In this document: in pieces, positions 1 to 64,000 of the stretch
Layout: the number at the start of each line of letters is the position of its first letter
Position numbering within the stretch: position 1 is the first letter of the stretch
Origin: Halostagnicola sp. A-GB9-2
Lineage (GTDB): Archaea > Halobacteriota > Halobacteria > Halobacteriales > Natrialbaceae
Reading direction: 5' to 3'
NCBI RefSeq assembly: GCF_030068615.1
Contig: NZ_JASJOC010000001.1
Location: forward strand, 248,001 to 312,000
DNA: 64,000 bases
Notes under the pieces: model-generated
The model's database searches: none
What the model was told of the DNA's origin: nothing
Seen by the model: the letters and a program-made list of their open reading frames with translations, nothing else
Position numbers and translations under genes: made by a program

Positions 1-954
1 TTCACTCGGATAAGGCACCGAGAGCGCGCGTACAAGAGATGGACCCTTCTCGCGGAGCCACACGCGTTCTTTCGCGAGCGCCCACTCGCTACGCTCGCGG
101 TGACCATTCCGGCATCGCTTCTCGTTGTCGGAGGGGCGACGGTAATCGGCATCAGTGGGCTTCCCTGGGGCGGTAGTGCCGCTGATCCGATACGGGCGAC
201 GGTCGTTTCCCTGTATGTTCCGCTGTATCTCGTTTTGACTCCACTCGCGGCGTTCTACGAGTGGAACGTCTCACGGCGTACCGCGGTCGTCGACACGTTT
301 TCGGAAGACCTCCGAAAGCTCTCGAGTGCAAACGATACGGGGCAACCGCTCCTCGCGTCGCTCCGATCGGTTTCCCAGACGGCCGACGGAAGACTGGCTA
401 CCGAGTTCGAAGCGATGCATACCAAGGTCGCCTACGGGAGGCGTCTGGACCAGGCGCTCGTCGAGTTCGCAAACAGCTATCAGCTCCCGAGGCTGGCCAG
501 GACGACGCGGCTCATCACCGAAGCGCAAAAAGCGACGAATCACATCACGCCCGTGTTACGGACGGCCGCAACGGCGAGTGAGAACCACGACGAACTCGAG
601 CGAGAGCGACGGTCACGAACCCGAATGCAGGTCGCCATCATCGTCATGACGTTTCTGACGGTACTCGCCGTTATCGCGGTCTTGCAAACGCAGTTCGTCG
701 AGACGATGTCGGGGCTCGGGACCGAAACTGCCACCGGTAGCGGCGGCGCTTCCGGCCAACTGACGAACGTCGATTCCAGTTCTCGTATCGATGCCGGCAC
801 GCTTTCGGCGGTGTTCTTTCATGCGGTAACCCTCCAGGCGATTCTCTCGGGATTCATCTGTGGATACCTTCGGAACGCGGACCTGTTGAGCGGAGCGAAG
901 TACGTGATCGCGCTTTCGACTATCGCGCTCGTCGGCTGGGCGGTGGTGATTTGA
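1..954 (+). CDS. pilC: Type II/IV secretion membrane protein PilC/TadC family, 3' part (5' end outside window)
   Basis: The reading frame is already open at the first base, so the gene begins upstream; about 317 C-terminal residues are visible. They contain a T2SSF domain (helical region with LLASLRSV, then LRTAATASENHDELERER), a membrane segment just after it (MQVAIIVMTFLTVLAVIAV) and further hydrophobic stretches at the C-terminus. This is the polytopic platform protein of archaeal type IV pilus machines, normally partnered with a PilB ATPase. Five pilin-like genes follow in an overlapping operon, which supports a pilus or secretion role. Which paralogue (PilC1-5 style naming) it is cannot be decided from the fragment. 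Confidence 0.85.
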   Translation, partial: FTRIRHRERAYKRWTLLAEPHAFFRERPLATLAVTIPASLLVVGGATVIGISGLPWGGSAADPIRATVVSLYVPLYLVLTPLAAFYEWNVSRRTAVVDTFSEDLRKLSSANDTGQPLLASLRSVSQTADGRLATEFEAMHTKVAYGRRLDQALVEFANSYQLPRLARTTRLITEAQKATNHITPVLRTAATASENHDELERERRSRTRMQVAIIVMTFLTVLAVIAVLQTQFVETMSGLGTETATGSGGASGQLTNVDSSSRIDAGTLSAVFFHAVTLQAILSGFICGYLRNADLLSGAKYVIALSTIALVGWAVVI

Positions 955-955
955 G

Positions 956-1453
956 ATGGTAAAAACACGATCACACTGGGTTTCAATCGGTGAGGTGGAT
1001 CGGGGCCAGACCGCACAGGATTTCGCCATCGGGATCGGGATATTCCTGCTGGCGGTTGCGTTCGCGTTCGCGACGGTCCCCTCGCTCGTCGGACCGGATG
1101 CCGTAGAGAGCGACGGCGCCGCATACGCTCAGGCCGACCGCGTCGCAACGGCAATCGTCGACGACCTCGAGACCGGCGAGAACCCGAACGAACTAGACGG
1201 AGACCGACTCGAGAACGAGTACGATACCGAAGGGTTTCCGGAGCGGTTCGGGCTTCGAACGGTCGACGGAGCGTCGCTCGAGTCGGTGACGATTTCTCTT
1301 GAGACGCTCGACCGAGAAACCAGCCTCCTGACGCGGGGAGACGCCGATGTGGATGATCACTCCGCAGTCACGGTCGAGCGCCTCGTTTCCGTAGCCGGTA
1401 TCAACGAGTGTCAGTCCGCTTGCCGGCTCACCGTGAGGGTTGGGAACCGATGA
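956..1453 (+). CDS. Pilin-like protein, DUF7287-type
   Basis: The 165-residue protein starts one base after the pilC stop. A short charged leader (VDRGQTAQDFAIG) is followed by a single hydrophobic helix of about 20 residues and a polar, acidic extracellular domain. The RG-Q junction before the helix resembles an archaeal prepilin peptidase (class III signal) site. The haloarchaeal DUF7287 family sits in exactly this position after pilC; the family assignment is from memory of the pattern. It is probably a minor pilin or pseudopilin assembled by the upstream machine. Its stop overlaps the next start by four bases. Confidence 0.75.
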   Translation: MVKTRSHWVSIGEVDRGQTAQDFAIGIGIFLLAVAFAFATVPSLVGPDAVESDGAAYAQADRVATAIVDDLETGENPNELDGDRLENEYDTEGFPERFGLRTVDGASLESVTISLETLDRETSLLTRGDADVDDHSAVTVERLVSVAGINECQSACRLTVRVGNR

Positions 1454-2094
1454 GTCCCCGTTTGCTTTCCCTCCCGTGGCGGGCGATCACCTCGATCAGC
1501 CGTATGAACGAGCCTCGAACACCCGACCGCTCTGGCGGAGATCGCGCTCAGGCGTACACGCTTGAGGGATTCGTCGGAGCCGCAATCGTTCTCGGTGTGG
1601 TCCTTATGGCCCTTCACTCGGGACCGCTCGCGGCGGTTATGGAGGAGTCAGGCGAACGTGATCGTCAAAACCAGCTCCAACAGGAAACGCAGGATGCGCT
1701 CGTCGTCGCAGCCGCTGCGGACGGGGGACCGGGCGACGAAGAAGTGGGAACCCTTTCGGCGTTCGTTCGTGCATGGAACGGCACCCAGTTCTCGAGTGAT
1801 GAGGTCGAAAGCTACGTTCTTGGAGAGGTACTGGCCGAACAGTTCGGAGAATCTCCGAGGGATCTGGAGTATCTGATCTCGTTCAATTTCGAGAACGAAA
1901 ACGGCTCGGTCAGCCAGGAGACGGTGTATGCGACCTCCGACGAAGAGCCGGACACAAACGCAGTCGCCGCGAATTACGTGGTAACTGTCTTTGGGGACCA
2001 GGAGGAGGCCGACGACTTCGGTCTCCGTTCTTCGATCAGTCCTCCAGGTGAATCGGCCGGCACCGTGATTGGCGTGGAGGTGACCGTCTGGTGA
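1450..2094 (+). CDS. Pilin-like protein, DUF7288-type
   Basis: The start is placed at the ATG that overlaps the previous stop (ATGA). A second ATG 54 bases downstream gives a shorter leader directly before DRAQAYTLEGFVG and is also possible. The N-terminal helix (FVGAAIVLGVVLMALHSG) is preceded by the prepilin-like RAQAYTLEG segment, followed by a mixed polar domain of about 150 residues rich in Glu and Asp. This fits a secreted or membrane-tethered minor pilin of a haloarchaeal type IV pilus operon. The next gene overlaps by GTGA, so translation is probably coupled. Confidence 0.72.
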   Translation: MSPRLLSLPWRAITSISRMNEPRTPDRSGGDRAQAYTLEGFVGAAIVLGVVLMALHSGPLAAVMEESGERDRQNQLQQETQDALVVAAAADGGPGDEEVGTLSAFVRAWNGTQFSSDEVESYVLGEVLAEQFGESPRDLEYLISFNFENENGSVSQETVYATSDEEPDTNAVAANYVVTVFGDQEEADDFGLRSSISPPGESAGTVIGVEVTVW

Positions 2095-2954
2095 CTCACT
2101 CTCGAGACCGCGGGCAGTTACTCCTCGTCGGTTCCATCGCAATCGCGTTCGTCCTCCTCGGGCTGGTCCTCACCTTCAACGGGATGGTGTACACGGAGAC
2201 CGCTTCCTCGAGCGCAGAAAGTCGGGACCGCGGCGCGATGCAGGCGACGGAACACGGGGTCGTCGACGGTGTTCAACACATCGTAGAAGCCGCGTGGAAC
2301 GAAGACGAGTTCGAATTTGAAGCGGGCATAGAGCGAGCGGTAGCCGAGTACGTCGAACAGTATCGACGGATGAACGCCGCCGGTGGAACGGCAGTCGTCA
2401 GTGCGGAACTAGCTATCGTCGAAGACGAGGCCGAAATTCGGCGGTTCAGTGGCGAACGGATCGGATCCGACGGAGAGCTTCTGTTCGAGGGAGAGTTTTC
2501 GAAATTCGACATCGAGACGGCAACGGATACCGTAACTCAGGAAATCGCGATTATGGCCGTTCCGCTCGAGGGAAATCCAGTGGAGCTCTCGCTCGCTCCG
2601 ACCGGTGACGGAGCGATATCGGTCGGAGCGGCCGATGGAAACGCCTGTACGGTCGAGACAAGCAACGCCGAACTCGATCTCGTAACCGGCGACGACGGTG
2701 TCGACGAAGAGAACTCGAGCGACTGTGAGTACGACGTTCTCGAGAGCGAGAGAGGCTACGAGTCCGTCACCGTCGATCCGACGAACGACGCGGTGCTCGA
2801 ATCGTACGATGTCGTTACGAGCGGTTCGGATACGCGAGTCCAGAACGCCGAGTCAACCGGCGTCGAGTTCGCCGAGCTCACGCTTCAGTACGACTCGAGG
2901 GACGTCACGACCGAACGCACCCACGCGATTTACGGGTTCGGTGAGGGGCCGTGA
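2091..2954 (+). CDS. Pilin-like protein, DUF7261-type
   Basis: A GTG start overlaps the preceding stop (GTGA). The 287-residue product begins MTHSRDRGQLLLVG, a class III signal-like RG-Q junction, then one transmembrane helix and a long acidic ectodomain. Two Cys pairs near residues 183 and 207 could form disulfides outside the cell. It resembles the haloarchaeal DUF7261 pilus-operon proteins. Its role as a minor pilin is inferred from the operon and signal type; no catalytic motif is visible. Confidence 0.72.
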   Translation: MTHSRDRGQLLLVGSIAIAFVLLGLVLTFNGMVYTETASSSAESRDRGAMQATEHGVVDGVQHIVEAAWNEDEFEFEAGIERAVAEYVEQYRRMNAAGGTAVVSAELAIVEDEAEIRRFSGERIGSDGELLFEGEFSKFDIETATDTVTQEIAIMAVPLEGNPVELSLAPTGDGAISVGAADGNACTVETSNAELDLVTGDDGVDEENSSDCEYDVLESERGYESVTVDPTNDAVLESYDVVTSGSDTRVQNAESTGVEFAELTLQYDSRDVTTERTHAIYGFGEGP

Positions 2955-3439
2955 TCGCGTTCCATCGCGACAGCCGTGCGGTTTCGATCGCACTAACGCA
3001 CGCCCTGACACTCGGAATAACGACGATACTCGTCGGTGCTCTGCTACTCGGTGGTGGAACGTCCCTCGAGGCCGAGACCGACCGAACCGTAGCCGACTCG
3101 CTCGAGACGACGGGCGAGCGCCTCGCAACCGAAGTCACTCGCGCTGACGGGCTGGGATCTACCGACGGAGCGACCGAGGAGGTCACACTCTCCGTGGAGT
3201 ATCCGGATACCGTCGCCAACTCGCGGTACAGAGTCGGACTCGTCGACGACTGTCACAAAATCGATGTCGCGCTGTCGGCGAGCGAACACTGCCTCGAACT
3301 CACCGCGACCCGCATCGACGAGTCGGTGTACGTCCCACTCGGAGAGTTGGATGCAGACATCGATGCGAAAGGCTCGGTTCGAGGCGGGGCGATCTCGGTC
3401 GTTCACGATGGTGATCAACTTGGGTTCGAAAACCCATGA
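2951..3439 (+). CDS. Pilin-like protein, DUF7266-type
   Basis: GTG start in a GTGA overlap with the preceding gene. The short 162-residue protein has an N-terminal DSRAVSIALTHALTLG segment, one hydrophobic helix with the GALLLGGGTSLE end typical of this family, then a small beta-rich domain with two Cys (DDCHK and EHCLE) that may form a disulfide. It is translationally coupled to the next gene through ATGA. Its probable role is as a minor pilin; nothing indicates enzymatic activity. Confidence 0.72.
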   Translation: MIAFHRDSRAVSIALTHALTLGITTILVGALLLGGGTSLEAETDRTVADSLETTGERLATEVTRADGLGSTDGATEEVTLSVEYPDTVANSRYRVGLVDDCHKIDVALSASEHCLELTATRIDESVYVPLGELDADIDAKGSVRGGAISVVHDGDQLGFENP

Positions 3440-4206
3440 AACGGACCCGAAACGAGCGGAGCGGGCGACGGGACGAACGCGCGGTCACCGAACTTGTTAG
3501 TTTTGTCCTCGTCTTCGGAACGATCGTTCTCAGCGTTGCCGTGGTGTCCATCGTCGGCTTTCAGGCGATACAGATCGAGCAAGAACACGAACAGTTCCAC
3601 CTCGCCGAACGGGCAGTGGACGATCTTTCGAACGATTTCAACGATATCCTTCGAATCGACGGTGTGAGCCAGCGAGACAACGAGTTGGCAGTTAGTGGTC
3701 AGACCATCGCTCCGGGCGAACCGGGACCGCGGCTGGAGGTCGCTATCGACCACGCGGGTGGGACTGACACTGAGTCGTGGCGTCTCGGCTCGTTCGTCTA
3801 CGGGGACGATTCCCACGCGGTCGCATACGAGGGTGGGGGCGTGTTTCGAACGAGCGAAACCGGCAAACGGACGAGTCTCGTGGAGCCACGGATACAGTGT
3901 GAGGATGAGACTGCAATCGTTTCGGTCGTAAAGATCAAGGAAGACAACCGTGCCGTCCAGTCGAACGGGGTCGTTTCAGTTACTGCGACGGAAACGGAGT
4001 CGTATCGAGAGACGTTTTTCAACGTCAATGCGCTCGAGATAGATGTCGAAACTGCACGCTCGTCCGACCGCGGCTGGGAACGCGCCTTTGACGGATGGAC
4101 CGAAACCGGCGATAGCTGGACGTGTACCGGATCGGAGGGTGCGGTTGTCGACAGCCTCTCCGTTCACGTTGTGACGATCGACATCGACTACGCTACGTCG
4201 GTCTGA
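3436..4206 (+). CDS. Pilin-like protein, DUF7289-type
   Basis: The last gene of the pilus operon, overlapping its neighbour by ATGA. The 256-residue protein has a basic N-terminus (MKRTRNERSGRRDERAVTE), a hydrophobic helix (LVSFVLVFGTIVLSVAVVSI) and a long beta-rich ectodomain, the usual layout of DUF7289 proteins in haloarchaea. The ERAVTELVSF junction resembles the prepilin cleavage region of haloarchaeal adhesion pilins. The next gene is convergent, so transcription of the operon should end in the roughly 100 bases that follow. Confidence 0.75.
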   Translation: MKRTRNERSGRRDERAVTELVSFVLVFGTIVLSVAVVSIVGFQAIQIEQEHEQFHLAERAVDDLSNDFNDILRIDGVSQRDNELAVSGQTIAPGEPGPRLEVAIDHAGGTDTESWRLGSFVYGDDSHAVAYEGGGVFRTSETGKRTSLVEPRIQCEDETAIVSVVKIKEDNRAVQSNGVVSVTATETESYRETFFNVNALEIDVETARSSDRGWERAFDGWTETGDSWTCTGSEGAVVDSLSVHVVTIDIDYATSV

Positions 4207-4308
4207 ATCCGTTGCCAGGCCGCGTGGTCAGTGAAAGCGCCGCGCTCTCGAGGTTGGCGAATGGGGACGTTTCCACAGTCCGGTCTCAAAAACGACGTAT
4301 AATGCCCT

Positions 4309-5121
4309 TCACGAGGAGTTCGGTTGATTCTGATACACTCGGAGACGGGAATCGTGAACCGAGAACGCGGACTGTACTCTCGAGGAAATCGTCTCCGATT
4401 TACCGATAACGAGGTATCCCTCCGGTCGGAGCGACCGTTCGATGGTCTCGAGCATCGGCGTTTTGTACTCGCTGTCGATGTAGATGAACAGGTTCCGGCA
4501 GGTCGCGAGGTCGAAGTCGGATTTGGGTTCGTCGTTTATGAGGTCGTGGCGTTCGAAGGTAACGGTCCGTTTGATCGAATCGGTTACTTCGTAGGTTCGC
4601 CCGTCTCGCTCGACGTAGTTCGAATAGTCCTCCAGAAACTCGAGTTGCTCGGCCAAATCGACCGTTCGGAGTTCCTCGTAGGCTCCCTCTCGAGCGGTCT
4701 CGAGTGCGGGTTCGCTGATATCGGTCGCGAGGATTTCCACCGCAGACTCGTCGATCCCGGGATCGTCGTGTGCGAGCATCGCTAGCGAATACGGTTCGCG
4801 TCCGTCCGCACAGGCCGCACTCCAAACGCGTACGGTTCCTCGAGTCTCCGATAGCTCTCGAAGGACGGCACGGATCCCCTCCCAGACGTCGGGATTTCGA
4901 AAGAAGCCGGTAACGTTGATGCTCATCGACTCGAGCAGGGCGACCTGTTCGTCGGGCGTCGCTCGGAGGTGGGCCAGATACTCCTCGTACGTCTCTGAAT
5001 CGGTCCGTCGCATTCGAGACGTGATTCGTCGATCCAGATAACTATCGTTGTAGTGACTCGTCGCGAAGGCGAGTTCGGTTTCGACGTACTCGAGTAGTGT
5101 TTCGAACGTATCCGTCGTCAT
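4309..5121 (-). CDS. cheR: Chemotaxis receptor methyltransferase CheR
   Basis: The 270-residue product has the usual CheR size. The N-terminal helical part (MTTDTFETLLEYVETELAF, with basic DRRITSRMRR) is followed by the Rossmann SAM-binding domain: VWSAACADGREPYSLAM is motif I and CRNLFIYID the second conserved motif. It methylates Glu residues of chemoreceptors using SAM. It overlaps the upstream cheD by four bases, so the receptor deamidase and methylase are co-translated. No other che or receptor genes are in view, so this pair is either split from the main che locus or lies at its edge. Confidence 0.95.
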   Translation of the reverse strand: MTTDTFETLLEYVETELAFATSHYNDSYLDRRITSRMRRTDSETYEEYLAHLRATPDEQVALLESMSINVTGFFRNPDVWEGIRAVLRELSETRGTVRVWSAACADGREPYSLAMLAHDDPGIDESAVEILATDISEPALETAREGAYEELRTVDLAEQLEFLEDYSNYVERDGRTYEVTDSIKRTVTFERHDLINDEPKSDFDLATCRNLFIYIDSEYKTPMLETIERSLRPEGYLVIGKSETISSRVQSAFSVHDSRLRVYQNQPNSS

Positions 5122-5633
5122 AGCGTTTGGTCTCCGTGTTCGTCGTCCGCAGTCTCAACGACGAGTTCGCCCGTCTCGAGGGAGAACTCGACGGTTCGTC
5201 CGTGATTTCCGCCGACATCTTCGGCGACGAGCGAGACGTCGAGCGTCTCGAGTTCCGCCTTCGCCGTGGCGATGTTCCGTTGGCCAACGCTGTCTCCGAG
5301 ACGCTTGAACTCGAACATATCGCTGCCGCCGGCTATTTTGGCCTCGAGGGACGACCGGGAACCGCCGGCCTCGATCGTTCGTCGGCGCAGCGCTCGTACC
5401 GCCGTGTCGGCGTACTTCCCCGGTTTGTCACTGGTCGTCGTCGTCTCCGTACTGTCGGGTAACATCGCGTGTGCTAACCCACCAACCGCTCGTTTGGGAT
5501 CGTAGAGTGCGATCGCAAGACAGGACCCCAACCCGTAGGATTTGAAGATATCGTTTCCGGTACCGACGAGAGCATCGGAAATGCGCACCTGTCGTGGAGC
5601 GGGTGCGTTCGGCTCAGAATTGGGCTGGTTCAT
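5118..5633 (-). CDS. cheD: Chemoreceptor glutamine deamidase CheD
   Basis: The start is the ATG giving MNQPNSEP; an upstream in-frame start would add 25 unconserved residues. The GLGSCLAIALYD segment holds the catalytic Cys and GLAHAMLP the catalytic His of the CheD fold; Thr/Ser residues follow in the usual place. A Gly-rich ARIAGGSDMF-like stretch (AKIAGGSDMF) matches the KxFGG-type loop of the family. It deamidates Gln in methyl-accepting chemotaxis proteins and commonly interacts with CheC. It is the first gene of the cheD-cheR pair. Confidence 0.93.
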   Translation of the reverse strand: MNQPNSEPNAPAPRQVRISDALVGTGNDIFKSYGLGSCLAIALYDPKRAVGGLAHAMLPDSTETTTTSDKPGKYADTAVRALRRRTIEAGGSRSSLEAKIAGGSDMFEFKRLGDSVGQRNIATAKAELETLDVSLVAEDVGGNHGRTVEFSLETGELVVETADDEHGDQTL

Positions 5634-5760
5634 CTGTGTCCTCCGATCGGTTGAAACCGCTTGTGACGTTCTCCTCTGCGATATAGTCACTTGTGCGTAC
5701 CTGTTCAAGTACTCTTCCCTCGAAAACGAAACGGAAGCTGGCGATCGGGTCGGACGATAA

Positions 5761-6534
5761 CTACCGGGGCCCTGGCGGCGAATCGTCGTCCGATTCGTCC
5801 CCGCCTTCGACGTCGAGGCCCATCCGCTTTCGACGTTCCTCTAATTCCTTGACCTGACGGTAGTAGTAGGCGACACCAGCGCCGCCGACGACCACGACGA
5901 CGCCGATCAATCCGAGAAACAGCGGCACGTCTCGCGTATTGTAGTATCGCAACGAGATCGAACTATCGGCGTTGTCCCACGTCAGTTGCTCCTGGCCGTC
6001 GACTTCTTCCCGATCGTATCCGCCCGGACTAACGCCGCCTAGCAGGAAATTCGACGTGCTGTGTCCCTCGGGAATTGTCACTTCGTAGCTTCCCTGCATG
6101 TACATCCCAATCTGGAACGATTTGGAGGTCGAATCGCCCGAAAACGCGAGCGTTCCGTTTCCGTCCGGCACCCGAATATCGGTACTCGCACTCTCCTGTT
6201 CGATATCGAGTTCCGAGCCCGTTAGCTCGGTTCCGTTCTCATGCCAGTATCGAACGGCGTGGACGTCCACGGCCTGGTCGCTGTAGAGGGTTGATTCGGA
6301 CATCGAAATCTCCTCGGTTCCGTTCAGATCGTAGACGGCGCGATATTCGCCGCCACCGATCAGGCTCGCACCTTCGACATCGATCGCGACGTCGGCGTCA
6401 CTCTCTCGCAAGTCCTCGTAGTCCTGTTCGCGGTCGAGTTCCTCGTCGGAGATGCCGCCGAAGAACATCGAACAGCCCGCAAACGTCACGAGCAGACCGA
6501 CGACGACGATGCCGAGAACGAGACGTCGATTCAT
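5761..6534 (-). CDS. Membrane-anchored lipoprotein, DUF5803-type
   Basis: The N-terminus MNRRLVLGIVVVGLLVTFAG is followed by CSMFFGG, a clear lipobox (FAGC). After the lipid anchor comes a beta-rich ectodomain of about 170 residues, then a second hydrophobic helix (VPLFLGLIGVVVVVGGAGVA) and a basic cytoplasmic tail (YYYRQVKELEERRKRMG). It resembles the haloarchaeal DUF5803 family. It directly follows the DUF2110 gene with a 6-base gap and is probably co-transcribed with tfe. No function is known to me. Confidence 0.75.
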   Translation of the reverse strand: MNRRLVLGIVVVGLLVTFAGCSMFFGGISDEELDREQDYEDLRESDADVAIDVEGASLIGGGEYRAVYDLNGTEEISMSESTLYSDQAVDVHAVRYWHENGTELTGSELDIEQESASTDIRVPDGNGTLAFSGDSTSKSFQIGMYMQGSYEVTIPEGHSTSNFLLGGVSPGGYDREEVDGQEQLTWDNADSSISLRYYNTRDVPLFLGLIGVVVVVGGAGVAYYYRQVKELEERRKRMGLDVEGGDESDDDSPPGPR

Positions 6535-6540
6535 GGCAGG

Positions 6541-7230
6541 TTAGGGAACGACACAACGGAGCTCTGCTGGCAGATACTCACCGATGCTCGAGAGGAGTCC
6601 CGGCGGGTCGGTATCCTCCGGGCAGACCACGCTCTGCTCGAGCAGGCCGAGTCGTTCGACGGTAATGTAATCCTGGGCGTGGCCGGCGCGATTGAGCGTC
6701 GCCCGAACTTCGGCGCGGGTTGCGCTGTTGACGTTCAGCCGACCGTCGCCGCGGCTCCACTCGTAGAGCCGATCGCGTTCTGCCTCGGCCAGACGAGAGG
6801 GCTCTGCATCTTCGTCGCCGAACTCGCCGCCGTAGACGAACCGCAGCGGCATGTGCTGGACGAGTCCGTAGCGTTCGCGGATCTGCGTCGGTGAACCGGG
6901 ACCGAGATCGAACTCCTCGGCCGGGATCCGAACCGCTTGGCCGGCGTCGAGGATGAAGCCGTCTTCGTCCCACGAATCTAGCGTTCCGACGTACGTTTCA
7001 CCGGCCTCGAGATCGGGGACGATTTCGCCGAACTCCTCGCGGAGGACGTTTCGCGCGACGACGGCGTCTTCGCCCTCGATCGTTACCGAGGGGAAATCGT
7101 CGTGGCGCACGCCGACCTCGAACTCGACCTCGAGGTCGCCGATTTCGTTGTTCACTAGGGATCGGAGCGAATCCGTCGCTCGCTCGCGTGCATCACCGCT
7201 GACGTAGAGTTTCGTTGCAAGTACAACCAT
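6541..7230 (-). CDS. DUF2110 family protein
   Basis: The 229-residue soluble protein contains a GETYVGTLDSWDEDGFILDAG segment that looks like a small RNA-binding barrel and an NVNSATRAEVRATLNRAGHAQDYI helical region near the C-terminus. The pattern matches archaeal DUF2110 proteins. Its start overlaps the tfe stop by one base, and tfe-DUF2110 adjacency is recurrent in haloarchaea, so a role close to transcription or RNA is likely but unproven. Confidence 0.8.
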   Translation of the reverse strand: MVVLATKLYVSGDARERATDSLRSLVNNEIGDLEVEFEVGVRHDDFPSVTIEGEDAVVARNVLREEFGEIVPDLEAGETYVGTLDSWDEDGFILDAGQAVRIPAEEFDLGPGSPTQIRERYGLVQHMPLRFVYGGEFGDEDAEPSRLAEAERDRLYEWSRGDGRLNVNSATRAEVRATLNRAGHAQDYITVERLGLLEQSVVCPEDTDPPGLLSSIGEYLPAELRCVVP

Positions 7231-7748
7231 CAGGCGTCGATATTAAGTTCGTCTTCGAGGGCGGCGAGACGATCGTCCATTGCGTTTACGAGTCGGTCGT
7301 TGTCCATCGATTCGACTGGCGAGCCACATTCGGGACATTCGAAGCCGAAGTCCATCGCTTCGCCGAACTCGAAGCGGATCGAACAGATCTCGCAGAGATA
7401 GAATTCGTGGTTTCGTTCGTACTCCTGACGGCCATCGAGGGCGTCGTGGAGACGATGCATCTCTTCTTCTAAGTTCTCCGGGATGTTGTCGTACTGGAAC
7501 GTCCAGAGGTAGGTCAGCCAGCCCGAATCCTCGTCTCGAAGACGACGGTAGGTCGCCAGATCGTTCTCGTACAGGATAAACAGCGCCCGACGGACGTCGT
7601 TGAGCTCGAGATCTAAATCTTCTGCGAGCTCCTCGTCGGTCACTTCCCCGTCCGGCGGTGCCGCCGCGACGGGCATCCCCGTTGGGCCGACCAGCTCGTG
7701 TAAGTACTTCTGGATGACTGGATCCTCGAGCAGCTCCTCAAAAGCCAT
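7230..7748 (-). CDS. tfe: Transcription factor E (TFE alpha subunit)
   Basis: The 172-residue protein has an N-terminal winged helix (residues 1-90: helices around YLHELVG and TDEELAEDLDLELNDVRRAL) followed by a zinc ribbon with CEICS and CPECG cysteine pairs at about residues 123-145. TFE aids promoter opening by archaeal RNA polymerase with TBP and TFB. It is the head of a minus-strand operon with DUF2110 and DUF5803. The residue spacing and size match the haloarchaeal family; I see no anomaly. Confidence 0.95.
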   Translation of the reverse strand: MAFEELLEDPVIQKYLHELVGPTGMPVAAAPPDGEVTDEELAEDLDLELNDVRRALFILYENDLATYRRLRDEDSGWLTYLWTFQYDNIPENLEEEMHRLHDALDGRQEYERNHEFYLCEICSIRFEFGEAMDFGFECPECGSPVESMDNDRLVNAMDDRLAALEDELNIDA

Positions 7749-7853
7749 TAGCTACCCCTAATAGTATGCGACCATTAAGTCTTTTGAGCGACGGCGCAGT
7801 CCTCGGTCGAACGGTCGTCGTGGTTCGATCCGGTACCTGATCGTTCTCGAGAA

Positions 7854-8402
7854 TCACTCGTCGTCGACTGGTTCGACCCGCTTTCCGGTTTCCTTCGGAA
7901 TGACCCGACGATCGGCCCCTTTCCATTCCCGATCGAACTCGCGTCCCTCGAAAAGCCTGTCGAGAAAGACCGCCAGCCCGGCGACCTCCGAGTGGGGCTG
8001 ATTAGTGACGCCGACGTTCCAGTCGGCGGCTTCGTAGACGTCGAAGGAGACTTTCTCGGAGCCGACGACGATCAATAGCGGCGTTTCGTGTTCGTCGTGT
8101 GAGGTTCGAATCTCGTCCTCGACGGATTCGACCCGCTCGCCGTACATCGTCAGGTGGACAACCGAGCCGTCCCAGTTCCGGATGATCGCATTCGGCGAAT
8201 CGGTCAGTTCGACGTCGAAGGGGCCGCCAAATCGGTCCGTGATATCCGCGACGGTCTCGAGTGACTGTCCGGCGTTATCGGGAAAAATCACGCGGTCGGC
8301 ACCCAGTGCGCGCGCTGTCAATCCGACGTGTGTCGTCATCCGTTCGTCGCGCCCGGGTCGGTGACCGAGACGGAGAACGGCGACTTCGGGCGAGCCATCC
8401 AT
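7854..8402 (-). CDS. trm56: tRNA (cytidine(56)-2'-O)-methyltransferase (aTrm56)
   Basis: SPOUT-fold methylase of archaeal tRNA C56. The protein opens with VAVLRLGHRPGRDERMTTHV, has an LGADRVIFPDN strand-loop and the knotted cofactor-binding region (LLIVVGSEKVSFDVYEAADW, then VGVTNQPHSEVAGLAVFLDR). I chose the ATG giving MDGSPEVAVLRLG; a GTG three codons upstream is also in frame. It methylates the ribose of C56 in the T-loop of tRNA, an archaeal replacement for C/D box guidance. It stands alone downstream of a small membrane protein gene. Confidence 0.92.
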   Translation of the reverse strand: MDGSPEVAVLRLGHRPGRDERMTTHVGLTARALGADRVIFPDNAGQSLETVADITDRFGGPFDVELTDSPNAIIRNWDGSVVHLTMYGERVESVEDEIRTSHDEHETPLLIVVGSEKVSFDVYEAADWNVGVTNQPHSEVAGLAVFLDRLFEGREFDREWKGADRRVIPKETGKRVEPVDDE

Positions 8403-8474
8403 GGACGGCACTTGTGGCGTCGAATATATGTGGATTCGGATTAGAAAGCGCTGGCTCGAGACAACGCCGTTCGG

Positions 8475-8714
8475 TTAGTGGTCCCGATCGCCGGAACCCT
8501 CTCCGTCGGCGGTCGCGAGCGCTGAACTCGTCACGAGTGCGAAGTAGGCGACGATGCCTGAAATCATACACAGGTAGTACGCCCACGTCGGGCCGTCGAC
8601 GAGTTGGAAGAGCACTTCGACCATGGTCACCCAGACGATCGCGAACGCGAGATCCGTCAGGATCCCCCATCGCTCGTCTCGAGCCGTCTCGAGTCGCTCT
8701 CGAACGCCAGTCAC
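8475..8714 (-). CDS. Small two-helix membrane protein, unknown function
   Basis: The 79-residue product from a GTG start is MTGVRERLETARDERWG followed by two hydrophobic helices (AFAIVWVTMVEVLFQLV and YYLCMISGIVAYFALVTSS) separated by a short DGPTWA turn, and a polar acidic tail. The clean two-helix hairpin with charged ends supports a real gene. I do not recognise the family with confidence. Confidence 0.6.
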   Translation of the reverse strand: MTGVRERLETARDERWGILTDLAFAIVWVTMVEVLFQLVDGPTWAYYLCMISGIVAYFALVTSSALATADGEGSGDRDH

Positions 8715-8888
8715 GGATCTCTCACCCTGACTCTGATGTCGGATTTGAAAGTTCGTTTCATACGCGGTGAACCCGTTGTGCTGTGGAAAAGCTTGCTTTC
8801 AGTATCTTCGTCGATCGCCCTTCGACCGGTCCGATCCCAGCGACCGGCGAGTTGACCCGCCGGCACACGGGAATCGGTAGTCATACGC

Positions 8889-9353
8889 TTACGCGTCTTC
8901 GTCGCGAATGTCGACGACCATCGTCGGAATCGTCGTCGTTCGGAGGGTTCGCTCCGCAACGCTTCCGAGGAGCGCGCGTCGGACGCCGCCGCGGCCGGCC
9001 GATCCCATCACGATCAGATCGATGTCGTTTTCCTCGCCGTAGTCGGCGATCTGTCGATGTGGTTGACCGGCGACGATCGACTCGGTGACGTCGACGCCGT
9101 TATCGGCCGCCTGATCCGTGACCAAGCCGGTCGCGTTCCGGGCGCGCTCCTCGAGTTCGGGCATTTCGCCGAACTTCCCCTGTCGAATCCGATCGACCTG
9201 TTCGGCGCCGAGCCCGATATCCATCGCGCTGGTATCGACGACGTACAGCGCGTGTACGTCGGCGTCGTACTTCGCCGCGAGATCGACTGCGTGGGAAACG
9301 GCGTTCTCTGCGACCGTGCTTCCGTCCGTTGGGATGAGTATCGTATCGTACAT
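8889..9353 (-). CDS. Universal stress protein UspA family
   Basis: A full 154-residue Usp domain. It starts MYDTILIPTDGST and ends with the nucleotide-binding motif GSAGRGGVRRALLGSVAERT (G-2x-G-9x-G-S pattern), so ATP binding is likely. It lies 15 bases downstream of the symporter gene on the same strand and is probably its operon partner. Usp genes next to haloarchaeal transporters are common and are thought to sense energy state; the specific role here is inference. Confidence 0.9.
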   Translation of the reverse strand: MYDTILIPTDGSTVAENAVSHAVDLAAKYDADVHALYVVDTSAMDIGLGAEQVDRIRQGKFGEMPELEERARNATGLVTDQAADNGVDVTESIVAGQPHRQIADYGEENDIDLIVMGSAGRGGVRRALLGSVAERTLRTTTIPTMVVDIRDEDA

Positions 9354-9367
9354 TGGTCTAATCCTGA

Positions 9368-11017
9368 TTAATCGTCTGCTGGAGTGCCGCCGTCTGCGAC
9401 GGCGTCTTCGGCTGATTCAACGTTTTGCATCGGCTCCGGACTGTGGCACTGACGAACGAGTCGTTTGACGTGCTGTGGCGGGTTTTCGGTCACCAGCGAC
9501 ACGGCGATGATCGTCAGGAAAGCTACCGGAACGCCGACGAGCGCGGACGATTCGGCGGGTATCACGGCCGCGACTTCCGGAACGATCGCCTCCTCAGCGC
9601 CGATAGCGTCGACGTACTGTGGAACGACGTCGTTCAGGATCGCGCCGAACGAGATCGCCAGACCGACGAGCATCCCGGCGATCGCGCCTTCTCGCGTGGT
9701 GTTTTCCCACCAGAGACCAAGGAAGAACACGGGGAAGAAGACACAGCCGGCGATGGCGAAGGCCATCGCGACGAGTTCTGCAATCAGTGCAGGCGGGTTG
9801 AGCGCGACGAGCGTGACGAGCACGCCGAGTGCGACGATCGTTGCTCGACCGACGATCAACTGTTCGCGCTGACTCGCGTCCTCTTTGTAGAGATTCGTGT
9901 AGATGTCGTGTGCTGCCGCCGAGGAGCCGGAGATGAACAGCCCGGCGGTCGTCGCAAGCGCCGCGGCAACCGCACCGGCGGCGACGAGACCGACCAACCA
10001 TTCCGGTAATCCAGCGAGTTGGGTCGTCAGGACGACGAGTGCGTCGGCTTCTTCACCGGTCATTTGAGTGTAATCGCCGACACCTTCTTCGTACAACAAC
10101 GATCCGAACGCGCCGTATGCGGCCGTTCCCCAGTACAACAGGCAGATGAAGAACAGGCCCCAGACCGTTGACCAGCGGGCGGTCCGCTCGTTATCGACGG
10201 TGTAGAACCGAACGAGAACGTGTGGGAGCCCGCAGGTGCCCACGATGAGGGTGAACGCGAGTGCCACCCAGTGGTAGTAGGTCGCTTCCGCGAACGGCTC
10301 GGTGAACTGCGCGTCGATGTCGGCCATCTCGGTCGTCTGCGCGCCGAACTCGATGTACGGAAGCACCGTCGACCAGCCCTCCGTGTAGCCGGTTGCGTAG
10401 AGGCCGATCAGGAACGCCAAGATGAGGATGACGTACTGAATGGCCATGTTCTTGGTCGTTCCGAGCATCCCCGAAAGCGCGACGTAGACGATGGTCACGC
10501 CCATCAGGAGGATTACGCCAACCTGATAGTCGACGCCGAAGATGTACTGGGCCATCAGTCCCATTCCGCTACCCTGGCCGATGGCGTAGACGAACGCGAT
10601 CAACAGCGTGGTAAACGCCGCGATTGCACGGCCGGTCTCCGAGTAAAACCGATCGCCGATGAAGTCCGGCGCGGTGTACTTTCCGAATCGGCGGAACTGT
10701 GCCGCCATGAAGATGAGCAGGATGAAGTAGCCCGTCGTCCAGCCGACGAGGTACGCCAATCCGAAGTATCCCGCTAATGCGATCGTCGACGCCACGCCGA
10801 GGTAGGATGCCGCGCTCATCCAGTTCGCGCCGATCGCCATTCCGTTCTCGATGCTCCCGATAGAGCGACCGGCAACCCACAGTTCGTCGACCGCGGCAAC
10901 CCGGAATAGCCAGCCGACCGCGAGGAATAGGATCAACATCGTAATGACCGTCAACGCCGGAACGAGTTTGAATTCACCGACGTCGAGTGCCGTCTCGAGG
11001 AAGATCGGCTCTATCAT
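9368..11017 (-). CDS. Sodium:solute symporter, large subunit (acetate/monocarboxylate type)
   Basis: The 549-residue polytopic protein has about 13 hydrophobic helices of the SSS/LeuT fold. GANWMSAASYLGVASTIAL in the N-terminal third and ATTAGLFISGSSAAAHDIY further on match the Na+ and substrate-binding segments of the ActP/VC_2705 group. It overlaps by four bases the small subunit upstream and sits beside two acs genes, which suggests acetate or a related carboxylate as substrate. The substrate is an inference from context. A polar tail ending AEDAVADGGTPADD is cytoplasmic or extended. Confidence 0.88.
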   Translation of the reverse strand: MIEPIFLETALDVGEFKLVPALTVITMLILFLAVGWLFRVAAVDELWVAGRSIGSIENGMAIGANWMSAASYLGVASTIALAGYFGLAYLVGWTTGYFILLIFMAAQFRRFGKYTAPDFIGDRFYSETGRAIAAFTTLLIAFVYAIGQGSGMGLMAQYIFGVDYQVGVILLMGVTIVYVALSGMLGTTKNMAIQYVILILAFLIGLYATGYTEGWSTVLPYIEFGAQTTEMADIDAQFTEPFAEATYYHWVALAFTLIVGTCGLPHVLVRFYTVDNERTARWSTVWGLFFICLLYWGTAAYGAFGSLLYEEGVGDYTQMTGEEADALVVLTTQLAGLPEWLVGLVAAGAVAAALATTAGLFISGSSAAAHDIYTNLYKEDASQREQLIVGRATIVALGVLVTLVALNPPALIAELVAMAFAIAGCVFFPVFFLGLWWENTTREGAIAGMLVGLAISFGAILNDVVPQYVDAIGAEEAIVPEVAAVIPAESSALVGVPVAFLTIIAVSLVTENPPQHVKRLVRQCHSPEPMQNVESAEDAVADGGTPADD

Positions 11018-11418
11018 TCTTCACCTCCGTCGGCGGCTACTGCCGCGCCGGCATCGGCTTCGTCCCCGTGTTCGATGCCGTACTGATCGTCGAGACGATC
11101 CCGCTGCCAGGCGTACGCCGCCGACAGCAACAACGCACCGAGCGGAGCCATCACCGCGGTCAAGAAGTAATGAAGCTGGAAGCCCATCACCATCGTCTCG
11201 GTCATTATCTCCGGTGCGATCGCCGTTGCAGTTACCGGCCCGAAGACGAACAGAATCCAGGCAATAAACGAACCGATGATCACCTTCATGTGATCGCGCA
11301 TGAACGGAGTTGCCGGTTTAAATATGTTTATCTCCTTATCGAGGTAGTTTGCAGTCTGAACGCCGCCATCAGTTTCGAAATTCGTCTCTTCGTTCCCCTG
11401 TGAGCTATTATCTGTCAT
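11014..11418 (-). CDS. DUF4212-type small subunit of sodium:solute symporter
   Basis: The 134-residue protein has a polar N-terminus, a KPATPFMRDHMKVIIGSFIAW region and two hydrophobic helices (IIGSFIAWILFVFGPV and HYFLTAVMAPLGALLLSAAY), then an acidic tail. This is the DUF4212 family, which is almost always encoded directly before a VC_2705-type symporter. Its stop and the symporter start overlap. It probably serves as a required membrane subunit; the mechanism is not known. Confidence 0.85.
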   Translation of the reverse strand: MTDNSSQGNEETNFETDGGVQTANYLDKEINIFKPATPFMRDHMKVIIGSFIAWILFVFGPVTATAIAPEIMTETMVMGFQLHYFLTAVMAPLGALLLSAAYAWQRDRLDDQYGIEHGDEADAGAAVAADGGEE

Positions 11419-11477
11419 ATTTTGGTTTCGTGTTGTGTTCTCTTTGGTACGTTATCTCCAAAGAATCGAAGACGAGT

Positions 11478-13454
<1,977 letters not shown>

Positions 13455-13473
13455 GGTACACCCAATCAATGAT

Positions 13474-13485
13474 GTACCAGGGTAC
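13474..13485. promoter_or_regulatory. GTACC/GGTAC inverted repeat upstream of acs copy 1
   Basis: GTACC-AG-GGTAC lies 20-31 bases before the acs copy 1 start codon, and a third GGTAC touches the start codon itself. A perfect GGTACC is also found at 16211-16216 in front of the recombinase-Bat regulator gene, but not before acs copy 2. This could be an operator, but short palindromes of this kind arise by chance, so the call is weak. Confidence 0.3.
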
Positions 13486-13548
13486 TAAACGGAGTATCTA
13501 GCTGTGTAAACTTGCCCCGCAGGAATATCATCATAGTTTATTAATTTT

Positions 13549-13707
13549 TTACGAGTTCCAAGACAATAATGTCGCGATTAGGGATCTCGTTCGACAGCTG
13601 TCCGAAGCGATAGCGAAAAATCGACTGGCGGCCTCGGGTTTCTGCAGTTCTTCCGGCGGAGTAGGTCTCGGGTCTAGATACTTAACACGACAGTCGTCGG
13701 CGCTCAT
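13549..13707 (-). CDS. Candidate 52-residue small protein, unknown
   Basis: An ATG-started frame of 52 codons (MSADDCRVKYLDPRPTPPEE to a TAA) follows the regulator gene on the same strand. The N-terminal half looks protein-like, with two Cys (residues 6 and 40), while the C-terminal third uses rare TTA and CTA codons. An AATATAAT sequence lies close upstream. This is the only content I see between the regulator and acs copy 1; it could be chance. Confidence 0.25.
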   Translation of the reverse strand: MSADDCRVKYLDPRPTPPEELQKPEAASRFFAIASDSCRTRSLIATLLSWNS

Positions 13708-13746
13708 CCAAATTATATTCGTAAGAGATGAATGCCCTTGCGCACG

Positions 13747-16173
13747 CTAGTCTCGTGGCGCGTCGAAGAACGTTCTGAGTAGTTCGTGCTGTCCCTTTCG
13801 CAAGTGATTGTGTAAGGTCGGCGAGGAGACACCCATCGCGTCGGCGACCTCTTCGGCGGTGCTTTCCCGCGGCCAGTCGTAGTAGCCGCCGAAGTACGCG
13901 GCTCTAAGTGCCGATTCCTGTCGGTCCGTGAGTCGGTCCTCGAGACCCTCGCGAAACTCGTAGGCGGTCTGGACGGTTCGTTCGGCTTCACGTTTTCCGA
14001 TGAGCTCCGAGTCCGGAAACGCGGATCGTAACCCGTCGACGATCGTCCGTACATCGGCCGCTCCCGCGCATTCGGCGGCAATGGTTGCCGTTCCGTTTTC
14101 GACGACGGTCTCGAGAACGGTCACGCCGTACTCCGTAAGCGTCAGCGTCGGCGAGGATCCCTCGACGATGAATTCGACGCGCCAGCCGTCCTCGTAGGTC
14201 TCGATCAGCCGACAATCGTCGATACCCGGATCGGCTTCGGCGAGTTCGAAAACCGTCTTCGGCGGTCCGTCCTGAAGCGTCACGTAGTACAGTTGCGTCG
14301 ATTCCGAGACCGGGACGAACGAATCGATCTCGAACCGACAGCCGAGCTGGGCCGACGTATCGACGAAAAAGGACTGCTCGTCGCGACAGGCAAACTCGAG
14401 TTCGACGACCGTATCCGACAGCAAGAGATTGCGACGGCGGACCGCGGCGATCGCGTATCCGACCTGCCGACCGATCGTCTCGAGCCAGGCGAGTTCGTCC
14501 GCTCCGAACCCCCCCTCGCGTTCGGTCACGACCGAAAGCGTTCCGTAGACGGTATCGCCGTAGGACAGGCAGACGCGCGCGAGTTTTCCTTCGACGTACT
14601 CCTCCTCGAGCGTTCCAGAAATGTCCGTTACCACAGTTTCGCTCATTTCACTTCCGCTGACCGCGGAGGCGGCCGAGTGCGGACGTCCGGCTTCAGACGT
14701 ATCGCTCCCCCCGAGCGTATCGGTACCGTCGATCGCATCACGACCCGCGGACGCATCGGTACCGTCGGGCGATTCATCGGTCCCGGACACCTCGCTTCCG
14801 GCGGGTGGATCTGCACCGATTTCACCGGTGCGTGCGGTTCCGTCGGCGGCCAACTCAGCGCCGCTTTGATGGCGGTGGGATCGCCCGCTCTCGGTCTCGG
14901 CGTACCAGTCGTCCGGAACCAACCGTTCGGCGGCTTCGCGGTCGATACCGCTCGAGGTCCGCCACTCTCGTTGCCCGGTCGTTCGCGTGGTTCGATCGAT
15001 CCAGGCGAATTCGTACGCCGGCCCGTCAACGAGCGTCTGACAGCAAACGAATTCGACCTCGTCGTGTGCGGACGCCTCGAGAAGCTGGTTCGTGACGGCC
15101 CGAAATCGGTTCGTGACCTCGTTTGCCCGCTCGATCCGGTCGTTCCTCGAGCGTTCGTTCTCGAGTCGATCGCGGTAGCTCGAAACGTCGTGGACGAAGA
15201 GGGCGAACCCGCTTCTGGTGCCCGTTTCGTCACGCAGGGGAACGATAAGTTCGGTCGCACGGAACCGGCTCCCGTCTCGGTTGACGAACCAACTGTCGTC
15301 CTCGTGAGGGGAATCCGTCGTCGCTTCGGCCAGTTTGTGATCGAGCGCGTCGGCGTCGCGGTCGTCGTCTGCATAAAAGGTGGAGACGTGCGTACCGACG
15401 ATTTCGGTGGCGTGGTAGCCAAACGTCGAGACGGCGCTCCGATTCCAGCGCTCGACGTAGCCGTCGGCGTCCAGTCGTACCAGAGCGCACCGATCGGTTG
15501 CGGCGAGCAGGGATCTGACAATGCCGTCGTCGCCGGTGGCTGGCGAGTTCCGATCGGATCGTCCCTCGTTTTCAGTCGGCTCGAACGCAGCCACGAGTTC
15601 TTCGTCGGTCGGCTCGGAGAGGTACGCTTCGAGGGCTTCGAAGCTCTGCCAGCCGCCGGCCGATTTGACTACGCGCGGGTTGATCTCGTCGCTAACCAGC
15701 GCCGACCGGGCAAAATAGTGACGCAGATCGCTCGAGGAAACTGACGAGAGAGACGAATCGTTCGTGCGTTCGCTCGCGCGGTCTGCAACGTCGGAGACGA
15801 GCATCTGGAGCCGTCTCGGCGTGACCGGAAAGATCCGTTCGGATTCGTCGAGGTCGTTGCTCCGGACGTACCGCTCGAGGTCGCGTTGGACGGCTGTCGG
15901 AAGGTATGCGGTCCGCCTACTGTCGGGGCCGGCCTCATCGCTCCCTGTCTCTTCGTCGACCGCCTCCCCCGGAATCCGAAGCAGATATCGCGACGGATCG
16001 GCACTGACCTGATCGACGTCGTCGTTCGAGAGTCGCGCGAGTTCCACAGGCCGAAGGCCGACCTCACCACAGAGCCTGACGACGAGTGCTTCTCGATACG
16101 TTTCGGCGGCCTCAAGAAGGGTCTCGTACTCACTTCGCGTGAGCGTGGTCGCCGCCGCCTCCCCGAAAGTCAT
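13747..16173 (-). CDS. Bat-like regulator with tyrosine recombinase-like, PAS, GAF and HTH_10 domains
   Basis: The 808-residue protein has four parts. Residues 1-190 resemble the catalytic domain of XerC/D-type tyrosine recombinases, with Arg41 in GLRPVELARL, Arg151 in DLRHYFARSA, Trp175 and Tyr184 in GGWQSFEALEAYL, although Ser replaces the usual His of HxxR. Residues about 218-335 form a PAS domain and about 350-590 a GAF domain interrupted by a 90-residue Gly/Ser/Thr/Asp-rich insert. The rest is the bacterio-opsin activator domain, then HTH_10 (LTDRQESALRAAYFGGYYDW onward). It lies between two acs genes on the same strand and probably controls acetate genes. Whether the recombinase part still acts on DNA is open; a DNA-binding-only role is more likely. 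Confidence 0.88.
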   Translation of the reverse strand: MTFGEAAATTLTRSEYETLLEAAETYREALVVRLCGEVGLRPVELARLSNDDVDQVSADPSRYLLRIPGEAVDEETGSDEAGPDSRRTAYLPTAVQRDLERYVRSNDLDESERIFPVTPRRLQMLVSDVADRASERTNDSSLSSVSSSDLRHYFARSALVSDEINPRVVKSAGGWQSFEALEAYLSEPTDEELVAAFEPTENEGRSDRNSPATGDDGIVRSLLAATDRCALVRLDADGYVERWNRSAVSTFGYHATEIVGTHVSTFYADDDRDADALDHKLAEATTDSPHEDDSWFVNRDGSRFRATELIVPLRDETGTRSGFALFVHDVSSYRDRLENERSRNDRIERANEVTNRFRAVTNQLLEASAHDEVEFVCCQTLVDGPAYEFAWIDRTTRTTGQREWRTSSGIDREAAERLVPDDWYAETESGRSHRHQSGAELAADGTARTGEIGADPPAGSEVSGTDESPDGTDASAGRDAIDGTDTLGGSDTSEAGRPHSAASAVSGSEMSETVVTDISGTLEEEYVEGKLARVCLSYGDTVYGTLSVVTEREGGFGADELAWLETIGRQVGYAIAAVRRRNLLLSDTVVELEFACRDEQSFFVDTSAQLGCRFEIDSFVPVSESTQLYYVTLQDGPPKTVFELAEADPGIDDCRLIETYEDGWRVEFIVEGSSPTLTLTEYGVTVLETVVENGTATIAAECAGAADVRTIVDGLRSAFPDSELIGKREAERTVQTAYEFREGLEDRLTDRQESALRAAYFGGYYDWPRESTAEEVADAMGVSSPTLHNHLRKGQHELLRTFFDAPRD

Positions 16174-16320
16174 ATTTCGTGTTTTCTACGAGACCGAACA
16201 TAGTTCTACTGGTACCTGGCGGATTAGAACGGTGATTAGAAATATAATGCAATTAGTACCGAGGTGCCGATTTCGCGAAATTTAGCAAGGCGAAATCCGT
16301 TGCGTCCCGCTTTCGTATCC

Positions 16321-18294
<1,974 letters not shown>

Positions 18295-18535
18295 ATCTTG
18301 TCTCAATCGACGGAAGTGAGACGAATAAACGTTCTGTCGATCTCTCCCTGTCTTGCCGGTTTCGGGTGTTCGAATCGAACGTCAACTGAATGGAAGTGTC
18401 GTCGAACGAGGAAAAGAGGAAGACGGCAATCCGGCCTCGGCCGCGAGCATCCTCGAGCCGACTCACGGCCAGAAGATGGTATTTGTGATCACGACAGGAG
18501 ATACTGTTTAGTAGACCCCACCGTGACGTACTACC
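18295..18535. promoter_or_regulatory. Divergent promoter region, acs copy 2 / usp
   Basis: This 241-base gap separates two divergently transcribed genes, so both promoters must lie in it. AATAAACGTT near position 18330 is an AT-rich block about 40 bases ahead of acs, and ACTGTTTAGTAG about 30 bases ahead of usp is the best TATA-like stretch on that side. I see no clear palindrome. Confidence 0.35.
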
Positions 18536-18970
18536 ATGGCAAACGCCGTTCTCGTCGCGCTGGACAGCTCCGATCCCGCTCGGGCAGCGCTCGAACACGC
18601 CTGTCGGAATCACCCGGATGCGACGATAACCGCCTTACACGTCGTCGATCCCGCGGACCAGAGCAGTTACACGTCGATGACGGGCGCACCGACGGTCGAA
18701 ACGCAGGCCACGAAACGACGGCAAGAAGAGCGCGTCGAGTCGCTGTTCGACGACGCCCAGCATATCGCCGACGAATACGGGGTCGTCCTCTCGACCGAAA
18801 TGAGGACGGGAGACCCCGCAAAGACGGTTGCGACCGTCGCGGAGGAGGGGAATTTCGACCTCATCGTCGTCGGTAGCCACGGCCGCGAAGGGGTGACTCG
18901 AATCCTGCTCGGGAGCGTCGCAGAACGGATCGTACGTCGAGCCCCCGTTCCGGTGACGATCGTCAGGTAA
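18536..18970 (+). CDS. Universal stress protein UspA family
   Basis: The 144-residue Usp domain begins MANAVLVALDSSDPARAALE and ends with the nucleotide-binding loop GSHGREGVTRILLGSVAERI followed by the strand VPVTIVR. It is full length and likely binds ATP. It is transcribed away from acs copy 2, suggesting a link to acetate or energy status, but Usp partners are rarely known. Confidence 0.9.
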   Translation: MANAVLVALDSSDPARAALEHACRNHPDATITALHVVDPADQSSYTSMTGAPTVETQATKRRQEERVESLFDDAQHIADEYGVVLSTEMRTGDPAKTVATVAEEGNFDLIVVGSHGREGVTRILLGSVAERIVRRAPVPVTIVR

Positions 18971-19042
18971 ACCAACCGCTCCTGTGCCGATCGTCAGCTG
19001 AATCAGCCGCCCCCGCAACGGCAGCCGGGAAAATCGATCTCC

Positions 19043-19489
19043 TCAACCCGTGTGACGAACGACGTACACGTCGTAGCGCTGGTCGTTCGCGACGGGACTA
19101 CCGACGCTCGAGAGCGGTGCGATAACCGACCCGGCGTTCTCCGAACCGATGAAGACGACCGACGCCTCGATCTCCCCGGCGACGAGGCGGATCTCGCGGA
19201 CGACGTCCGTCGTCGCCGTGGCGGTCGGCTCGTCCGAGTCGACTCGTTCGGTTCGGAACGTCGCCTCGGGTGCGACCGCGTTCGACCGTTTGGCAATCCC
19301 GTCCGCGATAGCCGCCTGGTCGAACGGCTCCCCTTCGGTTATCCAGCCTCGTTCTCGAGCGTAGTCCTCGTCGTCCGGAATCACCGTCAGGACGACGAGT
19401 TCCTCGTCCAACAGTTCGCTGAACTCCGTCGCCTTCTCGAGCGCACTGGTCGCCAGTTCCGACCCGTCGTACGGAACGAGTAGTGACAT
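19043..19489 (-). CDS. Universal stress protein-like, divergent
   Basis: The start is taken at MSLLVPYDGSELAT. The 148-residue protein keeps the N-terminal beta strand and SALEKATEFSELL helix of the Usp fold, but the C-terminal loop reads IGSENAGSVIAPLSSVGSPV instead of the G-2x-G-9x-GS nucleotide-binding motif. It is therefore probably a non-ATP-binding Usp member. It is one of three Usp genes in 1.5 kb, with a sibling oriented the same way upstream. Confidence 0.82.
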   Translation of the reverse strand: MSLLVPYDGSELATSALEKATEFSELLDEELVVLTVIPDDEDYARERGWITEGEPFDQAAIADGIAKRSNAVAPEATFRTERVDSDEPTATATTDVVREIRLVAGEIEASVVFIGSENAGSVIAPLSSVGSPVANDQRYDVYVVRHTG

Positions 19490-19601
19490 ACAGCAGTAAC
19501 TCACGACGGTGACAGTAAACCTTCGCCCTAGAACTCACCAGCTTCGACGGCTGGACCGCCGTAGCGGTGGTCTCGCTCGCTCCGACTCTCGTCGTTGTCG
19601 G

Positions 19602-20054
19602 TTACTTCTCCTGGCCTCGAGTTCCTCCGGCATCGTCGACCACGAGGACGGGACGATCCGAGAGTCGAACGATCGCGTCCACCGTGCTCCCGAGCAACGC
19701 CCGTCTGAACGACGAGCGTCCGTGAGACCCGACGACGAGCAGACCGATCTCGTGTTCGTCGGCGTACGCGAGGATCTCCTCGTGAGGCGGGCCGGTTCGC
19801 ATCGACGTGGCAACCGAGACCCCCGAATCGGCGGCCGCCTGCTCAAGGGCCTCGAGCGAATCGTGGGCGTGCGCTCGAAGCCGCTGTTCGACCTCGTCGG
19901 GATCGACGAGGCCGCTGTCGTAGGCCGTCCGCGTTTCGACGACGGCGACGCCGTGGAGCGGGACCTCGAGCGCTCGAGCGAGTGAAACCGCGTCCGTCAC
20001 GGCGGCCGACGCGTCGTCGCTTCCGTCGGTCGCAACGAGGATCGATTCGTACAT
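19602..20054 (-). CDS. Universal stress protein UspA family
   Basis: The 150-residue Usp domain starts MYESILVATDGSDDASAAVT and has the motif VGSHGRSSFRRALLGSTVDAIV, so ATP binding is expected. A short Gly/Arg-rich tail follows the last strand. It is upstream of and co-oriented with the divergent Usp gene and may share its promoter. Confidence 0.9.
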   Translation of the reverse strand: MYESILVATDGSDDASAAVTDAVSLARALEVPLHGVAVVETRTAYDSGLVDPDEVEQRLRAHAHDSLEALEQAAADSGVSVATSMRTGPPHEEILAYADEHEIGLLVVGSHGRSSFRRALLGSTVDAIVRLSDRPVLVVDDAGGTRGQEK

Positions 20055-20324
20055 GCGCGAAGAGACGGCCCGTGTGCTGAAAGAACCACGTGTCGGTCCG
20101 CCCTTTCAGCGCGCGTGGGTTCGGCGGGATTCGACGTGCAATGGACCACTCAGAGTCCGTTGATAGGGTACTTTCGGACGAACCGTGCATGGAGACGGCC
20201 CGAACGAACTGTCGTCGGGGAGGACCGGAACCGGCCGGTGACGTGGTCGGACCGCGCGAACGATGACACGTTTCGAGGGCGTCGATCGAACCGCTTTTGC
20301 AACGCCGGCGGGTAGCAGTGTCCG

Positions 20325-21137
20325 ATGGACGTACTGATCGTCGGCGCGGGATCGATGGGGACCTGGTTCGGCAGTGCCGTCGACACCGCGGTCGCGTACA
20401 CCGACGTAGACCCGGACGCCGCGGCGAAGGCCGCCGAAGCGACGGACGGGCGCGTCGCGGACCTCGAAGAAGAGAGCGGCTACGACGCCGTCTGCCTCGC
20501 CGTGCCGATGGATCACGTCGCCGACGCGATCGCGGAACACGCCCCCCGAGCGGAGCGGGCGATACTCGATGTCTCGGGCGTAATGGAAGACCCTCTCGAG
20601 GCGATGGACGCCCACGCGAGCGACCGCGAACGCGTCAGTCTCCACCCGCTGTTCGCGCCCGAGCGGGCACCGGGGACGGTCGCGGTCGTTCGAGAAGAAC
20701 GCGGCCCGGTCACGGCCGCTCTGATCGAGGATCTGGTCGTCGCCGGAAACGACCTCCTCGAGACGACGGTGGACGAACACGACGAGGCGATGGAGACGAT
20801 TCAGGCCTCGACCCACGCGGCGATCCTCTCGTTCGCTCTCGCCGCGAAGTCGGTCCCGGAGGGGTTCGAAACGCCGGTCTACGACGGACTTCGGGACCTC
20901 ACCAGAACGGTGACAAACGGAACACCGCACGTCTACGGAGAGATTCAACGAACCTTCGACGGCGCCGAGGCCGTGGCCGACGCCGCGGCGACCATCGCCG
21001 AAGCGGAAGGCGAGGAGTTCGAGCAGTTGTACGAGCACGCGGCCGAGCGGTGGCACGAGGACGAGCGAGCGAACTCGGCCGGCAACGGGTCGACGGGTTC
21101 AGCCCTCGACGACAACGAACGAGGTGATCTCAGGTGA
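20325..21137 (+). CDS. tyrA: Prephenate/arogenate dehydrogenase family protein
   Basis: NAD(P)-dependent step of tyrosine biosynthesis. A Rossmann motif opens the protein (VLIVGAGSMGTWFG), followed by YDAVCLAVPMDHVADAI and LDVSGVMEDPLEAM; SLHPLFAPE corresponds to the conserved HPMFGP-type substrate loop of TyrA proteins. At 270 residues it is a single-domain enzyme without chorismate mutase. The C-terminal 25 residues are low-complexity Ser/Asn/Gly/Asp. It overlaps the next gene by GTGA. Confidence 0.88.
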   Translation: MDVLIVGAGSMGTWFGSAVDTAVAYTDVDPDAAAKAAEATDGRVADLEEESGYDAVCLAVPMDHVADAIAEHAPRAERAILDVSGVMEDPLEAMDAHASDRERVSLHPLFAPERAPGTVAVVREERGPVTAALIEDLVVAGNDLLETTVDEHDEAMETIQASTHAAILSFALAAKSVPEGFETPVYDGLRDLTRTVTNGTPHVYGEIQRTFDGAEAVADAAATIAEAEGEEFEQLYEHAAERWHEDERANSAGNGSTGSALDDNERGDLR

Positions 21138-22750
21138 ACGTAAACGAACGGGTCGAGGCCGTCCGATCGAACGCCCAGTACCTCCGAAACGTCAGGCCGA
21201 TCGATCCGGAGGAAATCTGCGAGTATATCGACGGCGCACCACACCCCGCCGTCGTCCGACAGGACCTCCGCGAGCAGGCTGCCGACCTCGAGTTGCTCGA
21301 GCGAGACGACGGTACCTTCGTCCCGGTCGAAGACGAGCCGGTCCCGCCCCGTCGCGAACCGGTTACTCGATTCCCTGAAGCGTACGAACAACGGATAGAG
21401 AGCTTCCTCGCGGATCGCTACGGGCCGAACTGGGCCGACGGTGCGGCCGGCGACCTGCTCCGGTCGACGATCCGCCGGTTCAAAGCCCAGTACCTCGAGG
21501 GTGCTCCCGTCGAATACGACGAAGATGTCGCGGCCGGATACGCGATCTACCACCTCCCCGGTTACTACGCTGCGACCCAGTATACCATAGAGGAGCTGGC
21601 TGACCGCGGGTTGCTCGGCCGAAATCTCCGCGTGCTCGACATCGGTGCCGGAGTCGGCGGTCCGGCGCTCGGACTCGCGGACTACCTTCCCGAGGACGCG
21701 TTGCTCGAGTACCACGCCGTCGAACCCAGCGACGCGGCCGACGTTCTCGAGGAACTCCTCGAAGAGACCGGTCGAAACGTTCACCCGACGGTTCACCGAA
21801 CGACGATCGAAACGTTCGACCCGGCGGCCGCGAGTAGCGACACCTTCGATCCGACTCGACCGGACGACGGCTTCGACCTCGTCCTCGTGGCGAACGTCCT
21901 GAGCGAACTCGAGGATCCGGAGACGGTCCTCCGGTCCGCCCTGGAATTGACCGCACCGGACGGTGCAGTAGCGGCGATCGCACCGGCGGACAAACAGACC
22001 AGCATCCAGCTTCGCGACCTCGAGCGGACGGTCGAGGACGACTCGATCGCTACCGGGAACACGCTCGAGTGGTCTTCGGACACGGGGTCGGCTCCAAACG
22101 GAAATTCGGCCGCCGACGCAGAATCGGCCGCCGAAGCGGAGTCAACCCCCGACGCTGAGCCGGACCGCGATTCGGGTGGTGATTCGGACACCATCACCGT
22201 CTACAGTCCGAGCGTCCGACTCTGGGACGGCGAGCGGCCGACCGATCGCGGGTGGTCGTTCGACGTCCGCCCCGATCTCGAGGTGCCGTCGTTCCAGCGA
22301 CGCCTCGAGGACGCCGCGGACGAAACCGATGACGCGTACGCACCGGGTGAGTTCGTCAACGTCGACGTGCAGTTTTCGCACTCGATCTTCCGACGTGACG
22401 GGAAACGGCGAATCGATCTCACGCTCGACTCGGGTTCGTGGGCGAAGATGGCCAAAATGGATCGACACGTTCCGAACCGAATCGACCTCGTCGCGGCGAA
22501 GATGAGCCACTCGCTGGGTGACGACGACGCCCCGAGGTCGAACAACCCACTGTTCAAGATCAGCGACGGGAGCGAGCACGTCGACCACTACGCCGTTCTG
22601 ACCAGAGAGACCGCGATGAATCGCGCGTTGGTCGAAGCCGAGTACGGCGAGGTCTGTTCGTTCGACGGCGCGCTCGCGCTCTGGAACGACGACGAAGGCG
22701 CGTACAACCTCGTCGTGGACGAAGAGACCATCGTCGATCGGCTTGTCTGA
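21134..22750 (+). CDS. Rsm22-like class I methyltransferase
   Basis: The GTG start overlaps the tyrA stop. The 538-residue protein has an N-terminal helical domain, a SAM-binding Rossmann core (VLDIGAGVGGPALGLADYLP, then DLVLVANVLSELEDPE) and a C-terminal beta domain with FSHSIFRRDGKRRIDLTLDS. This layout matches the small ribosomal subunit Rsm22 family, thought to modify or help assemble small-subunit rRNA. A 45-residue Ala/Glu/Ser/Asp-rich insert near residue 315-360 interrupts the conserved part, likely a surface loop. Confidence 0.8.
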   Translation: MNVNERVEAVRSNAQYLRNVRPIDPEEICEYIDGAPHPAVVRQDLREQAADLELLERDDGTFVPVEDEPVPPRREPVTRFPEAYEQRIESFLADRYGPNWADGAAGDLLRSTIRRFKAQYLEGAPVEYDEDVAAGYAIYHLPGYYAATQYTIEELADRGLLGRNLRVLDIGAGVGGPALGLADYLPEDALLEYHAVEPSDAADVLEELLEETGRNVHPTVHRTTIETFDPAAASSDTFDPTRPDDGFDLVLVANVLSELEDPETVLRSALELTAPDGAVAAIAPADKQTSIQLRDLERTVEDDSIATGNTLEWSSDTGSAPNGNSAADAESAAEAESTPDAEPDRDSGGDSDTITVYSPSVRLWDGERPTDRGWSFDVRPDLEVPSFQRRLEDAADETDDAYAPGEFVNVDVQFSHSIFRRDGKRRIDLTLDSGSWAKMAKMDRHVPNRIDLVAAKMSHSLGDDDAPRSNNPLFKISDGSEHVDHYAVLTRETAMNRALVEAEYGEVCSFDGALALWNDDEGAYNLVVDEETIVDRLV

Positions 22751-22854
22751 GCCTCTCGACCGCCGATTCCGACCGCGCTGTTTTACGAACTCCTAGACGC
22801 ATCTCGGGGGGTCCAAACGGTGGGCTTTTCGGTATCCCCTTCGAGCGAATCGAT

Positions 22855-23652
22855 ATGAGCGACTCTCTCGAGATCCTGTTGACGAACGACGACGGGATCG
22901 ATAGTCCCGGCATTCGGGCGCTGTACAGCGCGCTGTCGGAGATAGCCAACGTCACCGTCGTCGCGCCCGCGTCCGACCAGAGCGCGGTTGGTCGGTCGAT
23001 CTCCCACGAAGTTGCGGTGACCGAACACGAACTCGGCTACGCGGTCGAGGGAACGCCCTCCGATTGCGTGGTCGCCGGACTCGCGGAACTCGGTCCGAAA
23101 CCGGATCTCGTCGTTTCGGGCTGTAATCAAGGGGCGAATCTCGGCGAATACGTCCTCGGACGGTCGGGAACAATCAGCGCCGCCGTCGAAGCGGCGTTCT
23201 TTGACGTCCCCGCAATCGCGACCTCGTTGTACGTCCCGGCCACCCCGGATCGTCCATTCGACGAAATCGAACTCGAATCCAGCTCGTTCGGCGAGGCCAC
23301 GCGAATCACGACATACCTCGCCGCACACGCCCTCGAGGCCGGAATCTTCGAACACGCCGCCTATCTCAACGTAAACGTCCCGCTTCCGGACGGGCGGCCC
23401 GCGGACATCGAGATCACCCGCCCGTCGAAGCGGTACGAAATGGACGCTTCCTTCAACGGCGACTCGATCCGTCTCCACGATCGCGTCTGGGAGGAGATGA
23501 ATCCCGACGCCATTTCCGATCCGGACGGAACCGATCGAAATGCCGTCGTCAACGGGCGTATTAGCATCTCTCCGTTGACGGCACCACACACGACGAACCA
23601 CCACGAAACGCTCGAAGGACTCGTCGACGGCTACCGCGACCATATTCAATAA
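22855..23652 (+). CDS. surE: 5'/3'-nucleotidase SurE
   Basis: The first strand ends in the metal-binding LTNDDGIDSPGI, followed by APASDQSAVGRSIS and SGCNQGANLG, the three signature elements of SurE phosphatases. The Asp pair of TNDDG and the Asn in SGCNQGANLG bind the divalent metal. At 265 residues it is full length. It dephosphorylates nucleoside monophosphates. A single gene here with no clear operon partner. Confidence 0.93.
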   Translation: MSDSLEILLTNDDGIDSPGIRALYSALSEIANVTVVAPASDQSAVGRSISHEVAVTEHELGYAVEGTPSDCVVAGLAELGPKPDLVVSGCNQGANLGEYVLGRSGTISAAVEAAFFDVPAIATSLYVPATPDRPFDEIELESSSFGEATRITTYLAAHALEAGIFEHAAYLNVNVPLPDGRPADIEITRPSKRYEMDASFNGDSIRLHDRVWEEMNPDAISDPDGTDRNAVVNGRISISPLTAPHTTNHHETLEGLVDGYRDHIQ

Positions 23653-23729
23653 CGTTCTGATATTTCACGAATCGCTGAGAGTGGAGCAAGACCCAGCAAG
23701 ATTTGTAGCAGGGCCGCAAACGACCACCC

Positions 23730-23960
23730 ATGGCAACGGTCGAAATCGAATACTGCGTCCCGTGTGGGTTCCTCTCTCGCGCGATGGATATCCAGCGGAC
23801 GCTCTTGACGACGTTCGGCGAACAACTCGAGGCGGTCACGTTGAAAACGGGCGCCGACGGGATTTTCGTCGTTCGCTTCGACGGCGAAGTTGTCTACGAC
23901 AAATCGGCAGACGGCTTCGATGTGGACGAAATCGTGCGATACGTTCGCACACAGTTGTGA
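23730..23960 (+). CDS. SelT/SelW/SelH-like (Rdx) thioredoxin-fold protein
   Basis: The 76-residue protein starts MATVEIEYCVPCGFLSRAMD; CVPC is the CxxC redox pair that corresponds to CxxU in selenoprotein W. The following helix and the VRFDGEVVYDKSADGFDVDE end match the Rdx family. It is probably a small thiol oxidoreductase or chaperone-like protein. Physiological partners are unknown. Confidence 0.88.
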   Translation: MATVEIEYCVPCGFLSRAMDIQRTLLTTFGEQLEAVTLKTGADGIFVVRFDGEVVYDKSADGFDVDEIVRYVRTQL

Positions 23961-24152
23961 TGGCTGACCTGTCGGTAACGACGACCACGTAGTCACCTTG
24001 CACGTCGCAAGGGCGGCGGCTTTCGCCATCGTGAACGTCACCGTAGGTGAGACCATTCATCGGTAAAAGAACACACATATGATATTCGAAAAACGCAAAA
24101 CCAAGGTAGAAGTACGTTCAATAGACGATTATCTCTGTGGAGGGTAATACGC

Positions 24153-24536
24153 ATGGTATTTAACACACTCTGGACTCGACTATCGTCTCTCTGGACCGAA
24201 TCCGAAACGCGGGTGACAGAGGATTCGTCGGGGGATCAGACGACGTCCGAGAACGCCGACGAGACGCTGAGTTACGCCGAACAGGTCGAGTACGGAGTCG
24301 ATGAAAAGGAGCTTCCCGACGAAGATAAGGTTCTCAGAATGCTCGTCAAACGCGGTGGACGCGTCGACGAAAACACTGTTCTCGAGGAAACTGGATGGAC
24401 ACAAGAACACCTGATGGAAGTCATCGACGGCATGGAAAACGAAGACGAGGTCAGCGCACTGAGCGTCGGACGCAAACGCGTCATCTGCCGTCGCGGGTTC
24501 GAGCCGAAAGGATATCGCTCTCATCTAAACGAATAA
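24153..24536 (+). CDS. Winged helix-turn-helix protein, DUF7343-like
   Basis: The 127-residue protein has an acidic N-terminal half (residues 1-55), then a winged helix: DEDKVLRMLVKRGGRVDENT, ETGWTQEHLMEVIDGME as the recognition region and a wing EVSALSVGRKRVICRRGFEP. This resembles the C-terminal DNA-binding domain of haloarchaeal DUF7343 proteins, normally attached to a sensor or membrane part that is missing here. The target is unknown. Confidence 0.7.
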   Translation: MVFNTLWTRLSSLWTESETRVTEDSSGDQTTSENADETLSYAEQVEYGVDEKELPDEDKVLRMLVKRGGRVDENTVLEETGWTQEHLMEVIDGMENEDEVSALSVGRKRVICRRGFEPKGYRSHLNE

Positions 24537-24825
24537 CTGTCGACGAATGGGGTTGCATCCTCCGACACGTACGGGACGAAAGACTCGAGATCTCGAATCG
24601 CCGCCTGCTCGTTTGACCGGACGTTTTGTAGGATGTTTTACCGGAAGTCGTGACGAATTTCCGATTTGGGCCTAACAGCGGGAATTCTGCGTTCCCAGAA
24701 CGACGACAATTGCAAGAGATACAATCGCCGCGAGTATCGATTCAAACGAACTTCACTCGAACGAGACAATCTGGAGCGTTGAACGGTAGTTCAATTACAT
24801 TGACTCTCGCTTCGAGTGCTCGAAC

Positions 24826-24984
24826 ATGTCCGAACAATCAGCGTCCACGAAGACCGTCGGCGTCTGTACCCACTGTGGCGCGTTCCACGCCGTGTGCAAA
24901 CGCCCGGACAGATCCGTTTATGCGATCGGATCACCGCAGGGGTGTCACTGTAGCGAGACGGAGTTTCGTCTCCTCGAGGAGTGA
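24826..24984 (+). CDS. 52-residue zinc-finger-like microprotein
   Basis: The ATG-started frame encodes MSEQSASTKTVGVCTHCGAF, then HAVCKRPDRSVYAIGSPQGC, then HCSETEFRLLEE and a stop. Five Cys and three His occur in a pattern CTHC-x6-C-x15-CHC that could bind zinc. Codon choice is GC-rich as in flanking genes, and a short acidic C-terminus follows. Small zinc-finger proteins are abundant and often functional in haloarchaea, so I consider it real; its role is unknown. Confidence 0.6.
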   Translation: MSEQSASTKTVGVCTHCGAFHAVCKRPDRSVYAIGSPQGCHCSETEFRLLEE

Positions 24985-25064
24985 TCGAACGCTCACCGAA
25001 GTCTTCGGTTGCACGAACGAGTTAACTGAACACGCTTATACAGCAGAGTTCTCTCGATACAGCT

Positions 25065-25955
25065 ATGGACGATCGAACGGGGCGTCTCGAGTACACACGG
25101 ACGGTGCTCGAGGACGCACCGACGACCAGAACGAGCGAGTACGAGAACGCCGATCTGGAGGCCGTTCATCGGGCGCTCGAGGATCGCCTCGAAAACCGTG
25201 CCGAGGCGGGCAAATGCGAGACCGACGAGGTGAGCGAACGGGCTCCACCAATTGGCGTCCGGTCCGAACTCACTGGTTCCGAGACGGGTGACGGTCGCGG
25301 TGGGACGACAGAAGGGCGACTCTCTGCAATCGTCGATTGCGCCGCGTACGACTCCCGTTCGTTCCGGTTCAAACCGCGCGGACCCCACGGGGCGATAGCG
25401 ATCATTGTCGGGTTGATTGTCGCATTGCCGACAATTTTCATATCGCTGCTTCTCTCACTCTTTGGGTACTACCTGTATCGATCGGAAAGCGAAGGCGAAA
25501 TTCCGTTACGTCGGTGGGAAGCAATCGACGTCCTCGTCATCGAGTCGGCGAGTGCCGAGGCCGGAGCGGAAGCCGCCGACCGTTCCTCATCGACCGTTCG
25601 CGCGACCGGGGCGGCGGAATCGTTCGTCGGCGTCGATACCGATCGGCTCGTCGAACTTCCCTGGGCCCACCGAAAAGCTGTCGTCATGGAGGTCGAAGAG
25701 TGGTCGAAGCGAGCGATTCAGGACGCCCCTGCAACCAGAAACGACGAAGACGTCTTCTTCGATTACCTGACGATGTGGCTCAAACGGAAGGCGAAAACGG
25801 ACGTCGAGACCGTCGAATCCCTACAGGCCGAGATCGCTCGCGACCCGGCGGCTCGACGGGCATATACCGCACACGTTCTGGGCGACTCGGCCGAACTCGA
25901 GGACGAAACAAATGACTCGGACGCCCTCCTCGCAGTGCTCGAAGACGGCCAATAA
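25065..25955 (+). CDS. Hypothetical protein with one hydrophobic region
   Basis: The 296-residue protein has an acidic, low-complexity N-terminal third, a hydrophobic stretch of about 30 residues (GAIAIIVGLIVALPTIFISL continuing LLSLFGYYLYR) that can span the membrane once or as a hairpin, and a C-terminal helical acidic domain with ELPWAHRKAVVMEVEEWSKR. I do not recognise a family. It precedes the tRNA-associated repeat cluster and could belong to accessory DNA, but its codon use looks normal. Confidence 0.65.
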   Translation: MDDRTGRLEYTRTVLEDAPTTRTSEYENADLEAVHRALEDRLENRAEAGKCETDEVSERAPPIGVRSELTGSETGDGRGGTTEGRLSAIVDCAAYDSRSFRFKPRGPHGAIAIIVGLIVALPTIFISLLLSLFGYYLYRSESEGEIPLRRWEAIDVLVIESASAEAGAEAADRSSSTVRATGAAESFVGVDTDRLVELPWAHRKAVVMEVEEWSKRAIQDAPATRNDEDVFFDYLTMWLKRKAKTDVETVESLQAEIARDPAARRAYTAHVLGDSAELEDETNDSDALLAVLEDGQ

Positions 25956-26616
25956 CCCGATTTCGAACTTGTGCGACGATCGTGGCTCGGTTATTGAGGC
26001 GCGCTCGCAAATCGGTTTCTCGTATCGGCAGAACTCACTAGTTTCGAGAATCGTTTCGCACTCGTCTCGAGCCGATTGGCGGCTGCGCGCTCGCCGGGAG
26101 TCCCACCGCTCGAGCGCATCCGGGAGCGATCACTCGGAACAGACGGCAGAGAGGGTAAAGGAGGCGGCGTCGCAGAGAAAGTGAAGCAGGCGGCGTCGTG
26201 GAGTTACTCGAGCGAAACGATTGTGGCTACGGAGCGTCCACGGCTGATGAACGGCACGGGTGAAGTGAGGGCGTGGCGGGATTGACCAAACCCGAAGGGG
26301 TTGCGATGTTCGGCGAGTCTATTGACTGAACGAGCGAAAGCGACGTGAAGGAAATGGACTCAACGAGAGACGGAGTCTCTCGAGCCTTCGCGAGCAACGC
26401 GAATGAAGACGCCGGGATTCGAACCACCTGAACTTCGCTCGCTATTGCTCGCTCGTTCCGTAGTTCAGGAATCCCGCCACGCCCGTGCAGCGAGCCACAC
26501 AGTGGCGAGCGAACCGGCATGGCGGGATTCGAACCACGGTCGTTTCGCTTCGCTCCACTTCCTGATTCGAATCCCGCACGGTCCGTTATCGACCTCACTA
26601 TCGTTCGGTACGATAA
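25956..26616. other. Non-coding interval with tRNA-derived repeats
   Basis: I find no credible gene in these 661 bases. Frames that stay open translate tRNA T-arm sequence (MAGFEP, GGIRTHD) and are artefacts. The right half (from 26269) holds several copies of the 3' end of the neighbouring tRNA-Arg; the left half (25956-26268) shows only GC-rich sequence without structure that I can name. Confidence 0.7.
26269..26577. repeat. Cluster of partial copies of the tRNA-Arg 3' end in alternating orientation
   Basis: Five exact matches to the T-arm/acceptor end of the tRNA at 26617-26689 occur here. They are GGGCGTGGCGGGATT at 26269-26283 (15 bases, same orientation), CGGGATTCGAACC at 26413-26425 (13, same), AATCCCGCCACGCCC at 26470-26484 (15, inverted), TGGCGGGATTCGAACC at 26520-26535 (16, same) and TTCGAATCCCGC at 26566-26577 (12, inverted). 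The last two form a perfect 12-base inverted repeat. They could be remnants of attachment sites or tRNA-derived palindromic elements; no integrase gene remains next to them. Confidence 0.75.
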
Positions 26617-26618
26617 CG
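26584..26618 (-). terminator. Hairpin in the tRNA-Arg 3' trailer
   Basis: CGTTATCG (26584-26591) and CGATAACG (26611-26618) form a perfect 8-base inverted repeat that starts at the last base pair of the tRNA. In the tRNA transcript this gives a stem directly after the mature 3' end. It may help termination or trailer processing, or be part of the repeat cluster. No T-run follows, so a termination role is weakly supported. Confidence 0.3.
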
Positions 26619-26689
26619 GGCGTGGCGGGATTCGAACCCACGATCAGAAGGTTAGGAACCTCCTGCCCTCTCCGCTAGGCCACACGCCC
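26617..26689 (-). tRNA. tRNA-Arg (anticodon CCT)
   Basis: On the minus strand a complete cloverleaf folds: acceptor GGGCGTG with CACGCCC, a D-arm GCCTAGCGGAGAGGGC, an anticodon stem GGAGG/CCTTC closing the loop TTCCTAA (anticodon CCT, reading AGG codons), a 5-base variable region, and a T-arm GTGGG-TTCGAAT-CCCGC. The discriminator base is G and CCA is not encoded. No intron is seen. It lies 16 bases downstream of tatA. Confidence 0.95.
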
Positions 26690-26705
26690 TACTCGAGAAA
26701 AAGTT

Positions 26706-27023
26706 TCAGTTCGCCTCGGTTTCCGTGTCGGTTTCGACCTCGGCGTCCGTCTCGTCTTCAGACGTCACGGGTTCGGTGTCGACGAATTCGGACTCCTCGT
26801 CCTCGTCTTCGATATCGTCGTACGTGCCCGTTTCACGCATTTCCTCGAGTTCAGTTTCGACCTTTTCACGCCCTTTCTGGAATTCACCCATCGCCTCTCC
26901 CGTCGATCGAGCCAGCTTTGGAATCTTGTTTGCTCCGAAGAGCAAAATCGCGATGAAAAGGATGACTAATAGTTCCGTCCCCCCTGGAATGGGAGCAAAC
27001 AGCGGTGCAATTTCGATTGCCAT
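26706..27023 (-). CDS. tatA: Twin-arginine translocase subunit TatA/TatE family
   Basis: Start placed at MAIEIAPLFAPIPGGTEL, giving 105 residues. One transmembrane helix (ELLVILFIAILLFGANKIP) with the family FG hinge is followed by the amphipathic helix KIPKLARSTGEAMGEFQKG and a very acidic tail (SEDETDAEVETDTETEAN). TatA forms the pore-related subunit for export of folded proteins, a route used for most secreted proteins in haloarchaea. tatC is not nearby. Confidence 0.93.
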   Translation of the reverse strand: MAIEIAPLFAPIPGGTELLVILFIAILLFGANKIPKLARSTGEAMGEFQKGREKVETELEEMRETGTYDDIEDEDEESEFVDTEPVTSEDETDAEVETDTETEAN

Positions 27024-27324
27024 CTCTATGCGTGGCTTATCCGCTGGCAATTATAACCTTTTTGGACGACGCGGCTAGGCAAAATCGACTGAATTAGTGG
27101 CTTAAAAGACTGTATCGAGGTACTAGGCCATCACTCTACTTCAAGGTAGTGCCGAGCGGAGAGGTACGATTGTGCAATTTGGAGGACCTTCGCGTAACTC
27201 TACGGAGTGCACTGTCAGAAGACCACCGTGTTCTCGTGAACACGTTCGAACTCGGGTTCACACTCGAACTCGAGACTATCTCACGAACGAAACTGTCTTT
27301 CCTCCCAACGTACAAACTCCAGTG

Positions 27325-27804
27325 ATGCCAGAAACCGGTGATACTGCACCAGACTTCACAGCACCGCTCGCAAACGGCGACGTAGACTCCATTACGCTCT
27401 CGGACGCTCTCGAGAACGACGCGCCGGTCGTCCTCGCGTTCTTCCCCGGCGCGTTCACAGGCGTCTGTACGGCCGAAATGTGTACGTTCCAGGACCGTCT
27501 TTCGGCGTTCGAGGACGTCGACGCGACGGTGTACGGGGTCAGCGTCGACTCCCCGTTCTCGCTCAACGAGTTCCGCGATCAGAACGACCTCTCCTTTGGC
27601 CTGATCAGCGACTTCGAAAAGGAGATCATCGATAACTACGACATCCGCATGGACTTCGAGGACCTCGGCGTCTACGGCGTCGCCAAACGCTCCGTCTTCG
27701 TAGTCGACAGCAACGGCGAAATCACCTACTCGTGGGTCACCGACGACCCGGGCGTCGAGCCGGAGTACGCCGAAGTCGAAGACGCGGTCGCTGACGCCTC
27801 CTGA
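27325..27804 (+). CDS. Peroxiredoxin (AhpC/TSA/Bcp type)
   Basis: The start is the ATG giving MPETGDTAPDFTAPLANGD; upstream in-frame starts lack conserved residues. FFPGAFTGVCTAEMCTFQDR contains the peroxidatic Cys (in PGAFTGVCT) with a second Cys five residues on that could resolve it. GVYGVAKRSVFVVDSNGEI is the conserved C-terminal strand region. The 159-residue length fits AhpE/Bcp-like enzymes that reduce peroxides with thiols. Confidence 0.92.
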   Translation: MPETGDTAPDFTAPLANGDVDSITLSDALENDAPVVLAFFPGAFTGVCTAEMCTFQDRLSAFEDVDATVYGVSVDSPFSLNEFRDQNDLSFGLISDFEKEIIDNYDIRMDFEDLGVYGVAKRSVFVVDSNGEITYSWVTDDPGVEPEYAEVEDAVADAS

Positions 27805-27898
27805 TCGACGCGGTCAACTGCCGAGACTTGCCGTTCCCGGCTTTCAGTGCCGTTCGAACTGGCGGAGGGCTTTTTTACTCCGCACCCGACCACAGTAT

Positions 27899-28714
27899 AT
27901 GAGCGAATCGTCACCTGTTGAGGACCCTCGCCGCGTCTACACCCCTGACAAGGAGCACAATTTTCCTGACGAGAAGTGCAACGAAGTTCTGGCGTTCGTC
28001 GAATCGGACGAGGAAATTCAGACTTACCTCGAGGCCCAGAACGTCAACGCGGTCGACAGGAAGCGGTACAACGACCACGGCGCGAAACACATCGAGATCG
28101 TTCGCAACCGCGCGCTCTGTCTGTACGATCTGCTCAAAGCCGGTAACGTCGATTTCAACGGCGCGCGCCAACAGGGACTCGATGAGGCAGACGAGTCGGT
28201 AATCATCACCCTCGCCGCAACGCTACACGACGTCGGTCACGTCGTTCACCGCGACCAACACGCCTACTATTCGATCCCGCTGGCGGCCGATATTCTCGAT
28301 CGAGTCTTGCCCGAGTTCTACGACGTGCCAGACAGCGTTCGCATGAAAGGAGAGGTCCTTCATGCGATCATCTGTCACCACACCGCCGAAACGCCGCTGA
28401 CCACCGAGGGCGGAATCATCCGCGTCGCGGACGCCCTCGACATGGAGCGCGGGCGCTCGAGGATTCCGTACGAACAAGGAGGACGCGGGATCAACACGCT
28501 CTCGAGTCAGGCGATCAAACGCGTCTCGTTACACGAGGGCGATAGCCGGCCGGTCATGGTCGAAATCGCGATGACGAACGCCGCCGGCGTCTATCAGGTG
28601 GATAACCTGCTGAAAGCCAAGCTCCGCGGATCGGGACTCGAGGACGAGATTCGTATCGTCGCGGTCAACACGAACGAGAACCACGAACAGCTCGTCGAAC
28701 GGATCGAACTATAG
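27899..28714 (+). CDS. HD domain phosphohydrolase
   Basis: The 271-residue protein contains the HD motif LAATLHDVGHVVHRDQHAYY with upstream His in YNDHGAKHIEIVRNRALCLY and a distal His/Asp set (AIICHHTAET and VADALDMERGRSR), which together bind metal in HD phosphohydrolases. The C-terminal part is a small alpha/beta domain. It probably hydrolyses a nucleotide or other phosphoester; the substrate is unknown. It is followed by a convergent HTH gene. Confidence 0.88.
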   Translation: MSESSPVEDPRRVYTPDKEHNFPDEKCNEVLAFVESDEEIQTYLEAQNVNAVDRKRYNDHGAKHIEIVRNRALCLYDLLKAGNVDFNGARQQGLDEADESVIITLAATLHDVGHVVHRDQHAYYSIPLAADILDRVLPEFYDVPDSVRMKGEVLHAIICHHTAETPLTTEGGIIRVADALDMERGRSRIPYEQGGRGINTLSSQAIKRVSLHEGDSRPVMVEIAMTNAAGVYQVDNLLKAKLRGSGLEDEIRIVAVNTNENHEQLVERIEL

Positions 28715-28767
28715 GGTTTCTCACCCCAATACAGAAAGAATCGCTGGCCCGCTGAGAGAGTCACCCC

Positions 28768-29001
28768 TCAGACGAGGCGATAAACGCCGTCGGACTTCTC
28801 GAGGTGGCCGCGCTTTCGAAGCGTCTTCGTGATCGAAAGGACGGTCCCCTTATCGAGTCGAAGCCGATCGCACAGCTCATCGGCAGTTGCACGTTCCCAC
28901 GTCGCGACGGACAGATAGACGAGTTTGGATTGGCCGGAGTCGATATCGGTCGGAATCCGGACCGCAGTCGAATCGTCCTGGAGTTGCGATTGACTGTTCA
29001 T
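28768..29001 (-). CDS. Small winged helix-turn-helix protein
   Basis: Start taken at MNSQSQLQDDST. The 77-residue protein is essentially one winged helix: VYLSVATWERATADELCDRL, then RLDKGTVLSITKTLRKRGHL as recognition helix region and a short wing SDGVYRLV, a TrmB/MarR-like pattern. Such single-domain proteins are common in haloarchaea. It lies between an HD hydrolase gene and sdhA; what it controls is not evident. Confidence 0.72.
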   Translation of the reverse strand: MNSQSQLQDDSTAVRIPTDIDSGQSKLVYLSVATWERATADELCDRLRLDKGTVLSITKTLRKRGHLEKSDGVYRLV

Positions 29002-29233
29002 ACACGACACTCATGCAATCGACGATTATCAAACTATGCCACGACAATTGTCGAAGTCTTGGCCCCCCCGAACGAGGTGAAAATTGAAATCGGGTTAGTG
29101 AGACACTCTTCCTCGAAAACTGCCTCAAGAGCCGTGGGGCAATTGTCGTTCTCAATGATGGATAGTGATAATTTGGGAACAGCAACGAATCGATCCGACC
29201 CCGTTCGCGATAAAAAGCGGAAAACGTGTAGCG

Positions 29234-31078
29234 TCAGTAACTTCGAACCTTCGGTTCGTACTCTTTGCTTTCGCCCTCGAGGATAACCGGTCGGTACCAG
29301 ATCGACGGCTTGCCGGCGTTCCAGGAAACCAGCGTGTGTTTGAGCCAGTTTTCGTCGTCTCGCGTCTGGTTTTCCTGTCGCCAGTGAGCGCCGCGGAACT
29401 CGTTTCGGACGAGCGCGCCGAGCGCGATGGTCTCGGCAACGTCGATCAGGTTCCGGGTCTCGTAGGTCATCTGCAGGTCGGTGTTGAACGTTTTCGAGGG
29501 ATCCGCGACGTAGACGTCGCGGTACTCCTCGCGGCACTCGCGGATGATCTCGAGGGCCTGTTTGATCCCCTCTTCGGTTCGGAAGACGTTGACGTAGTCC
29601 GTCATCGCCTTCTGAAGTTTGGATCGGATTTCCGCGTGCTGAACGCCGTCGTCTTTGTTCATGAGCCGATCGACGCGCTCGGATTCCGTTTCGACGGCGC
29701 GCTCGAGAACGCCCTCGGCATCGGCAACCTGTCCGGAGCCGTCGGCCGCGACGTCGTCACCGATCGGCTCGAGGCCGGCTGAACCCGGCTGTACCGGGAA
29801 CTCGGTGTCGTCTTCCTCTTCGACCGCATCGGTGTATCCGGTCTCGATTTCGGCGTCGCCGAGGTCGCCACCCGCCGCGTGGTAGCCGGCTCGCTTGCCG
29901 AAGACGATGAGTTCGGGTAGCGCGTTTCCGCCCAGGCGGTTCGCGCCGTGAACTGAGACGCAGGCACACTCGCCTGCCGCGTAGAGCCCGCTGACGCAGG
30001 TCTCTCCGTTTTCGTCGGTCTCGATCCCTCCCATCGCGTAGTGCTGACCGGGTTTGACGGGCATCGGTTCGACCAGCCCGTCGGCACCTTCGAAGTCCTC
30101 CGCGAGGTGGAGAATGTTCTCCAGACGATCGATAATCCGCTCCTCGCCGAGGTGGCGCATGTCGAGGTGAACGTACTCGTCCTCGACGCCGCGGCCCTCG
30201 CTGACCTCCGTCAGTTCCGCACGCGCGACGACGTCGCGGGAGGCGAGCTCGCCGTCGTTGTTCGCGTAGCCGTGTTCGAACATGAACCGCTCGCCCTCGT
30301 TGTTGTAGAGGATGCCACCTTCGCCGCGGACACCCTCCGAGAGGAGCACGCCCGTCGAGGGAAGCGTGGTCGGGTGGAACTGGATGAACTCCATGTCCTC
30401 GACCGGAACGCCCGCTCGGTAGGCCATCGCGTGACCGTCGCCGGTACACGAGACCGCGTTGGTCGTGTGATCAAAGGCCTGACCGGGACCCCCAGTCGCG
30501 AGGATCACGCCGTCGTTCGCTTTGAAGCCCTCGATCTGGCCCGATTGGACGTCGTAGCCGACGACGCCGTGACAGGTCCGATCGTTGGGATCCGGCTCGT
30601 CGGAGGTCGCGAGGTTCATCACGTACCACTCGTCGTACACCTGAATGCCCCGTTTGACGACCTGCTCGTACATCGTATGGAGCAGGTGGTGTCCCGTCTC
30701 CGCACCGGCGTAGGTGGTTCGCGGGAACGAGAGGCCGCCGAACGGTCGCTGTGAAACGCGGCCGTCGTCCTCTCGAGAGAAGGGCAGACCCCAGTGCTCG
30801 AGGGTGATGGTCTCCTCGGGTGCATCTTGGGCCAGCGTCTCGACTGCGGGAGCGTCGCCCAGGTAGTCCGACCCCTTCATCGTGTCGTAGGCGTGGAGTT
30901 CCCAGTCGTCGCCCTCGCGAAGCGCTGCGTTGATACCGCCCTCTGCCGCGCCGGTGTGGCTCCGAACTGGGTGGAGCTTCGTGACCATCGCCACGTCCGC
31001 TCCCGCTTCGTTCGCCGCGACCGCAGCCCGGAGGCCGGCACCGCCCGCACCGACCACGATAACGTCGTGTTCGTACAT
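29234..31078 (-). CDS. sdhA: Succinate dehydrogenase flavoprotein subunit
   Basis: The 614-residue protein starts MYEHDVIVVGAGGAGLRAAV, the FAD-binding motif. RSHTGAAEGGINAAL contains the segment that usually carries the covalent FAD linkage nearby, and HRLGGNAL-like SVHGANRLGGNALPELIVFG and a C-terminal HWRQENQTRDDENWLKHTL match SdhA. It oxidises succinate to fumarate and passes electrons to SdhB. It is the last gene of the sdhCDBA operon, five bases after sdhB. Confidence 0.97.
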   Translation of the reverse strand: MYEHDVIVVGAGGAGLRAAVAANEAGADVAMVTKLHPVRSHTGAAEGGINAALREGDDWELHAYDTMKGSDYLGDAPAVETLAQDAPEETITLEHWGLPFSREDDGRVSQRPFGGLSFPRTTYAGAETGHHLLHTMYEQVVKRGIQVYDEWYVMNLATSDEPDPNDRTCHGVVGYDVQSGQIEGFKANDGVILATGGPGQAFDHTTNAVSCTGDGHAMAYRAGVPVEDMEFIQFHPTTLPSTGVLLSEGVRGEGGILYNNEGERFMFEHGYANNDGELASRDVVARAELTEVSEGRGVEDEYVHLDMRHLGEERIIDRLENILHLAEDFEGADGLVEPMPVKPGQHYAMGGIETDENGETCVSGLYAAGECACVSVHGANRLGGNALPELIVFGKRAGYHAAGGDLGDAEIETGYTDAVEEEDDTEFPVQPGSAGLEPIGDDVAADGSGQVADAEGVLERAVETESERVDRLMNKDDGVQHAEIRSKLQKAMTDYVNVFRTEEGIKQALEIIRECREEYRDVYVADPSKTFNTDLQMTYETRNLIDVAETIALGALVRNEFRGAHWRQENQTRDDENWLKHTLVSWNAGKPSIWYRPVILEGESKEYEPKVRSY

Positions 31079-31083
31079 AGTTA

Positions 31084-31962
31084 TTACCAGAATTTCAGGT
31101 TTTTCTTGACTGCCTCACGTTTGAGCTCCTGAATGTGCTCCGTGAGTGGGATGTCTTTCGGGCACACTTCGGTACAGGAGAACTGGGTCTGACAGCGCCA
31201 GACACCGTGTTCCTGCTCTAAGATCCGAAGTCGGTGCTCCTTGATCTCTTCGTCTTCGCGCTCGTCCATCGCGAACTTGTAGGCCTTGTTGATCGCGGCC
31301 GGACCGAGGTACTGGTTGTCGCCGGCGGCGATGTTACACGAGGACATACACGCGCCACACCAGATACAGCGCGTAGACATCTTGACCTTCTCGCGGTTTT
31401 CGCGAGGCTGTCGTTGTTCCTCGAGGTCGCCCTCGGGAAGGTCCTCCTGCTGGAAGTAGGGCTCGACGGCGTGCATCTGGTCGTAGAAGTGATCCATGTC
31501 GACGACGAGATCCTTGACGACCTCCTGATGTGGAAGCGGTTCGACGCGAACCGGCTGTTGGAGGTCCGAAATCTGGGTCTTGCAGCCGAGTTGCTGCGAG
31601 CCGTTGATGAAGAAGGCGTCCGACCCGCAGATCGCTTGCCGACAGGAGTGGCGGAAGGTTAGCGACGAATCGAACTCGTCGCGCGCGAAGATCAGCGCGT
31701 CGAGGACGGTCATCCCCTTCTCGAAGGGGACGTGAAACTCGTCGAAACGGGGTTCCTGCTTTCCGCTCACTTCCGGGTCGTAGCGAAAGACCTTCAGGTG
31801 AACCGACTCTCCCTCGACGTCGGATTCGTCGACGGACTCCGCTTCGGCCAGTCCCTGTTCTTTCTTGTCGAGTCGCTCTTGTTGTGGCGACTGCTGTCCC
31901 TTCATTTCGGGATCTTTCGGTGCCTCTTGGGTTTCCGGTTGTTCTTGCTGTTGTGTACTCAT
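31084..31962 (-). CDS. sdhB: Succinate dehydrogenase iron-sulfur subunit
   Basis: The start ATG overlaps the sdhD stop (TAATG). After a 60-residue Gln/Glu-rich leader comes the ferredoxin domain with SCRQAICGSDAFFINGSQQL then GC; the third ligand position is Asp, as in E. coli SdhB, rather than Cys. The C-terminal domain has CIWCGACMSSCN and CQTQFSCTEVCPK for the other clusters. The acidic, Gln-rich N-terminal extension is longer than in bacterial homologues. It passes electrons from SdhA to the membrane anchor. Confidence 0.96.
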   Translation of the reverse strand: MSTQQQEQPETQEAPKDPEMKGQQSPQQERLDKKEQGLAEAESVDESDVEGESVHLKVFRYDPEVSGKQEPRFDEFHVPFEKGMTVLDALIFARDEFDSSLTFRHSCRQAICGSDAFFINGSQQLGCKTQISDLQQPVRVEPLPHQEVVKDLVVDMDHFYDQMHAVEPYFQQEDLPEGDLEEQRQPRENREKVKMSTRCIWCGACMSSCNIAAGDNQYLGPAAINKAYKFAMDEREDEEIKEHRLRILEQEHGVWRCQTQFSCTEVCPKDIPLTEHIQELKREAVKKNLKFW

Positions 31963-32330
31963 TAGACGCTCACCCCTGCCATGACGATTGCAACGTAGAT
32001 ACCCTGTGCGACGAGTGCGACACCCGAGAGCGCCAAGACGGCGAAGACGACCTTTTTCGGGGTGCCCGAGAGTCCCTGATTGACCAGCGCGTTGTAGATA
32101 CCGTTGATGCCGTGGAACGCGGCCGTGATCAGGAACAACACCATCGCTAGGAAGTACCCGACGTTTTCCATCCGCGCTTGGGTCCCGGCGAAGGTAACTT
32201 CTGCGGCGTGATTGACGAAGTGAAGTTGGAAGAAGTGAAACGCCAGAACGATTATCAAGAACGCCGCGGTGATCCGCTGGAGTAACCAGCCGGTTCCGCC
32301 GGGCGTAAACGAGGAGTACCGTTCTGCCAT
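31962..32330 (-). CDS. sdhD: Succinate dehydrogenase membrane anchor, SdhD
   Basis: The 122-residue protein has three hydrophobic helices (RITAAFLIIVLAFHFFQLHF, ENVGYFLAMVLFLITAAFHG and VVFAVLALSGVALVAQGIYV) with His residues in the first (FHFFQLHF) and second (AAFHGING) that are candidates for haem or quinone contacts. It is flanked by sdhC and sdhB with one-base overlaps. With SdhC it anchors the enzyme and binds the quinone. Confidence 0.92.
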   Translation of the reverse strand: MAERYSSFTPGGTGWLLQRITAAFLIIVLAFHFFQLHFVNHAAEVTFAGTQARMENVGYFLAMVLFLITAAFHGINGIYNALVNQGLSGTPKKVVFAVLALSGVALVAQGIYVAIVMAGVSV

Positions 32331-32761
32331 TAGAAGCCCACCCCCTGAAGGAACGTCGGTACGCTCGCGACGGTAATGACGCCCGTGAGGATAAGGGAGG
32401 CGTAGAAGCTCTTGTCCTGCGAATCGAGACCGATTCCCAGATCAACCATCAGGAGTCGCACCCCGTTCAAGATGTGGAAGACTGCGACCGCGAGCAGTCC
32501 GACTTCCAGTACACGAATAATAAAGAGGCTCTCGAGTCCCTGGATCGTCCCCGTGTAGACGTTTACCTCCTCTCCGGCAAGCATCATCATCTGTCCATCC
32601 GCTGCACCGATTGCTGTGCTCAATACGGCAATGTGGGTAAACAGGTAGCCGATAAGCATCCACCCGGTGAACTTGTGAAAAATCCACGCCCACATCCCGG
32701 CCGAGAACTCCTTCCACCGACCGAAGTCCTCGATGAGACCGCGATTGTAAGACTGACTCAT
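32330..32761 (-). CDS. sdhC: Succinate dehydrogenase cytochrome b556 subunit, SdhC
   Basis: First gene of sdhCDBA. The start is the ATG giving [16 protein letters not shown]; longer frames upstream lack conserved residues. Helices include [20 protein letters not shown], with His in the HKFTG and FTHIA segments typical of haem b ligands, and [16 protein letters not shown], the SdhC signature. At 143 residues it is of normal size. The roughly 150 bases upstream should contain the operon promoter; CTTCTATACC lies about 35 bases before the start. Confidence 0.93.
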
Positions 32762-32915
32762 ACACTCATGTGGTGGGTTAGCCTGCGGGGGTATAGAAGT
32801 TACTTCTTTGATTCCGAAGCGGGTACAGAAACGGACAAAACACAACTCGGGCGGGAGTGAGTCTGAAACAACTCGGATAGAAGATCGAATCCGTGGTCAA
32901 CGAAACGGCCCTGAG

Positions 32916-34001
32916 TCATTCGAGATAACTCAACAGCGGATCGGCGTTGTTTCGCTCGCGCTCTAAGGCGGTGCGCGTCTCCGGTTTGAGACCGACGAGA
33001 TGACAGAGTGGGTTGCCGGGATAGACCACGGGGTTCTCGAGGACGCCGACGATCAACCCGGTAAACGGCGCTTCGACGGAGACGATGTCTTCCTCTTCTT
33101 TGAACGGATCCGTGATCGTACAGATCACGTCGCCCTCCCGGACGAGTTCGCCGCGGCCGTGTTTCATATCGACCATCCCTCCCGCGTCGGCGCGCAACCA
33201 CGTCTTTTCGTCAGTATCGTCGATGAGGATGCGCCACCCGGGCCAGTGAACGGACGACTCTCGGTGGAGTCCGAACTCGGCGAGCACGCTCGCAACACCC
33301 GTCAACGCGCGATCGATGAGCGAGCGCTGAAACCGGTGGGCTTCGCCCATTTCGATGGTGATCGTCGGAACGCCGGCGTCCGTCGCCTCCCGTCGCAACG
33401 TTCCCGACGGCCCCTGTCCGTCGATGATGACGTTCGAACTGAACGCGTTGGCGAGCCGGACGATGTCGCCGTACTCCATATCCGCGCGGACGTGGAGCAT
33501 GTTCGTCCGTCCTCGAGTCGAGGTGTGAAAGTCCAGCCCGAGGTCGCAGGGCTCGATGAAGTTCGTGAAAATTCGGTGGGCCATCCGTCGAGCGCTGGTC
33601 GACCCCTCACGTCCCGGAAACGACCGATTGAGGTCCCTGTCGTAGATCGGCAGATATCGTTCCTGGGCCAGAAAGCCGGGGACGTTCATTACGGGGAGGC
33701 AAATGAGCGTTCCGTGGAGTTTCGTGTGATCCCAGTCATGGGCGACTTCTCGGACGACTTCGATGCCGTTGAGTTCGTCGCCGTGGGCCGCCGCCGAAAG
33801 AAACACTGTCGGCCCCGGATGCTGTCCGTTGACGACTGTTACCGGAATCCGAACAGGATCGCCGAGATACGTTTCGCTGATTCCATACCTGATATTTACC
33901 GACTCGCCGGGATCGACTCGACCACCATTGTAAGTAAAGACGTCGTCGGCCTCGCCGGACGCATCAGTGTCGGCTGGGTCGGCCGTCCGTTCATCCGTCA
34001 T
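32916..34001 (-). CDS. Succinylglutamate desuccinylase/aspartoacylase family zinc hydrolase
   Basis: The 361-residue protein has the zinc site AAAHGDELNGIEVVREV (His and Glu), followed by YDRDLNRSFPGREGS and the second metal His/Asp in LDFHTSTRGRTN. This is the M14-like aspartoacylase fold that removes acyl or amino acid groups from amide bonds. The C-terminal 110 residues form a beta domain with VSVEAPFTGLIVGVLENPVV, as in the family. It is divergent from a GNAT gene and 2.8 kb from a RimK-RimB fusion; related genes recur together with RimK-type ligases, so it may act on the same modification. Confidence 0.9.
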   Translation of the reverse strand: MTDERTADPADTDASGEADDVFTYNGGRVDPGESVNIRYGISETYLGDPVRIPVTVVNGQHPGPTVFLSAAAHGDELNGIEVVREVAHDWDHTKLHGTLICLPVMNVPGFLAQERYLPIYDRDLNRSFPGREGSTSARRMAHRIFTNFIEPCDLGLDFHTSTRGRTNMLHVRADMEYGDIVRLANAFSSNVIIDGQGPSGTLRREATDAGVPTITIEMGEAHRFQRSLIDRALTGVASVLAEFGLHRESSVHWPGWRILIDDTDEKTWLRADAGGMVDMKHGRGELVREGDVICTITDPFKEEEDIVSVEAPFTGLIVGVLENPVVYPGNPLCHLVGLKPETRTALERERNNADPLLSYLE

Positions 34002-34109
34002 GGTCTCCCTGTCGTCGTCCGGTATGAAACGTGTACCGCTGTTCGAAACCGTTCGCGAAATTTCCCCCCGAGGGCATATGTTTTGTACGAGGGCATGTTA
34101 GTAGTGAGC

Positions 34110-34862
34110 ATGGATCTTCGTGAGGCGACTGAAGACGATGTCGATGAGATTCGGGAGATTGCTCGAGCCTCGCTCAATTCGCTGTATACTGACTTTCTAT
34201 CGGAAGAAACGATTGACGATGCGCTCGAGCAATGGTACGGAGAGTCGTTCGTCGAGGACGTCAACGATAACCACACCCTGTTCATCGTCGTCGAACGCGA
34301 CGGCGAACTCATGGCGTTCTCTCAGAGCGTGCTGGTCGGCCAGCGCTACGGTACCGGACAACTGCTCTGGTTGCACGTCCACCCGGACTACCGCGGGAGC
34401 GGCGTGGGCGTCCGATTGCTCGTCCGAACGCGCGAACTCCTCCTCGAGGAGGGCGCAGATCAGGTCCGCTGTTTCGTCCTCACGGACAACGAGGGTGGAA
34501 ACCAGTTCTACGAGGACCACGGCTTCGAGCAAGCGGGCCAGCGGGAGGTTGAAATCGGCGACGAAACGTTCACTGAGAACGTCTACGCGGAAGCCGATAT
34601 CGAGAGCGACGAGGGGTGGGATGCCGTCGATCAACTCGAGATCGACGGCGAGAACGTCTACGTGAGCTACGGCGAAGCGGCCCGCGGGTCGAAATCACCG
34701 TTTTACTCCGCCTACGGGACCGACGAGTTCGAAGAGCGATACGGCTGGCTCTGTGGCAACTGCGACTCGATCGACAACGCGATGGACACAATGGGGCGTA
34801 TCGAGTGTAACAATTGTGGAAACCGTCGGAAAGCGACGCGCTGGGACGCCTCGTATCTGTAG
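34110..34862 (+). CDS. GNAT acetyltransferase with C-terminal zinc ribbon (DUF5816-like)
   Basis: The start is the ATG giving MDLREATEDDVDEIREIARA; another start five codons upstream is in frame, and the long open frame further upstream is antisense to the hydrolase gene. Residues 1-165 are a GNAT domain with LLWLHVHPDYRGSGVGVRLL, the acetyl-CoA loop. The C-terminal 85 residues have CGNCDSIDNAMDTMGRIECN followed by NCGN, four Cys suited to bind one zinc, as in haloarchaeal DUF5816. It acetylates an unknown amine. Confidence 0.88.
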   Translation: MDLREATEDDVDEIREIARASLNSLYTDFLSEETIDDALEQWYGESFVEDVNDNHTLFIVVERDGELMAFSQSVLVGQRYGTGQLLWLHVHPDYRGSGVGVRLLVRTRELLLEEGADQVRCFVLTDNEGGNQFYEDHGFEQAGQREVEIGDETFTENVYAEADIESDEGWDAVDQLEIDGENVYVSYGEAARGSKSPFYSAYGTDEFEERYGWLCGNCDSIDNAMDTMGRIECNNCGNRRKATRWDASYL

Positions 34863-35139
34863 ATTACGGACCGGTTTCTCCGCATTTCCTCCAGTAGACG
34901 GTGCTTGTCTGTGCGCTCCACTCGAGAGCACCGAGCCGATCGAAGGCCGGTCCATCAGCTATCGTGGGAGTTCAATGTAGTACGATATTTCTGACTGTTG
35001 TGAGTCCATTACAATTGCCCAATTCGGACTGTGGTTCACTGTATCGATCATCCACCGGCTGGTTCACGAGTGCATCGGACGGCTAATTCACGACTGCATC
35101 GTACCGAACTCTGCGAACGAACGGGAGCACATCTGATAA

Positions 35140-36609
35140 ATGGATAGACAGGAGCACATCGTCCGAGGATTCAAAGCGACGCTCGTCGCTCGAGCTGTCT
35201 ACATGATCTCGAGCGCACTGTTGATGTTCCTTCTCGCCAGTTATCTACTCGACCCGGAAGGGTACGGCGAACTCTACTGGGCGATCGGCATTCTGGCGGT
35301 CGTGCAGTTGTTCGCCGACGTCGGTCTGGGCAAATCAGCGGCGAGATACGTTTCAGAGTACCGAGAAGACGATCCAGGACAGATACCGCATCTCTTGCAG
35401 ACGACCGTCGCGGCCAAGCTCGTCGTGATTGCCATCGTCGCGTACACGCTATTGCTCTTTCACGACCAGATCGCAGTCGCGCTCGGCGATCCGGGAGTCG
35501 CGCCGTTTCTCGCGGCGGGCGTGATCTACATTACGGTTAACTCCTTCAACGTGTTCGCACAGATCGTTTTTCAGGGGTACAACCAGCTCGTCTACAGCGC
35601 CGCGATTCAGGCGATCAGCGGAGCGGCTCGGTTGGTTTTCGCCGTAGGATTCGTCCTCGCCGGGCTTGGTGCCCTCGGGGCGTTCTTCGGATACATCGTC
35701 GGTTACGCGATTGCGGCGGTAATTGGTCTCGCGATTCTCTACTACAAATTTTATCAACCGACCGAAGCCGCAGAGGTGTACGAAGATGGCCTCTCGCGTC
35801 GATTGCTCGAGTACAGCGTTCCGTTAACGGCGACTCGGAGCGCGAACGTTATCGACAAACAGATCGACATCGTCCTCGTCGGTGTCTTTCTCAACCCGGT
35901 TGCGGTCGCCTTCTACACGCTCGCAAAGCAAATCACGGACTTCGTCCTCGCCCCGGCCGAGTCGCTGGGCTTTACGATATCGCCGAATTTCGGCGAGCAG
36001 AAAGCCGCCGGGCAACTCGAGGATGCGCGCCGAATCTACGAGATGGCGCTGACGAACGCGATGTTGCTATACGTGCCCGCGGCCGTCGGGCTCGCGCTGG
36101 TCGCGGAACCGTTCATGACGATGGTGTTCGGAAACGAGTACGCAGGTGCCGTGCCGGTCATGCAGATCCTCTGTTTGTTCATCGTCCTGCAGGCGGTTAC
36201 GAACCTCACGAGCGATAGTCTCGATTATCTTGGGCGCGCTCGAGCCCGTGCGATTGCGAAAGGCGGGACATCGATCGCGAATCTGGGACTCAACATCGTC
36301 CTCATTCCGACGATCGGCGTCGTCGGAGCCGCAATTGCGACGATTATCACGCACACCGTGTACGTGCTGGTCAACCTCTACATCGTCCACACCGAACTAT
36401 CGCTCCGGATCGGTTCGTTGGCCCGTTCGTTCGGGAGTATCTGTGCCATAACCGGTGGGATGGCCGTGACCGTCCTGTTGGTCACGCCGCTGATATCGAA
36501 CCTCTTCATGCTGTTCGGTGCGATCGCGCTCGGCGTCGTCACCTGGGGCGTGCTGGCTATCGCGAGTGGACTACTCGATCTTAGAGAGGTTCGATCCATC
36601 GTCACCTAA
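35140..36609 (+). CDS. Flippase, polysaccharide transport (MATE/MOP) family
   Basis: The 489-residue protein carries about 14 hydrophobic helices. The N-terminal RGFKATLVARAVYMISSALL, the second-helix GYGELYWAIGILAVVQLFAD and the central TATRSANVIDKQIDIVLVG are typical of RfbX/AglR-like polysaccharide flippases. It probably moves lipid-linked oligosaccharide across the membrane for glycoprotein or surface glycan assembly. No glycosyltransferase genes lie beside it, so its glycan is unknown. About 180 bases separate it from the next gene. Confidence 0.88.
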   Translation: MDRQEHIVRGFKATLVARAVYMISSALLMFLLASYLLDPEGYGELYWAIGILAVVQLFADVGLGKSAARYVSEYREDDPGQIPHLLQTTVAAKLVVIAIVAYTLLLFHDQIAVALGDPGVAPFLAAGVIYITVNSFNVFAQIVFQGYNQLVYSAAIQAISGAARLVFAVGFVLAGLGALGAFFGYIVGYAIAAVIGLAILYYKFYQPTEAAEVYEDGLSRRLLEYSVPLTATRSANVIDKQIDIVLVGVFLNPVAVAFYTLAKQITDFVLAPAESLGFTISPNFGEQKAAGQLEDARRIYEMALTNAMLLYVPAAVGLALVAEPFMTMVFGNEYAGAVPVMQILCLFIVLQAVTNLTSDSLDYLGRARARAIAKGGTSIANLGLNIVLIPTIGVVGAAIATIITHTVYVLVNLYIVHTELSLRIGSLARSFGSICAITGGMAVTVLLVTPLISNLFMLFGAIALGVVTWGVLAIASGLLDLREVRSIVT

Positions 36610-36787
36610 TATGTCGGTCGTACGTCACTTCCGGCCATTCGCCACCCAGCTCTGGCGACAAACCGGTGAATAGGTACAATCGACCCTGTGACGCTGACAG
36701 CGCGTTCGAAAGCGTATTCACCTGCTGACGTTCCGGCACGCTGAAACCACTACCAACGCTTTTCCGGATTCTCGGTGTTCATGTGGT

Positions 36788-38131
36788 ATGCCTAAAAGCG
36801 ATCCCGTTACGGTTGGGGTGCTCAGCCTTCACACGAGCAAGGAGACGAAAGCGATACTCAACGCCGTCGAAGCGCTCGGTCACGACACGGAGTGGCTTCG
36901 CGAAGAAAATACGAGCGTTCGCGTCGAGGACGGCACCATCTTTCTCGAGCCCGATGTCGACGTTATTGCAAATCGGATGTTACTTTCGAATACCGAACAG
37001 CCCTGCGAAGAGCTCGGACTCGTCAATACGTTCTCGCAACTGGTTCCGATGCTCAACGAGCCAGGGCCAGTACTCACGGCGGTCCACAAACTCTCAACTG
37101 CTGGCGCGCTCGCGACGAACGGCATTCGCGTTCCCGACGTGTTGCTCGCACTCAACAGCGATCAACTCAACGACTCGAGACAGCAGTACGGCGACGAAGC
37201 AGTCTACAAGACGGCGATCGGAACCCACGGCGGCGGTACCTGGAAAGTCGGACCCAACGACGTCATCAACGCCAAAGTTGGCAACCGATACGCGTTCTTG
37301 CAGGAACTCATCGACCGGGACGACCAACGCCACCGCGACGTCCGAATCTACGTCGTCGGTGGCGAAATCATCGGGGCGATGTATCGGTATGCGCCCGATA
37401 ACGACTGGCGGACCAACGTCGCACTGGGCGGTGCAGTCGAGGACGCCACGGAAGAACTCCCCGAGAGCGCCCGCGAGATAGCCAGACAGTCCGCGGCCGC
37501 GATCGGTCTCGATTACGCCGGCGTCGACCTCGTCGAAGGCGAGAACGGCTGGTTCGTCCTCGAGGTCAACCCGACGGCCGGTTTCAAGGGGCTGTACGAA
37601 GCGACACACGTCAGCCCGGCACCCTACATCGCGAAACTCGCCATCGAACACGCGGGTGGTTCCGTCGACGATGATCGAGTCGCGGAGCTCGCCGGAACGC
37701 TCGATGACTCCCAGCCGCTGGCGCGTCCCCCCGAGCAGGCGATGGTCAACGACAAACCGGCCACCATCGGCTACACGGAGGAAATCGTCCTCTCGGGAAC
37801 CAGCGGCTCGGAATCGGTCCTCGCCAAGTCAGACACGGGCGCGACCAGAACCAGCATCGATACGAGTCTCGCCGCCGACATCGGCGCAGGACCGATCAAG
37901 TCGGTCACGCGAATCAAATCGGGAAGTTCGAAAACGTCGAAGAGCCGACCCGTCGTCGATATCGTGGTCGGCGTCGGCGGTAACCGCCACACCGTCACCG
38001 CGAGCGTCGAAGACCGGAGCCACATGGACTACCCCGTTTTGCTCGGGCGCGACATTCTCGAGAACTACCGCGTCGACGTGAGCAAACGCGTCGATCGCGA
38101 CGTGGCCGATACGCCCGAAGAGGAAGAATAA
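36788..38131 (+). CDS. RimK-type ATP-grasp ligase fused to RimB-like retropepsin domain
   Basis: Residues 1 to about 290 are an ATP-grasp enzyme of the RimK/LysX type: a pre-ATP-grasp lobe (VTVGVLSLHTSKETKAILNA), then VYKTAIGTHGGGTWKVGPND, RDVRIYVVGGEIIGAMYRYA and the Mg-binding WFVLEVNPTAGFKGLYEAT. Residues about 315-440 are a second domain, IGYTEEIVLSGTSGSESVLA then KSDTGATRTSI and YPVLLGRDILENYRVDVSK, which is the RimB (DUF785) fold with the DTGA motif of retropepsins. A RimK ligase would add Glu-type residues to a protein C-terminus and the RimB part would cut them. One chain with both activities is the notable point. Confidence 0.88.
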   Translation: MPKSDPVTVGVLSLHTSKETKAILNAVEALGHDTEWLREENTSVRVEDGTIFLEPDVDVIANRMLLSNTEQPCEELGLVNTFSQLVPMLNEPGPVLTAVHKLSTAGALATNGIRVPDVLLALNSDQLNDSRQQYGDEAVYKTAIGTHGGGTWKVGPNDVINAKVGNRYAFLQELIDRDDQRHRDVRIYVVGGEIIGAMYRYAPDNDWRTNVALGGAVEDATEELPESAREIARQSAAAIGLDYAGVDLVEGENGWFVLEVNPTAGFKGLYEATHVSPAPYIAKLAIEHAGGSVDDDRVAELAGTLDDSQPLARPPEQAMVNDKPATIGYTEEIVLSGTSGSESVLAKSDTGATRTSIDTSLAADIGAGPIKSVTRIKSGSSKTSKSRPVVDIVVGVGGNRHTVTASVEDRSHMDYPVLLGRDILENYRVDVSKRVDRDVADTPEEEE

Positions 38132-38350
38132 CGCGTAACCACGTCGATTGTGCGAGATCGATTGGGGACATCGACTGCGAGACTTCGCCCTCAAAAGCGA
38201 AAGCTCGAGAGAGCGCTCCCCCAATCGTTCATCGCTTTCTGACTCCCGCTCGTTTCGATTCACGCCACCTCCACTCCCCTCACTGATTGATCACCAAGCA
38301 CTGTTATTGCGTTCGAAAGCACAGAGTACGAATGCGTGAGTGATCGACGA

Positions 38351-41038
38351 ATGGAGTGTAACCGCTGTCTCCTGTGTGGAACTGCACTGGAGAGTCCATC
38401 CACCGATCCGCCGGACGAGCTATCCACAGATCCGTCGGACGACCTATCCACCGATTCCCTCGGCACCCCTTCAACCGAAGCGGGTTCGGACGACGCGTTC
38501 TGTTCGTCCGGCTGTAGCGACGTCTACGACGTACTCGGTGCGCCCACTGGTACTCCTCACAACGCCTCCGCTAACCGCAATCTCGCCGTCGGCGAGGATT
38601 CGGCAGCCTCCCGGAACGACGGTGAGACAGCTTCTCAGGGCGACGACGATCAGCCGGACTCTCAGGGCGAGGATTCAGGAGCATCGAACGATCGACAAGC
38701 GACCGAAATCGTTCGAACGTTCTTCCGTGTCGACGGCATGCACTCTGTGACCTGTGAAGCGTTCTTAGAATCAACCGCCGGGGCACGCGACGGCGTCGAG
38801 CGCGTCGCCGCGAGTTACGTTACGGAAACGGTACGGGTCGATCACGATCCCGAGCGCATCTCGGAAACCGAACTGCAGAACGCGCTGAGTAGGGTCGGCT
38901 ATACCGCATACCTTCGATCGGACATAACGGGCAAAGGAGACAAAAGACAGCGTTCGAGCGAGGAGGGAGAGACCGCGACAGGTACAACTCAGCGCTCGAG
39001 GGAAATGACCGGCCTCCGGAAACGCCGGACCGATGACATGCTCGAGATACGCTACATCGTGGGCGTCGTGTTCGGAACGTTCCTGTTGGTTCCCTACGTC
39101 GCGATCTTGTACCCGGTGTATCTCGCGTCTATCACCGATTGGGGGATGCTGTCCCTGTACGAAGGCGCCTTTGAGAACCTCGAGGGGTTGTTGTTTCTCC
39201 CCCTGTTTTTCGTGTTGACGGCTGCCGTCCTCTACTTGACCGGAATGCCCCTTCTGCGCGGTTCGTACATCAGTCTAAGACTGAGACGACCGAATACGCA
39301 CCTGCTCGCGGCACTCACGATAACCTGTGCGTACATCTATGGCACACTCTCCTTTTTGCTCGGCGGGAACGACGTCTACTACGATCTGACGATCATCGTC
39401 GCAGCCGTGATAATGGCCGCGGTTTTCTACGAGGCGACGGTCAAGCGGCGAGCGATCGATCGCCTCACCGATCTCACGATTTCACAGGTTGAGGAGGCCC
39501 GTTTGCTCGAATCGAGCGGAACGAGCAAGGTCCCCGTCGAGGAACTCGAGTCCAGTGATCGAGTGCTCGTTCGACGAGGAGAACGGATCCCGGTCGACGG
39601 CGTACTGCTCGAGAGCGCGTGTACGGTTGATGAAGCGATCGTCACCGGCGAATCGGTCCCGGTTTCGAAAGCGCCCGGAGAACGCGTCATCGGCGGCTCG
39701 GTCGTCACGAACGACGCCGCGGTTGTTCGGGTGGGAGAGCAGACGACGAGTAGCATCGATCGACTAACCCGAGTCGTCTGGAACGTCCAAAGCGCGGATC
39801 ACGGCGTCCAGCGACGCGGTGACCACCTTGCCGGACTCTTCGTTCCGGTCGTCTGTGGCGCTGCGGCCGTCGTGGGTGCGACGCTGTTCGTTCTCGAAGC
39901 GAGTCCGGTGACGATCGCGATGAGCGTTCTCCTGACAGTTATCGTCTCGAGTCCGTGGGCGATCGGGTTCGCGACGCCGGTTTCGGTCGCCTCGAGCATC
40001 CGAGACGCGATGGACCGAGGGATCGTCGTCTTCGACGAGACCGTCTTCGAACGGCTTCGGGCCGTCGACATCGTCGTCTTCGACAAAACGGGAACGCTCA
40101 CGACGGGCAAGATGACCGTTCTCGAGGCAGACGCTCCCGAAGACGTACTGGAAGCTGCCGGGCTGGTAGAACGGCGGGCATCGCACCCGGCAGCGGCGGC
40201 TATCGAGGCCGAGTTCGCGGTGAGGCCGATACCTCGAGAAGACGCCTCGAAACGGCCCGACGGCGGCTTTACGGACGAGCGATCGAACGAAAACGAACGC
40301 CGAGTTCGCGACTTTCGAAGCCACGATACCGGCGTCGAGGGAACTGTCGACGGACGCGCGGTACTCGTCGGCCATCCTGCACTCTTTCGGGAACGGGGAT
40401 GGGACCTCGACGATCGACTCTGCGCCCGAGTCTCGAGCGCCCGAGAATTCGGGCGACTCCCGGTCGTCGTCGGGACCGACGGGCGTGCAGACGGCGTCGT
40501 GATCGTCGGCGACGAACCGAGGAACGAGTGGGACGAAACGGTCACCGAACTGAACGATAATGGCGTTGAGGTCGTGGTCCTCACCGGGGACGACGAAACG
40601 GCGACCGACTTCTTCGATCGTCATCCGGGTGTCGATCGGGTGTTCACGGGCGTTCCGCCGGCCGGAAAGACGGCGACGATCCGGTGTCTGAACGGCGAGA
40701 ACCGCGTGGCCATGGTCGGAGACGGAACGAACGACGCCCCGGCGCTCGCCGAGGCCGACCTCGGCATCGCGCTGGGGAGCGGTACCGCGCTGGCCTCCGA
40801 CGCGGCGGATTTGGCGATCGTCGACGACGATCTCACCGCTGTCGAGCGGGCGTTCGCCCTGTCGACCGCCGCACGCCGGCGCGTCACGCAGAACCTCGGG
40901 CTGGCGCTGGTCTACAACGCGCTTGTGATCCCTCTGGCGGTAATGGGAGTGCTGAACCCGCTGTTCGCGACTGTTGCCGTGGCTACGAGCAGTCTCCTCA
41001 TCGTTGCGAACTCGTCGCGTCCCCTTATCGACGAGTAG
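38351..41038 (+). CDS. P1B-type ATPase, FixI-like, with SPW in place of CPC
   Basis: An 895-residue ATPase (a GTG five codons upstream is an alternative start). The N-terminus has CNRCLLCG and FCSSGCSDVYDVL, the Cys-rich module of FixI/CcoI copper ATPases, separated by a Ser/Thr/Asp/Pro repeat. A degenerate HMA domain follows (FRVDGMHSVTCEAFLES). TGES (VTGESVPVSK), DKTGTLTTG with the phosphorylated Asp, an HP motif (ASHPAAAAIE) and GDGTNDAPALAEAD are intact, so ATP hydrolysis should work. The membrane CPC metal motif reads SSPWAIG (Ser534-Pro535-Trp536). TM7 keeps YN. The metal and direction of transport cannot be read. Confidence 0.85.
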   Translation: MECNRCLLCGTALESPSTDPPDELSTDPSDDLSTDSLGTPSTEAGSDDAFCSSGCSDVYDVLGAPTGTPHNASANRNLAVGEDSAASRNDGETASQGDDDQPDSQGEDSGASNDRQATEIVRTFFRVDGMHSVTCEAFLESTAGARDGVERVAASYVTETVRVDHDPERISETELQNALSRVGYTAYLRSDITGKGDKRQRSSEEGETATGTTQRSREMTGLRKRRTDDMLEIRYIVGVVFGTFLLVPYVAILYPVYLASITDWGMLSLYEGAFENLEGLLFLPLFFVLTAAVLYLTGMPLLRGSYISLRLRRPNTHLLAALTITCAYIYGTLSFLLGGNDVYYDLTIIVAAVIMAAVFYEATVKRRAIDRLTDLTISQVEEARLLESSGTSKVPVEELESSDRVLVRRGERIPVDGVLLESACTVDEAIVTGESVPVSKAPGERVIGGSVVTNDAAVVRVGEQTTSSIDRLTRVVWNVQSADHGVQRRGDHLAGLFVPVVCGAAAVVGATLFVLEASPVTIAMSVLLTVIVSSPWAIGFATPVSVASSIRDAMDRGIVVFDETVFERLRAVDIVVFDKTGTLTTGKMTVLEADAPEDVLEAAGLVERRASHPAAAAIEAEFAVRPIPREDASKRPDGGFTDERSNENERRVRDFRSHDTGVEGTVDGRAVLVGHPALFRERGWDLDDRLCARVSSAREFGRLPVVVGTDGRADGVVIVGDEPRNEWDETVTELNDNGVEVVVLTGDDETATDFFDRHPGVDRVFTGVPPAGKTATIRCLNGENRVAMVGDGTNDAPALAEADLGIALGSGTALASDAADLAIVDDDLTAVERAFALSTAARRRVTQNLGLALVYNALVIPLAVMGVLNPLFATVAVATSSLLIVANSSRPLIDE

Positions 41039-41097
41039 AACGGCTAGTCTTCGGATCGAACCTGACCCGGTTATTTTGCGGGCTCGTCCTCTCCCGG

Positions 41098-41691
41098 CTA
41101 TTTTGCGGACTCGTACTCGGCCCAGATATACCGCGTCGCAACCGACCGGTACGGCCGCCACTGCTCGGCAATATCGCGCATCTCTGCTCGAGTCATCTCC
41201 GCACCGTCGCCGTAGAGCTGTTCGATCCCTCGGCGGACGGCGAGATCGCCAAGCGGCAGGATATCCGGCCGTTCCAGTACGAACAGCAGGAACATCCGCG
41301 CCGTCCAGTTGCCGATCCCCTTGATCTCGGTAAGCCGGTCGACGACTTCGTCGGCGGAGTGATCCGCAAAGCCAGCCCTCGTATAATCGTTTTCCTGAAA
41401 CGCTCGAGCGGCGTTTCGGATGTACTCGACTTTCATTCCGGACAGTCCCGCATCCCGAAGCGCCGCTTCGTCCGCGGCGAGTACTCGAGCGGGCGTCACC
41501 TCGTCCTCGAGGAGGTCGAACACGCGTTCTCGAACGGCGGCCGCACTCGCCGTCGAGAGTTGCTGGTTGATAATAGAGATGCAGAGGCGTTCGTAGGCCG
41601 TCCAGTTCGGTTCGATATACGGATCATGTCTGTCGACGATCTCCGCCATAACGGGGTCCTGACGCAGTACCTGTTTTGCTTCCTCCATCAT
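41098..41691 (-). CDS. DNA-3-methyladenine glycosylase, AlkA/HhH-GPD family
   Basis: The start is placed at the ATG doublet giving MMEEAKQVLRQDPVMAE; the open frame continues further upstream without conserved sequence. LCISIINQQLSTASAAAVRE and the helix-hairpin-helix RLTEIKGIGNWTARMFLLFV precede the catalytic Asp in PLGDLAVRRGIEQLYG. The 197-residue size fits AlkA-like enzymes that excise alkylated purines. It ends 60 bases from the P-type ATPase, convergently. Confidence 0.9.
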   Translation of the reverse strand: MMEEAKQVLRQDPVMAEIVDRHDPYIEPNWTAYERLCISIINQQLSTASAAAVRERVFDLLEDEVTPARVLAADEAALRDAGLSGMKVEYIRNAARAFQENDYTRAGFADHSADEVVDRLTEIKGIGNWTARMFLLFVLERPDILPLGDLAVRRGIEQLYGDGAEMTRAEMRDIAEQWRPYRSVATRYIWAEYESAK

Positions 41692-41864
41692 CTCTGGTGA
41701 AACGGTGGGAGGGCTCGGGAAGGCAAGTATGTCTCGGTCCGATTTCGTTCTCGGTCCCTTCCGTCGGTGAGACCGGCTGAAAGCGAAGGCGACGGGATAA
41801 TAGCGGATCCGAACCACCCGTCCGGCCTCGAATTTTTCAGTGAGAACGTGGTTCTCGAAGACGA

Positions 41865-42392
41865 ATGCAGCCAGTCGTTCACCTCGTCGTCGGCTACATC
41901 TGTTACGCCGCGTTCACCAGGTGGCGAGACGATCGAGCGCCGTCGGAAGCTGGCGCACTCGCGGCCGTCGCCGGTGCGGCGCTCGCCGATTTGATCGACA
42001 AACCCCTCGTCGCAGCCGACATGGTGGCGGTCGGGCGAACGATCGGGCACTCGCTCCTCTTTGCCGTTCCGCTCATCATCGTCGTTTGGGCGTTGGCCAG
42101 ACGATCCAACAGGAACGTACTCGGCGTGGCTTTCGCGATCGGGTACCTCTCACACATCGCAACTGACATTCCCTGGCACCTCGTTTCGGGCGACTACCAC
42201 GAACTGGGTTTTCTCCTCTGGCCGATTACCGACATGCCGCCCTATACCGGCACGAAGCCGCTGGGAACGGTCGTCGGAGTCGACGTAACGACGCTCTGGC
42301 TTGAGGCGGTCATCTTCGTCTTCGGTATCGGGCTCTGGTGGTACGACGGCCGGCCGGGTGTCGAAGCGATTCGGCGACGGTTCTTCGGGTGA
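41865..42392 (+). CDS. Membrane-bound metal-dependent hydrolase family (YdjM/DUF457-like)
   Basis: The 175-residue protein is hydrophobic with about five helices. His and Asp residues are spaced as in the LexA-binding inner membrane hydrolase family: VHLVVGYICY at the N-terminus, LADLIDKPL, VGRTIGHSLLFAVPL and YLSHIATDIPWHLVSGDYHE. The role is unknown. It is divergent from the alkA-like gene. Confidence 0.8.
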   Translation: MQPVVHLVVGYICYAAFTRWRDDRAPSEAGALAAVAGAALADLIDKPLVAADMVAVGRTIGHSLLFAVPLIIVVWALARRSNRNVLGVAFAIGYLSHIATDIPWHLVSGDYHELGFLLWPITDMPPYTGTKPLGTVVGVDVTTLWLEAVIFVFGIGLWWYDGRPGVEAIRRRFFG

Positions 42393-42506
42393 GGAGTCAC
42401 GCCGACTTCTCCAATCGTTCCGGGGAAGCCACTACGTATCGGACAGTATCCACGAGCAACCCCGCGGTGACGAAACGTAAGTCGTGATAATCTTTCTAAC
42501 AGGAAT

Positions 42507-42527
42507 ACTAGGCAAATATTACCTAGT
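42507..42527. promoter_or_regulatory. ACTAGG/CCTAGT inverted repeat over the usp promoter
   Basis: ACTAGG, a 9-base AT-rich spacer CAAATATTA, then CCTAGT, ending 20 bases before the usp start codon. The spacer is TATA-like, so a protein bound to the arms could block or help TBP. Six-base perfect arms can be chance, so this is a candidate only. Confidence 0.4.
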
Positions 42528-42546
42528 CTGACGTGCGATAACACCT

Positions 42547-42984
42547 ATGGAGAACGAAGGCGATTTCGACGACATCCTCGTTCCGACCGACGGCAGTAAA
42601 TCCGCACGGAGAGGCGCAGAGCAGGCCATTAGGTTCGCAAAACGGAACGGCGCAACCCTGCACGTGCTGTACGCGATGAACATGGGCGACGTGAGTTACG
42701 TTGCGGTGCCGAGCGATATCGAGCAAACGCGAAAGCGCCTCGAGAAGAAGGGACAAACGTTCGTCACGGAAATCGAAAATCTCGCCGCGGAAGCTGAAGT
42801 ACCCTGCGTTACGACCGTCACGGCGAACACGCCGCTCGAGGCCATCCTCGAGTACGTGGACGAACACGATATCGATCTCGTCGTGATGGGAAAACGCGGG
42901 CGATCGGACCCCGATAAGCCGCTCGTCGGCTCGACCACCAATCGGGTCGTCGGCTCGCTCGAGATACCCGTATTCACCGCGTGA
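42547..42984 (+). CDS. Universal stress protein UspA family
   Basis: The 145-residue protein starts MENEGDFDDILVPTDGSKSA and ends with GKRGRSDPDKPLVGSTTNRV, a GxxG(9x)GS-like loop in which Lys/Arg replace some positions, so ATP binding is possible but not certain. It is divergent-free, with a putative operator just upstream, and converges with the ZntA-type ATPase gene. Confidence 0.87.
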   Translation: MENEGDFDDILVPTDGSKSARRGAEQAIRFAKRNGATLHVLYAMNMGDVSYVAVPSDIEQTRKRLEKKGQTFVTEIENLAAEAEVPCVTTVTANTPLEAILEYVDEHDIDLVVMGKRGRSDPDKPLVGSTTNRVVGSLEIPVFTA

Positions 42985-43028
42985 ACGAGCGATCTCGAGT
43001 TAATTCGTCACTCTCGTCGAAGACGATG

Positions 43029-45719
43029 TTATTCGTCTCCTCGTGTTTCGGCCTCGCCTTCCGGCCCGAACTCGGCATCCGCGTGAGTGCTCCCGAATTC
43101 GGCTTCGGCCGCCGCGGGTTCCTCGCGTGCGAGCCGCATCGCGTTGCCGGTTACGCCGAGGCTCATCCCCATGTCGCCGATGACGACGGCGTGGATGACG
43201 GTGACGATGCCGAACGGCGCACCGGCCGCGAGCACCGCTTTCACGCCGAGGCTCGCCCAGATGTTCTGTCGGATGACGTCGTTTGCCTTCCCCGACAGTC
43301 TGTAGAGGTACGGAAGCCGCGTCAGATCGTCGCTCATCAGCGCGATATCGGCGGTCTCGAGCGCTGTATCCGTTCCCGCCGCACCCATGGCGATGCCGGT
43401 CGTCGCCGTCGCGAGCGCCGGCCCGTCGTTGATGCCGTCCCCGACCATCGCGACGCTCCTCGAGAACGATGAGGCCGAAACCTCACCAGCGTCTCCAGCG
43501 ACAGCGTTCGCCTCGAGGCGTTCGTCCGGCTCCGCGTCACCGTCCCCTTTGAGGCGTCGGATCCACTCGAGTTTCTCCTCGGGCATGAGTTCGGCGTGGT
43601 ACTCGTCGATTCCGACCTCGCCGGCGATCGCCCGCGCGGTTCCCTCGTTATCTCCGGTGAGCATCACTACCCTAATTCCCTGCTCTTGTAACTGCGAAAC
43701 GGCCCACGACGCCTCCGGCCGGACCTGATCCGCGACGGCGACTACTCCGAGCGGTCCGTCTTCCGTCCCCACGACGACGACGGTCTTTCCGTCCGCCTCG
43801 AGTTTCGGGACGACCTCGGAGAGGACATCGAGGCAATCCTCTCGATCGCAGCTAGGGATCGATTCGTGGTCCCACTCGGCTCGTTCCGGTTCCGACTCGA
43901 GGACGGTTCCGCCATCCGTCGCGTGGACGTGCTCGAGATCAGCCAGTCCGTCGAAGAGATCCGGTTTTCCGACGTAGTGCGTGACGCCCTCGAGATCTGC
44001 GCGAACTCCTCGTCCGGTAAGGGCCTCGAAGTTCGAGACCGCGAACTCGTCGGAGCTATCGGGTTCGTCGCCGATAGCGTCGGACGCCAGCCCGCGTTCT
44101 TCCGCAGCCCCGACGATCGCTTCACCGACGGGGTGCTCGCTCCGCCGTTCGATAGCGCCAGCGCGGGCGAGGACGTCGTCTTCGTCCGCCCCCTCGAGCG
44201 GGATCACGTCGGTGACGTTCAGTTCGCCGGTCGTGAGCGTTCCCGTCTTGTCCACCGCGAGGATCTCGCTTTCGCCGACCGCCTCGAGGTGACGCCCGCC
44301 CTTGATTAGCACGCCGTTTCTGGCGGCGCTCGTGATCCCCGAGACGACGCTGACGGGCGTGCTGATGACGAACGCACAGGGACAGGCGATGACCAGCAGG
44401 GTGAGTCCGCGCAGGAACCAGGTGTTCCAGGACGCCCCGACCAGCAGCGGCGGGAGCGCGGCGACGGCGACCGCGAGCACGACCACGATGGGCGTGTAGA
44501 CGCTGGCGAAGCGATCGACGAACTGCTCGCGTTTGGTCGACTCGCGTTCGGCGTCCTCGACCATCCGAACGATTCGGGCGATGGTCGAATCGTCGGCCTC
44601 GCTCTCGACCGCTACCTCGAGGTAACCCGATTCGGCGATAGTTCCGGCGTAGACCTCCTCGCCCGCGGTCTTATCGACGGGGACGCTCTCGCCGGTAATC
44701 GGCGACTGGTCGACCGCGCTCTGGCCGTCGGTAACCGCGCCGTCGGCCGGGATCTTCTCTCCCGGCTTGACGACGACGGTGTCGCCGATTTCGAGCGAAT
44801 CCACCGCGACGACTTCCTCCGTGCCGTCCTCCCGACGAACGGTCGCCGTCTCCGGCGAGAGGTTCATCAACTCCCGAAGGGAGTCTCGTGCCCGGTCCAT
44901 CGAGAACCGCTCGAGGAGCTCTGCAACGGAGAACAACACGGCGAGCATCGCGCCCTCAAAGGGATGGTGGGCCGCGACGCTGGCGACGATACCGACGCTC
45001 ATCAGGAAGTCGATATCGAGGCTCCGATTGCGCGCGGAGTAGTAGCCGTTTCGCAAGATCGGAACGCCAGCGACGGCGACCGCGCCGATGAACAGCGCTT
45101 CAGAGAGTCCGTAGGTCCGGCCGAACGCGGTGATAAGGGCCGGATCAAGCGCGGGAAGAAGGAACTCCAGTACCATCCCGACCGCGACGAAGACGGCACC
45201 GACGGCGGTTCCGAGCGCCCGCCGACTTCGCCACACCGCTCGAGACTCGACGACCCCATCGTCTCCGTCCTCGATCGGTTTTCCCTCGTACCCAGCGTCG
45301 TCGATGGCGTCGATAACGACTGGCATCTCGAGGTCGGATACACCGGACACCGTCACGCGCCCGGAGGCTGGCCGCGTTTCGATTTCTTCGATGGAGTCGA
45401 CGCGCTCGAGCGCGTTTTCGACTTTGTTCGCACAGGAGGCACAGTCCATGTCCGGAACCGAGACGGTGAACTCGGTCTCGTCGTCGGCAATAGCGTAGCC
45501 GGCGGCCCGCACGCGGGCCCGAATATCGTCCTCGCTCGCGAGTTCCGGATCGTACTCGACGACGAGTCGGCCGCTCGTTACCTGCGGTTCGATCGCCTCG
45601 ATTCCCTCGAGGCGTTCGATACTGTTCGTTACCTTCCCGGCACAGGACGGACAGTCCATCTCGGGAACCCGACATTCGAGGGTCATCCTCGAGGTCGGCG
45701 ACGTGGAAGGGTCACTCAT
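43029..45719 (-). CDS. Zn/Cd-type P1B-2 ATPase (ZntA-like)
   Basis: The 896-residue pump has two HMA domains with intact pairs (PEMDCPSCAGKV and PDMDCASCANKV). CPCAFVISTPVSVVSG, DKTGTLTTGELNV, TGESVPVDKT, an HP motif (RRSEHPVGEA) and GDGINDGPALATA are complete. A Lys in TM7 (GVKAVLAAGAPF) and an Asp in the last membrane helix (VIGDMGMSLGVTGNAMRL) are the P1B-2 signature for Zn, Cd and Pb, so it most likely exports divalent soft metals. A 40-residue insert in the nucleotide domain holds HESIPSCDREDC, an additional candidate metal site. An HTH_10 gene lies directly upstream on the same strand. Confidence 0.93.
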   Translation of the reverse strand: MSDPSTSPTSRMTLECRVPEMDCPSCAGKVTNSIERLEGIEAIEPQVTSGRLVVEYDPELASEDDIRARVRAAGYAIADDETEFTVSVPDMDCASCANKVENALERVDSIEEIETRPASGRVTVSGVSDLEMPVVIDAIDDAGYEGKPIEDGDDGVVESRAVWRSRRALGTAVGAVFVAVGMVLEFLLPALDPALITAFGRTYGLSEALFIGAVAVAGVPILRNGYYSARNRSLDIDFLMSVGIVASVAAHHPFEGAMLAVLFSVAELLERFSMDRARDSLRELMNLSPETATVRREDGTEEVVAVDSLEIGDTVVVKPGEKIPADGAVTDGQSAVDQSPITGESVPVDKTAGEEVYAGTIAESGYLEVAVESEADDSTIARIVRMVEDAERESTKREQFVDRFASVYTPIVVVLAVAVAALPPLLVGASWNTWFLRGLTLLVIACPCAFVISTPVSVVSGITSAARNGVLIKGGRHLEAVGESEILAVDKTGTLTTGELNVTDVIPLEGADEDDVLARAGAIERRSEHPVGEAIVGAAEERGLASDAIGDEPDSSDEFAVSNFEALTGRGVRADLEGVTHYVGKPDLFDGLADLEHVHATDGGTVLESEPERAEWDHESIPSCDREDCLDVLSEVVPKLEADGKTVVVVGTEDGPLGVVAVADQVRPEASWAVSQLQEQGIRVVMLTGDNEGTARAIAGEVGIDEYHAELMPEEKLEWIRRLKGDGDAEPDERLEANAVAGDAGEVSASSFSRSVAMVGDGINDGPALATATTGIAMGAAGTDTALETADIALMSDDLTRLPYLYRLSGKANDVIRQNIWASLGVKAVLAAGAPFGIVTVIHAVVIGDMGMSLGVTGNAMRLAREEPAAAEAEFGSTHADAEFGPEGEAETRGDE

Positions 45720-45749
45720 CACGTCATCCTAAGTGACGGTAGTGGATAG

Positions 45750-45782
45750 CAGTTATTTGGCGTGCGCCAACTCGGGAGTTGG
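45750..45782 (-). promoter_or_regulatory. Palindromic operator and TATA-like box before the ZntA-type ATPase gene
   Basis: CCAACTC-GG-GAGTTGG (45767-45782) is a perfect 7-base-arm palindrome. On the minus strand the sequence CCAAATAACTG (45750-45760), a TATA-like element, follows after a few bases and lies 32-42 bases before the ATPase start. The palindrome therefore sits just upstream of the basal promoter, where archaeal activators bind. The HTH_10 gene encoded upstream is the natural candidate to bind it. Confidence 0.55.
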
Positions 45783-45840
45783 TTCCGGCCAAGGTGGAAA
45801 AGTGAATTTCGAAGTCGATCCTGAGAGGGCGGCCGACAGT

Positions 45841-46587
45841 TCAAATTTCGGGTGTGAGCGCCTCGATCGAGGCGTCGGCGTCGACGAACGTCGTCGCAAG
45901 TGCGGCTTCGGCTCGTCGAAGGCGGTAGGACAGCGTCGACCGCGGGATATCCAATTTCGTCGCGAGTTCCGAGAGTTCGATCTGTCGAGGCGTCTCGTAG
46001 TAGCCGTACTCGACGGCCGCCCGAAGCGCAGACTGCTGTGCGTCGGGCAACGAGGTTTCGGGGTCGGCTTTGGCACGTTCGGGATCGACCTCCGTCAACC
46101 GAATCATCTCCATGCCCGTACACTCGCCGACTTCCTCGCCGAGCGCGTCGAAAAAGGCGTGAACCGACGCGTCGCTCGAGAGAACGATGCGCCACCGGTA
46201 GCGTCGCCCCTCGCGGTAGGTCTCGAAGAGGAGCCCCTCTCCGAGATACTCGAGCGCCAAATGCGGGATCGACGTACAGACCGGCGTTCGATCCCAGTAG
46301 GTGTAGACGACGAGCGTCTCGTTCGAGCGATCGAGGACCTGCGTCTCACACTCCGCACCGCAGTCGTCTTTGACCAGACAGTCCGCGAAGTAGGTCGCGT
46401 CGCGGTAGGCTTCCTCGAGTTCCTCGAGGGCCTCCGGCGATCCCGTCGCGTGATCAACTCGCCAGAGGCTATCTGGGGTGACGTGACACGAAAGCGAACG
46501 GATCGACGTGTCAGGATTGGCCGCGAGCACGTCCGCAACCGGATTCGTGTCCGGTTCGTACTCGAGGGCGAAGACAAATTCTCGCAT
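45841..46587 (-). CDS. HTH_10 (bacterio-opsin activator type) regulator
   Basis: The start is the ATG giving MREFVFALEYEPDTNPVADV. Residues 1-180 form the alpha/beta sensor region seen in this family, and the C-terminus has HTH_10: LPDAQQSALRAAVEYGYYET, then LATKLDIPRSTLSYRLRRAE. Cys occurs in the N-terminal half (FADCLVKDDCGAEC), which could bind a metal. The gene lies upstream of the ZntA-type ATPase on the same strand and a palindrome lies between them, so it probably controls that pump in response to metal. Confidence 0.82.
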   Translation of the reverse strand: MREFVFALEYEPDTNPVADVLAANPDTSIRSLSCHVTPDSLWRVDHATGSPEALEELEEAYRDATYFADCLVKDDCGAECETQVLDRSNETLVVYTYWDRTPVCTSIPHLALEYLGEGLLFETYREGRRYRWRIVLSSDASVHAFFDALGEEVGECTGMEMIRLTEVDPERAKADPETSLPDAQQSALRAAVEYGYYETPRQIELSELATKLDIPRSTLSYRLRRAEAALATTFVDADASIEALTPEI

Positions 46588-46645
46588 ACCCACTCGTAGG
46601 GGCCGACGGGAAAAAGGGTTCCCGGTGGTCGTCGTAGTAGGAGGT

Positions 46646-47275
46646 GTGCTCTCTGGAACACTCGAATGGGTTCATGACCTCTGGCGGTTCTACCTCGCGT
46701 ACACTCAGACCGCCACCCACGCAGCGACGGCCGCGGCGTTCGCTATTTTCGGCCTGTTAGTATTCGTTGATCCGCTCTTTGCCCTCCTCGCGATTGGGTC
46801 CTACGTCGTTCCACCACTGGTTCTGTACGTACTCGAGGACGAACCGCCGCGCAGTCGCGATCGACAAAAACCTCGAGAGCGGGCGCGCAGAGAGAAGCGA
46901 GCGCAGGAGCAACCCGGTCAAGACCGGTCCGTACAAGGAGGGGAACGACCGGGAGAACACATGACCGTCCCCCCGAGCGGAGAAGCAACACTCGAGGAGA
47001 ACGAACGGGGTACTCGAGAGGGGCGAGTCGGAGAGGCCTCGAGCACTCTCAGAGACGGGAATGGAGACACGGACTCGGATAGTGACGATGGGGATACGGA
47101 TTCGGATAGCGACGACGGTGATACGGATTCGGATAGCGACGATGGAGACACCGATTCCGACAGCGATGATGGGGATACGGACTCAGATAGTGACGACGGA
47201 GACACCGACTCCGACAGTGACGACGGTGATACGGACTCAGATAGCGACGACGGAGACACGGATTCGGATTCTTGA
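46646..47275 (+). CDS. Membrane protein with acidic DSD-repeat tail, unknown function
   Basis: The GTG gives VLSGTLEWVHDLWRFYLAYT; an in-frame GTG seven codons upstream is an alternative. One or two hydrophobic helices (THAATAAAFAIFGLLVFVDP and ALLAIGSYVVPPLVLYVL) follow. The next part is charged (RDRQKPRERARREKRAQ), then a linker, then a C-terminal tail of about eight GDTDSDSDD repeats. Such Asp/Ser tails are very acidic and may bind cations or act as a spacer. I do not recognise the membrane part as a known family. Confidence 0.65.
   Translation: MLSGTLEWVHDLWRFYLAYTQTATHAATAAAFAIFGLLVFVDPLFALLAIGSYVVPPLVLYVLEDEPPRSRDRQKPRERARREKRAQEQPGQDRSVQGGERPGEHMTVPPSGEATLEENERGTREGRVGEASSTLRDGNGDTDSDSDDGDTDSDSDDGDTDSDSDDGDTDSDSDDGDTDSDSDDGDTDSDSDDGDTDSDSDDGDTDSDS
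47063..47272 (+). repeat. 27-base tandem repeats encoding GDTDSDSDD
   Basis: Seven complete 27-base units and one partial unit, each encoding GDTDSDSDD, in register with the gene. Synonymous codons vary between units (for example tcg/tca/tcc for Ser), while the peptide is perfectly constant. That points to selection on the protein rather than recent slippage of one DNA unit. Confidence 0.9.
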
Positions 47276-47344
47276 ACGTATTAGCCTATTGAATTCACAG
47301 GATGTTATCGGCAAGTACAGGTGAAGTACCAACGACTGTTCCAA

Positions 47345-47452
47345 TTAAAATATGCTGAAAACATCCAATATCCGGTCGATGTATTTGTCGTACTTTCCTT
47401 CTTTCTCCTCATCTTCGTCGGGGGGCTTTGTGCTCTTCCTGTCGCCGGTCAT
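47345..47452 (-). CDS. Candidate 35-residue peptide, unknown
   Basis: The ATG-started frame MTGDRKSTKPPDEDEEKEGK, YDKYIDRILDVFSIF ends in TAA. The acidic/charged N-terminus and an amphipathic Tyr/Ile/Leu C-terminus look protein-like. On the minus strand GTTTAACC lies just before the start. This is the main thing in this otherwise empty stretch, and no homologue is known to me. Confidence 0.3.
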   Translation of the reverse strand: MTGDRKSTKPPDEDEEKEGKYDKYIDRILDVFSIF

Positions 47453-47692
47453 GGTTAAACATTAGATATCGGACATAGTGACTTTTCCGGTGGTAGTAGC
47501 TGTTCACTTCACACGGGTACTCCCTTCTCGAGACGACATTATTCCTCGCCGAAAACAGTAGTTATATGACAATACAGGACGTAACGGCAAATGGAAGCCA
47601 AAACTCCACGGAAGGGGGCGTTCGTATTGAAATGCCCCGGGTGGTAAGAGCACCCGAGACGTGGCTTCCAAACCCGTCAAGGGTCAGTTGCC
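47453..47692. other. Non-coding region with stem-loop structure
   Basis: Together with 47276-47344 this is the longest gene-poor stretch of the region (about 310 bases). The first half is AT-richer than its surroundings. In the second half TGGAAGCC (47592-47599) pairs with GGCTTCCA (47663-47670), CGGGTG (47638-47643) with CACCCG (47651-47656) and ACCC with GGGT around 47672-47684. Nested stems of this type suggest an RNA or the end of an IS200/IS605-type element, but I see no transposase and no ORF. Confidence 0.4.
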
Positions 47693-47821
47693 ATGATTGG
47701 ATTACTTCTCCGCGGGCTTAAACATCCCGTCCGACAGACGAATCGAAGTCGAAGACAGCTACCCGCCGCTTACGAACTCTCAGCTGTTGGTCACGCGCTC
47801 GGAGGTGAGTGCAAGCGATGA
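47693..47821 (+). CDS. Candidate 42-residue peptide overlapping the HalOD1 gene
   Basis: MIGLLLRGLKHPVRQTNRSR followed by RQLPAAYELSAVGHALGGEC ends in a TGA that overlaps the next ATG (ATGA). The overlap mimics translational coupling, but the peptide has no features beyond basic residues. It may be a remnant of a longer gene. Confidence 0.25.
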   Translation: MIGLLLRGLKHPVRQTNRSRRQLPAAYELSAVGHALGGECKR

Positions 47822-48243
47822 CCTCGTCGACGACCGATCTGGTCGTGGATATCGTTCGAACGCTCGAGAAACAGGGCGTTCCTCGAGACGCCTACCAGCT
47901 CGCCAGCGAGTTCGACCCGGAGGCGCTCGCGCGGTTGGTCGATTCTGGCGGAAGTACGGTTGAAGTCCATCTCGAAGTTCAGGGCGTGTCGCTCCTCGTG
48001 ACGAATCTGGGCGCTCGGGTGACCGACGAGGAGCCATCGACACACCCGAGTGCCCTCAATGTGGACTCCCGGTCACCGCAGTCGTCCAGCTCGTTCCGAC
48101 TCATCACAACGCGTATCCCTGCGGCTGTCGGGTCGAAGCGGACCTGCTCGAGTAGCGCTTGCTCGAGGAGAACTCAAGCCGCAGACCGTTGTCGGCACGG
48201 GATTCGCCGGTCTGACTGCCGTGCATCGACTACGCGAGACTAA
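47818..48243 (+). CDS. HalOD1 output-domain protein, C-terminus probably not native
   Basis: Residues 1-75 are a HalOD1 domain: TTDLVVDIVRTLEKQGVPRD, DPEALARLVDSGGSTVEVHL and EVQGVSLLVTNLGARV, a haloarchaeal output module. After about residue 80 the sequence turns Ser/Thr/Arg-rich and reads through the fragment of another gene in a different frame, so the last 60 residues look like read-through. A functional protein of about 80 residues is plausible, with the original stop lost. Confidence 0.6.
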   Translation: MTSSTTDLVVDIVRTLEKQGVPRDAYQLASEFDPEALARLVDSGGSTVEVHLEVQGVSLLVTNLGARVTDEEPSTHPSALNVDSRSPQSSSSFRLITTRIPAAVGSKRTCSSSACSRRTQAADRCRHGIRRSDCRASTTRD

Positions 48244-48352
48244 CCGGGACGTTCGCCTCCTCGAGGCTCGAGACCGGGTCGGCGGCCGGACGTTGACCAG
48301 AACTGTCGACAGTCACGCTCTCAACACAGGTGCCCAGCGGATTGATCCGCCG
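48185..48352 (+). pseudogene. Fragment of flavin monoamine oxidase/FAD-dependent oxidoreductase gene
   Basis: In the frame that starts with TVVGTGFAGLTAVHRLRETN the sequence encodes the FAD-binding N-terminus of an amine oxidase-type enzyme, including VRLLEARDRVGGRTLTRTVD, and then runs about 15 further residues. The rest of the gene (about 400 residues) is missing and the sequence continues as the 3' end of the opposite-strand HTH_10 gene. The start of the original gene is also absent, so this is a small internal relic. Confidence 0.7.
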
Positions 48353-48402
48353 AAAGAAGCCAACAACGCCCGCGTTACGCTGACACCCTTTCAGAACGGG
48401 TT

Positions 48403-49056
48403 TTATTCGACGAGTCGCGTCATCACGGTCCGTTCGGCGCGACGAAGCAACTCACCTGCCGTCCCGCTCGAGCACTCGAGGCGAGCGGCGATCTCCTCGA
48501 GTGATCCTTCGCGAGGCATGCGGTAGTAGCCGCAATCGACGGCGGCGGAGACGGCTTCGAACTGGCGCTGGGTCAGGGCCGCCCGCGAGTCGATCCGGCC
48601 GGCGCGAAACTCGCCGATCGACACGACATCGACGGTCATGAGATCGGAGATATTCTCGACTGCCGCCTGGATCGCATCGGAGGGGCCGATCGTCGTCAGC
48701 CGAATCGTCCCATCGGATTGATACTCAACCGGCGGCACGGCGATCAACCCCGGCTGAGATACCGCGTCGATGAAGATCCGCCCGGATTTTGTAACCGCTC
48801 CCCGGGCATACAGATAAAACGTATCTTCCTGACAAGGGGCGATCTCGAACTCGAGGGTCGACGGCACGTCCTCGAGTGCCTCCTCGTAGGGCGAGCGCGG
48901 TCCGTCGACGTGAAACAGGACTGCATTTTCGTCAGCGGCGTACTGGTGTTGATAGAGCAGTCTCGAAGCGTCGTAGTCCTCGTGCTCGACGATCAACTGG
49001 TGCATCGGATGGCGCTCGTTCGGCGGTCGCTGCAAACTCACTTCGAGGTAACGCAT
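48403..49056 (-). CDS. HTH_10 (bacterio-opsin activator type) regulator
   Basis: Start taken at MRYLEVSLQRPPNERHPMHQ; the frame is open further upstream without conserved residues. The N-terminal part is an alpha/beta sensor domain (QHQYAADENAVLFHVDGPRS) and the C-terminus is HTH_10: LTQRQFEAVSAAVDCGYYRM and EIAARLECSSGTAGELLRRA. It is divergent from the RnfC/PduS-like gene, with only about 97 bases between, so autoregulation and control of that gene are likely. Confidence 0.83.
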   Translation of the reverse strand: MRYLEVSLQRPPNERHPMHQLIVEHEDYDASRLLYQHQYAADENAVLFHVDGPRSPYEEALEDVPSTLEFEIAPCQEDTFYLYARGAVTKSGRIFIDAVSQPGLIAVPPVEYQSDGTIRLTTIGPSDAIQAAVENISDLMTVDVVSIGEFRAGRIDSRAALTQRQFEAVSAAVDCGYYRMPREGSLEEIAARLECSSGTAGELLRRAERTVMTRLVE

Positions 49057-49086
49057 TCGGGTAACCCAAGATACGGGCATACTACA

Positions 49087-49094
49087 CTTATAAA
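49087..49094 (-). promoter_or_regulatory. TATA-like element in the divergent promoter of HTH_10 / RnfC-like
   Basis: On the minus strand TTTATAAG lies 31-38 bases before the HTH_10 start codon, the usual spacing of a haloarchaeal TATA box for a leaderless transcript. The same AT-rich block is about 60 bases from the plus-strand gene start and may contribute to its promoter too. Confidence 0.45.
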
Positions 49095-49152
49095 CATCCC
49101 TCACGTCTGCGGCCAAAGTCTGACCGTTTCACCGACCCACCGTTTAACCGTC

Positions 49153-50274
49153 ATGACAACGCCGAATATGCACGGGGCGCAGGCGACCTGGCCGGACGTT
49201 CGAGCGCAGGCGTGTGAGCGCATTCGCGTAGCGGGGGTCGCGGGTGCGGGCGGTGCGGGCTTTCCGTCCTACGCGAAGTGGGACGATCTCGGGCGGGTCG
49301 ATTCCTTGCTGGTGAACCACCAGGAGAGCGAGCCAAACTACTTCATCGACAAGTGGCTCGGGAAGACGAAGGCACAAACGCTCGCCGCACTGTTCGATGT
49401 CCTGCTCGAGCAGGCGGTATTCGATCGCATCGTCATCAGCGCGAAGTGGAAAGACCGCGAGAAGTATATGCACGCACTCGAGGCCGAGACCGACGGGACC
49501 ATCGTTCCGCCGGACGAGTTGCCACTCGACCGCGAGGAACACAAGGGCGTCGTGTTCGCGTACACGGACAATCAGTACCAGTACGGCATGGAGAGCGTGC
49601 TCCTTACGGTGGTCGATGGCACGGTGTTGCGCGGCGATCTCCCGATGGACCACGGCTGGCTCGTTCAGAATACCGAGACGCTGATCAACATCGCTCGAGC
49701 GCTGTCCGACGAAACGCCCACGACGCGGAAGTACGTTCACGTCAGCGGTGAGAGTCTTCGGGATCGCTTTCTCGAGGTACCTATCGGCACGCCCGTGAGC
49801 GACCTCTTGAATGCGGCCGGTCTCCCGCCAGCGGAGCGGCCGTCGGACGCTGTGATCGCCGACGGGGGTCCGGGCTGGTGTTTCCCTATCGACACGCCGC
49901 CGGAGGCCTACGGCGTCAGAAAAAGCACGAACGGTCTGCTCGTCCTCGGCGAGCGAACCGCCGAGGAAAACGAACTCGGTGGCGGTCGGATCGACGTGCT
50001 CGAGGAGTACGACTGGAACGCCTGGACGATAGAAACCGAACCTACCACAACGGTCGACCCGTCCCGGGTTCGGATTCCGCTCGCGACTAATCCGGAGCCC
50101 GATATCGTGGAGCCTGCCGTCCCGATCGTCGAGATCGGCGATCGTGTTGGTGTCGGCGATCGGATCGCAAGTCCGAGTTCTGACGGAATCAGTAATCCTC
50201 AGCACGCGTCCATCGCCGGTAACGTGACAGCGGTATCCGAGACGGATATCGAGATCGAATCGCGAACGAAGTGA
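49153..50274 (+). CDS. RnfC/PduS-like flavoprotein (complex I 51-kDa-like) without Fe-S motifs
   Basis: The start is the ATG giving MTTPNMHGAQATWPDVRAQA. GVAGAGGAGFPSYAKWDD is the FMN-binding glycine-rich loop, VNHQESEPNYFIDKWL the conserved acidic loop, QYGMESVLLTVVDGTVLRGD the next, and VSGESLRDRFLEVPIGTPVS an SLBB domain. The last 60 residues form a barrel-sandwich domain as in PduS. No CxxCxxC motif is present in its 373 residues, unlike RnfC or PduS, so it may be a flavin-only NADH oxidoreductase. It is paired with a divergent HTH_10 regulator. Confidence 0.75.
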   Translation: MTTPNMHGAQATWPDVRAQACERIRVAGVAGAGGAGFPSYAKWDDLGRVDSLLVNHQESEPNYFIDKWLGKTKAQTLAALFDVLLEQAVFDRIVISAKWKDREKYMHALEAETDGTIVPPDELPLDREEHKGVVFAYTDNQYQYGMESVLLTVVDGTVLRGDLPMDHGWLVQNTETLINIARALSDETPTTRKYVHVSGESLRDRFLEVPIGTPVSDLLNAAGLPPAERPSDAVIADGGPGWCFPIDTPPEAYGVRKSTNGLLVLGERTAEENELGGGRIDVLEEYDWNAWTIETEPTTTVDPSRVRIPLATNPEPDIVEPAVPIVEIGDRVGVGDRIASPSSDGISNPQHASIAGNVTAVSETDIEIESRTK

Positions 50275-50595
50275 GCGAGCGGCCGAAAAACCTCGAAGCC
50301 GGCCAACGGCACCGATGAGGGAGTGACGTTATGCTTTTCATCGAAGCTAAGCGGGAGCGAGAGTGGTCAGCGCAACGTTTGAAACCTCACCATTTGGTGG
50401 AGTATACAACCGACGAGAAACGTCGACTACAGCCAATCATCAATTCAAAAGTTAGGCCGACTACTCCCGCAACCGCACGCAGAGCAAACGGTTGGCATCA
50501 GCAGTGAACACTCGAGAGCCGTTCCGAGTTGAGCACTCAACAACGGAGCGAACGCACCGAAAACTGCCATCGGCAGTATCGCTCTCGAGGCCCCC
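50275..50595. other. Intergenic region with one doubtful 58-residue frame
   Basis: This 321-base gap lies between two convergent genes. The only start-to-stop frame of note is at 50331-50507 on the plus strand (MLFIEAKREREWSAQRLKPH to a TGA), a basic 58-residue peptide without recognisable features. I see no promoter or terminator with confidence. Confidence 0.4.
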
Positions 50596-51582
50596 TCAGA
50601 ACAACTGCTCGTCCTCGGCCTCGAGCAACTGTGCGGGACCGCCGACACCCCAGACCATCGTCTCGACGCCACAGTCTGCGACTTCTTCCTCGACGCGATC
50701 GGCGTGCTCCTCGGTCGTGTTGACGTACACGCTCGCGCCGGTATCGGTCGAGAAGTAGACCGGAATATCCTCTTCCTCGCGGAGCTTCCGGACTCGGTTG
50801 AAGATCTCGAGCGTCGCCGGTTGCCAGTACACCCAGCCCGAGGGCCCGGTCATCGTCGTCGCAGCCAGCGACAGCGAGTCGTGCTCAGCGAGGGAGAACG
50901 CGGCGTCGAAGTCCGCATTTCGAAGCGCGTCACGCATCTCCGCGATCTGGCCGTGAATGTGGGCGTTCCGGGCCTGGAACATGTGGCTGTCTGCGGCCTC
51001 GTTGTGTGCGTCTTCGGTCTCCTTGTGGTACGGAACGAGCCCAACGATCGTCTTGAGGTCGTCTTCAAGATCCGTCTCGATGCGGCGGGAGCGACAATCC
51101 TCGTCGTTTAGCCCAGTGTAGAGCTGTGAAAACGCGCCCGTGACTGCTCGAGCGGCCGATGCCGAGCCGACTCGAGCGATTGTCGAGATCTCCTCGCGAT
51201 CGGCCTCGATGCCAGCGGCGGCCGAAAGCGCCATCGCGGCCGCGGCGAACCCGGAGGAAGACGACCCGAGCCCGACGTTCGTCTGGAAATCGTTCTCGCT
51301 CACCAGTCGAACTGGCTCCTCGGCGTGAGCGGCTTCGGCCTTCGAGCGGACCTTTTCGAGGACCGCGTCGACGCGTTCGGCGGCGCGTCCCTCGAGTTCC
51401 TCGCCGTCGACGACGTACGTGTCCTCGTCGTAGTCGGCCGAGAACTCGGCTGTGGTTTTGGTGTGGCTCGGTGCGGTACAGACGCTGATACTGTCATGAT
51501 ACGGAAGGCGCTCGATATCGTCGCGCATCCCGTGATACTTCACCAGCCCCTGAATCGGGTGGGCCAAGGCCGTGGCTTTCAT
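50596..51582 (-). CDS. mvaD: Phosphomevalonate/mevalonate diphosphate decarboxylase
   Basis: The start is the ATG giving MKATALAHPIQGLVKYHGMR; other starts upstream lack conserved residues. The GHMP-kinase fold is clear from NVGLGSSSSGFAAAAMALSA (phosphate-binding loop), GSASAARAVTGAFSQLYTG and YFSTDTGASVYVNTTEEH. In haloarchaea the enzyme of this family decarboxylates phosphomevalonate to isopentenyl phosphate, the archaeal variant of the mevalonate pathway. The polyprenyl synthase about 6 kb away uses its products. Confidence 0.93.
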   Translation of the reverse strand: MKATALAHPIQGLVKYHGMRDDIERLPYHDSISVCTAPSHTKTTAEFSADYDEDTYVVDGEELEGRAAERVDAVLEKVRSKAEAAHAEEPVRLVSENDFQTNVGLGSSSSGFAAAAMALSAAAGIEADREEISTIARVGSASAARAVTGAFSQLYTGLNDEDCRSRRIETDLEDDLKTIVGLVPYHKETEDAHNEAADSHMFQARNAHIHGQIAEMRDALRNADFDAAFSLAEHDSLSLAATTMTGPSGWVYWQPATLEIFNRVRKLREEEDIPVYFSTDTGASVYVNTTEEHADRVEEEVADCGVETMVWGVGGPAQLLEAEDEQLF

Positions 51583-51813
51583 ATCCTGACTGGCGAGTGA
51601 CGGCCGCTTAAAGGTCACGGGATGGTGTGGAGAGCAGTTCCTGTCGTGTATCTGGCCTGTAGATAGTGGCCGAAGGCGGCTTACTGATCAGTCTGTAGTC
51701 GTCTCGACTAGTATCGGGAGCCAGCGAACCATCCGGAGCCATTGAGTAAATACACACTAGTAATATCCTTAACCCCTAGTATTACAATTAGTTATGTGCT
51801 ACGGTAGACACGT

Positions 51814-52074
51814 ATGAAGCAAACAAAATCGGAAGCTCCCAAGAGTCGGGCGTTCTCACACCCGATAACTGACGGGATCGGCCAGTCGAATCGCTATTCG
51901 AACCGTACGGCGATCGAACGGGACAAATCCAAACGAACGAAGGGGAGACCAACGGAGATCAATCCGGCGGAAACCGAACTACCGGGGAGCGAATCGACAG
52001 AAACCGGACTACCGGAGATCGAACCGACGGAAATCGAACCAACAGAGACCAGACTACCGGAGGAACAACCGTGA
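51814..52074 (+). CDS. 86-residue repetitive Thr/Glu/Pro protein upstream of metE
   Basis: The start is an ATG giving MKQTKSEAPKSRAFSHPITD; the C-terminal half is a degenerate repeat of PTEI/ETxLPE. The stop overlaps the metE start by four bases (GTGA), which is the usual sign of an operon. In haloarchaea a MetE1 gene is the expected upstream partner, and this peptide takes its place. It may be a spacer gene or a remnant; no fold is evident. Confidence 0.45.
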   Translation: MKQTKSEAPKSRAFSHPITDGIGQSNRYSNRTAIERDKSKRTKGRPTEINPAETELPGSESTETGLPEIEPTEIEPTETRLPEEQP

Positions 52075-53138
52075 CAGCCCCCGCTCCTCGCGACCAATTC
52101 AGACCGGCGGATCATCCGAACGACCACTTCCTGCTAACGACCATCGTCGGTGCCTATCCGAAGCCGACGTGGCACAACCGCGCTCGAGAACTGTTCGAGG
52201 ACTCCACTAACGATTTCGGCCGGTCGGAGTGGAAGCAAGCCAAAGACGACGCCGCTCGACTCGTCACGGCGGAACACGAACGCGCAGGGATCGATGTCGT
52301 CACCGACGGCGAGATGCGGCGCAACGAGATGGTCGAATACTTCGCAGAGCGAATCGAGGGCTACGAGTTCAACGGCCTCGTGAAAGTCTGGGGGCACAAT
52401 TACTTCGACAAGCCGAGCGTGCGTCGCGAGGTCGAATACGGCGACAGCTGGCTCGTCGACGAATACGAGTTCACCAGCGAGGTCGCCTCCGGACCGGTCA
52501 AAGTTCCGATCACGGGCCCTTACACCCTCGCCACCTGGTGCTTCAACGAAGTCTACGAGGACGACGCCGCACTCGCCGCCGATCTCGCGGAACTGGTCAA
52601 CGCCGAAATTCGAACGCTCGTTGACGCCGGCGCACGGTACATTCAGATCGACGAAGCCGCCCTCGCGACGACGCCCGAAGACTACGCAATCGTCGGCGAG
52701 TGTCTCGAGACGGTCGTCGAAGATCTCCCCGAGGATGTCTACATCGGACTGCACGTCTGCTACGGCGACTACTCCCGAATCTATCCCGAGATCCTCGAGT
52801 TTCCCGTCGACGAGTTCGACCTCGAGCTCAACAACGACGACTACGGGCAACTTGAGGTGTTCAAAGAGCCGACGTTCACCAAGAATCTCGGCTTCGGCGT
52901 CGTCGACGTGCACACCGCCGAAATCGAAACCGTCGAGGAGATCAAAGCCAACATCGAACGGGGCCTCGAGGTCGTCCCGCCGGAGCGGCTGACGATCAGT
53001 CCGGATTGCGGTCTGAAACTCCTCCCACGCGACGTCGCCTACGGCAAGATGGAAAACATGGTGCAGGCGGCTCGAGAGATCGAGGCCGAACTGGACGAGG
53101 GAACGCTCGGAGTTCCGGGTATCAGTATCGACGACTGA
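52071..53138 (+). CDS. metE: Methionine synthase, cobalamin-independent type (MetE C-terminal domain)
   Basis: A GTG start overlaps the preceding stop. The 355-residue protein is a MetE catalytic barrel: TTIVGAYPKPTWHNRARELF, VVTDGEMRRNEMVEYFAERI and YIQIDEAALATTPEDYAIVG. Zinc ligands are visible in IGLHVCYGDYSRIYPEI (His and Cys) and SPDCGLKLLPRDVAYGKMEN (second Cys). It transfers a methyl group to homocysteine. Haloarchaea usually carry a metE1-metE2 pair; here only the metE2-like gene is found. Confidence 0.92.
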   Translation: MTAPAPRDQFRPADHPNDHFLLTTIVGAYPKPTWHNRARELFEDSTNDFGRSEWKQAKDDAARLVTAEHERAGIDVVTDGEMRRNEMVEYFAERIEGYEFNGLVKVWGHNYFDKPSVRREVEYGDSWLVDEYEFTSEVASGPVKVPITGPYTLATWCFNEVYEDDAALAADLAELVNAEIRTLVDAGARYIQIDEAALATTPEDYAIVGECLETVVEDLPEDVYIGLHVCYGDYSRIYPEILEFPVDEFDLELNNDDYGQLEVFKEPTFTKNLGFGVVDVHTAEIETVEEIKANIERGLEVVPPERLTISPDCGLKLLPRDVAYGKMENMVQAAREIEAELDEGTLGVPGISIDD

Positions 53139-53274
53139 TCTGTGGGTTGTGAATAGTAACAAACTCAGGTACGCGACTCGTGCTGGTAACAGGAATGTCC
53201 ACGTCCACTGAGATGGGCTAGTGTGAGCCGGTTTCAGACCCGAGAACCACTACCTCCCACCTCTCTTTAAGCGC

Positions 53275-53568
53275 TCAGTGGCCGTATCGGTCATGAGCTT
53301 CGTCAATCGGCAAAATCTCGCGAACACGGACTTTACTGTCGTCCTCGTGAACCGTGCAAAATGCTGTGTACGTACGTCCGATATGCATCCGATACATTTC
53401 TTGTCCATCGATTGTGAGCTTCTCACGATCACCGCGACCTGCGCCCGGTTGAGCATCCGGTTCGTCAAAATGTTTTCCGAGATTGTTGCGAACGATTCTA
53501 TTGCTTTTCTCGTCGGCCGTAGTGAGAAACTCACGTGGCTGATCACCTAATAGAACAGCATACGACAT
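53275..53568 (-). CDS. RelE/ParE-type toxin
   Basis: The 97-residue protein has the compact RelE fold: KSNRIVRNNLGKHFDEPDAQ, then a core KLTIDGQEMYRMHIGRTYTA and FCTVHEDDSKVRVREILPI followed by a His/Tyr C-terminus (DEAHDRYGH). It lies three bases after the antitoxin gene. Whether it acts on mRNA like RelE or on gyrase like ParE cannot be judged. Together they form a small type II toxin-antitoxin module. Confidence 0.8.
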   Translation of the reverse strand: MSYAVLLGDQPREFLTTADEKSNRIVRNNLGKHFDEPDAQPGAGRGDREKLTIDGQEMYRMHIGRTYTAFCTVHEDDSKVRVREILPIDEAHDRYGH

Positions 53569-53571
53569 TAC

Positions 53572-53760
53572 TCAAACCTCGTCGGGAGGAACATACTCGT
53601 CGTCGTCAGTCCGTTCGAGCATTTCCTGTAGGTTCTGTTTCTGTCGCGCTTCGATAAGGTCTTGAATCACGTCATCCCACGTTTCACCTGATCCTTTGAA
53701 CTGCCCGAGTTGTTCGAACGTGTCTTCACGGACCGGAAGCCGTTTGTCTGCCTTGGACAT
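53572..53760 (-). CDS. Antitoxin of the RelE/ParE-type pair (VapB/DUF7557-like)
   Basis: The start is the ATG giving MSKADKRLPVREDTFEQLGQ; longer frames upstream lack support. A short beta-strand/helix/helix N-terminus (RLPVREDTFEQLGQFKGSGE) is followed by an acidic C-terminal helix (QKQNLQEMLERTDDDEYVPP). The 62-residue size and position directly upstream of the toxin are typical of an antitoxin that binds DNA as a ribbon-helix-helix. It would repress its own promoter. Confidence 0.75.
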   Translation of the reverse strand: MSKADKRLPVREDTFEQLGQFKGSGETWDDVIQDLIEARQKQNLQEMLERTDDDEYVPPDEV

Positions 53761-54000
53761 CTTAATAGAGTTTACAACCTTGCACATGACAAGAATGTCA
53801 ACCGTCCAATGAGTGGGGGGCAGCGAACAAGTCACTGACTACTACAGGAGGTCACAGATTATGACTGGTGATTTTCTCCTAATTCTAAATTGGCGCGTTG
53901 CCACACGTTCAGACCAGCCAAAACCACTATTCGACGGCCGAACCGACTCGAGCTGACCCGAAATCCGAACGCTGAAAGCCCGAGAGTCCAAGCGGTCGCT

Positions 54001-54684
54001 ATGGGAACGTCACGCGAGACGCGGACCGAGCAGGCCGAGGAGATCGTCGACCGGTTAGAAGAGACCTACCCCGATTCGACGATTTCGCTTCGGTACTCGA
54101 ACCGCCTCGAGTTGCTGATCGCGGTCATCCTCTCGGCCCAATGTACCGACGAGCGGGTCAACAAGGAGACCAAGCCGCTGTTCGAGACCTACGACGGCCC
54201 CGAAGCGTACGCGAACGCGCCACAGGAGGAACTCGCCGAGGCGCTGAACTCCATCACCTACTACAACAACAAGGCGGAGTACATTCGCAACGCCTGTGAG
54301 AAGATCGTCGAGGAACACGGCGGCGAGGTTCCGGATACGATGAGCGATCTGACGGACCTGCCCGGCGTGGGCCGAAAAACGGCGAACGTCGTCCTTCAGC
54401 ACGGCCACGATATCGTCGAAGGGATCGTCGTCGATACCCACGTCCAGCGCCTCTCGAGGCGGCTGGGAATCACGGAAGAAACCTATCCCGAACGAATCGA
54501 GGAGGACCTGATCGAAATCATTCCCGAGGACGACTGGCAACAGTTTACACACCTTTGCATCGATCACGGGCGAGCGACCTGTTCCGCGCAGAACCCGGAT
54601 TGTGGAGACTGCGTGCTCGCGGATATCTGTCCGTCGGAGAAAGGCGACAGCGAGGTCGATCTGGCCTCCGGCGAGCCCTGGTAG
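54001..54684 (+). CDS. nth: Endonuclease III
   Basis: The start is the ATG giving MGTSRETRTEQAEEIVDRLE; longer upstream frames lack conserved residues. Helix-hairpin-helix LTDLPGVGRKTANVVLQHGH contains the catalytic Lys and VVDTHVQRLSRRLGI the catalytic Asp. The C-terminal CSAQNPDCGDCVLADIC ligates the [4Fe-4S] cluster with the C-x6-C-x2-C-x5-C spacing. It excises oxidised pyrimidines and cuts at abasic sites. Confidence 0.96.
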   Translation: MGTSRETRTEQAEEIVDRLEETYPDSTISLRYSNRLELLIAVILSAQCTDERVNKETKPLFETYDGPEAYANAPQEELAEALNSITYYNNKAEYIRNACEKIVEEHGGEVPDTMSDLTDLPGVGRKTANVVLQHGHDIVEGIVVDTHVQRLSRRLGITEETYPERIEEDLIEIIPEDDWQQFTHLCIDHGRATCSAQNPDCGDCVLADICPSEKGDSEVDLASGEPW

Positions 54685-54881
54685 TTGGATCGGTACTCGA
54701 TACCAAAAGCGAACCTGACTCGAGAAACCCATCGGTATCGGTGTCGTGAGAGTACGGTATTGGTGCCATACGGGTATGAAACTGGGGTCGACTGAGCGGT
54801 AGTATCAATCGCGGGGTTGCAGATTCAGGCCCAAGCCCTTTTCTGCGGAGTAGGGTACACTCATGGTACGAGGTGACAGCT

Positions 54882-55109
54882 ATGTCCGAAAAAGACGAGC
54901 ACGGCCGAGATGTGGAACTGGCAAAAGAGGATCCCGAGGCCGAGGACGACGACGACGAACTCACCGAGGAAGAAAAGGAGGCCCGCGAACGTCAGGACGA
55001 AGAGCAGCGTCGACAGGATATCGAACACAAATCCGTCGAACGCGAAAACGACGCTCGAGAGCACGAAAACCCGGACAACCATCGGGACGAGGAACCGTTC
55101 AACAGCTAA
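54882..55109 (+). CDS. Small acidic helical protein
   Basis: The start is the ATG giving MSEKDEHGRDVELAKEDPEA. The 75 residues are almost all Asp, Glu, Arg, Gln and His, with a long amphipathic segment (DELTEEEKEARERQDEEQRR) that may be a coiled coil. The composition is typical of haloarchaeal small acidic proteins. No function is suggested. Confidence 0.55.
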   Translation: MSEKDEHGRDVELAKEDPEAEDDDDELTEEEKEARERQDEEQRRQDIEHKSVERENDAREHENPDNHRDEEPFNS

Positions 55110-55190
55110 CGAAGAATCCCTGAATCTCCGCAGTTGATGTCGTTCATCTCCCGTTTTTGCGGATTTTTACGTCTCGACGATGAAGGCATC

Positions 55191-55994
55191 TTAGTTCTCG
55201 AAAGCGTTCTCACCCGACAGTACGAGCATTGAGAACGATCCGTTGGAAGTAATTTCGACGCGTCTGTCCGCGGAAATCGTCTCGAGCGTTCGGCCGTCGA
55301 CCGACACAGCAACAGCGTCCTCGTTTCGTTCGATCGAGAGCGACAGACGCTCGTCCGGAAGAACCCACCGATCAGTGTGGGTGTCGAAGGGGGCGATCGG
55401 TGCCGCCACTATCGCGTCGACCGCCGAGGAGAGTATTGGTCCGTCGACGGCGTTCGCATAGCCGTGACTGCCAGCGGCTGTTGCGACGACGACGCCATCG
55501 GCGCGGAACTGGGCAATCGATTTAGAACGGCTCTCGACGCCGTACTCCGAGATACGGGCCGGTTCGTCGGTCGCTAACGTGACATCGTACAGCGCCCGCT
55601 GGGGGCTTCCGTTCCCGATATTGACATCGAGAACCGGACGCTCGTGCACGAGTGCGTCCCCATCGAGAACGGCTCTGATCGCGTCCGGAAGGGCCGTTCG
55701 AGAGACACTGGCTATTCCCGGGTCACAGTCGACCGGAAGAATTGGCCCCTCGGAAAAATCGGTCGCCTGTATCAGTTCGAACAGCGAATCGTCTCCCAGC
55801 GTGACGACGAACGACGGGGTCGCCGCACGGACCGTTTCGACCGAGCCAGTAACGACCGATCCGTCGTATTCGGTGAGGAGATCCCCGAGGTCGTCCGGGA
55901 CTCGAGTTTCTCGTTGCCCGCCCGACGAATCCGCGTCGGTGTCGACGACGCCGACAACCGGCTCGCTGCCCGCAGTCCATGCGACGGAGTCCAT
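55191..55994 (-). CDS. NAD kinase-like protein with degenerate GGDGT motif
   Basis: The start is the ATG giving MDSVAWTAGSEPVVGVVDTD. The C-terminal part matches NAD kinases: VVATAAGSHGYANAVDGPIL (the conserved GS-Y loop) and IVAAPIAPFDTH. The N-terminal part is shorter, and the position of the GGDGT ATP-binding motif reads VVTLGDDSLFELIQ, lacking two of the glycines. The 267-residue protein may be a non-catalytic or altered family member. It is downstream of and co-oriented with the M28 peptidase gene. Confidence 0.7.
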   Translation of the reverse strand: MDSVAWTAGSEPVVGVVDTDADSSGGQRETRVPDDLGDLLTEYDGSVVTGSVETVRAATPSFVVTLGDDSLFELIQATDFSEGPILPVDCDPGIASVSRTALPDAIRAVLDGDALVHERPVLDVNIGNGSPQRALYDVTLATDEPARISEYGVESRSKSIAQFRADGVVVATAAGSHGYANAVDGPILSSAVDAIVAAPIAPFDTHTDRWVLPDERLSLSIERNEDAVAVSVDGRTLETISADRRVEITSNGSFSMLVLSGENAFEN

Positions 55995-56047
55995 GCGATC
56001 CAATTCCGGGGGCCCGACCAAAAACGTGCGGATGTGGATCCGATTCC

Positions 56048-57358
56048 TTACGTGTTGTAGGGCCAGTCGCCCGTGATCTGCATCCCCTTGGCCAGGTTCT
56101 GTTCCTCGAGGTCGTCGGCCATCGCTTCGGGGGTTCTGTGATCGACCGTCACGTCGTCGCTCGCGAGGTGAACGACGAGATCGGTCAACAACACGGCCTG
56201 CTCGCGAAGATTGCGTTTCTCGAGTTTCTCGAGCGTGTCGGCGAAGGTGTGGCCCCATCCCCGGCCGACATCGTCGGACGTGCTCTTGACGTGATACCCG
56301 GGAACGCCCCACTGGACAAACGGCCAGTGATCGCTGTGCGGGCCGAGGTCTGGATTCGTCTCGATGGGATGATCATACCGACTCGAAATCGCCTCCACCG
56401 CTGACTCGAGGCCCGAAAAGCCGTGGGTCGTCAGCGAGAGGGTCCGATCCCCGACGACGCCGTCGTTGTTGACGATCGCGACGATATCGTCGTGATCCGC
56501 CTGCTCGGCGTGATATTCCGAACCGACCAGCCCAACCTCCTCCGCGCCGTAGGCGACGAACTCGACGCGCGTCTCGAGGTCGGCTTCGCGTTTGGCGAGG
56601 GCGGCCGCGAGTTCGACTACCATCGCGGTGCCAGCGCCGTTGTCCAGCGCGCCCTCGGCGATATCGTGGGCGTCGACGTGGCTCGTCACGAGCACGCGGT
56701 CGTCGGTTTCTGGACCCAACTCGGCGTGGACGTTCTGGCTCGTCGCCTCGTCGATTTCGGCTTCGACGCTGACCTCGATTTCGTCGCCGTCGAATCGGCG
56801 AGCGAGACGCGCGCCGACTTCGCTCGAGACGCCGACAGCAGGGATCTCACCGATCGGATCCTCCGGCGTCCCGACGCTTCCGGTCGGCGGCAGACAGCCC
56901 TCAACGTGGTTACGGTAGACGAATCCGACGGCCCCGTTGTCGACCGCATGATAGTATTTCTCTCGCCGATGGACGTACCGTTCGTAGTGGTCCGGGATGT
57001 CGCTCCTGACCATGACGACCGTCCCCTCGAGATCCGCGTCCGAGAACGATTCTGGCAGCCCGTACTCGAGGTCGACCAGTTCGGCGGAGACGGTCTCGGA
57101 CGGACTTCGTGGCAGCGCAATCGACGACTGCTCGAGACCGTCTGCAGTGATCGAACTCTCGTCTCGAGTCCACCCCTGAATGTCAAACTCCTCGAGACGC
57201 GCGTTTCGTGCTCCAGCCGCCGAGAGCGCATCGCGAGTCAACTCCGCGCTCTCGCGCTCCCCGTCGCTTCCTGCCATTCGGTTCCCGATATCGACCAGGT
57301 CCTCGAGATGGTCCCAGCCGATGTCGCTCGTGAACGTCTCTCCGATCCACGTACTCAT
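56048..57358 (-). CDS. M28 family zinc aminopeptidase with PA domain
   Basis: The start is the ATG giving MSTWIGETFTSDIGWDHLED; upstream frames are not conserved. Metal ligands are in VTSHVDAHDIAEGALDNGAG (His and Asp), YGAEEVGLVGSEYH (Glu pair) and NNDGVVG (Asp), with the last His in LGPHSDHWPFV. Residues 125-220 look like a PA domain. The 436-residue protein has no signal peptide, so it is probably cytoplasmic. It releases N-terminal amino acids. Confidence 0.9.
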   Translation of the reverse strand: MSTWIGETFTSDIGWDHLEDLVDIGNRMAGSDGERESAELTRDALSAAGARNARLEEFDIQGWTRDESSITADGLEQSSIALPRSPSETVSAELVDLEYGLPESFSDADLEGTVVMVRSDIPDHYERYVHRREKYYHAVDNGAVGFVYRNHVEGCLPPTGSVGTPEDPIGEIPAVGVSSEVGARLARRFDGDEIEVSVEAEIDEATSQNVHAELGPETDDRVLVTSHVDAHDIAEGALDNGAGTAMVVELAAALAKREADLETRVEFVAYGAEEVGLVGSEYHAEQADHDDIVAIVNNDGVVGDRTLSLTTHGFSGLESAVEAISSRYDHPIETNPDLGPHSDHWPFVQWGVPGYHVKSTSDDVGRGWGHTFADTLEKLEKRNLREQAVLLTDLVVHLASDDVTVDHRTPEAMADDLEEQNLAKGMQITGDWPYNT

Positions 57359-57502
57359 GGGGCTACGTACGCACTCGAGGGCGTAATCCTTCGGGAAGGC
57401 GAAGCCACCGATAGCGTAACGATCACGAACCAGTGTTAGCAATACGTAACGTCCGAGGGCGGAACTGAATCTTTTTGAGGGCTGTCCGTCTGGGTTGAAC
57501 AT

Positions 57503-58567
57503 ATGCGGAAGACGCTCGCCGAATGGCGGCCCGCGATCGACGAAGCAATCGCCGAGGTGTTACCACGAGAGATCGACGAGGCGTATCTCGAGTCGTATTT
57601 CGGCGAGCCAAGCTTCGAGTATGACCCGGAGGCAATCCAGTGTGCACTTTCGGACCCGCTCTGGGAACTACTCGATAGAGGTGGAAAACGTTGGCGCGCC
57701 GTCCTCTTTTTGGTCTTCATCGATGCGTTCATGAAGGATCCGAAGGACTACCTGCCCTACGCCTGCATTCCGGAAATCCTCCACAACGGAACGATCATCG
57801 TCGACGACGTCGAGGACGAGGCATCGGTTCGCCGCGGTGATCCCGCCTTACACCACATATACGGCCAGGACGTCGCGCTCAACGCGGGCAACGCGATGTA
57901 CTTTCTGCCGCTAAAAATCCTGCAGAACAATCCGGCTAACCTTCCGGCGGACCAACAACTCGCCGCCTACGAGATGCTCACCGCCGAACTCAACCGGACT
58001 CACCTCGGCCAGGGAATGGACATCTGTTGGCATAACGAACGTGAGGTCAACATCACGCGAGAGCAGTACCTCGAGATGTGCGCCTGCAAAACCGGCTGTC
58101 TCGGTCGAATCGTCGCCCGATTGGCCGCAATCTGTACGGACCAACCGGCTGACATCGAAGAGGCGGTCGCCGAGTACGCCGAACTCACCGCCGTCGCCTT
58201 CCAGATCGGCGACGACATCCTCGACGTGGAGAACTCGCTGGGACGCGCGGGTGACTTCGGTAAGGAGTTCGGAAACGACATTCGCGAAGGGAAAAAGACG
58301 CTGCTCGTCCTCCACGCGATCGAGGAAAGCGACACGGCGACCGCCCAGCGACTCGAGGAGATACTCGTTGCCGATGCGAACACCGAAGACGACATTCTCG
58401 AGGCGCTTTCGATCCTCGAGGAAGCTGGAAGTGTCGACTTCGCCCGCAACCGTGCACTGGCGCTCGCCGAGACCGCACGAGGCAGTATCGAGGAACTTGA
58501 GCTCGATCCGGAGCCAAAGCGAAAGCTCCTCGAATTCACCGAGTTCGTCGTCGAACGCGACACCTGA
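57503..58567 (+). CDS. Polyprenyl diphosphate synthase family
   Basis: The 354-residue protein has the first Asp-rich motif in GTIIVDDVEDEASVRRGD (DDxxD), the second in FQIGDDILDVENSLGRAG (DDxxD) and the RGGKRWRAVLF segment with the diphosphate-binding Arg pair. It condenses IPP with allylic diphosphates to make geranylgeranyl or longer chains for archaeal lipids. The chain length cannot be predicted safely from the residues before the first motif. It is convergent with the SDR gene. Confidence 0.92.
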   Translation: MRKTLAEWRPAIDEAIAEVLPREIDEAYLESYFGEPSFEYDPEAIQCALSDPLWELLDRGGKRWRAVLFLVFIDAFMKDPKDYLPYACIPEILHNGTIIVDDVEDEASVRRGDPALHHIYGQDVALNAGNAMYFLPLKILQNNPANLPADQQLAAYEMLTAELNRTHLGQGMDICWHNEREVNITREQYLEMCACKTGCLGRIVARLAAICTDQPADIEEAVAEYAELTAVAFQIGDDILDVENSLGRAGDFGKEFGNDIREGKKTLLVLHAIEESDTATAQRLEEILVADANTEDDILEALSILEEAGSVDFARNRALALAETARGSIEELELDPEPKRKLLEFTEFVVERDT

Positions 58568-58594
58568 TCGATCGGAGGCGAACGTTCCCTTCGG

Positions 58595-59326
58595 TCAGAA
58601 GCGAACGTCCTGTTCGGTATCGAGCCGGTCGAACTGCCACGGGATTTCGACGAGGTTTTTCGGGGTTCCGGCCAATCCGTCCCGAGTGACGACCTCGAGC
58701 GTTCTATTTCGAGCCTCCGGCGTAAAAGCCGACGAAGCCATGATCTGGGCGACATCTCCTCGCGGAATCGTTCCGTAGAGCGTATCCCCGCCCTCCCCGA
58801 CGAGGACGTCGTTTCGCGGCGGCTCGTTCGTCAACTTTCCGGGCCGAACGATCGTGTATCCGAGCCCCGACTGGCGAATAGCCGACTCCGCATCCTGTTT
58901 TGCGGCCAGCGTTGCCCGGATCGCCAGTCGCCCGAGGCGAGGCATTCGTTTCCGAGAACTTCCGACGCCGATCGCACTCTGGAAGACGAAGTGGGTAACA
59001 TCCGCACCGATTGACGCCGTAACGAGATTGATAACGCCCGTTCGATCGACGAGTTTACCGCCGATAACGTGACGAATACTCGGCGGCGTTCCGACCGCAC
59101 AGCAAACGATGTCACAGTCCTGGACAGCCCGTACCGCGTCCGCCGGTTCGAAGAGATCCGCGACGACGACTTCATCGGCACCGAGTCGCTCAAGTTCGTC
59201 GACGTTCGCGTATGAGCGCGTGGTCGCTCTGATCTGGAGGTCGGTCGGACGGAACACCGAGAGGAGTTCCCGGCCAGTCTCTCCGCTCGCACCTGCGATG
59301 AGTACACGGTCGCCGGTTGATGACAT
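58595..59326 (-). CDS. NAD(P)-binding SDR/NmrA-like oxidoreductase
   Basis: The 243-residue protein begins VLIAGASGETGRELLSVFRP, the GxxGxxG Rossmann motif, and contains DIVCCAVGTPPSIRH, VFQSAIGVGSSRKRMPRLG and YTIVRPGKLTNEPPRNDVLV. It is an atypical short-chain dehydrogenase like those next to haloarchaeal isoprenoid or cofactor genes. The substrate is unknown. Confidence 0.82.
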   Translation of the reverse strand: MSSTGDRVLIAGASGETGRELLSVFRPTDLQIRATTRSYANVDELERLGADEVVVADLFEPADAVRAVQDCDIVCCAVGTPPSIRHVIGGKLVDRTGVINLVTASIGADVTHFVFQSAIGVGSSRKRMPRLGRLAIRATLAAKQDAESAIRQSGLGYTIVRPGKLTNEPPRNDVLVGEGGDTLYGTIPRGDVAQIMASSAFTPEARNRTLEVVTRDGLAGTPKNLVEIPWQFDRLDTEQDVRF

Positions 59327-59400
59327 ACGCTCCGTACCCGCTCGACGAGCATAATCCTGCGCAGCAGTTCGAGATACGGACCGTCGGGAACAATGACCTG

Positions 59401-60207
59401 TTACCCCTCGTCGGGTTGAAGCCGTTCCGTCGTCTCGACGAGCGGATGACGTGCGTAGTCGACCACGTCGATATCCTCGATCCCTTCGAGCTCTTCTTTG
59501 GCCGCCGTCTTCGCCATTCCGAGGTCGATGTTCTGGTCGACGACGATGACGTACGCGTCCATCTCGTCGATCGCCAGGCGATCCGCTGCAAGAACGCGGT
59601 GGTGGCCGTCCGCCAACAGCAACGTCCCGTTGTTGTCGATGACGACGAGCGGTTCGGCCAGCCCGTGCTCAAGTTCATATCGCCTCCCCTCAAGTTCGTC
59701 GGCGTAAACCCGTCCCTGCGTCGGGATCAGATCGTACAGCGGGACCGTTCGCCGCTCCTGGGAGAGCTCTATCTCGTGAATCTGTTCTAAGGTTCTCATC
59801 AGCTTCCCGACCTTTTCGGGGGTCGCTCGTTCGATCTGACTGCGAATCACGTCGGCGTTCGAAATGATGCCGACGAGATTGCCGGCGTCGTCGACGACCG
59901 GGAGCTTCTGAATGCCCGACCGGAGGATGACCCGAGCGGCGTCGGTTACTTTCATCTCGGGGTGTGCGACAAGGAGGTCGGTCGTCATCACCTTGAAGAT
60001 CGGCTCGTCGTTGTCGGCCAGGAGAAGATCGCGCGCACTGACGAACCCTTCGACGCGCCGACGTTCACAGACGGGAAATCCGCTGTGTTCGTCGCTCTCG
60101 GCGATTCGAGATGCAACGTCCAACACGGTTGAATCGGGCGAAACTGTTTCCACTTCCCGTGTCATATACTCTTTGACCGGCGGTTTCCCCTCCGAGACAA
60201 CGTCCAT
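59401..60207 (-). CDS. CBS-pair protein with ParB/SerK-like domain
   Basis: The start is the ATG giving MDVVSEGKPPVKEYMTREVE. Residues 10-130 are two CBS repeats (VSPDSTVLDVASRIAESDEH and VTDAARVILRSGIQKLPVVD). The C-terminal part has the ParB-fold core LYDLIPTQGRVYADELEGRR and LLADGHHRVLAADRLAIDEM, where DGHHR is the motif of archaeal SerK free-serine kinases. It could phosphorylate serine or a related small molecule under adenylate control by the CBS domains. It is not part of a par operon, so plasmid partition is unlikely. Confidence 0.75.
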   Translation of the reverse strand: MDVVSEGKPPVKEYMTREVETVSPDSTVLDVASRIAESDEHSGFPVCERRRVEGFVSARDLLLADNDEPIFKVMTTDLLVAHPEMKVTDAARVILRSGIQKLPVVDDAGNLVGIISNADVIRSQIERATPEKVGKLMRTLEQIHEIELSQERRTVPLYDLIPTQGRVYADELEGRRYELEHGLAEPLVVIDNNGTLLLADGHHRVLAADRLAIDEMDAYVIVVDQNIDLGMAKTAAKEELEGIEDIDVVDYARHPLVETTERLQPDEG

Positions 60208-60318
60208 ACCGATCCGTTCGGCGTCGGGGCGCAAAAGTACTGTCTTCTCGGCGTTCTCGTTACCGCGGACACTTCTCAGCGTTCTCGTTACTGCGGACAC
60301 TCACAGTCGACAAGGAAC

Positions 60319-61818
60319 CTACGCCGATTCGCCGTCGTTTGGTCCGCTCTCGCCCGGCTGGAACAACCATTCGCTCGTCCGGTCGTAGGCCCCGACGGGC
60401 GTCCCCGGCCGCGTCCGGATCGCCTCGAAGAACCGATCCGTGATTACCTCCTCGATGACGCTGAAAATCGAGTTCAGTTCGGCCTCGTCGTCCGCTCCAC
60501 CGAGAATCCCTATCTCGAGTTGCGCGCCCGCCATATCGGCGTGGCCGCCGGCGCTTCCGATCGGGTCGAACGCGTCCCGAAGCGTCTCACCGAGATCGAC
60601 GTTACTCGCTCGAGAGCGGGCAGACAGGAACACCATCTCGTCGCGAAAGCCGAAGACGAGTGTCGTGCTTACGCCCTCCATCGCGAGGAGTTGATCCGCC
60701 GCCTGCGGTAACGCATCGCGGTCGCCGATTCGGCCGACGCCCGCGACGGCCACCGACTCGCGTTGTTCCCGGTTCTTGATCGCCTTGGCGATCACCTCGA
60801 GCGTATCGCCGCCGATCGTCGGCTGTTCGATCTGGGAAATTTTGGTCGTATCCACGACCGGCAACAGCGTCGATGCCGCCTGAAAGTCCATCGCCGATAC
60901 TTCGCGTGTGAAATCGTTCGTATCGATGCGAATGCCGTATAGCAACGCCGTCGCGATTCGCGGGTCGATGTCCAGCCCGAATCGGTCGAGGTATTCGGTG
61001 AGAATCGTACTCGTCGCACCGGCGCTTTCGCGGAGGTCGACGAACTCGCCTGCGACCGGGCCGCGGGGCGGGTGATGGTCAATAACGATATCGACGTGAA
61101 GTTCCTCCGGGAGCTGGTCGTTCACGCCGGGGCGGGCGTGATCGACGAGTGCGAACGCGGAGTAATCCCCGAGCGGGTCGTCCCGTTCGAAGTTCGTCAG
61201 ATCCAAGTCGAGCAGGTTCACCATCGCGCGGTTTTCCTGGTGGGAAATCTCTCCGAAGTAACAGGCGTCAGCCTCGAGTCCGACTAACTCTGCAATGTTC
61301 ACGAGTGCAACCGCGCTCGCAATTGCGTCGGGGTCCGGGTTGTCGTGCATGAAGACGCCGAGGCGCCCGTCGATCTTCGACAGCTGCGATCGAAGATCGA
61401 TCGCGTTCTTGGCGGACGAACTCGCCGACTTGTCGATGATGTCGTCGGCCAGCGCCGCCGCCGGGTCGATGACTCTGTCCGCGCGGGACTCGAAGGCATT
61501 TCGATCGGTTGGGCTCGCGTTTCCGCCGAGATAGGCGACGATTAACGACTCCGGAAACTGGTCGCGGGCTGTCTCGAGTGCGGCTCGGTTGACGTCGGTG
61601 CGGTCGCTCGCGATGAAAATTTCGTCCGGCATCTCGAGTGCAGACAGGACGGAACGGTCGGTCGGATCCTCGTGACGCGCGGGTATACTCTCGTCTCGGA
61701 GCGTTTCGACGAGGTTTGGGGCGTCTGCGATGACAAGCAATCGGTCGTCGTGCTCTGCGAGTCGCTCAACGATAGGCTGGCCGACGGTCCCACAGCCGAG
61801 CACGAGCCGAAAAACCAT
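60319..61818 (-). CDS. DHH family phosphoesterase with N-terminal TrkA-N domain
   Basis: The start is the ATG giving MVFRLVLGCGTVGQPIVERL. Residues 1-140 form a TrkA-N Rossmann domain (VLGCGTVGQPIVERLAEH). The DHH domain follows with MHDNPDPDAIASAVALVNIA, FALVDHARPG and IDHHPPRGPVAGEF as metal ligands, and DHHA1 with SAGGHADMAGAQ. The 499-residue protein probably hydrolyses cyclic dinucleotides or small RNA, as related enzymes do; the exact substrate is unknown. The TrkA-N fusion may make it sense NAD(H). Confidence 0.85.
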   Translation of the reverse strand: MVFRLVLGCGTVGQPIVERLAEHDDRLLVIADAPNLVETLRDESIPARHEDPTDRSVLSALEMPDEIFIASDRTDVNRAALETARDQFPESLIVAYLGGNASPTDRNAFESRADRVIDPAAALADDIIDKSASSSAKNAIDLRSQLSKIDGRLGVFMHDNPDPDAIASAVALVNIAELVGLEADACYFGEISHQENRAMVNLLDLDLTNFERDDPLGDYSAFALVDHARPGVNDQLPEELHVDIVIDHHPPRGPVAGEFVDLRESAGATSTILTEYLDRFGLDIDPRIATALLYGIRIDTNDFTREVSAMDFQAASTLLPVVDTTKISQIEQPTIGGDTLEVIAKAIKNREQRESVAVAGVGRIGDRDALPQAADQLLAMEGVSTTLVFGFRDEMVFLSARSRASNVDLGETLRDAFDPIGSAGGHADMAGAQLEIGILGGADDEAELNSIFSVIEEVITDRFFEAIRTRPGTPVGAYDRTSEWLFQPGESGPNDGESA

Positions 61819-61941
61819 ACCGCGGCTTGCCACTCCGGAAGGTAAAAGCTACCGGGTTTCATACGGCCTGCTATAACTATTTACCGGCGCAGCCGCGAAT
61901 CGTCCCGCGATTGCGCCAGAATTGACTCACGGCGGTCCGTA

Positions 61942-63450
61942 TCAGGCTACGACCGCGGCCGCCGCGTCAACGGCGGCGTCGGCGACCGGACCGAAGCCGG
62001 GTAGAACGACGACCGTCATCACGGCCGCGAAAACGATCGCGGCGTAGAGCCCAACCGGCTGCGAGAGCGATTCTCGCTCGAGGACCGGTTCTTCGATCCA
62101 GAGCGCCTTGACGAGTCGCGAGTAGTAATACAGCGAGAGCGCGCTGTTGATCACGAGCGCCGCGGCGACGAACAGCAGTCCCGCATCGATCGAAGCGGTG
62201 AACAGGAAGTACTTGCTGAAGAACCCGCCAAAGGGCGGGATTCCGGCGAGACTGAACATGAACACCGTCATCGCGACGCAGGCGATCGGCGCTTTCGCCG
62301 AGAGTCCGTTGTAGTCCTCGAAGGTCCGTCCGACGCCCCAGTGTTCGGCCAGGCCGACGAACAGGAACGCGCCCGTGTTCATGAAGCCGTAGACGAACAG
62401 GTGCATCAAGGCCGCACCCATGACGACGTCGTTCGCGCCGGCTCCGAGTCCGGCTAATCCGATCAGTGCGTAGCCGGCGTGACCGACCGAGGAGTACGCG
62501 AGCATCCGCTTGACGTTGGTCTGGGTCGCCGCGGCGAAGTTCCCGATCGTCATCGTCACGATCGCGAGGATAATAAAGGCGACAGTCCAGTCGACGCCGA
62601 TGACCGACGCCGTCGGCTCAAGCGGGAACGCGGTCGTAAACACGCGGAAGGCGATCACGAAGCCGGCGGCCTTGGAGGCCGAGGAGAGAAACGCCGCGAT
62701 CGGTGCTGGTGCTCCCTCGTAGGCTTCAGGTGCCCAGAAGTGGAACGGGACGCTCGCGGTCTTGAACGCGAAGCCGCCGATCAACATCAGGATGCCAAGC
62801 CCCAGAAGCGGCCCGTAGTCGGCGTCGAGGTTCTCCGCAATCGCGTCGAGTTGCATGAAGCCGGTTGCGCCGTAGACGAGGCTGATCCCGTAGACAAAGA
62901 TTGCAGAGGACAGCGCGCCGATCAGGAAGTACTTGAGCCCGCCCTCGATGCTCCCGCGGTTGTCCTTGAGGATCGAAACCAGGGCGTAGGAGGGGAGACT
63001 CGCCAGCTCGAGGGCGATGAAGATCGTGACGAGGCTGTTCGAGGCGGCCATCGTCGCCATCCCCGTCGCGGCGAGCAACGTGAGCGTGTAGTACTCGGCC
63101 TGGTAGGTGTGGCCCTTCATGTAGTCGTAGCTCGCGATCGACACCAGCGAGGTGACGACCGTGACGACGACGATGAAAAACAGCGCGAGCTGATCGACCA
63201 CGAGTTGGCCATCGAAGAGCGAAATCGCTCCGAAGCCGCCGTCGGCCTGGGGCGTTCCGACGCCCGCGAGCAAGAACCAGACGGCGACGGCGAGTGCGGC
63301 GAGCGAGCCCGCGGTCGTCGTTCCGGCGAGGAACGCGCGGTTCGTCGTTCGCGGATTGATGCTATCGAAGACGAAAAGCACCATGGCCGAAAGCACCAGG
63401 ATGTATACCGGTGCCAACGCGGCCCACTCGGACAGTTCGATCGGGAACAT
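61942..63450 (-). CDS. nuoN: NADH-quinone oxidoreductase subunit N
   Basis: The 502-residue polytopic protein has about 14 helices with the proton-channel Lys/Glu pattern: TIFIALELASLPSYALVSIL (Glu), GALSSAIFVYGISLVYGATG, SVPFHFWAPEAYEGAPAPIA (Lys-containing loop nearby) and TQTNVKRMLAYSSVGHAGYA with the conserved Lys. Its start overlaps the nuoM stop (TAATG). It is a proton-pumping membrane subunit of complex I, normally the last gene of the nuo operon. Confidence 0.95.
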   Translation of the reverse strand: MFPIELSEWAALAPVYILVLSAMVLFVFDSINPRTTNRAFLAGTTTAGSLAALAVAVWFLLAGVGTPQADGGFGAISLFDGQLVVDQLALFFIVVVTVVTSLVSIASYDYMKGHTYQAEYYTLTLLAATGMATMAASNSLVTIFIALELASLPSYALVSILKDNRGSIEGGLKYFLIGALSSAIFVYGISLVYGATGFMQLDAIAENLDADYGPLLGLGILMLIGGFAFKTASVPFHFWAPEAYEGAPAPIAAFLSSASKAAGFVIAFRVFTTAFPLEPTASVIGVDWTVAFIILAIVTMTIGNFAAATQTNVKRMLAYSSVGHAGYALIGLAGLGAGANDVVMGAALMHLFVYGFMNTGAFLFVGLAEHWGVGRTFEDYNGLSAKAPIACVAMTVFMFSLAGIPPFGGFFSKYFLFTASIDAGLLFVAAALVINSALSLYYYSRLVKALWIEEPVLERESLSQPVGLYAAIVFAAVMTVVVLPGFGPVADAAVDAAAAVVA

Positions 63451-64000
63451 TAGCTCTCACCTCCGTGCTCTAAGATCGGATCAACTGCGTCTGTTATCAT
63501 GTCGAAGATCAACTCCGGTGCGACGCCGAGCGCGATGATAATCGCGAGCAACACGAACATCGGCGCGATGTCGTGTAGCGGAGCGCGACCGACGTCGTAG
63601 TCGGTTTCTAGCTCGTAGGGTCCAAAGACGGCTCGCTGGAGCGCAAACAGCAAGTAGCCGGCCACGATGACGATGCCGAACATCGCCAGCGCGGTGAAGA
63701 TCGGCGCGTACTCGAGGAACTCGGAGCCAAAGGCCCCGAAGAAGATGAAGTACTCGGCGGCGAAGCCGCTCATCAGCGGGAGGCCCATGTAGGCGAACGA
63801 ACCCGCGATGAGCACGCCGACCGCGATCGGCATCTTGTCTGCCATCCCGGACATATCCGTGAGCATCCGGGTGTGGGTCGCGTTGTAGATCACACCGACC
63901 GCCATGAACATCAGTCCCGAGATGAGTCCGTGCGAGACCATCTGGAAGGTCGCACCGCCGACGCCGAACTGGGTGAACGCGATCAATCCGAGGATCACGT
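63450..64000 (-). CDS. nuoM: NADH-quinone oxidoreductase subunit M, 3' part (5' end outside window)
   Basis: The frame is open to the window edge, so the gene begins beyond it; about 183 C-terminal residues are visible. They include the helices GATFQMVSHGLISGLMFMAV, MPIAVGVLIAGSFAYMGLPL and MSGFAAEYFIFFGAFGSEFL, and the conserved final part of the antiporter-like NuoM. The stop is shared with nuoN through TAATG. The rest of the nuo operon must lie outside the window. Confidence 0.93.
   Translation of the reverse strand, partial: VILGLIAFTQFGVGGATFQMVSHGLISGLMFMAVGVIYNATHTRMLTDMSGMADKMPIAVGVLIAGSFAYMGLPLMSGFAAEYFIFFGAFGSEFLEYAPIFTALAMFGIVIVAGYLLFALQRAVFGPYELETDYDVGRAPLHDIAPMFVLLAIIIALGVAPELIFDMITDAVDPILEHGGES

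Follow-up and report, generated by a model that had tools for sequence, protein, structure and literature searches.

Nearly all haloarchaea carry a RimK-type ATP-grasp ligase and a RimB-like, retropepsin-type protease joined in one polypeptide, and a zinc hydrolase of the succinylglutamate desuccinylase/aspartoacylase type is a genuine partner of this fusion in one pathway. Here, we describe the pair as found in the window (the whole 64,000-nucleotide stretch analyzed; Halostagnicola sp. A-GB9-2, contig NZ_JASJOC010000001.1, positions 248,001 to 312,000), trace it through the class, and propose that the two proteins may run a self-primed cycle of poly-α-glutamate synthesis and breakdown. The features of the locus are collected in Table 1.

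Table 1. Features of the fusion-hydrolase locus, in window coordinates
Feature	Position	Strand	Remarks
sdhCDBA flanking operon	29234..32845	-	Conserved landmark, non-member
Succinylglutamate desuccinylase/aspartoacylase-type zinc hydrolase	32916..34001	-	361 aa; conserved partner of the fusion
HGDE zinc-ligand motif of hydrolase	33774..33785	-	aa 73-76, invariant
GNAT acetyltransferase with DUF5816 zinc ribbon	34110..34862	+	Lineage-specific neighbor, judged a non-member
Wzx/MOP-type flippase	35140..36609	+	Natrialbaceae-specific neighbor, judged a non-member
RimK-RimB fusion gene	36788..38131	+	ORF of 447 aa; ligase domain N-terminal, protease domain C-terminal
RimK-type ATP-grasp domain	37085..37609	+	aa 100-274; ligase module to about aa 288
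RimB/retropepsin-like domain of fusion	37763..38080	+	About aa 326-431
DTGA active-site motif of fusion	37832..37843	+	aa 349-352, invariant
C-terminal Glu run (EEEE) of fusion	38117..38128	+	aa 444-447; proposed built-in acceptor

A preliminary description of this region, made from the sequence, had read a 447-residue ligase-protease fusion with a DTGA active site, and both its domains and its coordinates proved right. The ligase part matched RimK (E = 2e-23, aa 100 to 274) and the protease part matched Zn_protease, the RimB family (E = 5e-10, aa 370 to 435), in Pfam, with a PF05618 score of 39.8 bits against a gathering cut-off of 27 bits; in NCBIfam, the ligase scored just above the curated cut-off of the RimK family (TIGR00768, 149.8 versus 143.4 bits), and the RloA2 and RloA3 models matched the protease domain weakly. 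D349, T350, G351, and A352 of the protease were invariant in 38 homologues, as were R208 and N210 of the ligase and its intact ATP-grasp Mg/ATP residues (K141, D247, E259, and N261). For the ligase, the closest solved structures were RimK (including RimK with RpsF, 5zk6) and LysX/ArgX; for the protease domain, they were the RimB-like chains 9g59, 9g58, and 2pma. In the AlphaFold model, the RimK part is usable and the RimB part, with pLDDT below 50, is unreliable. The frame is open in each listed haloarchaeal match but one, which has a single TAG, and it is therefore no chance frame; the fused gene is confirmed as real. Besides the fusion, the organism's own genome has three RimK-type ATP-grasp matches: two full ones and one that is weak and partial.

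Against the Escherichia coli RimK equivalog (PRK10446), the ligase domain scored far below the cut-off (70 versus 331 bits), so the amino acid that it adds could differ. Higher scores against MptN (124 bits) and LysX (109 bits), a fold also close to ArgX/LysX, and the coenzyme-making RimK homologues of methanogens (stated in PMC11957791) would suit a ligase whose substrate is a small molecule, in the manner of MptN, CofF, LysX/ArgX, or a peptide synthetase, and whose product the protease and hydrolase process. We give this reading little credence, because those scores fall far short of the cut-offs for MptN (350 bits) and LysX (275.6 bits), and because a fused endoprotease of the Glu-specific type and a glutamate tail would have no obvious role in it.

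The search for the same two-domain architecture that the preliminary description had suggested detected it in 272 of the 292 haloarchaeal genomes, covering 72 of 77 genera (E ≤ 1e-20), although four of the 272 (G021, G110, G114, and G241) hold distant paralogues only. In a phylum-wide search, every haloarchaeal RimB domain lay in an open frame of about 450 to 1070 codons, and the methanogen matches were mostly stand-alone (about 160 to 200 aa). Haloferax has the fusion (loci L074 to L094), and the H. volcanii control genome also has a RimB domain. A literature search returned no paper on the haloarchaeal fusion; Iyer et al. 2009, on amidoligases, might mention it.

The hydrolase matched PF24827 (AstE/AspA family; 167.7 bits, E = 3e-49), with H73, E76, and H159 invariant, and did not reach the equivalog cut-offs for DoeB (96 of 403 bits), AstE, or AspA; its AlphaFold model has a mean pLDDT of 65.6. 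From what is known of the family, H159 is the third zinc ligand. The protein has the same fold and zinc motif as DoeB, AstE, aspartoacylase, and CphZ, and the last, which splits dipeptides released from cyanophycin, a storage polymer (function taken from the PDB title), is a useful analogy. The neighboring GNAT ORF, listed at 620 aa, is over-extended, since its first ~370 codons are antisense to the hydrolase gene. Between the GNAT gene and the fusion lies a flippase gene, which was absent from the preliminary description. A shared divergent promoter was sought in the intergenic regions of 34 loci. Each side carried TATA-like elements, and ahead of the fusion gene stood a CGGCAnnnnTTTg-type box that is partly shared, but nothing decisive on a regulator emerged.

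Across 80 named loci, hydrolase and fusion usually adjoin, next to sdhCDBA. They are divergent and typically 59 to 246 nt apart outside Natrialbaceae; GNAT and flippase genes are inserted between them in Natrialbaceae and the GNAT gene alone in Haloarchaeobius. A hydrolase orthologue was present in 268 of 268 genomes with the fusion (E below 1e-140) and missing (best E only 1e-34 to 1e-44) in 21 of the 24 fusion-less genomes, a set made up of 20 without any match and the four with distant paralogues only; Fisher's test on this co-occurrence gave p = 4e-29, uncorrected for kinship. Read from family and genus assignments, the losses are spread over about ten separate lineages, and sdhC was retained in all 15 loss genomes examined. 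Only three genomes (G110, G168, and G184) have an intact hydrolase and no intact fusion, and there the hydrolase stands next to a broken fusion remnant; a hydrolase remnant is kept in G114.

One member of the Natrialbaceae, G052, has lost the hydrolase cleanly between sdhC and the GNAT gene, and its fusion has shrunk to a 24-aa remnant adjoining an intact flippase gene; because the GNAT and flippase genes in between were kept, these were two separate losses. Adjacent genes can be removed together by one deletion, and only G052 clearly rules that out. At least nine genomes (e.g., G045, G064, G029, G213, and G261) keep both genes although they are far apart. Co-loss and retention of the unlinked genes are the strongest evidence for the partnership. 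Were hydrolase and fusion mere syntenic passengers beside sdhCDBA, lost together by single deletions and sharing no pathway, conservation of the sdh-hydrolase-fusion block as a whole would be expected, and some of the losses could indeed be one event; this is nonetheless barely credible in view of the double loss around retained genes in G052, the retention of both genes when unlinked, the persistence of sdhC in the loss genomes, and the occurrence of the same trio in operons of bacteria and methanogens.

The preliminary description had joined ligase, protease, hydrolase, and GNAT in one shared system and had suggested that conservation of their four-gene neighborhood be examined. Ligase, protease, and hydrolase do belong together, by class-wide adjacency, co-loss, and homologous operons. 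The GNAT does not, being confined to Natrialbaceae and some allies (Haloarchaeobius) and staying put in G052, and the flippase gene is a Natrialbaceae-specific insertion, likewise retained there. Both are excluded because G052 lost hydrolase and fusion and spared them.

Operons of RimB, RimK, and hydrolase genes occur on bacterial plasmids (Salinivibrio, Phaeobacter, two Vibrio species, and the cyanobacterium Acaryochloris), and methanogens of one family (f13) have RimB-RimK-hydrolase gene sets. The hydrolases of such trios are the closest bacterial relatives of the window hydrolase (33 to 40% identity, 180 to 211 bits), with DoeB behind them (30%, 94 bits); only this score ordering was used, the hydrolase tree being weakly resolved with long branches. 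The same three families thus adjoin in bacteria, methanogens, and haloarchaea, but the former two have three separate genes in one operon, in place of a fusion and a divergent gene, and their RimK usually ends in an RTRGKG-like sequence rather than in glutamates. Several bacterial trios adjoin mechanosensitive channels, magnesium transporters, or a cation:proton antiporter. We take K05844 to be rimK. Bacterial genomes from brackish settings are reported to carry K05844 more often than marine ones do (PMC10219603), and an osmotic or ionic role of the trio is offered as a suggestion only.

Bacterial RimB-RimK hybrids, which likewise place a RimB-type protease and a RimK-type ligase on one polypeptide, have already been published in a survey of bacterial accessions; one of them, DP2392 of Desulfotalea psychrophila, cuts poly-Glu RpsF, and glutamylation of RpsF by it was not seen (PMC11957791). 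Their domain order is RimB-RimK (confirmed in L250 to L252; Aureibacter, Thioclava), whereas the haloarchaeal order is RimK-RimB; they have no Glu end, and the Thioclava and Aureibacter hybrids are without an annotated hydrolase neighbor. The haloarchaeal system differs from the published hybrids in its reverse order, its Glu end, and its co-inherited hydrolase, and it is nearly universal in its class. Pseudomonas RimABK also combines a ligase with a Glu-specific, retropepsin-like protease working on the same Glu chains, and its RimB stimulates the poly-α-Glu synthesis of RimK, but it consists of separate proteins, targets RpsF, and is controlled by RimA and cyclic-di-GMP, whereas the archaeon is without bacterial S6. 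The Rlo proteases of P. aeruginosa (RloA1 to RloA3) share the RimB-like retropepsin fold (chains 9g59 and 9g58) but are secreted, have RloB and RloC as partners, and, unlike the haloarchaeal protease, are not fused (PMC12239564).

The fusion ends in E in 105 of 107 homologues and in EE in 83 of the 107; in a background set of 649 ORFs, drawn from 800 kb of the organism's own genome, 18% end in E, 2.3% (15/649) in EE, and none in EEEE. There is usually a run of 2 to 6 Glu within the last 20 residues, preceded by a linker of variable length and sequence, and the ends are Glu throughout in 39 of 41 genera. GAA and GAG codons are mixed, so the Glu end is no simple DNA repeat. More distantly related paralogues on megaplasmids likewise have a terminal E, as EE in 8 of 9; plasmid paralogues have short tails (15 to 23 residues past LGRD), whose reach in cis may therefore be limited. 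Haloarchaeal proteins being acidic, the tail might be taken for the ordinary acidic terminus of any halophile protein. That explanation is decidedly improbable: the last eight residues of the fusion are rich in E and not in D (0.59 and 0.08, versus 0.13 and 0.09 in the 649 ORFs), the neighboring hydrolase ends in E in just 8 of 72 cases, and no E end was found among the bacterial hybrids and bacterial trio members examined.

RimB needs about six contiguous Glu residues, five being enough when the encoded end supplies the first, and it ignores Asp; together, RimK and RimB yield free poly-α-glutamate of up to 28 to 36 units (PMC11957791). The encoded Glu run of the fusion lies mostly at or below this threshold, from which we infer that it would become cuttable only once the ligase extends it. 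Bacterial S6 (PF01250), which the preliminary description had held to be lacking, was sought and is absent from the organism's own genome, a haloferacacean, and five methanogens. With S6 missing, the fusion's own tail and/or free oligo-Glu would be the likeliest acceptor, and the Glu-terminated tail is our candidate. The preliminary description, which had assumed some other target, made no mention of this tail.

The Glu end could instead be an autoinhibitory or binding tail. The system might then glutamylate some other cellular protein at its C-terminus, with the Glu end of the fusion as a substrate mimic or autoinhibitory tail that occupies the acceptor site until something displaces it. The best-known reaction of this type is that of RimK with S6 (PMC11957791, PMC7343187), the -EE of the fusion resembles the C-termini of RpsF in E. 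coli (GDSEE) and P. fluorescens SBW25 (DNADE) (PMC11957791), and the 15 sampled proteins ending in EE mean that other acceptors exist. We consider a separate target unlikely, though a serious contender, because bacterial S6 is absent from the genomes searched, no conserved external target was found, and a tail of variable length that is specific to Glu and not Asp exceeds the needs of a minimal mimic.

We therefore return to the proposal of a poly-α-glutamate cycle, in which fusion and hydrolase would represent, condensed into two proteins, the RimB-RimK-hydrolase trio of bacteria in its haloarchaeal form. The RimK domain would spend ATP in adding α-linked glutamate to an acceptor with a C-terminal glutamate; the RimB domain would cut the chain after the Glu run has grown long enough; and the zinc hydrolase would remove terminal glutamate or hydrolyze the released oligo-glutamates, so that glutamate is recycled. 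With the fusion's own Glu tail and/or free oligo-Glu as acceptor, the cycle would be self-primed. We lean mildly toward this scheme as a whole, in which glutamate as the substrate, the order of the steps, the self-acceptor, and any osmotic or storage role are putative. In its most specific form, the fusion would extend its own tail and free the chain by its own retropepsin-like domain, making with the hydrolase a complete, class-wide cycle, and this we put forward tentatively, as a possibility about which we have clear doubts. Glycogenin, which primes glycogen on itself, provides an analogy for a self-acceptor fusion.

These observations would place the S6-modifying chemistry of bacteria in a whole archaeal class without bacterial S6, where ribosome tuning, the usual explanation, cannot hold because that protein is lacking. 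They also define a concrete system of two genes, present in organisms that are open to genetic work (Haloferax), with a specific candidate acceptor in the Glu end of the enzyme itself. If self-priming is true, it would show how and why RimK/RimB enzymes make free poly-α-glutamate.

A second, diverged RimK-RimB fusion (loci L114-L117, L122, L166, L167, L175, and L176; ligase part, ~46 to 61% identity) was carried by haloarchaeal megaplasmids or present as additional chromosomal copies. The L116 copy has a hydrolase gene divergent to it, as with the main fusion, and the remaining copies adjoin universal stress proteins or other genes. In Vibrio sp. THAF190c, rimB comes directly after rimK and in frame with it, with just one stop and 48 bases between them, a gene order that could give rise to a RimK-RimB fusion.

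Methanogen genomes of family f13 (L127-L140) contained a RimB-RimK-hydrolase operon; its RimK closely resembles bacterial RimK, including the RTRGKG end, which suggests transfer from bacteria to these methanogens. Bacterial S6 was nevertheless absent from the five methanogens searched.

In genomes losing the system, the fusion or the hydrolase persists as a remnant, and wherever just one intact gene survives, it is the hydrolase. Two plasmid-borne hydrolase relatives (L247 and L248; 57 to 66% identity), one adjoined by a copper ATPase, occur without a fusion nearby, and the hydrolase family therefore serves other uses too.

Heavy-metal P-type ATPases, two of which lie near the fusion in the window, were no general neighbour of it in other genera. 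Bacterial rimB-rimK-hydrolase trios (L242, L243, L119, and L244) adjoin mechanosensitive channels, Mg transporters, CorA, or a cation:proton antiporter, neighbours that hint at an osmotic or ionic role for these trios.

Table. Coordinates of neighbouring, remnant, and compared features
Feature	Locus	Coordinates	Remark
Heavy-metal P-type ATPase	Window	38336-41038	<8 kb from fusion
Heavy-metal P-type ATPase	Window	43029-45722	<8 kb from fusion
Adjacent rimK and rimB	L112	6767-8161	Vibrio sp. THAF190c
Fusion or hydrolase remnant	L232	10231-10302	Genome losing system
Fusion or hydrolase remnants	L233, L234, L235, L236		Genomes losing system

Follow-up and report, generated by a model that had tools for sequence, protein, structure and literature searches.

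Haloarchaea carry a widespread and conserved relative of the copper pumps in which a fixed tryptophan takes the place of the second cysteine of the CPC metal motif. The member considered here is encoded in a window of 64,000 nucleotides from Halostagnicola sp. A-GB9-2; it and the haloarchaeal relatives that share its tryptophan are here called the PW clade. The best explanation of the family as a whole, to which we give about an even chance, is a pump repurposed from a CcoI/CopA2-like branch.

The protein and its altered metal sites

The gene lies on the forward strand at 38351..41038, stop included, and encodes a P1B-like ATPase of 895 amino acids. Its ATG is at 38351, coding extends to 41035 and the stop occupies 41036-41038; an in-frame GTG occurs at 38336, 15 bases upstream of the ATG. 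Pfam recognises E1-E2_ATPase, Hydrolase and HMA domains (HMA at 2.6e-10), and in NCBIfam the protein passes the general heavy-metal model TIGR01525 (410 bits, cut-off 346) and falls short of the models for copper, TIGR01511 (360, cut-off 397), and for cadmium, TIGR01512 (290.6, cut-off 313.5). The P-type core (DKTGT, TGES, GDGxNDxP) and the P1B-specific HP are all present, as an earlier note made from the DNA alone had claimed for the catalytic machinery: TGES is kept at residues 432-435 (39644..39655), the DKTGT phosphorylation motif is at 578-582 (40082..40096), HP at 612-613 (40184..40189) and the hinge motif GDGTNDAP at 790-797 (40718..40741). The same note had described a Cys-rich, FixI-like N-terminus and a single Cys in the HMA domain, and this description holds; the protein is FixI/CcoI-like. 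Comparison with relatives gives an N-terminal cluster of C6, C9, C51 and C55 (38366..38515), with Ser at position 52 where CPC relatives have Cys, and the HMA domain (residues 125-190, 38723..38920; Pfam and alignment) reads GMHSVTCE and so has only C135.

In transmembrane helix M4, residues 533-536 are S-S-P-W (39947-39958), where Cu and Zn pumps have SCPC, and S534-P535-W536 (39950..39958) replaces CPC in sequence and alignment; both metal-binding Cys are gone, as had been noted. The relatives collected from genome contigs and genomes comprise 72 distinct haloarchaeal PW sequences and 12 CPC relatives. Trp is found at the second CPC position in all 72, which come from many genera, the motif being SPW in 60, CPW in 10, TPW in one and NPW in one, and all 12 CPC relatives have CPC; the change is a conserved family trait. 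The metal-ligating Cys that P1B pumps carry beside the Pro of M4 (at least one) is absent from the window SPW and present in 10/72 relatives, and the CPC of ZntA-type (P1B-2) pumps is likewise missing. A strict DNA pattern (PWA[LI][GA][LF]A[TA]P) matches 102/391 Halobacteria genomes and 26/86 genera, with seven matches for its reversed control; the count is a lower bound, because known members in genomes G122, G111 and G011 escape it, and in the subset of matches compared with fetched relatives the pattern fell inside the ATPase. Among 311 genomes sampled from the rest of the phylum (non-Halobacteria), two exact DNA patterns for the motif find no match. The two findings that the earlier note had named as fatal, a sequencing error at 39947-39958 and an isolated substitution, are ruled out by the recurrence of W536 in 72/72 distinct relatives and of the pattern in 102/391 genomes. 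One genome, G120, holds three different PW ATPases (L065, L066 and L067, with SPW, SPW and CPW, respectively).

The changes extend beyond M4. Residues are numbered here as in the window protein, and their AfCopA equivalents are taken from the alignment and from PMC9433437, in which the Cu(I) residues are M158, C380, C382, YN and M711. C382 corresponds to W536. The entry Met M158 corresponds to T316 (39296..39298), a site with T in 62 PW members, A in five, V in two, L in one and a gap in two; M711 corresponds to V877 in M6 (40979..40981), which is Val, Ala or Leu across the clade. Met is absent at both sites in all PW relatives, and the earlier proposal that Cu or Zn may no longer be the cargo is stronger for it. 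In M5, L851 (40901..40903) occupies a site that is Trp in 12/12 CPC sister sequences and Leu in 68/72 PW members. In the A domain, C424 (39620..39622) is present in 72/72 PW sequences, with Ala or Gly in the CPC sister group. Other residues are kept: E361, the M2 Glu equivalent to AfCopA E205 (39431..39433), and Y855-N856 of M5 (40913..40918) are preserved almost throughout the clade, and the M3 Asp D491, equivalent to D336 (39821..39823), is D in 66, E in three and N in three. Most PW members also lack three further Cys, namely the first of CPC, one in the HMA domain and one in the N-terminal region. The HMA CxxC, the N-MBS2 of CopA2/CcoI, is SxxC in the window protein; its first Cys, C132, is found in 5/72 and C135 in 68/72. 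Of the two transmembrane sites of CopA2/CcoI, TM-MBS1 (CPC in M4) is disrupted by the Trp throughout, and TM-MBS2 keeps N856, lacks Met at 877 and has a variable Ser. The alignment reveals no newly fixed Met or Cys in M4-M6.

An AlphaFold2 model built with 44 clade members (mean pLDDT 80, pTM 0.73) predicts eight transmembrane helices, including MA and MB; M3-M4 are modelled at a pLDDT of about 95-98, and M4 is broken at 534-537, as at CPC. The best solved-structure matches of the model are ATP7B, LpCopA, SsZntA and related Cu and Zn P1B pumps, although a predicted fold shared with P1B pumps is no proof of function. The paired change at 536 and 851 suggests that W536 may occupy the room vacated by the Trp of M5.

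Descent and genomic setting

In a maximum-likelihood tree of 56 rows, 37 of them PW, computed with the trait columns excluded and by a quick method without a mixture model, a single branch (SH-aLRT 100) separates all 37 PW rows from the rest and places them within the CPC rows. Long outgroup rows are flagged, so the deepest joins are untrustworthy; the PW clade is independent of those joins. This nesting places the PW proteins in common descent with CPC-bearing CopA2/CcoI members, and the best explanation is that the clade arose once, probably from CcoI/CopA2-like Cu(I) pumps. Sites 316, 424, 536, 851 and 877 change once each on the tree, and the first CPC Cys (534) changes five times, the N-terminal Cys52 three times and the HMA Cys132 twice. 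Thus, a single lasting change accounts for each of the two Met and for the second CPC position, whereas the other metal-binding Cys changed repeatedly. The catalytic residues are invariant in the clade, and dN/dS is 0.04-0.33 in 14 close pairs; as far as sequences can tell, every catalytic motif is maintained under purifying selection. Near-identical PW copies in different haloarchaeal families point to probable transfer.

The neighbours in the window are genes for a flippase-like protein, an ATP-grasp/aspartyl-protease fusion, a DNA glycosylase, a YdjM-like protein, a Usp and a ZntA-type pump. The last (43029..45722, reverse strand) offers the contrast that the earlier note had drawn, since it is canonical, with CPC and a score above the TIGR01512 cut-off. 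Directly upstream of it on the same strand, at 45841-46593, is an HVO_2928-type HTH_10 regulator, which may control the pump. The fusion gene, at 36788-38131, encodes a single protein with a RimK-like ATP-grasp domain and, at its C-terminus, a retropepsin-like/Zn_protease (RimB-like) domain. The ZntA-type pump is not a constant neighbour of the PW ATPase: other Natrialbaceae have different neighbours at the PW gene, most chromosomal copies lie in unrelated neighbourhoods that vary between genera, and neighbour clustering of 48 loci finds no gene common to the whole clade.

Plasmid-borne members have a richer setting, and P-type pumps recur near some of them. The island of Haloarcula marismortui pNG600, whose PW ATPase is the CPW protein WP_004594578.1, includes CopZ-like proteins, a CPH-type pump, a plastocyanin-like protein, a multicopper oxidase and COX15; that of Halorubrum pCBA1229 has cox I and II, COX15 and DsbB; that of Natronorubrum daqingense has CcdA, TlpA, SCO and a 4Fe-4S Fer4_5 protein; and Halovenus salina carries another plasmid copper/oxidase island with a PW gene. 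These islands, several of them near copies of one another, repeatedly carry genes for an Rce1-like CAAX protease, a multicopper oxidase, a cupredoxin and one unnamed family. The CAAX-type protease is seen near PW genes in several islands (e.g. L104:22141-22863 and L106:8956-9918), and the unnamed family, for which Pfam gives no match, lies beside plasmid PW copies at L104:16752-17552, L084:8504-9466 and L066:9866-11098. Closely similar CPW ATPases (L088, L089, L091, L094 and L104) occur on plasmids of different haloarchaeal families beside a CPH-type pump, and the HMA CxxC is intact in the two that were checked, L088 and L104. Some CPC relatives, for their part, adjoin genes for a ba3-type (b(o/a)3-type) oxidase, halocyanin and SafE.

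Proposed function and its rivals

Since the membrane sulfur ligands are largely gone and the YN pair, the M2 Glu and the catalytic motifs are kept, copper transport by the known route looks dismantled and the ATPase cycle maintained, a combination that we consider very probable. On a single branch, the entry Met and the M6 Met were removed, Trp replaced the second CPC Cys for good, and Leu took over from the Trp of M5; the first CPC Cys is absent from most lineages. W536 would then fill the former ion site and keep the packing of M4 against M5, so that Cu(I) would be barred from its known path. The protein would still run an ATP-driven E1/E2 cycle, in which a different, non-thiophilic substrate might be moved past E361, D491, Y855 and N856, under the control of the HMA domain and the Cys-rich N-terminus. 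CcoI with a mutated CPC retains about 70% of its ATPase activity yet fails both to move Cu(I) and to sustain the oxidase (PMC8475189), and Ala at the M4-M6 residues of AfCopA abolishes Cu-stimulated ATPase activity (PMC9433437); together, these data indicate that ATP hydrolysis can continue in such a protein even when it carries no copper. That the PW ATPase transports another, non-thiophilic substrate has a chance close to even. Counting against a repurposed pump are the lack of a conserved operon partner indicating the substrate, the plasmid copies among copper and oxidase genes, which would suit a copper-related or regulatory role too, and the 10/72 members that retain one CPC Cys, some of them with a full HMA CxxC.

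The same features can be read as those of an ATP-driven partner or regulator, in which the HMA domain and the Cys-rich N-terminus would sense metal or redox state and the E1/E2 cycle would act on a Cu pump, an oxidase-assembly factor or another membrane protein, with no cargo at all. Each of the four metal sites of CcoI is changed, yet the HMA domain and C135 (68/72) are kept, and the A domain has gained a fixed Cys424; plasmid copies adjoin CopZ-like, CPH-type pump, cupredoxin, multicopper oxidase, SCO, CcdA and oxidase genes, and the persistence of ATP hydrolysis in CcoI without CPC (PMC8475189) fits such a role as well. However, the clade as a whole has no partner gene in common, and chromosomal copies stand alone. 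Furthermore, several genomes (G111, G112, G114 and others) have a PW copy without a second close relative at E 1e-150, so that partnership with a CPC paralogue is not obligatory. A regulatory role is rather unlikely, and we favour the repurposed pump.

A route for Cu(I) or Ag(I) rebuilt from Trp (by cation-pi contact), Asn and Tyr, with one Cys in CPW members, is improbable. It would draw on the retained YN, E361 and, mostly, D491, on the CPW Cys and the HMA CxxC of some members, and on the copper islands of the plasmids; against it, none of the four membrane positions in the window protein still holds Cys or Met, M4-M6 have gained no fixed Met or Cys in exchange, and in AfCopA the loss of the M4-M6 residues to Ala is enough to abolish Cu-stimulated activity (PMC9433437). 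A decaying paralogue or a futile, functionless ATPase is very improbable, for although several metal-binding Cys have been lost, some in parallel lineages (positions 52, 132 and 534), the low dN/dS, the invariant catalytic residues, the Trp and Cys newly fixed in 72 sequences, and the carriage of the gene by many genera and on plasmids all speak against it.

Having shed nearly all its membrane sulfur ligands, fixed a Trp and kept the full ATPase machinery, the PW clade is a natural experiment on the evolution of substrate choice and ATP coupling. More tentatively, it may represent a new functional class of P-type ATPase derived from copper pumps, in which a Trp-lined pocket would move a non-metal (organic or non-thiophilic) substrate or the cycle would drive a partner protein. 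As PW-clade genes are annotated as metal or cation pumps, inventories of metal homeostasis in haloarchaea may overcount metal exporters.

Comparison with known pumps

P1B ATPases are classed by the metal motif of M4. The variants listed in the papers cited here, CPC, CPH, SPC, TPC, CPS and APC, each include a Cys (PMC9045314; PMC8880997). The PW motif resembles them in varying around an invariant Pro; unlike SPC, TPC, CPH, CPS and APC, with at least one Cys each, SPW has none, and Trp stands at the second position. No description of a PW-type P1B ATPase (CPW/SPW motif) was found in the open-access literature, which does not by itself prove novelty, and a search there by title found no paper on the PW gene of Haloarcula pNG600. 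KdpB, of the P1A type, energises a partner channel and is not a plain cation pump; its structural match to the PW ATPase is lower and the comparison is an analogy only, with no KdpA-like partner seen beside PW genes.

The likeness to CopA (AfCopA and LpCopA) lies in the catalytic core and in the fold, the model aligning with VIA-align Z values of 27.0 to 4bbj and 27.1 to 3rfu, whereas the sulfur ligands of the Cu(I) route are absent and the TIGR01511 score stays below threshold. The closest known layout is that of CcoI/CopA2, which combines an N-terminal site containing Cys with the CxxC of the HMA domain, CPC and a site made of Asn, Met and Ser (PMC8475189); some of the haloarchaeal CPC relatives, among which the PW clade nests, have this layout too. 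Like CcoI/FixI pumps (CopA2-type P1B-1), PW proteins have a Cys-rich N-terminus, one HMA domain, eight transmembrane helices, YN and the catalytic motifs; unlike them, they have [S/C/T/N]PW, an HMA motif that is mostly SxxC, no entry or M6 Met, Leu for the M5 Trp, and a new A-domain Cys. Judged by sequence, the PW clade descends from CcoI-type pumps but lacks their metal-site features.
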